Positions 1-36,807 of a stretch of 36,807 nt of DNA are shown here, piece by piece. The notes under the pieces were generated by a model. That model was given only the letters and a program-made list of their open reading frames with translations. It was not told where the DNA came from and made no database searches. The stretch lies in IMG/VR virus record IMGVR_UViG_3300021197_000278, positions 1-36,807 of that record. One strand, given 5' to 3'. The stretch is from a virus. Each line of letters begins with the position of its first letter. Position 1 is the stretch's first letter. The position numbers and the translations under genes were made by a program.

Positions 1-2
1 AA

Positions 3-197
3 GCCTTAATAGACTTGTCATTTAATATTGGTCAGACCAAATTGCGTAAATTTGTTAAAGCCTTAGGGCACATGGCTACGGGTAACTATGAAGAAGCTGG
101 GCAAGAGTTCTACCGTAGCCGTTGGGCCGAGCAAGTGGGTGACCGGTCATTAGAAATCTGCCAGATGATTAGTTCTGGGGAATACCAACAGCGATGA
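3..197 (+). CDS. T4-type lysozyme (GH24), C-terminal part only
   Basis: Cuts peptidoglycan glycan strands at the end of infection (family knowledge). The reading frame is open at the left edge of the window, so the start and the catalytic Glu/Asp of the N-terminal lobe are missing. About 64 codons are visible. They match the C-terminal lobe of T4 lysozyme: ALIDLSFNIGQTKL corresponds to the helix before the hydrophobic core, and SRWAEQVGDRSLEICQMISSG lines up with the T4 segment [21 protein letters not shown]. No signal peptide can be judged. The stop codon overlaps the next gene's ATG (ATGA), so the two are probably translationally coupled. The fragmentary state comes from the window edge, not from visible gene decay. 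Confidence 0.85.
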   Translation, partial: ALIDLSFNIGQTKLRKFVKALGHMATGNYEEAGQEFYRSRWAEQVGDRSLEICQMISSGEYQQR

Positions 198-406
198 AGA
201 CATCCCACCCACCAAAAACGTTAGACGACGGCAGTGTTGAACCTGCCCACGAGGTAGAGATTCTCTGTGCTGAATGTGGATATGATGTAGACGAGAACGA
301 GCTAGAAGCAGATACTTGTTCTGATTGCGGTACTTCTTTAAACTTGAAGCAGAATACGTCAATCCAAGTAACAACCCTACCGCCGGTATTTGGCGAGACA
401 ATGTGA
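194..406 (+). CDS. Small zinc-ribbon protein
   Basis: A 70-residue protein of unknown function. It carries two CxxC knuckles, C25-x2-C28 (CAEC) and C42-x2-C45 (CSDC), spaced like a zinc ribbon/rubredoxin-like fold, so it probably binds one zinc ion. The rest is acidic and looks flexible. Its ATG overlaps the lysozyme stop (ATGA), and its C-terminus lies just before the following tail gene. A role in virion assembly or lysis can only be guessed from location. The zinc-ribbon assignment is good; the function is unknown. Confidence 0.7.
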   Translation: MKTSHPPKTLDDGSVEPAHEVEILCAECGYDVDENELEADTCSDCGTSLNLKQNTSIQVTTLPPVFGETM

Positions 407-416
407 TGGGTTCCTT

Positions 417-2270
417 ATGCCACTACAGAAACTAGCGTTAAAGCCGGGGGTTAATAGAGAAAACACCCGATACACCAGTGAAGGTGGTTGGTACGAATCC
501 GATAAAATCCGGTTCCGTCAGGGAACGCCGGAAAAGATTGGGGGGTGGCAACGTATATCGGACGCTACTTTTCTTGGCGTCTGTCGATCCTTATGGAACT
601 GGGTGACCCTAGGCAGTCAGAACCTTATTGGCGTAGGTACTAACCTAAAGTTCTACATAGAGAATGGCGGGGCATACAACGATATTACGCCTCTACGGGC
701 TACAGTCAGTCTTACTAACCCGTTTACCACTACGAGTGGTTCCCCTACGGTAAGCGTTGTAGACGCTAATGGGGGTTACACATCAGGTGATTTTGTTACT
801 TTTTCGGGTGCATCTGCGGTTGGTGGACTGACCTTAAACGGTGAATTTCAAATCACCATCGACACGACGGCAACAAATACTTACCTCATAACAGCTTCTA
901 GTAACGCCACTTCTGCGGCAACTGGAGGCGGTACGGTGTCCGCTGCCTACCAAATCAACACCGGATCAGCCTATGTAGTACCTTTAACAGGCTGGGGAGC
1001 AGGTTCGTGGGGTGCTGGTACATGGGGCACTGGCGGTACATCCGACACCCAGATCCGCCTATGGTCACAGATAAATTTCGGTGAAGATCTTATATTTGGG
1101 CCTCGCGGTGGGCCTATATACTACTGGGATGCTACGTCAGGGCTATCCGCTAGGGGCGTCACACTGGCCTCAATATCACCTGTAGGAGCGAACGTACCTA
1201 CAACCCAAGACCTTATTTTAGTGTCAGATATCAGCCGGTTTGTGTTCTGTTTTGGCTGTAATGCCTTAGCTACCGCGACTACAAACCCCATGTTGATCCG
1301 TTGGTCAGATCAAGAAAACGCCACCCAGTGGACTCCTGCGGCAACAAACCAAGCAGGTAGCCTCCAGTTATCGCGCGGTGCAGAAATCATAGCGGCTAAG
1401 CAAGCACGTCAAGAAGTCTTAGTATGGTCAGATTCGGCCTTGTATGCCCTCCAGTACGTCGGTGCCCCGGTAGTGTGGGGAGCACAGCTTGTTGGTGAAA
1501 ACATCTCCATAGCCTCTCAGAATGCGGTAGCGTACGCCAATGGTGTGGCCTACTGGATGGGTGTGGATAAGTTCTATAAGTACGATGGTCGCACCCAACC
1601 ACTGCCTTGTAACCTACGTAAGTTCGTCTTTAACGACTTTAACACTGCCCAGTATCGCCAAGTGTTTTCGGGCACTGTAGAGGCATACCATGAAGTCTGG
1701 TGGTTTTACTGTTCCACAAATTCAAGCACAGCCGACAGATACGTTGTGTATAACTATCTGGATAACATTTGGTACTACGGCACAATGGACCGTACGGCAT
1801 GGTTAGATTCGGGATTACGAGACTTTCCGTTAGCAGCGACTTACAATAACAACCTCGTGAATCAGGAAGAAGGCGTCGATAATAATGAGCTAGGGGACAG
1901 CACGGCTATCCATGCTTATGCCTCTACTGCTGAGTTCGATCTAGATGACGGACATCAATTCAATTTTATCTGGCGTGTACTTCCTGATATCACGTTCGAC
2001 GGGTCTACAGCGGCTAATCCTAGTGCTGTTATGACCTTGTTACCCATGCAGAACTCTGGGTCAGGGTATAACTCTCCTGCCTCGGTAGGTGGGTCGAATG
2101 ACGGTACGATTACGCGATCCGCTGTGCTACCGATAGAAAAGTTTACCGGACAGCTCAATACTCGGGTACGTGGGCGGCAGATGGTGATGAAGATCGAGTC
2201 TACCGAGTCCGGTGTGACATGGCAGTTAGGCTCCCCAAGGCTGGATATGCGACCTGATGGACGACGCTAA
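417..2270 (+). CDS. Tail/DNA-stabilisation structural protein, P22 gp10-like
   Basis: Probably a virion protein at the head-tail junction or tail hub. The N-terminus (MPLQKLALKPGVNRENT... SEGGWYESDKIRFRQGTPEKIGGW) is typical of a widespread podovirus protein whose relatives are annotated as packaged-DNA stabilisation or P22 gp10-like. Around residues 105-185 is a Gly/Ser/Thr-rich beta-type insertion (SGSPTVSVVDANGG, VTFSGASAVGGLTLNGEFQI), as in other phage tail proteins. The remainder is rich in Trp/Tyr and beta-propensity, consistent with a propeller-like fold. An in-frame TTG at 390 would add nine residues and overlap the upstream gene; the ATG at 417 fits the family N-terminus better, though no strong ribosome site precedes it. 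The stop overlaps the next ATG (TAATG). Confidence 0.75.
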   Translation: MPLQKLALKPGVNRENTRYTSEGGWYESDKIRFRQGTPEKIGGWQRISDATFLGVCRSLWNWVTLGSQNLIGVGTNLKFYIENGGAYNDITPLRATVSLTNPFTTTSGSPTVSVVDANGGYTSGDFVTFSGASAVGGLTLNGEFQITIDTTATNTYLITASSNATSAATGGGTVSAAYQINTGSAYVVPLTGWGAGSWGAGTWGTGGTSDTQIRLWSQINFGEDLIFGPRGGPIYYWDATSGLSARGVTLASISPVGANVPTTQDLILVSDISRFVFCFGCNALATATTNPMLIRWSDQENATQWTPAATNQAGSLQLSRGAEIIAAKQARQEVLVWSDSALYALQYVGAPVVWGAQLVGENISIASQNAVAYANGVAYWMGVDKFYKYDGRTQPLPCNLRKFVFNDFNTAQYRQVFSGTVEAYHEVWWFYCSTNSSTADRYVVYNYLDNIWYYGTMDRTAWLDSGLRDFPLAATYNNNLVNQEEGVDNNELGDSTAIHAYASTAEFDLDDGHQFNFIWRVLPDITFDGSTAANPSAVMTLLPMQNSGSGYNSPASVGGSNDGTITRSAVLPIEKFTGQLNTRVRGRQMVMKIESTESGVTWQLGSPRLDMRPDGRR

Positions 2271-3175
2271 TGGCTGGAGACACCACCAAGTATGACGTTC
2301 CGTTCCGTGCCCCAGCACTACCCTATGCCCCACAGGTATACGATCAGGAGTCATTTGAGCAGTTTAATAACATACTTCGGATATACTTTAACCAGCTAGA
2401 TAACGCTCTGAGAAACGCTATGGCGATCCAAGAACCTTACGAATTACAAGTAGCTAAAGGCCAGATTGCTGGCGCTTCTACGTTGTATAAGTTTGGTACT
2501 AACCCAGATGTTGATGGTACTGAAGAAACAGTATGGAGCACTGGTGGCGATTACCCGTGGCCTACCGCTGCGTTTACTGCGTTTGTTAGTAGCTCAAGCA
2601 CCGCCGATGCGAGTGGTGGTACCGGAGCCAAGACGGTAACGGTGGAAGGGTTAGACGAAAACTACGCAGCCCAGACTGTTACTGTCAATATGAATGGGCA
2701 AACCCAAGTACAGCTTGGCGATGCTTCTGGTTGGCTGCGTATCAACCGCATATTTGTTGCTACTTCAGGATCAGGCGGCACTGCTGCAGGTACCATATAC
2801 GTGGCTAATAGCGGCGTCACAAGTGGAGTACCGACCGGAATAACGTACGGACAGATTGTGCAGGGTGACAATCAGAGTCAGATGTCAGTGTACACGGTAC
2901 CCGCAGGATTCACGTTATTCCTTGATGATGTTACGTTTACAGCAGCTATCGCTATTGCTAACAAGAACGTGACCGCTAAGTTTGTGACTAGAGACTTTGG
3001 CTCAAACACGTTTCGTACAAAGATCATTCAGACGGTACAAAGCAACCTGCTTGTACTACCTTTCAACTACCCGTTGGGCATTACCGAAAAATCAGATATA
3101 GAATGCCGAGCTAGTTCCGATACTACCAACGTAGTTGTCGGTGCCTCATTTGAGGGGGTGCTGATAGCAAACTGA
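2270..3175 (+). CDS. Tail-associated structural protein
   Basis: 301 residues. The N-terminal segment (ALPYAPQVYDQESFEQFNN, then ILRIYFNQLDNALRNAM) is an amphipathic helical region recurrent in podovirus tail-region proteins of environmental phages. After it come beta-rich, Gly/Thr-rich sequences (residues about 95-300) with no enzyme motif, resembling a small jelly-roll or tail-fibre-type domain. Translation starts at the ATG overlapping the stop of the preceding gene. Its position between a P22 gp10-like protein and the large repeat protein supports a virion role, perhaps tail appendage attachment. I do not recognise a named family. Confidence 0.6.
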   Translation: MAGDTTKYDVPFRAPALPYAPQVYDQESFEQFNNILRIYFNQLDNALRNAMAIQEPYELQVAKGQIAGASTLYKFGTNPDVDGTEETVWSTGGDYPWPTAAFTAFVSSSSTADASGGTGAKTVTVEGLDENYAAQTVTVNMNGQTQVQLGDASGWLRINRIFVATSGSGGTAAGTIYVANSGVTSGVPTGITYGQIVQGDNQSQMSVYTVPAGFTLFLDDVTFTAAIAIANKNVTAKFVTRDFGSNTFRTKIIQTVQSNLLVLPFNYPLGITEKSDIECRASSDTTNVVVGASFEGVLIAN

Positions 3176-3176
3176 T

Positions 3177-6100
3177 ATGAGCGAATTTTTTGGAAGAAGA
3201 ACGCCCGGATTTGCTCCGGGGTATACCGATGTCCTTGACGGGCGGCAGACGTATGACCCTGATTTACTTACGGGTGATCGCTACATGAATGACACTAGCA
3301 GAGACACGCAAGACCTCATGTCTATGCTTAACTCTTATTTTGAATCCTTGAATGTAAGTAAGGCTGTAAGAGAAACAACCAACGCCTTTGTTTTGGGGCT
3401 TCAAGGTATGCAACGCAACCTAGTTGAGTTAGGTATGCGACAGGTGTTTGACCAACTTGAGGCAGGTGCCGATAACATAGATAACCCGCTTCGTGGGGGC
3501 TTCATAGGTGGACTAGGGCAGTTAGAGTCTTATGCGCCAGAGTTATATGAATTCTTTGACGATATTTTTGGTGATAACGACACGATATCTAATATAGAGT
3601 TTGGGTCAGCTTTTGGCATACCTGAAGAAAAATTACCTTTCACAGAAAGCACACTGTTAGAAGCCGTTAACAAACTACCTACAGAACTTACTGATGGCAA
3701 CTCTTACGAGTTATCAGATGAAGACAAAACAGCATTATTAGGTAGTGATCCAACAGAAGTGGATTTAAACGATTACGTAGACGCCCGATATGTTACTGCC
3801 GCAGAAGCTGCAGACATATTTAAAGAACAAAATGGGTATAAGCCTAATAAAGAAGAACTTGACTTATTTAGAGGGCAACGAGATCAGGTTGCAACAGAAC
3901 AACAAATAGCAGAGCACGTTGACCCACGCCAGTTAACATTAGCAGAACTAGAAGGTATCGCAGCCGAGCAAGGGTATAAATTAAATGTCGGTGATATTGA
4001 AGAACGTGTGGGGCAAGCAAGTGAAATTGATGATGATGACTACGAGCGTCGGTTAGGTGTAGATGCAGGTGTTTATTTTGACCAAAATGCAGTGACCAGC
4101 CAAGAACTAATCGATATGTCTAATGACCCAAATGTCGGGTATGTGTTCAGTCAAGAAGAACTTGAAGATTTAGTTGGCAATACTGATGAAGCAGCGTTAA
4201 AAGACGAATATGACCTGCTAGGTACATCCCGCGAAGAATTAGTACAAATAGCTCTTGATGAAGGCTATCGTATAGAAGATCTTACCGAAGAAGAAATAGA
4301 ATCCCTTATCGGTAACGTAAAAGAATCAAAAGCGGTTGACCTCATTGACCCCCGTGCTACATCAGTAGTAGAGGTGCAAGAACTTGTTAAAAATCGAACT
4401 GGTGATGACATTTCGACTACAGCAGCTCAACAGATACTGACCACAATACGTGACGAGAATGATTTAGACTCTAATGTACCGATTAGCGAAAATCAGCTAA
4501 ACACGCATGTAAGAGAAAACATAGAACTAAACATTGGTTATCAAATAGAACGGATGACCACGGCTGCACGCAATCTTATATTCGGGACTGGTCCCGGTGG
4601 TAAACCTAAGACAGTCCTTGAAATAATGGATGAGATCCTAGAGCAAAGAGCTGCTGGGCCAGCAGGTATGGGTGTCCCTATCAAAGTAACTTTTGACCCT
4701 ACACGAGGTACATGGGCTGAACTTAAGATTCCCGTACCATTGCCCGTTAATGGCCCTCCTATTGAAATTCCATTGTTTGATACAGAGGGTAACTATGAAG
4801 GACCAGCTAGTGTAAGTGAATTATTAGTAGACCCTACATCAGGAGTTGTTACTCAAGTAGTAGACGGTGTAGAACAAACCATAGGTAGGATAAAAGATGG
4901 GGCACGCACCGCCGTTGAAATATTCGGTACTGCGGGGGAAGTTATACGAACAGTACCTATATTCAATACCGGAGAGGTAGACGAAAACGGGTTTTCAATA
5001 TATCAGCCTACAGATTGGACAGAAGGGGAAGACTACAACCCTTGGGAATTAGACCCTGACAATGACGGCACTATAAACACACAGATGGATGCAAATGGTA
5101 ACGAACTCACAGGTTTTGATCCAGAAACTGGGTTTCCTGTATACGAACAACTCGAAGATACCGATGATGAAGAAAGTAGGACAGAAAGTATCTACGATGT
5201 AGAACCGGGCGCTACAGATTCCGAAGCCGCAGAAGATTTTTACGGTAATTTTCCAGAGGGTACAGACTCTGAAGAAAGTAGTACCCCAAGCCCTTACGAC
5301 GAAGATGCCGAAGCCGCAGAAGAGTTTTACGGTAATTTTCCAGATGCGCTAGAAGAACAGAAAGAAGCCATCCTCTCTACACTAAGTGAAGAACTAGATG
5401 CGTTGGGCATTGCCGTAGAAGATGTAGAAGCCATTCTAAATAACGTCGAAGCTACCTTAGAAGACGTAGCCACCACTGACGATCTTGATGCACTGCGTGA
5501 CAATATTAATGAAGACCTAGAAGAGAGTCTTAGTGCGTTAGGGTTAGATATAGAAGAAGTAAATGACATTGTAGATGGTGTAGCTTCTGATCTTGATACC
5601 CTTAGTGAAGATGTAGCTGCTGTTGGTGAAGCGGTAGAAACAGTTAGTGACCAGTTAGGTCAACCTGCTGAATTTGATGCTGAAGGCAATATAGTATCGG
5701 GATCTACGGGGTTATACGCAGAGATAGATGCTCTAGTAGCAGAAGGTGCTAGTCGTGCAGAGGCTGTAGATCTGGTTCTATCGGGTTTAGCTACCGAATT
5801 AAATACCACTAAAACTGATATTCTTGAACAACTTGGTACTACCGAAGATAACCTTTCTACTGAAATACAGGCTGTTGGTGAAGCAGTAGAAACTGTTAGC
5901 GGTCAGGTCGAAGACCTCGATAAAGAACTAAATGATCGCATAGACGCGTTAGTAGACCAAGGTGCTACAGAATACGAAGCCTTATCAGGCGCTATATCTA
6001 GCCTAGCCTCAGACCTTGACATCTCAGAAGAAAACATACTAAGTGCGATAGCGACGAGTGATAGTGACATCAAAGCACTTATTGGCACCCCTGCTATAGA

Positions 6101-7265
6101 AGACGACCCTAATACAGACGAAGATGAAAGTGCCCCTGCTACTGGAATATATGCTGAATTTGGACCCTTAGCTACTAGAGAAGATGTAGAGGCTGTTGGT
6201 ACGAGTGTAGCGGAACTTAGCGAGCTGGTTACATTTTATGCTAATCAAGGTTTTGAAAACGACGAAGCGTTATCTCTGGCTATATCTAATTTATCTGACC
6301 GTCTTGGTACTACGGAAGAAAACTTACTAACAAGTTTAGGTGAAACTGAAGATACCATACTGGATGCGGTAGAAGGTGTTAGTGCTCAGATTGACGAAAC
6401 AAATGTCAACATAGCTAACCTCAACGAACTTATTACACAGTATGAATTAGATGGTAAATCGCGTGACGAAGCTCTTAGCCTTGCGCTCGGTGACCTATCT
6501 ACTGATCTTGGGGTTACTAAAGAAGAAATTTTAACCAATATTGGTGAAACTGAAGAAACCATACTTACACGTATTGCAGAGTCAGAAGACAACACTGACG
6601 AGTACCTTACCTATATTAGTAACATTATCGGTGTACCTACTTCTGAGATAACACAAGAAGATGTTGATGGTATTGTTGGGCTTCTGGGTGATGATGAAGC
6701 GATTACTGACATCAACAATGATATACGTCTGTATGACGCTAACTTTGATGGTGTTATCAACGATGTTGACATTGGGTTATTGCAAGGGTTCGTTGACGCA
6801 GGGGTAGAGGGTGTCGGTGAAATCCCTGCTACAGGACTTTATTCAGATGCAGCACGCAGGCAGTTTGAGTTACAAGGTTACATAGATGATTCAGCGGAAG
6901 TAACACAAGGGTTAATCAGTCAAGAAGGTAAGGACACACGCCAACTTGTAGGTCAGACCGCTTTATTTAACGCTATGATGAGTGCAGGTGACGCTGGTGG
7001 ACGCAGGGTAGATGTATCGACGCCTGACCCAGCAAGAATCAACTACATATACGATTTTTCAGATGTATTTGCTACACCCCAACAAAAAGGGTTATTCCCG
7101 TCACCTTATGGTGGCCCCCAACGCGCTCAACAGCAGCAAATAGCGCAGAAAAGGGGTATTATGTCAGGCCCATTGCAGATCGGGGGTATGGCGCAAGGGG
7201 GTAAAGTAGACTATGATTTTACCGATGAAATCATGCAGATAATGTCTTATGGAGACAACCAATGA
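3177..7265 (+). CDS. Giant acidic repeat protein of the virion, with EF-hand-like loops
   Basis: 1362 residues, strongly acidic, no enzyme motif seen. Residues about 200-430 hold four to five degenerate repeats of roughly 45 residues (pattern DPR-x-LT-x2-EL ... GY ... EE-x-IE-x-LVG). Residues about 682-722 contain a short duplication (SEAAEDFYGNFP / AEAAEEFYGNFP). Residues about 849-1138 have four longer helical repeats (EALSLAISNLSDRLGTTEENLL type) that look coiled-coil. Two DxDxDG calcium-loop motifs are visible: DPDNDGTIN at 626-634 and DANFDGVINDVD at 1187-1198. The C-terminus has GPLQIGGMAQGGKV, a glycine motif shared with the next genes. Likely a tail fibre, tail needle or internal scaffold-type protein; the exact role is unknown. 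Starts two bases after the previous stop; ends overlapping the next ATG. Confidence 0.6.
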   Translation: MSEFFGRRTPGFAPGYTDVLDGRQTYDPDLLTGDRYMNDTSRDTQDLMSMLNSYFESLNVSKAVRETTNAFVLGLQGMQRNLVELGMRQVFDQLEAGADNIDNPLRGGFIGGLGQLESYAPELYEFFDDIFGDNDTISNIEFGSAFGIPEEKLPFTESTLLEAVNKLPTELTDGNSYELSDEDKTALLGSDPTEVDLNDYVDARYVTAAEAADIFKEQNGYKPNKEELDLFRGQRDQVATEQQIAEHVDPRQLTLAELEGIAAEQGYKLNVGDIEERVGQASEIDDDDYERRLGVDAGVYFDQNAVTSQELIDMSNDPNVGYVFSQEELEDLVGNTDEAALKDEYDLLGTSREELVQIALDEGYRIEDLTEEEIESLIGNVKESKAVDLIDPRATSVVEVQELVKNRTGDDISTTAAQQILTTIRDENDLDSNVPISENQLNTHVRENIELNIGYQIERMTTAARNLIFGTGPGGKPKTVLEIMDEILEQRAAGPAGMGVPIKVTFDPTRGTWAELKIPVPLPVNGPPIEIPLFDTEGNYEGPASVSELLVDPTSGVVTQVVDGVEQTIGRIKDGARTAVEIFGTAGEVIRTVPIFNTGEVDENGFSIYQPTDWTEGEDYNPWELDPDNDGTINTQMDANGNELTGFDPETGFPVYEQLEDTDDEESRTESIYDVEPGATDSEAAEDFYGNFPEGTDSEESSTPSPYDEDAEAAEEFYGNFPDALEEQKEAILSTLSEELDALGIAVEDVEAILNNVEATLEDVATTDDLDALRDNINEDLEESLSALGLDIEEVNDIVDGVASDLDTLSEDVAAVGEAVETVSDQLGQPAEFDAEGNIVSGSTGLYAEIDALVAEGASRAEAVDLVLSGLATELNTTKTDILEQLGTTEDNLSTEIQAVGEAVETVSGQVEDLDKELNDRIDALVDQGATEYEALSGAISSLASDLDISEENILSAIATSDSDIKALIGTPAIEDDPNTDEDESAPATGIYAEFGPLATREDVEAVGTSVAELSELVTFYANQGFENDEALSLAISNLSDRLGTTEENLLTSLGETEDTILDAVEGVSAQIDETNVNIANLNELITQYELDGKSRDEALSLALGDLSTDLGVTKEEILTNIGETEETILTRIAESEDNTDEYLTYISNIIGVPTSEITQEDVDGIVGLLGDDEAITDINNDIRLYDANFDGVINDVDIGLLQGFVDAGVEGVGEIPATGLYSDAARRQFELQGYIDDSAEVTQGLISQEGKDTRQLVGQTALFNAMMSAGDAGGRRVDVSTPDPARINYIYDFSDVFATPQQKGLFPSPYGGPQRAQQQQIAQKRGIMSGPLQIGGMAQGGKVDYDFTDEIMQIMSYGDNQ

Positions 7266-8122
7266 GTTTGTTTGATTACTACACTGACGCACTCGCCATA
7301 ATGAGTGAGAATGCTGATCCCGACACGTTAGGGGGCCTAGCTGCGTTACCTGAAGCACAGTTAATGTTTGGTAATACCTTTACTACAGATACCTCTACGG
7401 GTGGTGTAGTTACTGATACGGAAGGCAACACGACTTTTGGCATACCCAATTATTCTTTCGTGCGGGGCCGTGTCCCCGGAACCTATGACCCAGAGCGTCG
7501 TCCCGGCAGTCGAGGGCAACGGTATTTTACCGACTATGCGTACACCCCGCGTGGTTCAGAAGCAGGTGCACAACAAGCATTTGCAGCACAAGCAGCACAA
7601 CTACAAGGTGCTAATGCTGGTAATATGATGCCTTACCCCGGCCCTGTTACACCTCCTGATCCTACGGGTATGGCAATGGCTGTCGATGGTAGTGGCCCCG
7701 CTTCAGGCGTAATCAACACTAACCCAGTACCCCAACAGCAAGGGCTTTCTAATTTTACATCCCAGTACAAGTACGGTGGTATAGCTGCCCTAAATGGAGG
7801 TGGTGCCGCCTCTGCGTACAACAGGCGATATAATGGCTATTCTGCTGGTGGAAAACCTGCCAATCCGGGGTATTACCTAGGGGGCAGTACCGATGGTATG
7901 GCCGATAAGATCCCTGCCCGTATCGATAACCAGCAAGAAGCACGTTTGAGTGATGGTGAGTTTGTTGTCCCTGCTGATGTAGTAAGTCATCTAGGTAACG
8001 GTAACTCTAATGCGGGTGCTAAGAATTTATACAGCATGATGGATAGGGTACGCAAAGCACGTACCGGTAATACGAAACAGGGTACCGAGATTAACCCTAA
8101 CAAATTTATACCAAGTAGGTAA
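7262..8122 (+). CDS. Virion-region protein with conserved DGEFVVPADVVSHLG domain
   Basis: 286 residues. The N-terminal two thirds are low complexity (Gly, Ala, Pro, Gln). Residues 170-200 carry YGGIAALNGGG and NGYSAGGK motifs like those in neighbouring proteins. The C-terminal domain (about 205-270: STDGMADKIPARI, ARLSDGEFVVPADVVSHLG, GAKNLYSMMDRVR) is well formed and, as I recall it, recurs in phages of marine bacteria next to internal virion proteins. No catalytic motif. Its ATG overlaps the preceding stop (ATGA), indicating coupled expression with the giant repeat protein. Function unknown; a structural or ejection-related part is inferred from location. Confidence 0.6.
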   Translation: MSLFDYYTDALAIMSENADPDTLGGLAALPEAQLMFGNTFTTDTSTGGVVTDTEGNTTFGIPNYSFVRGRVPGTYDPERRPGSRGQRYFTDYAYTPRGSEAGAQQAFAAQAAQLQGANAGNMMPYPGPVTPPDPTGMAMAVDGSGPASGVINTNPVPQQQGLSNFTSQYKYGGIAALNGGGAASAYNRRYNGYSAGGKPANPGYYLGGSTDGMADKIPARIDNQQEARLSDGEFVVPADVVSHLGNGNSNAGAKNLYSMMDRVRKARTGNTKQGTEINPNKFIPSR

Positions 8123-8127
8123 CGATT

Positions 8128-8922
8128 ATGGCCGCAGGTGACCCAACTTCAGAAACAAGTTCATTAGCACCGTATGCAGCACCCTATGTAACTGAGATGC
8201 TTGGCAAGGGTCAGGCTCTTGCTAATCAGGGGTATCAGGCTTATACAGGGCCACTCACCGCTGGGCAGTCTGCTGGACAACAGGCAGCGTTTCAAGGTGT
8301 AGCAGGACTTGCAGTACCCACTCAACAGATGGGGGCTTTTCAACCGCAGCAGTTCACAGCGCAAGCGGCACAGGACTACATGAACCCATACCTTCAAGCT
8401 GCGTTAGATCCGCAAATTGAAGAAGCACGACGGCAGGCGCAGATTACTCGCCTAGGTGACGCTAACAGGTTAACCCAAGCGGGTGCCTTTGGTGGGTCAC
8501 GTCAAGCTATTATGGAGTCTGAACTCAACCGTAACTTAGGGCAAAACCTAGCGGCTATTACGGGGCAGGGTTATCAGGATGCTTACACCCAAGCTATGAA
8601 CCAATTTAACGTCGAGCAACAACGACAACAGACAGCGCAAGATGCCGCAAATCGGTACGGGCTAGAGGCATTAGCCTCACAAGCTAACCTTGGTGCCCAA
8701 GAACGCGCCATTGAACAGGAAGGTATAACCGCAGACCTAGCGCAGTTTGAAGAAGAACGTGACTTCCCGTACAAACAAGTACAGTATCAACAGTCGTTGC
8801 TGCAAGGGTTGCCTATCGGCGCACAGCAGTATAGCTACCAAGAACCCAGTGCATTAAGCGAGTTTATAAGTGGTGCTGGCGGTATTCTTGATCTGTTTAG
8901 AGGGTGGGGGGACAAACCATGA
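8128..8922 (+). CDS. Candidate internal virion (ejection) protein, T7 gp14 position
   Basis: 264 residues, Gln/Ala-rich and almost wholly helical by composition, with the segment YMNPYLQAALDPQIEEARRQ and later helical heptads up to about residue 230. The end (SALSEFISGAGGILDLFRGW) is a short amphipathic/hydrophobic helix that could touch a membrane. It is followed by an 821-aa coiled-coil protein and a 2442-aa protein, copying the order and size trend of T7 gp14-gp15-gp16, which form a channel for DNA entry. Sequence similarity to T7 gp14 itself is not evident; the role is inferred from synteny and composition. Starts five bases after the previous stop; ends in an ATGA overlap. Confidence 0.5.
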   Translation: MAAGDPTSETSSLAPYAAPYVTEMLGKGQALANQGYQAYTGPLTAGQSAGQQAAFQGVAGLAVPTQQMGAFQPQQFTAQAAQDYMNPYLQAALDPQIEEARRQAQITRLGDANRLTQAGAFGGSRQAIMESELNRNLGQNLAAITGQGYQDAYTQAMNQFNVEQQRQQTAQDAANRYGLEALASQANLGAQERAIEQEGITADLAQFEEERDFPYKQVQYQQSLLQGLPIGAQQYSYQEPSALSEFISGAGGILDLFRGWGDKP

Positions 8923-11384
8923 ATCCAATGGGTGGTATTGACCAACAAATTACTCAACGCGCTGCTAGGATGAAGAATGACCCTAACGCGTTAATGCAAC
9001 AGTATGGGCAGAGTAAAAACATCCTTGACTTGATTGCAGCCCAACGTGCCGCAGAGAAAGTACAGAAGGAAAAACAACTTGCTGCGTTGCAGATGCAGGG
9101 TAACCCACCGACTGTAGCTGACCAGTTAGAGCAGACGATTATTGCTGCCGAAAAAGAAAAGATGGCACCTGACCTAGCGGGTATGAAGAACTTACGTGAC
9201 CGCACTAAAGGCGTAGCTGGCGTACTTGCACAGAAGCAACAGCAGCAACAGAAACGTATGCAGCAGATGGGGCAACAGCCACAGCGTCCTCAACAGCAAC
9301 CACAGCAACAACGTCCACAGGGACAACCCACGATGGCTGCAACGGGTGGGAGTATTGTAGGTCTTGCGGAAGGAGGTGAACCAACATCGACATCAAGGCC
9401 AAGTTGGATGATAACGCCAGAGGAACGTATAGTATCGGATGGTAGGTTACTTGCGGAAGGCCAAATAACCAAAAAAGAAGCTATGTTACGTGCAGCACGG
9501 CAGTTTGGTAGCGCGGAAACCGTAGAAGAACTAGATGCTTTAAAATGGGCATGGTACAACAACGTAGGGCAAGACTTGTTACGTGCATATGGGCAAACTA
9601 CGGACGGTTCAGAAGAAGCTAAACTTCTACGAGGCGCTGTTGATGACGAAGCCAAACAGATCATGCAGAAAGTAGATAGTTTTAAATTTGGAGATGATTC
9701 GGCAGAGTTTTACAATTTTGGTAGGTCTAAACCCAAAATGGCTGGTGGTGGTTTATTATCTCAACGTGCACCGAATCTAGAGCGTATGTACAACGGTGGG
9801 ATTGTTGGGTACAACGTTGGTGGCAGGGTGCAGGCGTTAATTGATGAGTATCGCAAAAATACGGCTGGAGCTAGAAATCTAAGTGATGAAGAGATATTAG
9901 CGCAGATAAAAACAGCGAGGCCCACTAATGTCGAGGAATACCGTAAGAAAGTATACGGTTCTAGTGATAAAAGTGACGCGCAAATACAGCAAGCTATTGA
10001 TGAGTCTTTTTCAGGGAAGTTAAAAACTGCTGAAAGTCTTGATGCGGCTACTCGCCAAAGAGAAGAAGGCATTGAAGCTAGGCTATTGGGGGAACCTACC
10101 AAAGTTGAACGTGCCCGTGCCGCTGCACCAGTACGTCAACCTATACTTGATCCTATGGCGGGTATGGTTTCGGATACTGTTACAGCAGAACCTTTAGAAT
10201 CCACCTTACCCCTTGCGACCGAGAAAATTACGCAGGAAGAAGTAGTTACTGCCGCCGCTAGAGAACCCGATGTAGCCGCTGCCGCTGTCGAAGAAGTAGA
10301 AGCCCCGTTATCGGTACAAGAACAGATGGACGCTGCGTTAGCTCAACAAGAACCAGTACGCCCAGAAGGTATGATGTTCGATCCTGAAGTTATGCAAGCT
10401 GGTAGACAACAAGCTACTGATAAAGCAGCGAAAGAACAGTTTGGTAGAAATGCAGCGTCGCTAGGCTTGGGCGGTATGTCTATTAAACCACTAGAGAAAA
10501 TGACACAAGCTCCAGAACTGTTGCGTCGTAGACCTAATACCCCGTTAACACTAGAACAAGAGTATGAAGCGTTACAAAGAAAACAACTTGCAGATCTTAA
10601 AAAAGATGAAACAGGTTTAACAGATACCCGCAGTAATACCAGAAGATTGCTCGACCGTCTTACTGACGCCGCTATTAATGCGTCTAAAAGACCTGCCGCT
10701 ACTAGTAATAGGGGCGCACTTGCCAGCTTTGGGTTAGGTATCAGTGAGGCTGTAAGAGCTGAAGAAAAAGAACGTAAAGAAGGTTTGGCTGGTATTAGAG
10801 AACGTCGCAACGCTTTGTTAAAAGCAAGAGAAGACAGAGAGTTAGCTAAAGCCCAAATATCACAAGGGCAGCAGCGAGTAGACACTCTAGGTAAACAATT
10901 AGAACAAGATCAAGCGCAGTTTGAGCAAAGGATAGAGGCCCAAAGCGACCAATTCAAACAGACCATGCGGTTGAAGACTGATGAACTTGCTAGTACAAGT
11001 GCGTTGAATATCATCAAAGCGCAGAGCAAATCAGACTATGACACCGCAATGTTAGCTGTAAGAACAGCAGAGGCAAATGCTCAAGCAGCTTTTAATGCGT
11101 CGAGGGTTGAGCAAGGCAGTCAAGAACTTAGACTCAACGCGGCAAATGCTGTTAGTAAATATAATGCCAAGTTAGAAGAAGTACAGCGAGAAGCTATAGA
11201 TGCGTTATCATTTAACCCGCAGTTTAAAGGCAACCCTGAAGCATTAAAAGCAGCAGAAAAGGAAATAAGACTAGAGTTCACTAAGTTGAAAAACGCTAAA
11301 AAAACTGAGTTTGCCGCTTTGGGTTCTGGATCGAGTGGGTTGAGTGAATCGTCTGAGGCGGCATTGGCTAGTCTAGGTATATAG
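8919..11384 (+). CDS. Candidate internal virion (ejection) protein, T7 gp15 position
   Basis: 821 residues. Order of visible parts: basic/helical N-terminus; a Gln-rich tract at about 106-137; two glycine cassettes (GGSIVGLAEGG near 144, and YNGGIVGYNVGGRV near 290-304); an acidic Ala/Glu/Val linker; and a long Lys/Glu/Gln/Ala-rich coiled-coil region at about 560-810. No catalytic motif is seen. Size and position between the 264-aa and 2442-aa proteins match T7 gp15 (about 750 aa), a tube-forming ejection protein, but this is inference from context. The ATG at 8919 is preceded by GGGGGGA six bases upstream; a GTG at 8904 is in frame but less well placed. Overlaps the preceding stop as ATGA. 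Confidence 0.5.
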   Translation: MNPMGGIDQQITQRAARMKNDPNALMQQYGQSKNILDLIAAQRAAEKVQKEKQLAALQMQGNPPTVADQLEQTIIAAEKEKMAPDLAGMKNLRDRTKGVAGVLAQKQQQQQKRMQQMGQQPQRPQQQPQQQRPQGQPTMAATGGSIVGLAEGGEPTSTSRPSWMITPEERIVSDGRLLAEGQITKKEAMLRAARQFGSAETVEELDALKWAWYNNVGQDLLRAYGQTTDGSEEAKLLRGAVDDEAKQIMQKVDSFKFGDDSAEFYNFGRSKPKMAGGGLLSQRAPNLERMYNGGIVGYNVGGRVQALIDEYRKNTAGARNLSDEEILAQIKTARPTNVEEYRKKVYGSSDKSDAQIQQAIDESFSGKLKTAESLDAATRQREEGIEARLLGEPTKVERARAAAPVRQPILDPMAGMVSDTVTAEPLESTLPLATEKITQEEVVTAAAREPDVAAAAVEEVEAPLSVQEQMDAALAQQEPVRPEGMMFDPEVMQAGRQQATDKAAKEQFGRNAASLGLGGMSIKPLEKMTQAPELLRRRPNTPLTLEQEYEALQRKQLADLKKDETGLTDTRSNTRRLLDRLTDAAINASKRPAATSNRGALASFGLGISEAVRAEEKERKEGLAGIRERRNALLKAREDRELAKAQISQGQQRVDTLGKQLEQDQAQFEQRIEAQSDQFKQTMRLKTDELASTSALNIIKAQSKSDYDTAMLAVRTAEANAQAAFNASRVEQGSQELRLNAANAVSKYNAKLEEVQREAIDALSFNPQFKGNPEALKAAEKEIRLEFTKLKNAKKTEFAALGSGSSGLSESSEAALASLGI

Positions 11385-11388
11385 AACT

Positions 11389-14300
11389 ATGAATGCTTTA
11401 GCCCGCTTAGAGAAAGGCATACAGAAAGCCATAGAGGTAGGTGATGAAGATGCCTTACGTATTCTCGGCACAGAAGCACGTAGGTTACAAGGGTTAGCAG
11501 CTACCACAACGGAAGATACAACTGACGATGAACTAGCGGAGACAAGAGAAGCATTAGCCGCTGCGTTAGCGCAACAAGAATACGAAGATACCACTGCGTT
11601 AGGTCGTGGTTTATCCCGTGGTGTTGATGTTGCTGGTCGTGGTTTTGGGTCTGCCCTTGAAGGTCTTGGCGGGGTGCTTGGGTTAGAAGGAGTAGAAGAG
11701 TTCGGCGCTGAAATGATTGCCGAGAACGAAGCCCAACTAGCCGAACAGGAAGCGATGGCTACGCGTTTAAAAGACGTAGAAGGCGTTGGTACTGGGTTAG
11801 ATTACTTCCTTGAAACCCTTGGTGAAACTGCGCCACAGACTGGCCTTAGCTTAGGTGCTGGTGCTGCGGCTGGTGCTGCGGCTGGTACAGCGTTCGGCCC
11901 TGCCGGTACTATTATTGGTGGTCTTGCTGGCGCTGCCTTGTCACAAATACCGTTCTTCTACGGTAATAACCGTGAAGCCCAGAAGGAAGCTATACAGCAG
12001 GGACTTCGCGTCGAGATGAGCGAAAGTGCTGCATTCCTAAACTCGTTACCACAAGCTGCCCTAGATGCCTTCGCTGAACGGTTGATGGTAGGTCGGCTAT
12101 TACCCACACAAAAAGCCATTCGTGCAGGTGGACTATTTACTCGCGTTGCTAAGGGTACTGGTACTGGTGCCGCTGTCGAGGTACCTACTGAACTCGGACA
12201 AACATTAATCGAACGTGCACAAGCTGGACTAGAGCTTGACAGCGAAGAAGCCGTAGACGGATACATTGAAACAGCCGTTGCCGCTGGTCTGATTGGTGGC
12301 ACGTTGGGTGGCGGTGCCGCAGGTATTAGCAGAGACTCGCGCATTGCAGAGAAAGGCCCAAGGGAGTTACCCGCCCAGATTGAAGAACAAGGCGACCTGT
12401 TTGATGACGATGCAGAGACCGCCATACTTAGTGAAGAGGAACTTGCTGCATTACCTGAAAGCGCACGACCTGCCCCTGCGGAAGAAGTAGCGGTAGAAGA
12501 GACTGTAGAATCGGTAGATGTACCTACGTTGTTAGATAGCGGTAAGCCTGAAGAAGAATACACAGACGTAGAGATAGAAGCTGTCAGACAGTATGTGTAT
12601 GGTACGAAAACCCCCGTAGAAGGTGAGCTGTTTGCTACAGACCCAGAGCAGTTAAGTTTTGAAGGTATAGGCCCAGCAGGGGTAGCTCTATCCCCAGAAC
12701 AAGAAACCAGACTTGAAGCAGTGCGTACAGCGGCAGCACGTTCAGGTGCCAGTGAACCTGCCCCAGAACCGAAGATACTCACCAAAGAATTTTTAGATAC
12801 GCTAGGCGTTAGCCCAAAAGCTGCTATACGTAAAAGTGTTACTGATAAAGATATCAATGACCCGGAAGTTCGGAAGAAGTTAGCAAAGTTTGTTGATGAC
12901 CCAAAGATAGGGGTAAAGGCTAGGAATAACCTAGTCAAAGAGCTAGAGGGTGTGTCACCAGATCAATTAAGCCTGTTCGGTCAGAAACGCCAACCTGCGC
13001 CACCTACTACCTCAACGGATACGGCTGAGTCTGATGTAGCGGTAGAACCTGAAGTAGCGGTAGAACCTGAAGTAGCGGTAGAACCTGAAGTAGCGGTAGA
13101 ACCTGAAGTAGCGGTAGAACCTGAAATAGCGGTAGAACCTGAAGTAGCGGTAGAACCTGAAGTAGCGGTAGAACCTGAAGTAGCTGTTGATGATGTAGCT
13201 GTTGACGAAACAGTAGACGAACCTGAAATAGCGGTAGAACCTGAAGTAGCGGTAGAACCTGAAGTAGCGGTAGAACCTGAAGTAGTGCCCTCTGCTGCAC
13301 CAACGATAGAACTAGACCCAGCCGCTACATCCGGTGCTAACTATCCACTCAATCCCAAATTCGAGTTTAAACCATACGCTGTAATTACACCGGGTAAACC
13401 CACTAGGTTCTATACTGTAAAGAAAACAGCAGAAAGAAAAGGGCAGGAAGAAGGCAGCACGTTAGTAGCAACTGCTGATCTAGATGAAGAACAGACGGAC
13501 ACACTAAAAAACTTTCAGTTTGCACAAGAAGCGTTTGCTGCTTTTGAGGCAAAGCAAAAACCTACTGAAGAAAAACCCGAAACGTTAGAGTTCAACCCCA
13601 AAGATGTTAGCTGGGCTAGACTCGCAGGTTTTGACCCTATTTGGGGCAACAAAGAAATTGCGCTACGGATAGGCTATGACCAAAAAACGAACGAAGTTCT
13701 TTATATACCTATAAAACAACAAGACGGTACGGTAGCACGTTTTAGTGGGAACCCACGAGATGTCTCAAGACCAGTATTTTGGCGTAAAGTATTTAGTGAA
13801 GCGGAGCTTACGGAGTTAAGAGAAGCGAAAAGAAAAGCCGTTGCTATAGACGAAGCAGCGCACAAGCGCAATCCTGACGGGCCTTTTAAACAAGGTGCCA
13901 AAATAGCATTCTCTCCTAACCTCTCCAAAGAAATTGCAAACACTGCACAACAGTTCATAGAGATGTTGGGTATTAAAGATCGTGTGTACATAACAAATTT
14001 TGAGGACGCCTCTAACCCTGAAATAGCTAAAGACAACAATTTATACGGCCCATTTGCGCGTATAGCTGGGGCGGAAAATTCAACAGAAAGTACTGACGGT
14101 TATACACAAAAACTACCTAATGGTGACCATGTAATTATTTTGCGACCTCTCACGCGTGCATCAGAGAATATAGAAATGTTAGCGCATGAGATAGGACACG
14201 TATTCGAGAGGACTGAGTACCAAAACGCCACCAAACAAGAAAAAGAAGCCATAGAAGCTGAATACCAAAAATGGCGAGCTAAAGCAGAAGCAGGTACTGT

Positions 14301-17300
14301 AGGTGAGCTTTTGGACTCGTTGCGTGCGCGTACCTCAGCTAAAATGACTAAGAGTGTAAATAGAAATATACTAGACCGTCCAGTACAAGAAACGTTCAAA
14401 CCTAATGCTTATTGGCTCAGTTCAGGTGAATGGTTTGCCGACCAAGTATCTCGTTGGGCTGTAACCTCCGAAAAGCCCTTAACTATTGTTGATAAGTTCT
14501 TTGCACGCGTTGCTGCGGGTATGCGTAGGTTATACCAAAGTCTAGCGGGTAAAGTTGGTCTGCCTAGTACGGCCTTCAAAGACTTCTTGGATAGTCGTGC
14601 AGTTACACCTGACCCACTAAACATACCGTTCCCTGAAGCAGTGAGTAAACCCAGACCCAGACCCGAGCCTAAAGCTAAAGTCAAAGCTCGCACTAAGAAA
14701 ACAACGGTAGCGGGTGGTGCAGGGGTGCGTGGCAACCTAGCGCCCAAGCCTACAAAAGATAAGCCTAAAAAAGGACTAGCCAAAAGAGCGAAGACTGCCG
14801 CCGCTAAAGAAAGGGCTGCGGTTAAGGGTAAAGAAGATCCAACCCTTGCAGAAGCTGAACTAGAAGCAAAACGTAAAGCGAAAGAAGCGGAACTGCAAGA
14901 AATAGAAGCAGAGTTAATAGCGTCTGGTCAATACGTCGTAGAGACAGACAAAGATAGAGCGGGAATACGGCAAGTAGCCCTACGAAAACAAAGAGAAAGA
15001 CGTTTCGATAAAAGTGCTTTTAATATACAGACGCAGTTCGATCCTGACCTAGATGCGAAGCTCGATAGCAACACCTTAAAGAATATTAGAGAAGGTAACC
15101 TGAAAGGTGTCTTGACGGCCTTAGCGTACGCTACTGACAACCCGCGTGTAGCAAAAATTGCTTCTAAGTTAGTTAACTTCGTTGGGGATACCCGCGTTGT
15201 TATCGTACCTGCCAAACCTACGGACGAACTCGGTAAACGCTACCGTGCGGCACTAAACGATACTACAGAGGGGAAGAGTGCCCGTGGTGCATTTATATAC
15301 AGTGACACAGATGCGGGTATAGATAATGTCATACTACTTGATGAAGCAACGGGATTATCTGCGGCTAATTTACTACATGAAATGACTCACGTAGCCACGA
15401 TTCAAGAGCTACAAAAACCGTCTAGTCCTGTCACTAAGCAACTAACTAAATTGTACAACGACGTCAAACCATATTTGGATGGGTACTACGGATCAGAATC
15501 AGTAGAAGAGTTCGTTGCAGAAGTATTTGGTAACTACAAGTTCAGGCAGCATCTAGCTACTATCCGAGTGGATAACGATAAGACGACAGGGCTTATGGGT
15601 TTCTTAAATACCATTAAGAAGTTTATACGTCGCATAACAGGTATACCAAATGACGCAGCGGGTACCGCAGATCGGCTTATAGAAGACATACTAGCGCCCT
15701 ACGAGGGAGTACGTGGTTCAGGTATCTTGTACAACTCTTCAGTCGTAGGTAAGGCCAAAGACGCATTTGAAAACATGTATGAGAGTGTACCTACGTTCAA
15801 AGAAGTTGGTGAACGAGGTATCGTCAAGAGTCTACTTGCTCCTGTCCCGGAGAGCGCCAAGAAGTTTAGCCTTGGTTTATTAGACTTAAACGCTATCACT
15901 AAAATAGCCGAAGGTAAGCTGGACAATGTAAAAGAGTTACTACGCGTTGTACGTGAGCAGAGCGGTGCAATAAACAAGTTCAACACAGGTGTAGAAGCTC
16001 TTACGAAGCGCACTGCTGCATGGGCAGGTCAGAATGTAGAGAAGATGCAAGAGTTGAGCAGGATACTGACTCGCAGTACCTACTTACAGTTAGATCCTAC
16101 ACTTACGTTGCAGGAAGCTCAAAAGAAATACGGTAAAACAATTAACAAGGTGTGGGTACCCGACCCAGAACAGATAGCTGCATGGAAAGATCTTCGTGCT
16201 AGGTATAACAAGCTAGGGGAAGGGCAGAACTTCTATAAGGCATGGCGTAATCAGTACAAGGCTATGTACGACCAAGTGCGTGAGTTGATCGACAACAGGT
16301 TAAGTGCTGACGTTAAAAACCCTGCGGATCGTAAGGTGTTGGTTAACAAACTGTACGAAAAGCTAACCTCGAACGGCGTCGTAGACCCATACTTCCCACT
16401 GATGCGTACGGGTAAATTTTGGTTGGAGTATAATGCAGTTGACCCAGACACAGGCAATATCGAATATTACGTAGAAGCGTTTGCTAATGCCCGAGAGCGT
16501 AAGGAAGCGATAAAGCAGGTAGAAAAACATTGGTCAAACCCAGACGCAAAGAACAAGGCGACCGTCGAGAAACTGTTAGCTGACACCGGTAAGACCAAAG
16601 CTGAAGCGATAAAAAGTATCAGCGGGGTAAACGCATTTGCCAGCCTAGAACAAGCTAACTTTAGAAAGAACGCCCCACCTACTTCGTTTGTCAACAACGT
16701 GCTTGATATCTTAGAGGCGGGGGGCATTGATTCCACAAACCCAATACAAGAACAGATCATGCGTTTGTTCTTAGATACGCTACCAGAACGTTCTTTCGCT
16801 AACTCGTTTAGACACAGAAAGAACCGACGTGGTGCTATGGGTGACGTAACGCCTACCGAACGACAGATACCAAACCACGATATTATTTTTGGCTTACGTA
16901 ACCGTGCACTCAATCTAGGGCAACAGTTGTCTAGAATAAAGTACGGCGCACAGATGCGAGCCTTAAAAGACGATTTTAATAAACAAGCAGCGGATATTAA
17001 CAATAGAAAAGACATATCTGATGAAGATAAGAAGGTAGCAATACTGTTAGCCAATGAGCTTAGTGACCGCGCAGCTTGGGCAGCTAGTCCTATGGTGCAG
17101 CCTTGGGCACGCCTTGCTACTAGTTTCGGTTTCAACATGACGTTAGGTCTGAACATATCTTCTGCGCTGGTCAACTTGTCGCAGATACCGATGGTAGTCG
17201 TGCCTTATCTAGGTGCTCAGTATGGATACGGCAATACAGCTAAAGCCTTACAAGAAGCTACAAAGATCTTTATGGGTAGTGGCAACAAACGTAAAGTCGA

Positions 17301-18717
17301 GGTAATGGGGCCAGACGGTAAGACCAAAGAAGAGATCACCGCTGCACAGTCACTAGACAATTACGACTTTGACGGTATGGATAAGAATAACCCGTTGCGA
17401 AGATTTGCAATACTATCCAAGCTGGCAGATGACTTAGGGCAGTTAAACCGTTCGATTGCTTACGATATCGCAGATGTTGATTCGATAGACAACCCGATGG
17501 CTAAAGTTAACTCTATAACAGGGTTTATATTCCACCACGGAGAACGCGCTAACCGACAGGTCGCTATGATAATGGCGTACGATTTGGCGCTCCAGAAGAA
17601 ACTCAAAGACAAAGGGTTAAAACCTAATCAGTGGGAGCAGTTAGGCGAGACAGAACTGAATGACATTGCACTTGATGCGCTGAACGTTACTGAAATGACT
17701 AACGGTGGTATTGCTGCTGCGGCAGCGCCACGTATCGCACAAGACGGTATCGGTAAGGTAGCGTTCCTATTCAAGCGGTACGGATCAGCTATGTACTTCA
17801 TGCTGTATGACCTCATTGATACTTCGTTCACAGGAAATGAAAAGGCTCGCAAGATTGCACGGAAGCAGCTTAGAGGAGTGTTTGGCGGTGCAGCGTTAGT
17901 CGCAGGGGCACAGGGGCTACCGTTCTTTGGTGTCGTTGCCATGATCTCTAACATGTTTAAGGAAGACGACGAAGAAGACTTTGAAACCTCTGTCCGTAAG
18001 TACATAGGCGAAGGGCCATACGGTGGTGCAGTCAACTATCTATTTGGTGTGGATGTAGCCAGCAGAATGGGTCTGTCTAACCTGATCTTCCGTGACAGGA
18101 TGATAGAAAAAGACCAAAGCGTATTCTTCACCGCAGCGGAACAATTAGGTGGTCCTGTGTTAGGTTCTTTACTGCAGATGGAACGTGGAGCCAAACTTTG
18201 GGGTGAAGGTGAAATGTTGCGTGGTGTGGAAGCTGCCATGCCAGCCGCTATAAGAAATGGGTTCAAGAGTGTGCGGTTTGCTAACGAAGGCGCACGTACG
18301 CTACGTGGTGACCCCATCGTCGAAGACTTCCATGCAGGGCATGTTGCTGCACAGTTTATGGGTTTTGCACCAGCGGAGTATACGCGACAGCTACAACAAA
18401 ACGCTTCGCTTAAAAAGATAGATCGTGCAACTAACGAGGAACGCACTAAGCTCTTACGTAAATACTATGTAGGTATGCGTAACAACAACGTATCCGCAGT
18501 ACAACGTATCATGGAAGACATGGCAGATTTCAACGGCAGGCATCCAGAGCATGGCATAACACCTGATACTGTAAAACGCTCTATGGCGCAACACATGCGG
18601 ACTACCGCTAAGATGCACTACGGCGTTACGTTAAGCCCAAGGTTACGTAGTAAGTTGCAGGGTCTTGGAGATGATTGGGATGACTCGCCAACCTTCGCCA
18701 GTGACTTTGGGTTGTAG
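11389..18717 (+). CDS. Giant polyvalent virion/ejection protein with two HExxH metallopeptidase motifs
   Basis: 2442 residues, probably delivered into the host with the DNA (T7 gp16 position). N-terminal helical region; a glycine-zipper hydrophobic stretch at about 152-185 (GAGAAAGAAAGTAFGPAG) and another near 290-310, likely membrane-inserting. An 11-unit VAVEPE linker spans 550-631. The first metallopeptidase motif HEIGH is at 933-937, with GEWFADQ downstream as a possible third-ligand region. The second, HEMTH, is at 1330-1334, with SVEEFVAEVFGN downstream. The Lys/Ala/Pro-rich segment between is linker-like. The C-terminal ~900 residues (including FNMTLGLNISSALVNLSQIP) resemble the tails of large polyvalent proteins of phages. 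A transglycosylase domain like that of T7 gp16 is not seen. No paralog here. Ends one base from the convergent - strand gene. Confidence 0.65.
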   Translation: MNALARLEKGIQKAIEVGDEDALRILGTEARRLQGLAATTTEDTTDDELAETREALAAALAQQEYEDTTALGRGLSRGVDVAGRGFGSALEGLGGVLGLEGVEEFGAEMIAENEAQLAEQEAMATRLKDVEGVGTGLDYFLETLGETAPQTGLSLGAGAAAGAAAGTAFGPAGTIIGGLAGAALSQIPFFYGNNREAQKEAIQQGLRVEMSESAAFLNSLPQAALDAFAERLMVGRLLPTQKAIRAGGLFTRVAKGTGTGAAVEVPTELGQTLIERAQAGLELDSEEAVDGYIETAVAAGLIGGTLGGGAAGISRDSRIAEKGPRELPAQIEEQGDLFDDDAETAILSEEELAALPESARPAPAEEVAVEETVESVDVPTLLDSGKPEEEYTDVEIEAVRQYVYGTKTPVEGELFATDPEQLSFEGIGPAGVALSPEQETRLEAVRTAAARSGASEPAPEPKILTKEFLDTLGVSPKAAIRKSVTDKDINDPEVRKKLAKFVDDPKIGVKARNNLVKELEGVSPDQLSLFGQKRQPAPPTTSTDTAESDVAVEPEVAVEPEVAVEPEVAVEPEVAVEPEIAVEPEVAVEPEVAVEPEVAVDDVAVDETVDEPEIAVEPEVAVEPEVAVEPEVVPSAAPTIELDPAATSGANYPLNPKFEFKPYAVITPGKPTRFYTVKKTAERKGQEEGSTLVATADLDEEQTDTLKNFQFAQEAFAAFEAKQKPTEEKPETLEFNPKDVSWARLAGFDPIWGNKEIALRIGYDQKTNEVLYIPIKQQDGTVARFSGNPRDVSRPVFWRKVFSEAELTELREAKRKAVAIDEAAHKRNPDGPFKQGAKIAFSPNLSKEIANTAQQFIEMLGIKDRVYITNFEDASNPEIAKDNNLYGPFARIAGAENSTESTDGYTQKLPNGDHVIILRPLTRASENIEMLAHEIGHVFERTEYQNATKQEKEAIEAEYQKWRAKAEAGTVGELLDSLRARTSAKMTKSVNRNILDRPVQETFKPNAYWLSSGEWFADQVSRWAVTSEKPLTIVDKFFARVAAGMRRLYQSLAGKVGLPSTAFKDFLDSRAVTPDPLNIPFPEAVSKPRPRPEPKAKVKARTKKTTVAGGAGVRGNLAPKPTKDKPKKGLAKRAKTAAAKERAAVKGKEDPTLAEAELEAKRKAKEAELQEIEAELIASGQYVVETDKDRAGIRQVALRKQRERRFDKSAFNIQTQFDPDLDAKLDSNTLKNIREGNLKGVLTALAYATDNPRVAKIASKLVNFVGDTRVVIVPAKPTDELGKRYRAALNDTTEGKSARGAFIYSDTDAGIDNVILLDEATGLSAANLLHEMTHVATIQELQKPSSPVTKQLTKLYNDVKPYLDGYYGSESVEEFVAEVFGNYKFRQHLATIRVDNDKTTGLMGFLNTIKKFIRRITGIPNDAAGTADRLIEDILAPYEGVRGSGILYNSSVVGKAKDAFENMYESVPTFKEVGERGIVKSLLAPVPESAKKFSLGLLDLNAITKIAEGKLDNVKELLRVVREQSGAINKFNTGVEALTKRTAAWAGQNVEKMQELSRILTRSTYLQLDPTLTLQEAQKKYGKTINKVWVPDPEQIAAWKDLRARYNKLGEGQNFYKAWRNQYKAMYDQVRELIDNRLSADVKNPADRKVLVNKLYEKLTSNGVVDPYFPLMRTGKFWLEYNAVDPDTGNIEYYVEAFANARERKEAIKQVEKHWSNPDAKNKATVEKLLADTGKTKAEAIKSISGVNAFASLEQANFRKNAPPTSFVNNVLDILEAGGIDSTNPIQEQIMRLFLDTLPERSFANSFRHRKNRRGAMGDVTPTERQIPNHDIIFGLRNRALNLGQQLSRIKYGAQMRALKDDFNKQAADINNRKDISDEDKKVAILLANELSDRAAWAASPMVQPWARLATSFGFNMTLGLNISSALVNLSQIPMVVVPYLGAQYGYGNTAKALQEATKIFMGSGNKRKVEVMGPDGKTKEEITAAQSLDNYDFDGMDKNNPLRRFAILSKLADDLGQLNRSIAYDIADVDSIDNPMAKVNSITGFIFHHGERANRQVAMIMAYDLALQKKLKDKGLKPNQWEQLGETELNDIALDALNVTEMTNGGIAAAAAPRIAQDGIGKVAFLFKRYGSAMYFMLYDLIDTSFTGNEKARKIARKQLRGVFGGAALVAGAQGLPFFGVVAMISNMFKEDDEEDFETSVRKYIGEGPYGGAVNYLFGVDVASRMGLSNLIFRDRMIEKDQSVFFTAAEQLGGPVLGSLLQMERGAKLWGEGEMLRGVEAAMPAAIRNGFKSVRFANEGARTLRGDPIVEDFHAGHVAAQFMGFAPAEYTRQLQQNASLKKIDRATNEERTKLLRKYYVGMRNNNVSAVQRIMEDMADFNGRHPEHGITPDTVKRSMAQHMRTTAKMHYGVTLSPRLRSKLQGLGDDWDDSPTFASDFGL
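13036..13281 (+). repeat. 18-bp tandem repeat coding VAVEPE, 11 units
   Basis: Eight back-to-back copies of GTAGCGGTAGAACCTGAA (13036-13179), a diverged spacer (VAVDDVAVDETVDEPE), then three more copies (13228-13281). Two units begin with ATA instead of GTA (Ile for Val). The DNA copies are nearly identical, so the array probably expanded recently by slippage or unequal recombination. In the protein it forms an acidic Pro-rich extended linker ahead of the first metallopeptidase domain. Confidence 0.95.
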
Positions 18718-18718
18718 C

Positions 18719-18865
18719 CTAGTCGCTCATATGACTCTGCTCTTTGTCGATGATCTGCAGGGTGCTTAACACTATCTGATCGTCTGCTGGGTCTAACACG
18801 TTACTGTCACGTAATTTAACCAGCGTCATCCACGCTACTAGTAGTTCTGTTTTAGTTGGTTCCAT
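18719..18865 (-). CDS. Small protein (48 aa), unknown
   Basis: A short gene read leftward: ATG at 18865, TAG at 18719-18721. It is preceded by AAGGAG with a six-base spacer, as good a ribosome site as any gene in this window. The product (MEPTKTELLVAWMTLVKLRD, then a segment ending EQSHMSD) looks like a single acidic/amphipathic helix pair without Cys or membrane segments. It is the last gene of the leftward early arm and ends one base from the convergent late gene's stop. Function unknown. The main support is the ribosome site plus location in an otherwise empty gap. Confidence 0.6.
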   Translation of the reverse strand: MEPTKTELLVAWMTLVKLRDSNVLDPADDQIVLSTLQIIDKEQSHMSD

Positions 18866-18894
18866 AGGTGCTCCTTGGTGTAGGAGTCAAGATA

Positions 18895-18912
18895 CCCCCT
18901 CCGAAGAGGGGG
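18895..18912 (-). terminator. C(TTCG)G-capped G/C hairpin; possible terminator or processing stem
   Basis: On the - strand the sequence reads CCCCCTC-TTCG-GAGGGGG: a perfect 7-bp stem closed by the extra-stable C(UUCG)G tetraloop. It is followed by TATCTTG, only a weak U-tract. It lies between the 75-aa gene and the 48-aa gene and also faces late transcription from the other side, so it could end or trim transcripts from either direction. The structure is certain; terminator function is inferred. Confidence 0.55.
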
Positions 18913-18980
18913 ATGCTCGAAGAGCAGGAGATTGACAGAACGCTATGCGAGAAGGAGGACGAACTGTCTGCGTCAATATA

Positions 18981-19208
18981 TCACAGAAGACGCCAAACAC
19001 GAACCCCCCATCTACCGCTAACTGCCCCTACCCGTGTCTCGATATCCCAACCCCGCTTTTGCGTTATATGTCTTACCTGACTTACCGCCTTGTTAGTGTT
19101 TATGCAGGGGATAAATATAGACATACCCACCTGCAATTCATCCCACTTGACTACGACCCGTACCCCATCGGGATATAGATCATACGTCCTCAGAACTCCC
19201 TTCCTCAT
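18981..19208 (-). CDS. Small conserved-looking phage protein (75 aa)
   Basis: Product MRKGVLRTYDLYPDGVRVVV..., with a middle motif SIFIPCINTNKAVSQV and a C-terminal GVRVWRLL. This pattern (a hydrophobic strand, PCxNT, a helix, then a Gly-x-RVWR end) recurs, in my recollection, in small phage proteins near replication genes; it has the look of a compact alpha/beta nucleic-acid-binding fold. The ATG at 19208 has GAGG six bases upstream and overlaps the end of the primase-helicase gene by 29 bases. An ATG at 19214 in the same frame has no usable spacing. No named family; function unknown. Confidence 0.65.
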   Translation of the reverse strand: MRKGVLRTYDLYPDGVRVVVKWDELQVGMSIFIPCINTNKAVSQVRHITQKRGWDIETRVGAVSGRWGVRVWRLL

Positions 19209-22014
19209 CTGCATCCTCAGTAAGCTGGACTACAATAACGTCCTGCCCTTTAGTCTGGAAGGGCGTGCCTCTACCGAGCCTTACCTTATCTCGCTTTGCG
19301 CCCAAGTTTTTTACAAGATCGTTGACGAAAGCCCCGTAGTTTATCTGCTGTTGACCGCACCATACCCGAAACGGTTTCGGTATAAGATACAATTTCCTAA
19401 CGTCGGGTTCGTATCGAGCGACCAATTTATTTCGTGGTAACGCATCTGGCATAATTATGGAGTCCATAGCCTCACCGCTCTGTTTCCGTAGATCACTAGT
19501 GCTTTTTATCCTTAAGATGTTATCGTAATGCTCATTGATGTATTCGTTTAGTGTTTGCTCTAGCGATACCGCCATATCTCCAGACCGACGTTTGTTATCT
19601 TTAAGCGTAGCTACGGACCATTTTGTAATAGCGCCTATGTCGAAGTTTATTAAGCCTATGTGTTTAGCAAGTATACCTCCACTAATAGCCGCCGTAGATC
19701 CCGCTGACCAAAAACGGTTTTCTGAAGCCAACTCAGCCTCCGCGTCGATCTGCACCTGCACCTCTCTCACAATCTGCTCTGATTGCGTTGGATTTTCCAT
19801 AATGTATTTAACTATAAGAGGTCCAGCGTGCCCGTAACATTGCTCCAGCTTTGCACTAAAAGCATCCGTCTCTGCTTTAGTGTCAGGACTGTTGAATATC
19901 TTATCTACACGTACTTCAAGTATCCGCTGCGCTTCCGCACTTGGATTAGCCTTACGTAAACTAATACGTTCTATGGCGCTGGTGTTTCCCGTAGTAATCG
20001 CAAGAAGGCTCCAAGGTTCACCTCTAAGACGCTCTGTGTTACTACCGCTCACCATACGTGCTCTTTGTCTGCCTGAAGTGAATTGGTACGCTAACGTGCT
20101 TAAGTCTTCTGGGCTAGTGTTCGTCATCTCATCTATAAACAACGGCAAATTATGTAGTATCTCTGAACGTAACATCTTACTGGCATGTGTATCTTGCTCA
20201 TCTAACACTAAGGCTTTAGGGTTGCCCCAAATAGTTGCTGCGGCAAGCATTGCGGTGGTCTTACCAAGCCCAGAATCTTTACTATATAAGTGCATAGCAG
20301 AGCACGCTATGTTGCCCATGAATTGCATTAGTATCGACCCAAATCCAGCACAGATAACGTATTGATGTAGTTCAAATCCGGGCCTGTTATAGAACTCCAT
20401 TAACTCCTTCCACTCCTCAAGGGTACCTTTGGGTTCAAATGCAGGGAATAATCCCGCTGTCTGTACCGAAGGTGGATTGAAAGTAGAGCTACCATCTTTG
20501 TGTAATACTTGATTACCCAAAACAAACGCGTCTACCCCGTCTCCTACCCATCCAAATTGTCTATGTGCATTATCTGCCATTGTTGTCTCCTGTAGTTGAT
20601 TAATCCAAGTTAATATGTATTTCATAATGTCATCGACAAAGGGCACGGCTACCCCCCGCATCGCTAACTGTTTTCGAAGTTCATCTTTTGATGCCACCGC
20701 AGTAAGCGGTATCGTAAATTCTCGTACACCATCCTTGGGTAGGTGTAACCGTAGGACTATCTGCTCCCCGATTTCAGGGTCTATCACACGTTGCACTACA
20801 TAAATATCGTTCCGGTATATCTCTTTTTCATCCTCGTTACCTTCCGAATCTTTGGTACGTACATATACGCCACCATTTGCGCCACGTAGATACGGGTGTG
20901 GATACTTAGGTATGGTATAGGTGTTTATAGGTTGGTTCGGTAGGTCTAATGCTGGCACCTGCACCACATTATCTTCTTCTGTAGCTTCTTTTATCAGCTT
21001 GCCGATATATAATGGCGACCTGTACTTACCACGGTTAGGACATGCCCTACACACGTCAGGGTTCGTCTCCTCAAACTTGTAGCAGGTATATCGTTTGTCT
21101 GACGTTAGGTTATCCCACTTCGCATCTGTCTCTTGAGGGTCATACCCGTCATACCCTTTCGATATGGCATGTGCCCGTTCACGGTTACCGTCACTGCACG
21201 CTTTAAGCACCGATAACATACCGCGCCATATAGGTTCCGAAACGTTATTAGGTTCTTTCAACGCGTTGAATATTTGAGCGCAACCCTTACCGTCTTTAGA
21301 ACGTTCTATGATCCGTTTAAACCTAAACTCCTGATTTTCCAAGGCGGCGTGCAACATCGCGTCCGCGCCTTCTATCCTCTTTGTAGGAACTGGTATCATG
21401 TCAGCGCCAAGCAGAAGAGAAAAGGCATCGAAATCAACCAACGCCGAATCTGTTGACCCTATAAAATCTTCTTGTACCGGTACGTCAGGTTTATAATTGT
21501 GTGTTCTCGGTACTCGAAGTACCCGTGCAGCGTCCGCCGTTACTGCTGGGTCAGCAAGAAACTTGTTACTGGCACATAAGGACTTTAGCCGCTCTGCTAC
21601 TGGGAGCCAGTCATCCAAGCATACAGACTCTTTAAGTATCCAGTAGACATGTACGCCGCGACCAGAATTAATCATTAGGGGACGAGGTAGGGAGTTAGAC
21701 TTACAGAAGTCTTTAAGCGCGTCTAAGGCGGCTTTTTGGTTAGTAAACTCTTTGGAAGGACCACAATCTAGATCTAGGAAAAAAGTCTTTACGTATTTAA
21801 CGTTATCGACCTTGCGTGACTTATCTTCCCTGAAAGTAGATAGTGCGAAATATACATTGTACCCTTGGGTATCTAGGTCGGTTGCGGTAGTGACCAGATC
21901 ATCGACAGAGGTAAAAAACTTTTGTACCCGCCGCTCCGTCGCCGTATTAGATGCAAAAATACAATAGAGTCCGTCATTCGCTAGGGCGTCTTGTAAAAAT
22001 TTTGTTGTATCCAT
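19180..22014 (-). CDS. Primase-helicase fusion: AEP-type primase plus DUF927-like helicase
   Basis: Likely makes primers and unwinds DNA at the phage fork. Residues 1-185 show an archaeo-eukaryotic primase (RepB/prim-pol type) core: FFLDLDCG with metal-binding D81/D83, SGRGVHVYW at 117-125, and DAARVLRVPRTHNYK at about 161-175. A Cys group (C245, C311, C322, C325) may hold zinc. The helicase half has Walker A SGLGKTT (K585), Walker B LPLFIDEM (D628/E629) and a later SGSNTERLRG segment, resembling the DUF927 family. About 944 residues from the ATG at 22014 (GAG seven bases upstream); a GTG at 22041 would add nine residues but falls inside a leader stem. The C-terminus overlaps the next gene. 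Preceded by a structured leader. Confidence 0.8.
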   Translation of the reverse strand: MDTTKFLQDALANDGLYCIFASNTATERRVQKFFTSVDDLVTTATDLDTQGYNVYFALSTFREDKSRKVDNVKYVKTFFLDLDCGPSKEFTNQKAALDALKDFCKSNSLPRPLMINSGRGVHVYWILKESVCLDDWLPVAERLKSLCASNKFLADPAVTADAARVLRVPRTHNYKPDVPVQEDFIGSTDSALVDFDAFSLLLGADMIPVPTKRIEGADAMLHAALENQEFRFKRIIERSKDGKGCAQIFNALKEPNNVSEPIWRGMLSVLKACSDGNRERAHAISKGYDGYDPQETDAKWDNLTSDKRYTCYKFEETNPDVCRACPNRGKYRSPLYIGKLIKEATEEDNVVQVPALDLPNQPINTYTIPKYPHPYLRGANGGVYVRTKDSEGNEDEKEIYRNDIYVVQRVIDPEIGEQIVLRLHLPKDGVREFTIPLTAVASKDELRKQLAMRGVAVPFVDDIMKYILTWINQLQETTMADNAHRQFGWVGDGVDAFVLGNQVLHKDGSSTFNPPSVQTAGLFPAFEPKGTLEEWKELMEFYNRPGFELHQYVICAGFGSILMQFMGNIACSAMHLYSKDSGLGKTTAMLAAATIWGNPKALVLDEQDTHASKMLRSEILHNLPLFIDEMTNTSPEDLSTLAYQFTSGRQRARMVSGSNTERLRGEPWSLLAITTGNTSAIERISLRKANPSAEAQRILEVRVDKIFNSPDTKAETDAFSAKLEQCYGHAGPLIVKYIMENPTQSEQIVREVQVQIDAEAELASENRFWSAGSTAAISGGILAKHIGLINFDIGAITKWSVATLKDNKRRSGDMAVSLEQTLNEYINEHYDNILRIKSTSDLRKQSGEAMDSIIMPDALPRNKLVARYEPDVRKLYLIPKPFRVWCGQQQINYGAFVNDLVKNLGAKRDKVRLGRGTPFQTKGQDVIVVQLTEDADEEGSSEDV

Positions 22015-22026
22015 AGCTATCTCAGA

Positions 22027-22086
22027 ACCGAAAGTTACCACGGCAGGGGTAGATATCCACCCTTTTCGGTAATCCTAGCCGTGGTA
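22027..22086 (-). promoter_or_regulatory. Potential H-type RNA pseudoknot in the primase-helicase leader
   Basis: Read on the - strand: TACCACGGC (22086-22078), TAGGATT, ACCGAAA (22070-22064), a small hairpin GGGT...ACCC (22062-22047), then GCCGTGGTA (22044-22036), AC, and TTTCGGT (22033-22027). The two perfect stems (9 bp and 7 bp) cross each other, the arrangement of an H-type pseudoknot. It ends 12 bases before the ATG at 22014, next to the ribosome site (GAG). This could control translation of the primase-helicase. The complementarity is seen; folding and function are inferred. The outer 9-bp arms alone could also be a protein operator. Confidence 0.5.
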
Positions 22087-22099
22087 TAAGTTAGAAGTA

Positions 22100-22125
22100 T
22101 TGGGTACCTTCATGTACATACCCAA
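22100..22125 (-). promoter_or_regulatory. Stem-loop after the SSB gene
   Basis: A perfect 7-bp inverted repeat, TTGGGTA ... TACCCAA, with a 12-base loop, lies 11 bases after the SSB stop and 14 bases before the pseudoknot leader. It is not GC-rich and has no U-tract, so it is a poor intrinsic terminator; a processing or stability stem is as likely. Confidence 0.4.
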
Positions 22126-22136
22126 GAAAGTTGAAG

Positions 22137-22829
22137 TTAGTCGTCCCAACCCTCAACAAGCGCACTAAGATCTGCTTCTTCTTTCGGTGCGGCTGACTTC
22201 TGCTTAACTACTTTCTTCTTTGGTTCTTCAACCGGTGCCTCGACTTCTTCCACCTCTACCTCTACAACGGCTACTGGAGCAGGCGTATCGGCAAACATGT
22301 CTTCTTCTTCTTTGTCGAGTGTAAATCCGTCTACTACATCGAACGGAGATTCCGTCTGTAGCGGCACGTACTTAGTGACCTGCACTCCCCTCAAGCGTAA
22401 TGAAACTCCAGCATCTCGCATGTTATAGGGAAATAGCACTACCGCTACGTTGGCCGTACTGCCCGTGGTTAACATAAAGTTCTCAGGGCACGGCTTCTTC
22501 TTAGCATCGACTTGGCTCGGCTTAACAGTGGCTTCTTTACCGTACGCACCCTTCAACGTAGCCTTACCTATAAAGGAACCTTCTTCGTCTTTCTTGAAAG
22601 GCATTGGGATCTTTTCAGGCCACTTGGCTTCGCGTTTTTCTTTGTATACCGATGCCATAACCCCCATGAGTTCTTTGGCTTGCGCCTCAGTCATACGGAA
22701 CTGCATCGAGTAGGCCGCGCCTTCATCGAACGGGTCGCAAGGTACACTGCGATTTTCCGTCGAATCAAAGCGGTAAGTTTTGTTGATACGAGGGTACAAG
22801 ACTTCTACGTCTTTTATTAAGTAGTTCAT
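22137..22829 (-). CDS. Single-stranded DNA-binding protein, T7 gp2.5-like
   Basis: 230 residues. The N-terminal MNYLIKDVEVLYPRINKTY and the body (EENPxFI-like GSFIGKATLKGAYGKEATVKPSQVD, and FPYNMRDAGVSLRLRGVQVTKYVP) fit the OB-fold of phage SSBs such as T7 gp2.5. The tail is Glu/Val/Lys-rich, then acidic, ending EGWDD, as expected for an SSB that docks partners through an acidic C-terminus. Coats ssDNA during replication (family knowledge). ATG at 22829 has GGAG upstream; the six-residue N-terminal extension to 22847 is less likely. An internal SPFDVVDGFTLD motif is shared with the C-terminus of the upstream neighbour, hinting at a common partner. Confidence 0.7.
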   Translation of the reverse strand: MNYLIKDVEVLYPRINKTYRFDSTENRSVPCDPFDEGAAYSMQFRMTEAQAKELMGVMASVYKEKREAKWPEKIPMPFKKDEEGSFIGKATLKGAYGKEATVKPSQVDAKKKPCPENFMLTTGSTANVAVVLFPYNMRDAGVSLRLRGVQVTKYVPLQTESPFDVVDGFTLDKEEEDMFADTPAPVAVVEVEVEEVEAPVEEPKKKVVKQKSAAPKEEADLSALVEGWDD

Positions 22830-22847
22830 TATTGTTTCTCCAAACAT

Positions 22848-23507
22848 TTAGTCATCAAATGTAAAACCGTCAACCTCATCAAATGGCGAAACACTTTCAT
22901 CCTCTACCGGCATTACGTTTAGCGTAATAGCCTTCATAGTATCTTCGTGGTTCATCATTTCTTTGGCGGTTTCTAGCTCCTGCTCTTCTAGAGGACGTAT
23001 TGGCCTGAAGAAGAGTTTTGGTATATCGCTGTCAGAATCGAAATACAGCTTCGTTATGACGGCGATAAAAGGCGTCTCACGCGCCTCAAGGTACCGTGCG
23101 TAGGCACGGAAGGGCATGGCCCCATTTACTGCGTCACCAAAAATAGAAGTCGGGGGTAGTTGCAATTGGTAAACTGTTTCCAGATCACCTTTTACTAGGA
23201 CAGCCAGCCGCTGCACAAACCTACATGCACGCCCGTTGCCCTTCCCAGAGCCTCTAATATTGTGTACACAATCTAAGCAACGTCCAGATTGTCGTTGTTC
23301 TTCTGGTACGTCTAAAGCGGGTATCTCAGTATTACTCGACCAACAAGTTGGACTAGCCACTTTATCGGCGTCGTACTGATCTTTGTAATATATCCTCGAC
23401 ATATACGCAACACCCACAATGACAACTTCAATGCTATCTCCATTATCGAAGGGTCCACCTGCAAATTTTCTGTCGCGTATACTGATTCGCTTAATACTAT
23501 CTTCCAT
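22848..23507 (-). CDS. Cys-rich replication-associated protein with SSB-like acidic tail motif
   Basis: 219 residues. Four cysteines, C55, C77, C80 and C95 (CWSSN ... CLDC ... RACRF), could form a zinc site inside a beta-rich body with motifs PPTSIFGDAVNGAMPFRAY and TKLYFDSDSDIPKLFFRP. The last residues, SPFDEVDGFTFDD, nearly repeat a motif in the neighbouring SSB. Position directly upstream of the SSB (stop and next frame almost touching) suggests that both work on ssDNA; similar gene pairs occur in other phages. Starts at an ATG overlapping the preceding stop (TAATG). No named family assigned; a role in replication or recombination is inferred. Confidence 0.6.
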   Translation of the reverse strand: MEDSIKRISIRDRKFAGGPFDNGDSIEVVIVGVAYMSRIYYKDQYDADKVASPTCWSSNTEIPALDVPEEQRQSGRCLDCVHNIRGSGKGNGRACRFVQRLAVLVKGDLETVYQLQLPPTSIFGDAVNGAMPFRAYARYLEARETPFIAVITKLYFDSDSDIPKLFFRPIRPLEEQELETAKEMMNHEDTMKAITLNVMPVEDESVSPFDEVDGFTFDD

Positions 23508-23773
23508 TAGTAATCTTCATCTGTGTCCAGTTCAGGGATCTCTATGGGACCATCTTCAGGGCTAACTTCTCCCCACGTAACAGAAGGCACGTCTTCGTCT
23601 ACTTCGCTAAGAAGAGCTTTGGTAACTGCATCGAGGTCGTACCTGTACGTCTGGTTGATATGCAAGTAAGTATTTTTTGGGATACGTCCTTGCTTCATCC
23701 AGTTGCGGATTAGTCGCTCCGACACCATAAAATGCTGGGCAACTTCTTTGATTGAAACTAATCGGGGTGTCAT
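23507..23773 (-). CDS. HTH DNA-binding protein (MerR/excisionase-like)
   Basis: 88 residues. The N-terminal half (VSIKEVAQHFMVSERLIRNWMKQGRIP) is a winged-helix/HTH of the MerR-excisionase type: helix, turn, recognition helix, then a wing containing YRYDLDAV. The C-terminal half is acidic (EDGPIEIPELDTDEDY). With no integrase present, it is more likely a transcription or replication regulator than an excisionase. Start ATG overlaps the previous stop (ATGA) with AGGA upstream; its own stop overlaps the next ATG. The target site is unknown. Confidence 0.7.
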   Translation of the reverse strand: MTPRLVSIKEVAQHFMVSERLIRNWMKQGRIPKNTYLHINQTYRYDLDAVTKALLSEVDEDVPSVTWGEVSPEDGPIEIPELDTDEDY

Positions 23774-24177
23774 TTCTTGTTCCTTCTAACGGCTATAGTG
23801 TATTCTGAATTCGCATTAAGCCCCTTCGGTAGTAGGTCAGGATTTTCTTCCAAGAACTGTCTCATGTGTTTCTGGTTTATCCTCTTATCTAGCAGTGCTG
23901 GTTCCCCATGCTCAATGATAAACTTGTGCATCTGGTCCCAGTCACTGGTCCAATAAGACTGCTTAACCGTCCTGTAAAACAGACCTTCGGAAGTCCTAAC
24001 GCTATCTACTTCATGCTCTTTGCAGTGCTGTAACAAAGCGCCTTTAACCCTTTCTAGATCCGCTATCAGAGGAGCATCTTGGGCATCAAACGCGGCTTTT
24101 ATTTCGGAACGTCGCTCACGAATCTTTATGTAAGTCTTTACCAACCTATCTAAAGATATGGATTCTCCGTTGCTCAT
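23770..24177 (-). CDS. Conserved phage protein of replication region, unknown function
   Basis: About 135 residues, helical: SLDRLVKTYIKIRERRSEIKAAFD forms a coiled-coil-like start, then HCKEHEVDSVRTSEGLFYRTVKQSYWTSDWDQMHKFI, and the end RINQKHMRQFLEENPDLLPKGLN followed by SEYTIAVRR. The whole looks conserved and is a type often found beside SSB/helicase genes in phages; resemblance to Gam-like or siphovirus gp157-like helical proteins is weak and not claimed. GGAG seven bases before the ATG at 24177 decides the start; a GTG at 24192 is in frame. Function unknown. Confidence 0.65.
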   Translation of the reverse strand: MSNGESISLDRLVKTYIKIRERRSEIKAAFDAQDAPLIADLERVKGALLQHCKEHEVDSVRTSEGLFYRTVKQSYWTSDWDQMHKFIIEHGEPALLDKRINQKHMRQFLEENPDLLPKGLNANSEYTIAVRRNKK

Positions 24178-24227
24178 TTCGATCTCCTTCACTTATCGAA
24201 TGAACGACTATAATGGATAACTATGTA

Positions 24228-25763
24228 CTACGCAAGTAAATCATTGTATAAATCAATCATTTTTGTATGAACGTTGATTTTATTGTCTAACATAGCATAA
24301 ACACGTTTTTCTATTGCAGATCCTTGGAGCTGGACTACGGTACATTTGTGATCTTGACCCGATCTATGAACCCGTGCATTAGCTTGAGCGTACGTCTCTA
24401 AGGAACTGGTCGGCCCCCACCACACCACCGTATTCGCCGCTGTCAAGGTAACACCGTGTGCCGCCGCTTGGGGCTGTATGATTAGCACCCTAGGGTCTTC
24501 GGTCTTCTGGAACTCACTGAATATTCTGGTGCGGTTTGGTAACGACACGTCACCACGAATGACCGCTGTACTGATCCCGTCGCCCTCTAACTTATCTGTC
24601 AGTATGTCAATAACGTGTTTAAAGGGTACAAACACCAGCACCTTCTTGCTGGACTCGTCAATTACTTCACGCAAAACTTTGTACCGGTGTTTTATGTCGA
24701 ACTCTAGCGTGTCACCATTATCGGTGTAGACTGCCCCACAAGATATTTGCAGTAGCTTATTCATGTTAACAGCTGCATTAGCGGCAGTTACCTGCTCCCC
24801 GGCAGCGTCCATTACCATCTTATCTCTTAACAACTTATAGTATTTGATCTGCTGTCTGGTAAGTTCGACTTCTCGTTTTACATATACCATAGGCGGCAGG
24901 TCTAGACATTCTTCTTTGGTGAAACGTATAGCAGGTTGTAATACTCTGAATACCGTATCAGTCGCATCTTCTTTAGGTACCCATCGAAAGTTACTCACCT
25001 TATACATAACTTGATCGCGGAACGATCCAGCGAATCTTGGTACAGCCGTAGGGTTAACAAGTCTAGCTAAACCATAGGCATCTACTGGACTCTGTGCGGC
25101 TGGTGTCCCTGTCATTAACCATAGCCACTTGTCAGGAGTCATTAGTGTGTTAAGCACTTTCCACCGTTTAGTCTGCACGTTCTTGTAGTGCGTAGCTTCA
25201 TCAATAATGATTAGGTCGAATCCACCGTTAGCTATGGCGTCATGTACAATCTCAACGCCGTCGTAATTTATTATCACGTACTCAGCGTCACTCTCTATAA
25301 TAGCCCTACGTTTTTTAGGTGCGCCATACGCTACAGCTACTTTACGGTGCATGGCAAAAGTAAATAAGTCGTTACGCCATGCGGAATCCATGATTGATAG
25401 AGGGCATACTATAAGGACTCTACGTATCCGACCTACATTTAAAAGGTAGTCCGACGCCCATATTGCACTGGCAGTTTTACCGGTACCTTGCTCGTTGAAG
25501 CAGAAGGCCCGTTTATTTAGGGTTAAGAACGAAGAAGTTGTTTTTTGGTGGTCAAACGGTTTGTACTTACCCGTCCATTTGTACTTACCCTCAATAGGTG
25601 AGGGTACTTTTATATTTAGGTTCTTTAGCACATGGGCTTCATCTATACCCCATTTGACTACTACTTCGTTATTAGGCAACTCTCTGCTTTTAGGGATAAC
25701 CTGAGTTACTTTCTGGGGGTTACGCAGTCGCAAAAGCAACGCTTTGTTATCTATTATCTTCAT
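24228..25763 (-). CDS. SNF2-like DEAD/H-box helicase (SF2)
   Basis: 511 residues, an SF2 translocase probably acting on replication, recombination or transcription complexes. Motifs in order: FDHQKTT (Q-like, near 70); Walker A EQGTGKTAS (91-99); CPLSIMDSAW (120-129); DEATH box IIIDEATHYKN (186-195); MTGTPAAQSP (217-226); and the C-terminal lobe with TAANTVVWWGPTSS and ANARVHRSGQ (motif VI with Arg fingers). This compact SNF2-type helicase lacks accessory domains and is of the length common in phages. ATG at 25763 has AGGAG upstream. It follows a 141-bp intergenic gap in which I see no gene. Confidence 0.88.
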   Translation of the reverse strand: MKIIDNKALLLRLRNPQKVTQVIPKSRELPNNEVVVKWGIDEAHVLKNLNIKVPSPIEGKYKWTGKYKPFDHQKTTSSFLTLNKRAFCFNEQGTGKTASAIWASDYLLNVGRIRRVLIVCPLSIMDSAWRNDLFTFAMHRKVAVAYGAPKKRRAIIESDAEYVIINYDGVEIVHDAIANGGFDLIIIDEATHYKNVQTKRWKVLNTLMTPDKWLWLMTGTPAAQSPVDAYGLARLVNPTAVPRFAGSFRDQVMYKVSNFRWVPKEDATDTVFRVLQPAIRFTKEECLDLPPMVYVKREVELTRQQIKYYKLLRDKMVMDAAGEQVTAANAAVNMNKLLQISCGAVYTDNGDTLEFDIKHRYKVLREVIDESSKKVLVFVPFKHVIDILTDKLEGDGISTAVIRGDVSLPNRTRIFSEFQKTEDPRVLIIQPQAAAHGVTLTAANTVVWWGPTSSLETYAQANARVHRSGQDHKCTVVQLQGSAIEKRVYAMLDNKINVHTKMIDLYNDLLA

Positions 25764-25904
25764 GGTTTCTCCTGCTAAACAGCCCTGCTTCGTCCACAGA
25801 TAGGGCTAGGTCTGCGATATAGGTATCAACACCTTTGGACTAACCTGATTTTTGTACTCTGCAACTGGAGGGTGCGTTGTACGTGGTTTAGAGACGCATC
25901 AGGC

Positions 25905-26204
25905 TCAACGTCTAGTAGGCTTCTTCTGTCTCGCAACAGGTGCTTTCTTCAGATTACGGCTACGGTTCTTACTTGAACTTTCTACCTTCACTCCGTCTTT
26001 GTTGCTACCACCTCTCGCCAGTGGTTTGTTATGGCTAACGTCCTTGCCTTCTCGCTTGTCCGCCTTGCCATTGTTATTCTCGTCTTTGCCTTTCTTGTCC
26101 ATTGCACGTCGGGCACGTTGCCGCTCCATACGACGCTTGAACTCAGGGCTATCTACGGGTTTATTCTTTTGCTTCTTTCTGTCTGTTTTATTCCTGTAAG
26201 GCAT
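25905..26204 (-). CDS. Small very basic protein with HNH-like motif
   Basis: 99 residues, highly rich in Lys/Arg. The core DVSHNKPLARGGSN (D55, H58) followed by KNRSRN (N80) resembles a minimal HNH (beta-beta-alpha metal) nuclease, but no zinc-binding Cys pairs are present and the protein is short. The N-terminal helix (EFKRRMERQRARRAMDKK) would bind nucleic acid. It could be a nicking or processing nuclease acting with the adjacent Cas4-like nuclease, or a basic structural nucleic-acid protein. Start ATG overlaps the preceding TAA, with GGAGG just upstream. Confidence 0.55.
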   Translation of the reverse strand: MPYRNKTDRKKQKNKPVDSPEFKRRMERQRARRAMDKKGKDENNNGKADKREGKDVSHNKPLARGGSNKDGVKVESSSKNRSRNLKKAPVARQKKPTRR

Positions 26205-26875
26205 TAACTCCTCCCATTATGTGGGCATTCCAACACCACGCAGTGTGCCTTGCACAACCCGCTAGGGTTAGGATTCCATGTGTTATTCTCAAGAGCTGAC
26301 TCCATAGCAGCATAGTCACCGAGCCATTTACCCCATAGCTCACCCTGCCCAGCCAACTCATAGGTACCTTTAACTAGTTCGTTCGATACCACGAACATCA
26401 ACCCACCACGTACTTCTTTTATGCGTGGGAAGTGTTTAAACGTAGCTAACGCCATCAGCTCAAGCTGACCTTTATCTGCGTACCGTGCGTTCTTGCCCGT
26501 CTTATAGTCTATTACCCAAGCGATTTCGGCGTCTTCGTCAAGTATGATCAGATCCGCAATACCACGAAACCACACGTCATCAGCAAAGAAATCACATGGG
26601 TCTAGGTTTTCCGTCAACCCTAATTTATATTCGCATAACTTCTTACCACGTTTACTGTTAAGAGAATCTAACGCCGCTTTAGCGTACTCAAACTTTGGTG
26701 GTAACGGTACGTTATCCCGTACGTATTCTTCTGCTGCCTCATGAAATGCCGTACCGTAGTACATCGCATCTGTCTCAGGCTCTGAGTAATCCTTGGCTAT
26801 CTTTAAGTGGTAGAACTTCTTTGGGCATTGCTCAAACGCCTTTATCTTACTAAACGACCAAGGCGCTATACTCAT
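26204..26875 (-). CDS. Cas4/RecB-like PD-(D/E)XK nuclease with probable Fe-S cluster
   Basis: 223 residues. Nuclease motifs: GTAFHEAAEE (H45), RGIADLIIL (D108), VIDYKTGK (D123, K125) and GQLELMALA (Q137), the standard RecB-family order. One Cys near the N-terminus (EQCPKK, C17) and three at the end (C208, C212, C217 in GLCKAHCVVLECP) match the Cys layout that holds a 4Fe-4S cluster in Cas4 and AddB. Likely a 5'-3' or end-processing exonuclease for recombination/replication. No CRISPR genes are nearby, so it is not an adaptation Cas4. The ATG follows the preceding stop directly; the next gene overlaps its stop. Confidence 0.82.
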   Translation of the reverse strand: MSIAPWSFSKIKAFEQCPKKFYHLKIAKDYSEPETDAMYYGTAFHEAAEEYVRDNVPLPPKFEYAKAALDSLNSKRGKKLCEYKLGLTENLDPCDFFADDVWFRGIADLIILDEDAEIAWVIDYKTGKNARYADKGQLELMALATFKHFPRIKEVRGGLMFVVSNELVKGTYELAGQGELWGKWLGDYAAMESALENNTWNPNPSGLCKAHCVVLECPHNGRS

Positions 26876-27163
26876 TCAACTATCTTCCTCTAGTAGACAC
26901 TGATCTACTTCTATTAACGCTTCTATAAGCACACCTATCTCGTCTTTACTAAACAAAATGGTGTCAGCCGTTGGTGGATCTTGCCCAAAATCTATCTGAC
27001 GTAGAGCAACTGTAACTCCACCGCCCATCTTAGTTATAGCTATGGAGTTAACAATTAAGTCATTATCGTCCATAACAGGTAACTTGTTTTGGTATATTGT
27101 ACGCTGCCGCCTACGCAGCTTATACCGTTCTTTATACTCTAAGAAGTTTATAACTTGGGTCAT
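26876..27163 (-). CDS. Unknown small protein coupled to DNA polymerase
   Basis: 95 residues (MTQVINFLEYKERYKLRRRQ...). A basic N-terminal helix is followed by a beta-rich middle (NSIAITKMGGGVTVALRQID) and an acidic C-terminal helix (KDEIGVLIEALIEVDQCLLEEDS). No known domain recognised. The ATG at 27163 overlaps the polymerase stop (ATGA) and has GGAG seven bases upstream, so it is co-translated with the polymerase; an accessory role to replication is possible but not shown. Confidence 0.6.
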   Translation of the reverse strand: MTQVINFLEYKERYKLRRRQRTIYQNKLPVMDDNDLIVNSIAITKMGGGVTVALRQIDFGQDPPTADTILFSKDEIGVLIEALIEVDQCLLEEDS

Positions 27164-28989
27164 TCGCAATCTCCGTAGGATTTACCTACGCCCGACTCAC
27201 AATCAATTGGTAACCCATCAGCCCAATTAGGTAACCACCGCATACAACCTTCTATATACGTTCTAGCTTCATCTAATTCTTCTTCGGGCACACAACATAC
27301 AACTGAGTCATGTACTGTTAGAACAACCTTATACCTCTTAGCAATTTTTAACATCTGCTCCCCGATTATGCAACGGGCTACGGCTTGGCATACATTCTCT
27401 ATTACCTTACCACCGTATATACGAGTTGGGCCTCGTCGGGTACGGTAAGTGTATTCCATCCCCTGCTCATTTAACTTACCTTGCAAACCATCATACCGCA
27501 TGAGTAACCCTGAAGGTAAAACTATGGCGTTGTTGTCAGGGATTATCTCTATCACCCCTGAACGCCCTAGTTCAGTCTTATTCTTACTTGCCATATTCTC
27601 TAGTGTAAATGCGGCGTCGTGCCACAAAGTAGTGATACTAAAATTTGTTTCTCTGTAGATGTTGATTACGCGGCGGGCTTCATCCAGCTCCATATCAAAC
27701 CCAAATGACTGTAACTGGTCCTTGAAGCGCACTGCTCCCATACCGTAACCGGCACCGAGTATGGTTGTTTTACCTACAAACCGCTGGTCTTTGGTTACAT
27801 CTTCTTCTCGGTTGACGCCATATATTGACATCGCCATCTTCTTATACACATCGTCACCTACACGAAACGCCTCAGTGAGGTCATCTTGTCCAGCCAACCA
27901 TGACAGTACGCGTGCTTCAATCTGGCTTGAGTCGCAGTCGATCAGTATATGCCCGTCAGGGGCGATCATACTTTTCTTTAATTTCTTACCGTTCGGGCCT
28001 CGACTAGGTAGGTTTTGCAGATTGATCTTGTCAGCGCCACCCCAACGTCCGGTATGCGCCGCATAATACTTTACAGGTACAGGTAACAACCCACGCTTTG
28101 CTATGTCGATAAACCGTTGCGTACGTGTCTCTTCAAGAGTGCTCTTGTTGCCAAGCCTAGCATTGACGAGCGCCTGTACCCGCACATCTTCATGTTCCAG
28201 CAGTGCCTTGAACGCTTCATCAGATTTGGCAAATGCGAATGTTTCTTTGCCTGTTGTGGGACTCTTCTTCATCGGAGGTATCACACCTACCCCCTCAAGT
28301 AATTCGGCGAACTTAGGGTTACTCATAAGGTCTTTCTTAACTACGCCTGCGTCTTCCAGTAACCTGTCTTTGATATCTTTGGTGTCTTCGAGGTGTTGTT
28401 CGAGCAGACCTAGATCAAGATCTAACATTGGTTCGATGAACATACGGAGGGTCAGATCTATAATCTTTAGTTCTTGTCGTGGAAACTGCTTACCCATACG
28501 ACCAAACAATTTATATGTAAGCTCCACATCGTTAATGCAATAGTCGCCGTACCTTGATAATTCGTTTGTGTTAAAGTCTAAACGCTTCTTACCCAACGCA
28601 TCTAAAACTTCGGTACCTTTAACTCCGAGTTTGTATCGTTCGGCCATTGCCTTGAGGCTTCCCCCAGCCTCCACCCCGTGTATAGCGCGGCCAATGCACA
28701 AAGTGTCAGCCCACACCCTAGGATGAATATCAAATAGCCAAGACAATATAGCACCATCAAACATGGTGTTATGAGCCAGTACCATAGAGTTTCCCCAATC
28801 AAACTCCGAAAAATATTCTTTAAGTTGTTCATGCGTGCCACTCGCCCATTCGGTACCTCCGTTGTTGACCTTTACACCAACACCTATAACCTCGAAACGT
28901 GGGTCACGTATGTAGGCTTCTGTTGTCATTTTACTCAGAGAAAACGTCTTATCATAGTACGTCTCGAAGTCTACTGTTATGAGATCCAT
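27160..28989 (-). CDS. DNA polymerase, family A, with 3'-5' exonuclease
   Basis: 609 residues; the phage replicative polymerase. The N-terminal DnaQ-like proofreading domain has ExoI VDFETYYD (D7, E9), ExoII LAHNTMFD (D78) and ExoIII YGDYCINDVELTY (D154). The polymerase domain has HTGRWGG...INLQNLPSR (312-330), motif A IDCDSSQIEARVL (D351/D353, E358), motif B QRFVGKTTILGAGYGMG (about 402-418) and motif C LTVHDSVV (H560, D561). Motif C has Ser where Pol I and T7 have Glu (HDE). No 5' nuclease domain. Shorter than T7 gp5 (704 aa). ATG at 28989 follows a stem-loop gap with AGG upstream. Confidence 0.92.
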   Translation of the reverse strand: MDLITVDFETYYDKTFSLSKMTTEAYIRDPRFEVIGVGVKVNNGGTEWASGTHEQLKEYFSEFDWGNSMVLAHNTMFDGAILSWLFDIHPRVWADTLCIGRAIHGVEAGGSLKAMAERYKLGVKGTEVLDALGKKRLDFNTNELSRYGDYCINDVELTYKLFGRMGKQFPRQELKIIDLTLRMFIEPMLDLDLGLLEQHLEDTKDIKDRLLEDAGVVKKDLMSNPKFAELLEGVGVIPPMKKSPTTGKETFAFAKSDEAFKALLEHEDVRVQALVNARLGNKSTLEETRTQRFIDIAKRGLLPVPVKYYAAHTGRWGGADKINLQNLPSRGPNGKKLKKSMIAPDGHILIDCDSSQIEARVLSWLAGQDDLTEAFRVGDDVYKKMAMSIYGVNREEDVTKDQRFVGKTTILGAGYGMGAVRFKDQLQSFGFDMELDEARRVINIYRETNFSITTLWHDAAFTLENMASKNKTELGRSGVIEIIPDNNAIVLPSGLLMRYDGLQGKLNEQGMEYTYRTRRGPTRIYGGKVIENVCQAVARCIIGEQMLKIAKRYKVVLTVHDSVVCCVPEEELDEARTYIEGCMRWLPNWADGLPIDCESGVGKSYGDCE

Positions 28990-29016
28990 AATATACCTAG
29001 TAATAAGTTAATAAAT

Positions 29017-29033
29017 GGGGGCTTCGCACCCCC
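29017..29033 (-). terminator. G5/C5 hairpin upstream of DNA polymerase, possible terminator
   Basis: On the - strand GGGGG-TGCGAAG-CCCCC is followed by ATTTATTAACTTATT, a fairly T-rich run. It sits between the stop of the HTH-DUF6378-like gene (29096) and the polymerase ATG (28989). It could end or attenuate transcripts before the polymerase or mark a processing site. The stem is only 5 bp of pure G-C pairs, so efficiency is uncertain. I see no gene in the surrounding 106 bases. Confidence 0.45.
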
Positions 29034-29095
29034 TCGGTGTCAGTTATACTTACGTTCTCGTCTGCTTTAACACACTGGAAAGTTCTGACCTATTC

Positions 29096-29671
29096 TCATT
29101 GCAGGTTAGCGATCTCACCGCCGCACGCGAAATACCCTGCACCATCAACCCAATTGTCGATATGGTTAGGGTTCTGCTTGATTCTCGCTACCTTGAGCAA
29201 CGCCATCATCACTGCTACATCGTGAGCTTTGACGGGTGTGCCTAGGTGCACTGACCAATATTGAGCAATACGTGAAAAGTTATCCTCCGCATCGCCATGA
29301 TCTGCTTGTCTGTCCTTGGTAATGTAGGCTTTCGCTACATCTAACAGGTTACCTCTTGTTGCCAACGGTTGAGGGGTTAGGTCGTTATGTTCCTCATAAC
29401 TTGTTTGTACCTCTGCACTTACTCCAGTGGTCGGTACCAATACCGACGTTGTGTGTTCCTGTTGTGCACTGTTTTCCAGACTCGCTACCGACACTGATGC
29501 TCTTCGTTCCGCGTCTAATTCAACCAACGCCGCATGGCGTTCATCTTCCCTAGCCTGACTACGAACCAAGTATACCAATGCATCACTACACTTAGCTGCT
29601 TTTGCTACCCGTGACACTCTCCACTTCGGGTGCTTCGCCATTACCTCAAGTACCTTCTCTCTTTTACTCAC
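29096..29671 (-). CDS. HTH plus DUF6378-like domain protein
   Basis: 191 residues in two parts. Residues 1-50 (VLEVMAKHPKWRVSRVAKAAKCSDALVYLVRSQA) look like a small HTH. After a Ser/Thr/Gln-rich linker, residues about 108-188 (LLDVAKAYITKDRQADHGD, FSRIAQYWSVHLG, VAVMMALLKVARI, DNWVDGAGYFACGGEIA) match my memory of DUF6378, an all-helical phage domain of unknown activity; the acidic residues set in helices recall MazG-type pyrophosphatases, but this is only a suggestion. Start is GTG at 29671 with AGGAG six bases upstream. The fusion to an HTH is unusual. Confidence 0.65.
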   Translation of the reverse strand: MSKREKVLEVMAKHPKWRVSRVAKAAKCSDALVYLVRSQAREDERHAALVELDAERRASVSVASLENSAQQEHTTSVLVPTTGVSAEVQTSYEEHNDLTPQPLATRGNLLDVAKAYITKDRQADHGDAEDNFSRIAQYWSVHLGTPVKAHDVAVMMALLKVARIKQNPNHIDNWVDGAGYFACGGEIANLQ

Positions 29672-29680
29672 ATCCTTCTC

Positions 29681-29998
29681 CTAAAAATCGAACTCATATT
29701 GGTTCGGGTCATTAGACTTAGCCCCTAGTAGGAACATCACGTCAGTCCAGTTGCTCTCGTTTATCACGACGGCAACACCACCCACGGCAGCGATATCATC
29801 GAGATTCTTTTGCTGTAAAGCTGTTGGTGTGTTCTTCCCAGCCTTACATTCAATTCCAAAAAACTTACCGTTGTAGCACCCAACAATATCGGGAACGCCG
29901 CTCTTACCGTACCCACCCGTTGCGGGAAAGAAGTAGTAGGCACCGATCAATTTGAGCTGCTCGGTCACCTTACGTTTCACTTTGGCTTCTGGGGTCAT
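29681..29998 (-). CDS. VRR-NUC domain nuclease
   Basis: 105 residues, a stand-alone VRR-NUC (PD-(D/E)XK superfamily), the type related to Holliday-junction resolvase-like folds and the FAN1 nuclease domain. Catalytic pattern: E4 (TPEAKVKRKV), PDIVG (D37), GIECKAGK (E50, K52) and TALQQKNL (Q62/Q63). The helical YFFPATGGYGKSGVPD segment is typical. Likely resolves branched DNA or processes replication intermediates. The ATG has AGGAG five bases upstream. An 18-bp palindrome (30043-30060) lies 44 bases before the start, so its expression may be regulated through that element. Confidence 0.85.
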   Translation of the reverse strand: MTPEAKVKRKVTEQLKLIGAYYFFPATGGYGKSGVPDIVGCYNGKFFGIECKAGKNTPTALQQKNLDDIAAVGGVAVVINESNWTDVMFLLGAKSNDPNQYEFDF

Positions 29999-30042
29999 GC
30001 GTTCTCCTTGGGAACTGGTATCATGTCATGCAGAAATTAAAT

Positions 30043-30060
30043 GTTAGGGAGTTCCCTAAC
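30043..30060. repeat. 18-bp palindrome copy 1
   Basis: GTTAGGGA-GT-TCCCTAAC on the + strand: perfect 8-bp arms around a 2-bp centre. It is one of four copies in the window. It lies between the 41-aa gene (stop at 30064) and the VRR-NUC start (29998). As RNA it could form a 7-bp stem with a 4-base loop. Candidate operator or mRNA hairpin. It lacks the AACANGTTTTGG flank seen beside the other copies. Confidence 0.85.
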
Positions 30061-30063
30061 AAT

Positions 30064-30189
30064 CTACTCATCCTCTATTTTTTGTTCGACCAATTTAAAT
30101 AATCGATCAATGTTATTGCTGATGTCTTCAAGACTACGTGCCATGTTCTCCACAGCACGCACCAAGTTTTCAGTCTGTTCGTCGTTCAT
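30064..30189 (-). CDS. Small helical protein (41 aa), unknown
   Basis: ATG at 30189, TAG at 30064-30066, with AGGA seven bases upstream. The product (MNDEQTENLVRAVENMARSL ...) is one long amphipathic helix with Leu/Ile/Val at heptad spacing (LVRAVENMARSLEDISNNI), so a short coiled coil or docking helix is likely. No Cys, no membrane segment. It sits between two reliably called genes in the same orientation, and its length and ribosome site look genuine. Function unknown. Confidence 0.6.
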   Translation of the reverse strand: MNDEQTENLVRAVENMARSLEDISNNIDRLFKLVEQKIEDE

Positions 30190-30198
30190 TGGTAGTCC

Positions 30199-30459
30199 TC
30201 ATTGATAAACCCAAAATGTATTCTCGCTGATACGTTTACCTATACCTTCAACAGGCACGGTCGGTGGGTCAGTAGAAGTCATCATCAGTAGGGCAACCTT
30301 CTCTTGCATCCACTGCGGCAACTTCTCTAACCCACTATACGTGTCTTCTACGTCACTGTCAAGACAATACATTCCAATACATTGCACTCGCACACAATTT
30401 TTTCCATCGTCTACCATGACACGGTACATTGTGTCGTATCCGTCATCATTGGTTGACAT
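30199..30459 (-). CDS. Unknown small protein sharing a C-terminal module with its neighbour
   Basis: 86 residues from the ATG at 30459 (MSTNDDGYDTMYRV...), chosen because GGAG lies six bases upstream; an earlier in-frame start at 30474 adds five residues. The end (LPQWMQEKVALLMM, then VEGIGKRISENTFWVYQ) aligns with the end of the next upstream gene (LPEFLSGKLSVLMM, EGVGIRMNDGVFYVNQ), so the two share a C-terminal module, probably after duplication. The start overlaps the neighbour's stop region. No known domain; function unknown. Confidence 0.6.
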   Translation of the reverse strand: MSTNDDGYDTMYRVMVDDGKNCVRVQCIGMYCLDSDVEDTYSGLEKLPQWMQEKVALLMMTSTDPPTVPVEGIGKRISENTFWVYQ

Positions 30460-31345
30460 AAAACACTCCGTCATTCATACGGATACCTACGCCTTCCACG
30501 TATTGATCTAGATCGCACATCATCAGCACTGACAACTTACCCGATAGAAACTCAGGCAACGTATCAGAAGTGTATCGTTTGGTGGGATCGGGGGATATCT
30601 TATACCGCCATGTATTGTGAGCTTCTGTCACTAGGTGCGTATCGAACACTTGCTCATCGTTGAGCATATAGGCACGGACGTAATACATGTTAATGTCCGT
30701 TGCTTGCAGGTTGTACTCGTCAACCTCACTTATAAAAGAAGTTACCTTACTGCCGAAATCGGCATCCACGAACTCATAACCACTACTGACCAGCGCACTC
30801 AACTCTGTGTATAACTGTTTGTGTCCTGTAACAGAGGACTGCGCTTCGTTAACTTTGTTCTTATTTGCGTAGTCATTCTGGGACACTTTATTAGCCACAT
30901 CATACGCAAACAACTTAGCCAGTTCTTCTGGACGGTATGGTCGTAGGTGTGCCAGCGCATTCTTTATCGCACGCTTGGGGTTCGTGCTCATCAGCATGTT
31001 GTGTTGGAAATTGTAATCTGCATACTTATCGTTCGTGATGGTGTGAGAGTACACCCCGATAGTGTTGTGTATAGCTCCTCCCTCAAGGCGATAATCGCCG
31101 CATCCAACCCAACCCATCGCATATAGATCGCTTGGAAGATACACGTATACCTTTGTGCCGCTGTTCAAATCTCTGGCGAACTTGCACGTTGGTAACTTCT
31201 TCATGAGTCCTAACAAGAACTCCTCCCACCTGTCGTTGTCTTCACTGTCATCAAACAGACGTAGCTTCTGCACTTCCTTGATTTCTGGTGTTACTTCTAA
31301 ACAACGCGCTTCTATCTCTGAAACTAACTTTCTTTTTATACCCAT
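30446..31345 (-). CDS. Unknown phage protein (299 aa)
   Basis: 299 residues: a helical N-terminus, a middle with YVYLPSDLYAMGWVGCGDYR, and a helical region (RAIKNALAHLRPYRPEELAKL). It ends with the LPEFLSGKLSVLMM ... EGVGIRMNDGVFYVNQ module shared with the following small gene. No catalytic motif recognised. A clean AGGAGG five bases before the ATG supports the start. It is of the type of long-standing hypothetical phage genes lying just outside replication clusters. A host-interaction function is possible, but nothing in the sequence shows it. Confidence 0.65.
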   Translation of the reverse strand: MGIKRKLVSEIEARCLEVTPEIKEVQKLRLFDDSEDNDRWEEFLLGLMKKLPTCKFARDLNSGTKVYVYLPSDLYAMGWVGCGDYRLEGGAIHNTIGVYSHTITNDKYADYNFQHNMLMSTNPKRAIKNALAHLRPYRPEELAKLFAYDVANKVSQNDYANKNKVNEAQSSVTGHKQLYTELSALVSSGYEFVDADFGSKVTSFISEVDEYNLQATDINMYYVRAYMLNDEQVFDTHLVTEAHNTWRYKISPDPTKRYTSDTLPEFLSGKLSVLMMCDLDQYVEGVGIRMNDGVFYVNQ

Positions 31346-31366
31346 GTCGTCCTCCTACAGACTTAG

Positions 31367-31765
31367 TTAAACTGCTAATCCTACTGCTACTCCAACAATC
31401 CCATGATTCATTATCACGACCATATTGTTACAGGTCATGGGTAACGTATCTTCATGGGGGTGTGTTTGCGTACGGTGCTTGGTTGTTGTCACCGTAATCT
31501 TCTCGATGTTCTCATACCACGTACCGTTCTCCCAAATGAATAGCGGGAAGTGGTCACCATACGATGTCACGACGTACCGACCATACCGCCACTCTCCGTA
31601 TAAGTTGTTACCGCGAAACTTCTCACGTTTCTGCACGTACTGCCGCGCTGTTACGTTAGTTATTCTCTTCATACCGAACCTTCTCCTTAGTTGATTAGCC
31701 TGTTCAGCGCCTTTTTTCTGTCGCTCATACCGCAACCGATCACGATCTGTCAGCATTATGCTCAC
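31367..31765 (-). CDS. Unknown basic protein (132 aa)
   Basis: 132 residues, basic N-terminus (RDRLRYERQKKGAEQANQLRRRFGMKRITN), then a beta-rich body (YGEWRYGRYVVTSYGDHFPLFIWENGTWYENIEKITVTTTKH) like a small beta-barrel or SH3-like fold, and a hydrophobic C-terminal run (NMVVIMNHGIVGVAVGLAV) that could be a membrane or core helix. The GTG at 31765 has GGAG seven bases upstream and overlaps the neighbouring gene; an ATG at 31756 in frame is spaced less well. Function unknown. Confidence 0.55.
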   Translation of the reverse strand: MSIMLTDRDRLRYERQKKGAEQANQLRRRFGMKRITNVTARQYVQKREKFRGNNLYGEWRYGRYVVTSYGDHFPLFIWENGTWYENIEKITVTTTKHRTQTHPHEDTLPMTCNNMVVIMNHGIVGVAVGLAV

Positions 31766-31970
31766 TTTGTTTCTCCTTCCATCGTTTGATTAAGGCCGAT
31801 ACTGTTGAAGCGGATAGCCCCACTACCCTAGCGATATGCCTCGCACTCCACCCTCGGTTGAAACACCGATCAAAGATTGCTTCTTCTAATGCCTCACGGG
31901 TAGCGTACTTGCCACTACTCAGGGGTCTACCCTTCTTCATGGGTTTGGTTGATTGGGGGTGTCGCTCCAT
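31740..31970 (-). CDS. HTH DNA-binding protein (76 aa)
   Basis: 76 residues: basic start (MERHPQSTKPMKKGRPL), then an HTH (EEAIFDRCFNRGWSARHIARVVGLSASTVSALIKRW) of the resolvase/homeodomain-like HTH type (helix ARHIARVV, turn GLS, recognition helix ASTVSALIKRW). Likely a small transcriptional regulator; the palindromes nearby are possible targets. GGAG eight bases before the ATG. It overlaps both neighbours (44 bases with the gene upstream, 26 with the GTG start downstream). Confidence 0.7.
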   Translation of the reverse strand: MERHPQSTKPMKKGRPLSSGKYATREALEEAIFDRCFNRGWSARHIARVVGLSASTVSALIKRWKEKQSEHNADRS

Positions 31971-32148
31971 TTAGATATCTCCTTTCGTCCTCTTGTGCAG
32001 CTATTTCATTTTCTAAAATGTCCCAATTAGATTCGTAGGCAGCATCCCAGTTATCCCAATACCCATTTGCTATATCTTCGTTTGCCATGATGACAGCCAT
32101 GCGGTTAATGCAGGGTTCGTGATTAAACGGTAAACATAATTGTTTCAT
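31927..32148 (-). CDS. Unknown small acidic protein (73 aa)
   Basis: About 73 residues, acidic and aromatic (NGYWDNWDAAYESNWDILENEIAAQEDE). Preceded by a strong AGGAGG eight bases before the ATG at 32148, which decides the start over the GTG three bases earlier. The last 14 codons overlap the following HTH gene in another frame. The repeated Trp-Asp pattern (YWDNWDAAY, SNWD) suggests a small phage accessory protein, possibly a DNA-mimic or inhibitor type, but that is only speculation from charge. No homology recognised. Confidence 0.55.
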   Translation of the reverse strand: MKQLCLPFNHEPCINRMAVIMANEDIANGYWDNWDAAYESNWDILENEIAAQEDERRYLNGATPPINQTHEEG

Positions 32149-32173
32149 CACTACTGCCTCCTATAGTTGGTTT

Positions 32174-32190
32174 GGGGGTGACGCTCCCCC
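32174..32190 (-). promoter_or_regulatory. G5/C5 hairpin between the VWA gene and downstream small genes
   Basis: On the - strand GGGGG-AGCGTCA-CCCCC, in the 73-base gap after the VWA gene. Like the stems at 18895 and 29017, it has G5/C5 arms. No U-tract follows (AAACCAAC), so a processing or stabilising stem is more likely than a terminator. Confidence 0.4.
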
Positions 32191-32221
32191 ATCGTATAGA
32201 TTGTCTCAGTCATGTCCTTCC

Positions 32222-33406
32222 TCATAACTTGTTTCTGGCAATGTGCACAGTCTTACCACAGTCGGGCTTGGCCTGCTCGAAGTCGTAGATCGCCCACAGT
32301 ATGGGACATGTCCACGTACCCCAGTCGTACACGTACCCATCGGTAAACACGACCACAGCTTGCGGGTTTATCTTGTGCTCGGTCATGTACTCGGACACAC
32401 AACTCACATCGGTACCACCGCCACCCGCTGGCTTGGTGCTTTGCACTAGGGTATCGGTTTCGGCATGGTCGTATGTCTCATCGGCGCATACCTTGGTATC
32501 CCAATACAACAACCGGATGCGGTCAGGGTTCACGGTGTCACACACTGACTTGATCTCGGACAGGAACGTAGTCAACTCACGCTGACCGATAGACGCTGAC
32601 GTATCAATGGCAATCACCAACTCACCCACCTGCTGACTGATACCGCTGGGCATGTACACACCGGATGATAGGAACTTGCGATTGGGTCGTGACCATGTTG
32701 AAAAGTCATTACCAGCACACGTCGTACTGATGAACTCACGCAGCACATCACGCCAATCGATCTGCGGTTTGAGTAACTCCTCAAGCGCACGGGCACCACC
32801 ACTACCCAGCTTACCGGCAACAAGAACACCTTGACGTATTGCCTCCTCAACCTCACGTTCAAGGTCACCCTTCTCCTCCTCGCTCAACTGCTCGGCATCC
32901 TCCCAACCGTGATCGTCAAGACTGTCACCCACACCACGCCCATCATCACCTTCGGGTAGCGAGTCATAGATCTTGTGGAACACTTGGGCGCTGTCCATGT
33001 TGCGATACTGTGCGTCGAGCAATCCCACATCGGGCATCTTGATGAACCCTGTACCACCATCACCGTCAACCAACTGTATGTTGATCACGTAGTCACACGC
33101 AGCATTGGCTATCTGTGGATGTTTCTTGTAGAGATGTTTCCACGTAGTCAGGTGCTGGTACATCTTGTGATAACACTCGTGCAGTATCAGGAACCGCAAC
33201 TCGGCATCGTTGAGACCATCGACAAACGCTCGGCCATACATTTCGTCACGCCCATTGGTACACGCGGTGGGGACGGTATCATCTACCGTCCGGTCACCAA
33301 TCATCAGCACGCTGGATAAACCTACGTACTTGTCATGCGCCATGATAGACATGACGGCTTTTTGTAACCGCTGTTCGGCGGTCAACGCTTGGTTAAGTGC
33401 TAACAT
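32222..33406 (-). CDS. Metallopeptidase-like / VWA domain protein (DUF2201-like)
   Basis: 394 residues. The N-terminal domain has RFLILHECYHKMYQH (HExxH at 76-80, plus H85) followed by NAACDYVINIQLVD (D105), as in the putative metallopeptidase domain of DUF2201-type proteins. The C-terminal VWA-like domain has the MIDAS metal site: AIDTSASIG (D268, S270, S272), GGGGTDVS (T332, D333) and FTDG (D356). The middle (about 150-195) is acidic. The family pairs with MoxR AAA+ ATPases, present two genes upstream here; the pair is thought to act as a metal-dependent chaperone/protease-like system, but activity here is not shown. The ATG overlaps the preceding stop region. Confidence 0.8.
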   Translation of the reverse strand: MLALNQALTAEQRLQKAVMSIMAHDKYVGLSSVLMIGDRTVDDTVPTACTNGRDEMYGRAFVDGLNDAELRFLILHECYHKMYQHLTTWKHLYKKHPQIANAACDYVINIQLVDGDGGTGFIKMPDVGLLDAQYRNMDSAQVFHKIYDSLPEGDDGRGVGDSLDDHGWEDAEQLSEEEKGDLEREVEEAIRQGVLVAGKLGSGGARALEELLKPQIDWRDVLREFISTTCAGNDFSTWSRPNRKFLSSGVYMPSGISQQVGELVIAIDTSASIGQRELTTFLSEIKSVCDTVNPDRIRLLYWDTKVCADETYDHAETDTLVQSTKPAGGGGTDVSCVSEYMTEHKINPQAVVVFTDGYVYDWGTWTCPILWAIYDFEQAKPDCGKTVHIARNKL

Positions 33407-34014
33407 CTATCTTCCCCTAGTTCTGATAACAACTTATTGAGCGCGATATGGATACCTCTCACCTCCGCTTCCAGATCTGCTACCCGTGCTTCAAGTGACT
33501 TATCGCCATGACGCAACCTACTCCACCACCCTTGCCGCTTCATTAGTTGCTTGGGCTTTACCGTTGGTTTGTTAGGGACTTCCCTAACAGGTTTTGGTTT
33601 GGTAACAGGTTTTGGTTTGGTAACAGGTTTTGGTTTGAACAAATCCATCTGTGGGGGGAGCTTGGTTTGCTGACTTTTTATACCCTGCAGCTGGCCGGTC
33701 TGACGTAGGTTGTATGCTCGCATCTGCGCTGCCTTGGCGGTACGCCCTAATGCGAAACCTATATCATCATAAGAATCACCCCACTCGTACATATCTATCA
33801 ATGTGGCGTCCTCTTCAGCAGTCCAAGAATCACTCTTGAGTCTCCTACTCCCATGTCCAGTACTGGCACGTAACTTACTCAATCTGCTCGATACCGCAAA
33901 TTCGCTACGTCCTAACTTCTTCCGTATATAGGAATTGGTTTTGCCGTTCTGGTAATACCACAGTAACATTGCCTCTTCTTGCTCAGTCCAACTTTTGTTT
34001 TCTCGCTTGTCCAT
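33400..34014 (-). CDS. Double SANT/Myb-like DNA-binding protein
   Basis: 204 residues. Two tandem SANT/Myb-like HTH repeats: SWTEQEEAMLLWYYQNGKT...IRKKLGRSEFAVSSRLSKL (about 7-50) and SWTAEEDATLIDMYEWGDSYDDIGFALGRTAKAAQMRAYNLRQ (about 62-105). Then a Lys-Pro linker (PKPVTKPKPVTKPKPV, coded by an 18-bp DNA repeat) that contains one of the palindrome copies, and a C-terminal coiled coil (SLEARVADLEAEVRGIHIALNKLLSE). Likely a dimeric DNA-binding regulator sitting between the MoxR and VWA genes. ATG at 34014 has GGAG seven bases upstream. The longer frame to 34068 is rejected because it overlaps the ATPase. Confidence 0.72.
   Translation of the reverse strand: MDKRENKSWTEQEEAMLLWYYQNGKTNSYIRKKLGRSEFAVSSRLSKLRASTGHGSRRLKSDSWTAEEDATLIDMYEWGDSYDDIGFALGRTAKAAQMRAYNLRQTGQLQGIKSQQTKLPPQMDLFKPKPVTKPKPVTKPKPVREVPNKPTVKPKQLMKRQGWWSRLRHGDKSLEARVADLEAEVRGIHIALNKLLSELGEDRC
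33571..33588. repeat. 18-bp palindrome copy 2, inside a gene
   Basis: GTTAGGGA-CT-TCCCTAAC, with the same 8-bp arms as the other copies and a different centre. It is embedded in the coding sequence of the SANT-like protein, encoding its Val-Pro-Asn-Lys linker. It runs straight into an 18-bp tandem repeat, whose first unit continues the AACANGTTTTGG flank found beside copies 3 and 4. Confidence 0.85.
33586..33639. repeat. 18-bp tandem repeat, three units
   Basis: Three units of AACAGGTTTTGGTTTGGT (33586-33603, 33604-33621, 33622-33639, the last ending AA), encoding a Lys-Pro-Lys-Pro-Val-Thr linker on the - strand. The unit resembles the right flank of palindrome copies 3 and 4, so the array may have grown from that flank. 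Confidence 0.9.
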
Positions 34015-34025
34015 CTTCCTGCTCC

Positions 34026-35117
34026 TTACTTGTCTGCTGTAAACAGATAGTTGTTGTCCATCGCCCACTGCGTGAACTTACTGTTCTGCATGACGATAGC
34101 TTGTTTGGCGTACTTCTTACCGCGTACACCGTTAGCGAACACACCCTGCGCTTCCTTGGATAGGCGCAACATGTATGTCATCCACTGGTCAACCCAATCA
34201 CGTTCGAGTGTTGATAACACCTTATACACAACCATCATCACTGCACCGGCACTGGTCGGCACTAGCGCACCGTTGGGATCGGCTTTGATTGAGTCGATAG
34301 ATGGTAGCTGGTCAGACAATCGGGCAAACGCCATCAGGTCACCCGCCGCTGACCCGCCGATGGTACCAATCAGCAAAGACGTTAGTGTCTTGTCATTGAA
34401 TTGGTCACGCACCTGCATCCAGTCACTGGCCGCTTCGAGCGAACGCGGAGTCACAAACGACGTACGGGTAGAACGCGGGTGGAATATGTAGTCGTTGTCC
34501 TCGGGATCTTGTACATCGCGGAAGTCGGCAAACGCTTTGTCGTTGTTGCGGCACCACCCCAATACAGTCGGGTCGATCTGGTTGTTGATACCCCACTCGA
34601 TCCATTGTTCCCACGTTGGTTTGGTAGACTCGATCACCGTCAAGCGATTAAGTGCATGCGCTGGTAACAAGTCACCGACACCCTCCGCACCTAGGTTGGT
34701 TGTGGCAAACACAATGCTGTCAGGATGCAGGGTATAACTACCGATCTTACGTTCGAGCATCATGCGTAACAGCGCGAGCTTGACCGCTGGGTTGGCTTTA
34801 CCGAACTCGTCAATCATTAGGATGATCGGCTTGTCATGGTGTGCGCCCAACTCTTCGTTGGTCAGGTACCGCACGAACCCACTACCGTCGTCCATGTGCA
34901 TGATGTCAGGGATAGTCACATCGCCCAGATCTTTGGTGGTTGTGTCGAAGTAACACGGTATATGCTTGGTCAGTATCGCAGATATCATGTTGAGCAAAGA
35001 CGTTTTACCCGTACCCATGTGACCTTGCACCATGATCGTACGTTGATGACCACCGGCAATGATTGCTTGGGCGATCTCGTCTAGGTTTACCGCATACAGA
35101 TTGGCTGATGTTGCCAT
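34026..35117 (-). CDS. MoxR-type AAA+ ATPase
   Basis: 363 residues. Walker A QGHMGTGKTS (31-40), Walker B IILMIDEF (98-105), sensor-1-like VFATTNLGAEGVGD, and the LLPAHALNRL segment with a candidate Arg finger; the rest is helical lid. MoxR ATPases work with VWA-domain partners to remodel proteins or insert metal ions in bacteria; here the partner is the VWA gene downstream, with a SANT-like regulator between them. AGGAGG seven bases before the ATG. A palindrome copy (35150-35167) lies 32 bases upstream of the start. The substrate is not known. Confidence 0.82.
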   Translation of the reverse strand: MATSANLYAVNLDEIAQAIIAGGHQRTIMVQGHMGTGKTSLLNMISAILTKHIPCYFDTTTKDLGDVTIPDIMHMDDGSGFVRYLTNEELGAHHDKPIILMIDEFGKANPAVKLALLRMMLERKIGSYTLHPDSIVFATTNLGAEGVGDLLPAHALNRLTVIESTKPTWEQWIEWGINNQIDPTVLGWCRNNDKAFADFRDVQDPEDNDYIFHPRSTRTSFVTPRSLEAASDWMQVRDQFNDKTLTSLLIGTIGGSAAGDLMAFARLSDQLPSIDSIKADPNGALVPTSAGAVMMVVYKVLSTLERDWVDQWMTYMLRLSKEAQGVFANGVRGKKYAKQAIVMQNSKFTQWAMDNNYLFTADK

Positions 35118-35149
35118 GTTATGTCCTCCTTCATTGGACTTTTGGTTGT

Positions 35150-35167
35150 GTTAGGGAACTCCCTAAC
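35150..35167. repeat. 18-bp palindrome copy 3
   Basis: GTTAGGGA-AC-TCCCTAAC, located 32 bases before the MoxR ATG. Followed by AAGTTTTGGTGAAACA, which closely matches the flank of copy 4 (ATGTTTTGGTGATACA), so the repeated unit is at least about 34 bp. Likely an operator or mRNA hairpin controlling the ATPase. Confidence 0.88.
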
Positions 35168-35234
35168 AAGTTTTGGTGAAACACTTGGGTAATGGGCACG
35201 AAACGTACCGGTGCTTTCGTAAAAGCTGATGTCA

Positions 35235-35453
35235 CTACCGTTTATTCCTATGCACTCGGTTGTACTTGGCGTACTCTCGCGTATCAATGTGCTTGAAAAA
35301 GTGCATCGTCTCGCTCGAATGCATATACATATAGTGCCACTTGTCCTCGTCCTCCATCCCGTTGCGGATGGCATCATCGAACGCATCTTTCGGGTGCAAC
35401 ACCGTGCGCCCATGCCTGAACCACAGTCGGTCTTCTGCTTCGCTATATCTCAT
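35235..35453 (-). CDS. Small unknown protein (72 aa)
   Basis: 72 residues (MRYSEAEDRLWFRHGRTVLHPKDAFDDAIRNG..., then WHYMYMHSSETMHFFKHIDTREYAKYNR). Compact, rich in His, Asp and aromatics, with no Cys. The His/Asp content could bind metal, but no known motif is present. GGGAG seven bases before the ATG. It lies between the DUF3150-like gene and the MoxR gene, so it may belong to that system. The longer overlapping frame on the same strand (35087-35413) is a Cys/Arg-rich shadow and is rejected. Confidence 0.6.
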   Translation of the reverse strand: MRYSEAEDRLWFRHGRTVLHPKDAFDDAIRNGMEDEDKWHYMYMHSSETMHFFKHIDTREYAKYNRVHRNKR

Positions 35454-35477
35454 CTCACTTCTCCCTACAGGTGTGTT

Positions 35478-36443
35478 TTACAAGTCAATAGTCGGTAGGT
35501 TACTGATAACGTCTTCTACCACCGCTTTGGTTTCGGCGCGGAGGTGGCTGTCCTCACGCAATACCTCGGGTGATAGTGGCATCCTACCCACGCCACGGAA
35601 CTGCTCTTCGAGCTTAGCGCGTATCGCTTCCATCTGGGTATCACCAGTCAGGTTGCACATCTTGAGCATGTCGATCATGTCAAGCACACCGTCGAACGTG
35701 CTGGTGGCTAACTTCTTTTGTCTAGGTTTACCGTTCTTGCGTATACCCACGTCGGCATCATCTAAACTGTTGTGCAGTCGTTCGAGATAGGTGCGGGTAC
35801 GCTTGAACACATCGTCCATCGCCTTGGTGATCTGCGCTTCGTAGTGCTCCTGATATTGTGTTTTCAGGATAGCGGCTTGCTCATTACCCATATCGACCCG
35901 AAAGTCACCGGCCTCGGGCACAGGGGAATACGTTACACGGAACGCAAACTTACGGTGTAGGTCGTGCACTGACATGTAGTCGGCATCATTGAACAGACTG
36001 CCGAGCTTGGCGCGAGATTGGATGATCTCCCAGTCGTACACATCAACGAACGCTTGAACCAGTCGGTCGAACTCCTGCTCGAAGGCAGACATTTGGTTTT
36101 GATAATCGAAGAATAGGGTAGTCGGTATCAAACGCTGGCCCAGATCTGACCACGGCATTGTGAGTGCATAGTGCTGGTTGCGTACGTTACCCACGAACTT
36201 CTGCACTGCGTCGAGTTCGGCACAGTCACCGAGTAATTTCTTACTGACATTTGCTGTACCCGATGCCGCGTTGTTTTGCATGGTGATTTGGGCCGATGCG
36301 CTTTTGTCCTTCTTGCGTCCTGTCCAGACTGACGCGTTGAACTCAACGATCATGGCGCTCGATTGAATCGATGGTGCCGATGTTGGTGGTGTGGGCCAGT
36401 TGATTGGCCCGTCGGTTACCGGTTGCATTTCTAGTTGTTCCAT
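35478..36443 (-). CDS. DUF3150-like protein, first gene of the early arm
   Basis: 321 residues from the ATG at 36443 (AGGA seven bases upstream). The upstream in-frame extension runs through a palindrome and the promoter region and is rejected. Recognisable blocks: VEFNASVWTGRKKD, NVSKKLLGDCAELDAVQKFVGNVR, YALTMPWSDLGQRLIPTTLFFDYQ, AKLGSLFNDADYMSVHDLHRKFAF, PVPEAGDFRVDMG, followed by helical segments. This order fits my memory of DUF3150, a family of unknown function found next to MoxR-type ATPases and VWA proteins in phages and plasmids. It is the first gene after the consensus promoter, so it is probably expressed very early. Family assignment moderately sure; function unknown. Confidence 0.6.
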   Translation of the reverse strand: MEQLEMQPVTDGPINWPTPPTSAPSIQSSAMIVEFNASVWTGRKKDKSASAQITMQNNAASGTANVSKKLLGDCAELDAVQKFVGNVRNQHYALTMPWSDLGQRLIPTTLFFDYQNQMSAFEQEFDRLVQAFVDVYDWEIIQSRAKLGSLFNDADYMSVHDLHRKFAFRVTYSPVPEAGDFRVDMGNEQAAILKTQYQEHYEAQITKAMDDVFKRTRTYLERLHNSLDDADVGIRKNGKPRQKKLATSTFDGVLDMIDMLKMCNLTGDTQMEAIRAKLEEQFRGVGRMPLSPEVLREDSHLRAETKAVVEDVISNLPTIDL

Positions 36444-36468
36444 TGCTATATCCTCATAAGTTGTTTTT

Positions 36469-36486
36469 GTTAGGGAACTCCCTAAC
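36469..36486. repeat. 18-bp palindrome copy 4
   Basis: GTTAGGGA-AC-TCCCTAAC in the 5' leader of the DUF3150-like gene, 25 bases before its ATG and about 40 bases downstream of the predicted transcription start. Followed on the + strand by ATGTTTTGGTGATACA, as in copy 3. A bound regulator here would block the start of the whole early transcript; an RNA hairpin could instead control translation. Confidence 0.88.
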
Positions 36487-36532
36487 ATGTTTTGGTGATA
36501 CATGAGATAAAAAATTTTCACCTCATTAAGCT

Positions 36533-36561
36533 ATTATACCCTATAAGGAACGTAATGTCAA
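36533..36561 (-). promoter_or_regulatory. Consensus sigma-70 promoter for the early arm
   Basis: Read on the - strand: -35 TTGACA (36561-36556), a 17-bp spacer, and -10 TATAAT (36538-36533). Both hexamers are perfect matches to the E. coli-type consensus with optimal spacing. It points into the early gene cluster, with a predicted start near 36526. Recognition by unmodified host RNA polymerase is therefore expected. Confidence 0.9.
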
Positions 36562-36595
36562 GTGGTGGAAGGTAACGGTATAATGTGGAAACCGC

Positions 36596-36678
36596 TGGAA
36601 TGTTCCATTTTGTCTTGGAATGTTCGATTTGAAAATGACGCAAGTTACTGAAAATAAACAAATGTTCGGAATGTTCGT
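36596..36678. repeat. GGAATGTTC iteron-like repeats upstream of the early promoter
   Basis: Direct copies: TGGAATGTTCCA (36596-36607), TGGAATGTTCGA (36616-36627) and CGGAATGTTCGT (36667-36678), plus a partial AAATGTTCGG just before the last. An inverted relative, TAGAACATTA, is at 36782-36791. Spacing between the first two is 20 bp, about two helical turns. Possible operator array or replication-initiation iterons. This is part of the roughly 360-base gene-free region at the right end. Confidence 0.65.
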
Positions 36679-36769
36679 TTTTTGGGGAAATTACTAACTA
36701 TTCTGCCAAGGGGAAGGGAAGGCAGGGAGAAACAGAACAAAGCTATTTGTTTTCTCTGGGAGGTAGTAA

Positions 36770-36786
36770 TTCTATACATTATAGAA
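36770..36786. promoter_or_regulatory. Palindrome TTCTATA-CAT-TATAGAA
   Basis: Perfect 7-bp arms around a 3-bp centre, with outer GTAAT/ATTAC arms offset by one base. It contains a TATAAT on the - strand (36778-36783) but no matching -35. Typical form of a small regulator's operator; close to the AT-rich right edge (tract of alternating A and T). Confidence 0.5.
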
Positions 36787-36807
36787 CATTACAAAATATA
36801 TATATAA

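Follow-up and report, generated by a model that had tools for sequence, protein, structure and literature searches.

The SSB-primase intergenic region and its predicted fold

The window, that is, the whole 36,807-nt stretch of IMG/VR virus record IMGVR_UViG_3300021197_000278, carries on its minus strand a putative RNA element (22086-22027) flanked by two genes of the same orientation. The downstream gene (19180-22014, ATG at 22014-22012) encodes a DUF927 primase-helicase of 944 aa, with a match to Pfam PF06048 (E 8e-26) and matches to primase/helicase PHROGs. The upstream gene (22137-22847) encodes a Gp2.5-like ssDNA-binding protein (SSB; phrog_112, E 4.9e-15), which bears out an earlier note on this DNA that had placed an SSB gene directly upstream. 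The sequence ahead of the primase ATG includes a GAG triplet (22021-22023, minus strand) that weakly resembles a Shine-Dalgarno motif. Meanwhile, folding revealed an extra, lineage-specific hairpin (TTGGGTA...TACCCAA, 22100-22125, minus strand) between the SSB stop codon and the RNA element. Both arms of this hairpin co-vary in the near relatives L010 and L018, it is missing from leaders of the L051 type, and it is not followed by a T-tract. A search for an intrinsic terminator or a sigma-70 promoter at the element found neither.

The earlier note had described two crossing stems with a small hairpin in the loop, and this observation was confirmed. A 9-bp stem joins TACCACGGC (22086-22078) with GCCGTGGTA (22044-22036), and a 7-bp stem joins ACCGAAA (22070-22064) with TTTCGGT (22033-22027), all on the minus strand. 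Both stems are perfect, the inner hairpin GGGTGG-ATAT-CTACCC (22062-22047) is present, and the 7-bp stem ends 12 nt before the ATG, as had been noted. Pairs of crossing perfect stems with 9 and 7 bp or more occurred in only one of 3000 dinucleotide shuffles of the leader and in no other 125-nt segment of the 36.8-kb record; hence, their occurrence is not explained by chance.

Nevertheless, the conserved fold, as predicted from sequence comparison, is not an H-type pseudoknot. It is a three-way junction of about 50 nt with the arrangement P1-UA-P2-GAAAA-P3-CU-P1'. P1 corresponds to the 9-bp stem and P3 to the inner hairpin. P2 is a hairpin (GG-AUUA-CC, 22068-22075) that shares nucleotides with the 7-bp stem and competes with it. 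The stems are linked by the strands UA (J1/2, 22076-22077), GAAAA (J2/3, 22063-22067) and CU (J3/1, 22045-22046), and the junction ends with P1' 21 nt 5' of the primase-helicase start codon. On topology, HDV-like and hammerhead ribozymes also came into consideration, but they were rejected because a long P3 loop is lacking, the junction strands measure 2, 5 and 2 nt, there is no CUGAUGA, and no such Rfam family matched.

Conservation of the junction and relationship to int-alpA

A DNA similarity search with the leader produced no match among 50,697 phage records, and relatives were therefore taken from IMG/VR and from genomes. Relatives of the primase were retrieved from IMG/VR by protein searches and their leaders were compared; the covariation figures for P1, P2 and P3 derive from an alignment of 20 primase leaders (A2). 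The P1-P3 parse and the loop boundaries were set by our own script, and a few bacterial loops by hand.

The three stems were paired in 95.7% of the cells of this alignment, compared with 83.7% after shuffling, and 11 of the 18 pairs changed on both sides (five of nine in P1 and four of six in P3). Cells changed on both sides numbered 43, against 10.5 expected from shuffling, and the covariation score of 0.481 (0.251 when shuffled) was not equalled in any of 500 shuffles. P2, a hairpin of 2-4 bp among these leaders, was paired in 97.9% of cells, and its second pair was seen as GC, AU, CG and UA. This hairpin was absent from the earlier note, even though ACCGAAA overlaps it, and it is the element that evolution conserves. 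The J1/2 strand UA is invariant in the alignment and the same in int-alpA (RF02996), while GAAAA (GAANA-like in relatives) and CU are conserved in primase leaders, int-alpA RNAs and other phage leaders. The 20 leaders contained 32 G.T pairs but only 3 A.C mismatches, indicating that the structure belongs to the sense strand. Divergent primase homologues displayed simple hairpins only, suggesting that the element is dispensable somewhere. In the primase relatives L072, L074, L076 and L078, the upstream sequence was wholly different, and the matched start position read TTG or GTG. In L303, whose primase ORF ends at 5657 (minus strand), the primase leader had a further perfect hairpin, AATGTCTAAC/GTTAGACATT, 3' of the junction and ahead of the start codon.

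The only meaningful Rfam match of the window was to the family int-alpA (RF02996; 31.0 bits, E 4.8e-5), below the gathering cut-off of 35.8 bits, and no Rfam family matched the window at its gathering threshold. The strands UA, GAAAA and CU all lie inside this match. Relatives at or above the cut-off included the sister primase leader L227 (35.9 bits), L239 (35.8 bits) and the phage locus L233 (49.6 bits). The junction-strand pattern occurs in more than 120 stretches in IMG/VR; among ten such loci that were scanned, eight matched int-alpA at E <0.5 and three, including L227, reached the cut-off. Conversely, a covariance model built from primase leaders only (R1) detected int-alpA RNAs of E. 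coli (L099, E 1.6e-4) and Methylomonas (L127, E 7e-8). As RF02996 matches primase leaders and R1 matches int-alpA RNAs, the family link holds both ways. Over 274 genomes drawn from a class, R1 found only two and is thus too narrow for general searches. A pattern scan of genome contigs gave mostly chance matches and was replaced by a search of genomes with RF02996. INPHARED was searched for isolate phages with the loop-pairing type described below, and yielded short partial matches only, none of them full-length.

Based on these findings, we estimate a probability of roughly 60% that the window element is a divergent and reduced relative of int-alpA, located in an intercistronic region of a polycistronic phage mRNA, although by the gathering rule it is not a member of that family. 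Both share the P1-P2-P3 three-way junction with the strands UA, GAAAA and CU, and both lie between two co-directional genes, just 5' of a start codon. They differ in that the window scores below the cut-off, its P2 is shorter and its P3 loop closed, and its element is found between SSB and primase genes instead of after int or between int and alpA-type genes. Judging from these comparisons, the window belongs to a real but previously unrecognised branch of this orphan RNA family.

Genomic placement and pairing of the P3 loop

The search with RF02996 identified 55 sites in 40 of 369 sampled gammaproteobacterial genomes. When 37 bacterial sites were inspected in the right orientation, nearly all were followed by a start codon, mostly that of an ORF of 100-350 aa. 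Likewise, the RNA class was found just before a start codon, between two co-directional genes, in more than 100 phage contigs, mostly at replication genes. Of 117 phage elements, 114 preceded a start codon by 0-55 nt (median 36), and the remaining three are truncated by contig ends. The end of a co-directional ORF lay no more than 70 nt upstream in 98 of 102 phage cases, with a median gap of 17 nt. Such a stop was present in 32 of 35 bacterial cases as well, compared with 243 of 1170 random control positions. With a stop before it and a start after it in nearly all cases, the element is intercistronic. The proteins encoded downstream in phages comprised DUF927 primases, DUF1376 or O-like replication initiators, primosomal proteins, a helicase, HNH endonucleases and a DNA methylase. 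At three E. coli loci at the yicC insertion site (L099, L100 and L101), the int-alpA RNA is found just after the integrase stop codon in satellite-like islands, two of which (L099 and L100) carry the gene of a DUF927/TOPRIM primase as well.

In most branches, a segment just after P1', hereafter site 1, complements the P3 loop, and the two covary. The mean Watson-Crick run between loop and site 1 was 5.78 among bacterial elements (4.22 with permuted partners) and 6.03 among leaders of phage replication initiators (4.21 permuted), and in neither set did any of 2000 permutations score as high; these and the following loop/site permutation counts treat related sequences as exchangeable and are thus not strict probabilities. 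Co-changing loop/site pairs included CCUUCA/UGAAGG, UCAUUAA/UUAAUGA, CGCUA/UAGCG, UUCUCA/UGAGAA, CCCACUU/AAGUGGG and UAUCGCCU/AGGCGAUA. The int-alpA and replication-initiator branches have in addition a second copy of this segment, site 2, which overlaps the Shine-Dalgarno sequence. Pairing of the loop with site 2 exceeded permuted partners in both sets (4.47 vs 3.87 and 5.42 vs 4.11; each 0 of 5000 permutations as high). Where a hairpin (P4, stem of at least 4 Watson-Crick pairs) follows site 1, its loop carries site 2 in 39 of 44 cases. Methylomonas sp. LW13 encodes four int-alpA RNAs (L338, L340, L341 and L342) with three P3-loop specificities, each with its own downstream sites.

The loop/site-1 pairing is also kept in the sister primase leaders of the window (3.88 vs 3.29 permuted, 0 of 5000 as high), with pairs such as ACCGA/UCGGU, UGCCGA/UCGGCA, GUGCCG/CGGCAC and UGUGUCA/UGACACA; in a smaller, earlier primase subset (n=26), the pairing was not significant (297 of 2000). 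Consequently, the UUUCGGU of the window (22027-22033), orthologous to site 1 of the sisters, can be regarded as its descendant. In the window sub-clade, the P3 loop is reduced to a tetraloop (a 4-nt AUAU cap in the window) that has lost its partner, the complementarity to the segment after P1' seen elsewhere being absent, and neither site 2 nor P4 was present in the window. Here, UUUCGGU may pair with ACCGAAA instead, the second stem taking over, or the element could simply serve as a structured barrier or spacer against translational coupling.

Proposed mechanism, alternative explanations and known systems

The earlier note proposed that the structure controls the primase-helicase gene. What stands of this proposal is a conserved sense-strand RNA right before the start codon; control itself is something we infer from position and pairing, and translation control would be the simplest reading of the element. 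We postulate that the RNA junction forms in the polycistronic phage mRNA, between the upstream stop and the next start codon. The P3 loop would then choose between two like partners, site 1 next to P1' and site 2 at the Shine-Dalgarno sequence, and this choice may gate ribosome entry, in a direction and in response to a signal, if any, that are likewise conjectural. Such gating could let replication genes be translated independently of the upstream cistron.

Rfam files the orphan int-alpA as an sRNA, without the pairing of loop and Shine-Dalgarno region. Given its intercistronic placement and the pairing of its loop with both site 1 and the Shine-Dalgarno copy, int-alpA would make better sense as an intercistronic switch that acts in cis on translation. 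A broader proposal, which we advance tentatively and at slightly less than even odds, is that int-alpA is no sRNA but the founding piece of an extensive class of bistable intercistronic translation switches in phages and satellites, in which the loop either docks by P1' or kisses the Shine-Dalgarno sequence in the loop of the following hairpin, thereby setting the translation of replication genes. The window would represent a branch simplified around a primase-helicase.

The H-type topology put forward in the earlier note fared less well than its coordinates. It would have P1 and ACCGAAA/UUUCGGU form together, blocking ribosome loading on the primase gene. The 7-bp stem is indeed perfect in the window and retains 6-7 bp with G.U in near relatives; its duplex is worth -7.1 kcal/mol, against a gain of only about 1.3 kcal/mol from P2; and UUUCGG is kept where the P3 loop has ceased to match it. 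L066 (UUGAAA/UUUUCAG) and L094 (UGAA/UUCA) resemble isolated compensatory cases. However, of the two stems for which covariation among relatives had been at issue, the 9-bp stem covaries and the 7-bp stem does not: in the 20 leaders, the latter was paired in 90% of cells and yet displayed no compensatory change, equal to the shuffled control, and among 76 primase leaders permuted partners scored as high in 4977 of 5000 permutations. The window-like subset available for this comparison was small (n=11). Furthermore, L408 and L417 differ from the L470 group by two compensatory loop/site-1 pairs, so that site 1 changes with the P3 loop and the equivalent of the 7-bp stem is broken, and the competing P2 occupies the same nucleotides and covaries. 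We consider this explanation rather unlikely; the 7-bp stem does not define the element, although it may form in the window's own lineage.

The remaining explanations differ in what the RNA would act on. In a system like C4 or P4 CI, the RNA would be processed out and its loop would act as an antisense in trans, targeting the ribosome-binding site within the same family of transcripts and serving immunity or copy control. In its favour, the loop and its two target copies have diversified together into several specificities, and one Methylomonas genome holds loops that differ from each other. The class also occurs in satellites, and P4 has C4 RNA ahead of its primase operon. Against this, C4 has a different fold and Rfam family, the sites are on the same transcript only a few nucleotides further on, which makes cis pairing simpler, two elements of one genome (L340 and L341) have the same loop, and the window lacks both a loop partner and site 2; we regard this scenario as improbable. 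Still less probable is a single-stranded DNA structure that serves the DUF927 primase as a priming site or as an origin. The primase gene adjoins the element in the window family and DUF927 proteins are also found in int-alpA satellites, but the element is always in sense orientation between stop and start, even before HNH, methylase and helicase genes, it is complementary to the Shine-Dalgarno region, and in E. coli satellites the primase is several kb off. The lowest probability falls to the suggestion of the earlier note that the structure is an autoregulatory target of the SSB, as for T4 gp32. The Gp2.5-like gene directly upstream in the window, and the acidic, SSB-like WDD tails that end the upstream gene in the primase family, fit such a role. 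Nonetheless, gp32 binds a pseudoknot in the leader of its own gene and not of the next gene, whereas here the gene to be controlled is that of the primase. The RNA class also follows integrase genes in E. coli satellites and many unrelated genes; the three E. coli integrase loci shown have no SSB, and SSB-like tails are confined to the primase branch. As the class occurs elsewhere without an SSB, autoregulation is unsupported and would be at best a local addition.

The cis-acting switch, in turn, gives the orphan family int-alpA a concrete proposed mechanism that is testable by mutation, adds to the Rfam model a covarying pairing between loop and Shine-Dalgarno sequence, and takes the family beyond bacterial islands to phages known from metagenomes. 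If true, such a switch would be a common phage way to time the translation of replication genes within an operon, and a ligand or host factor might bind to its conserved junction.

Among known systems, the T4 gene 32 leader is likewise structured and belongs to a phage replication operon in which an SSB gene lies close by. It differs in that it controls the SSB itself, whereas the window RNA comes after the SSB gene and before the primase, and in that the window fold is a three-way junction whose other class branches have no SSB. The C4 antisense RNA, or P4 CI (RF01695), is also a phage RNA that precedes replication genes and has unpaired segments matching sites in the same transcript; its covariance model gave no match in the window, with P4 as a positive control at 74.9 bits. 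In phage P4 (L374, 8420-8705), C4, isrK and c4-a1b1 Rfam matches precede the replication operon, a different RNA in an analogous place. Lastly, the window did not match in Rfam any class of pseudoknot riboswitch that masks the Shine-Dalgarno sequence (SAM-II, preQ1 classes), and unlike these it has no known ligand; the resemblance lies in the pairing of a junction or loop with the ribosome-binding-site sequence, which in the int-alpA and replication-initiator branches would bring the P3 loop to the Shine-Dalgarno copy.
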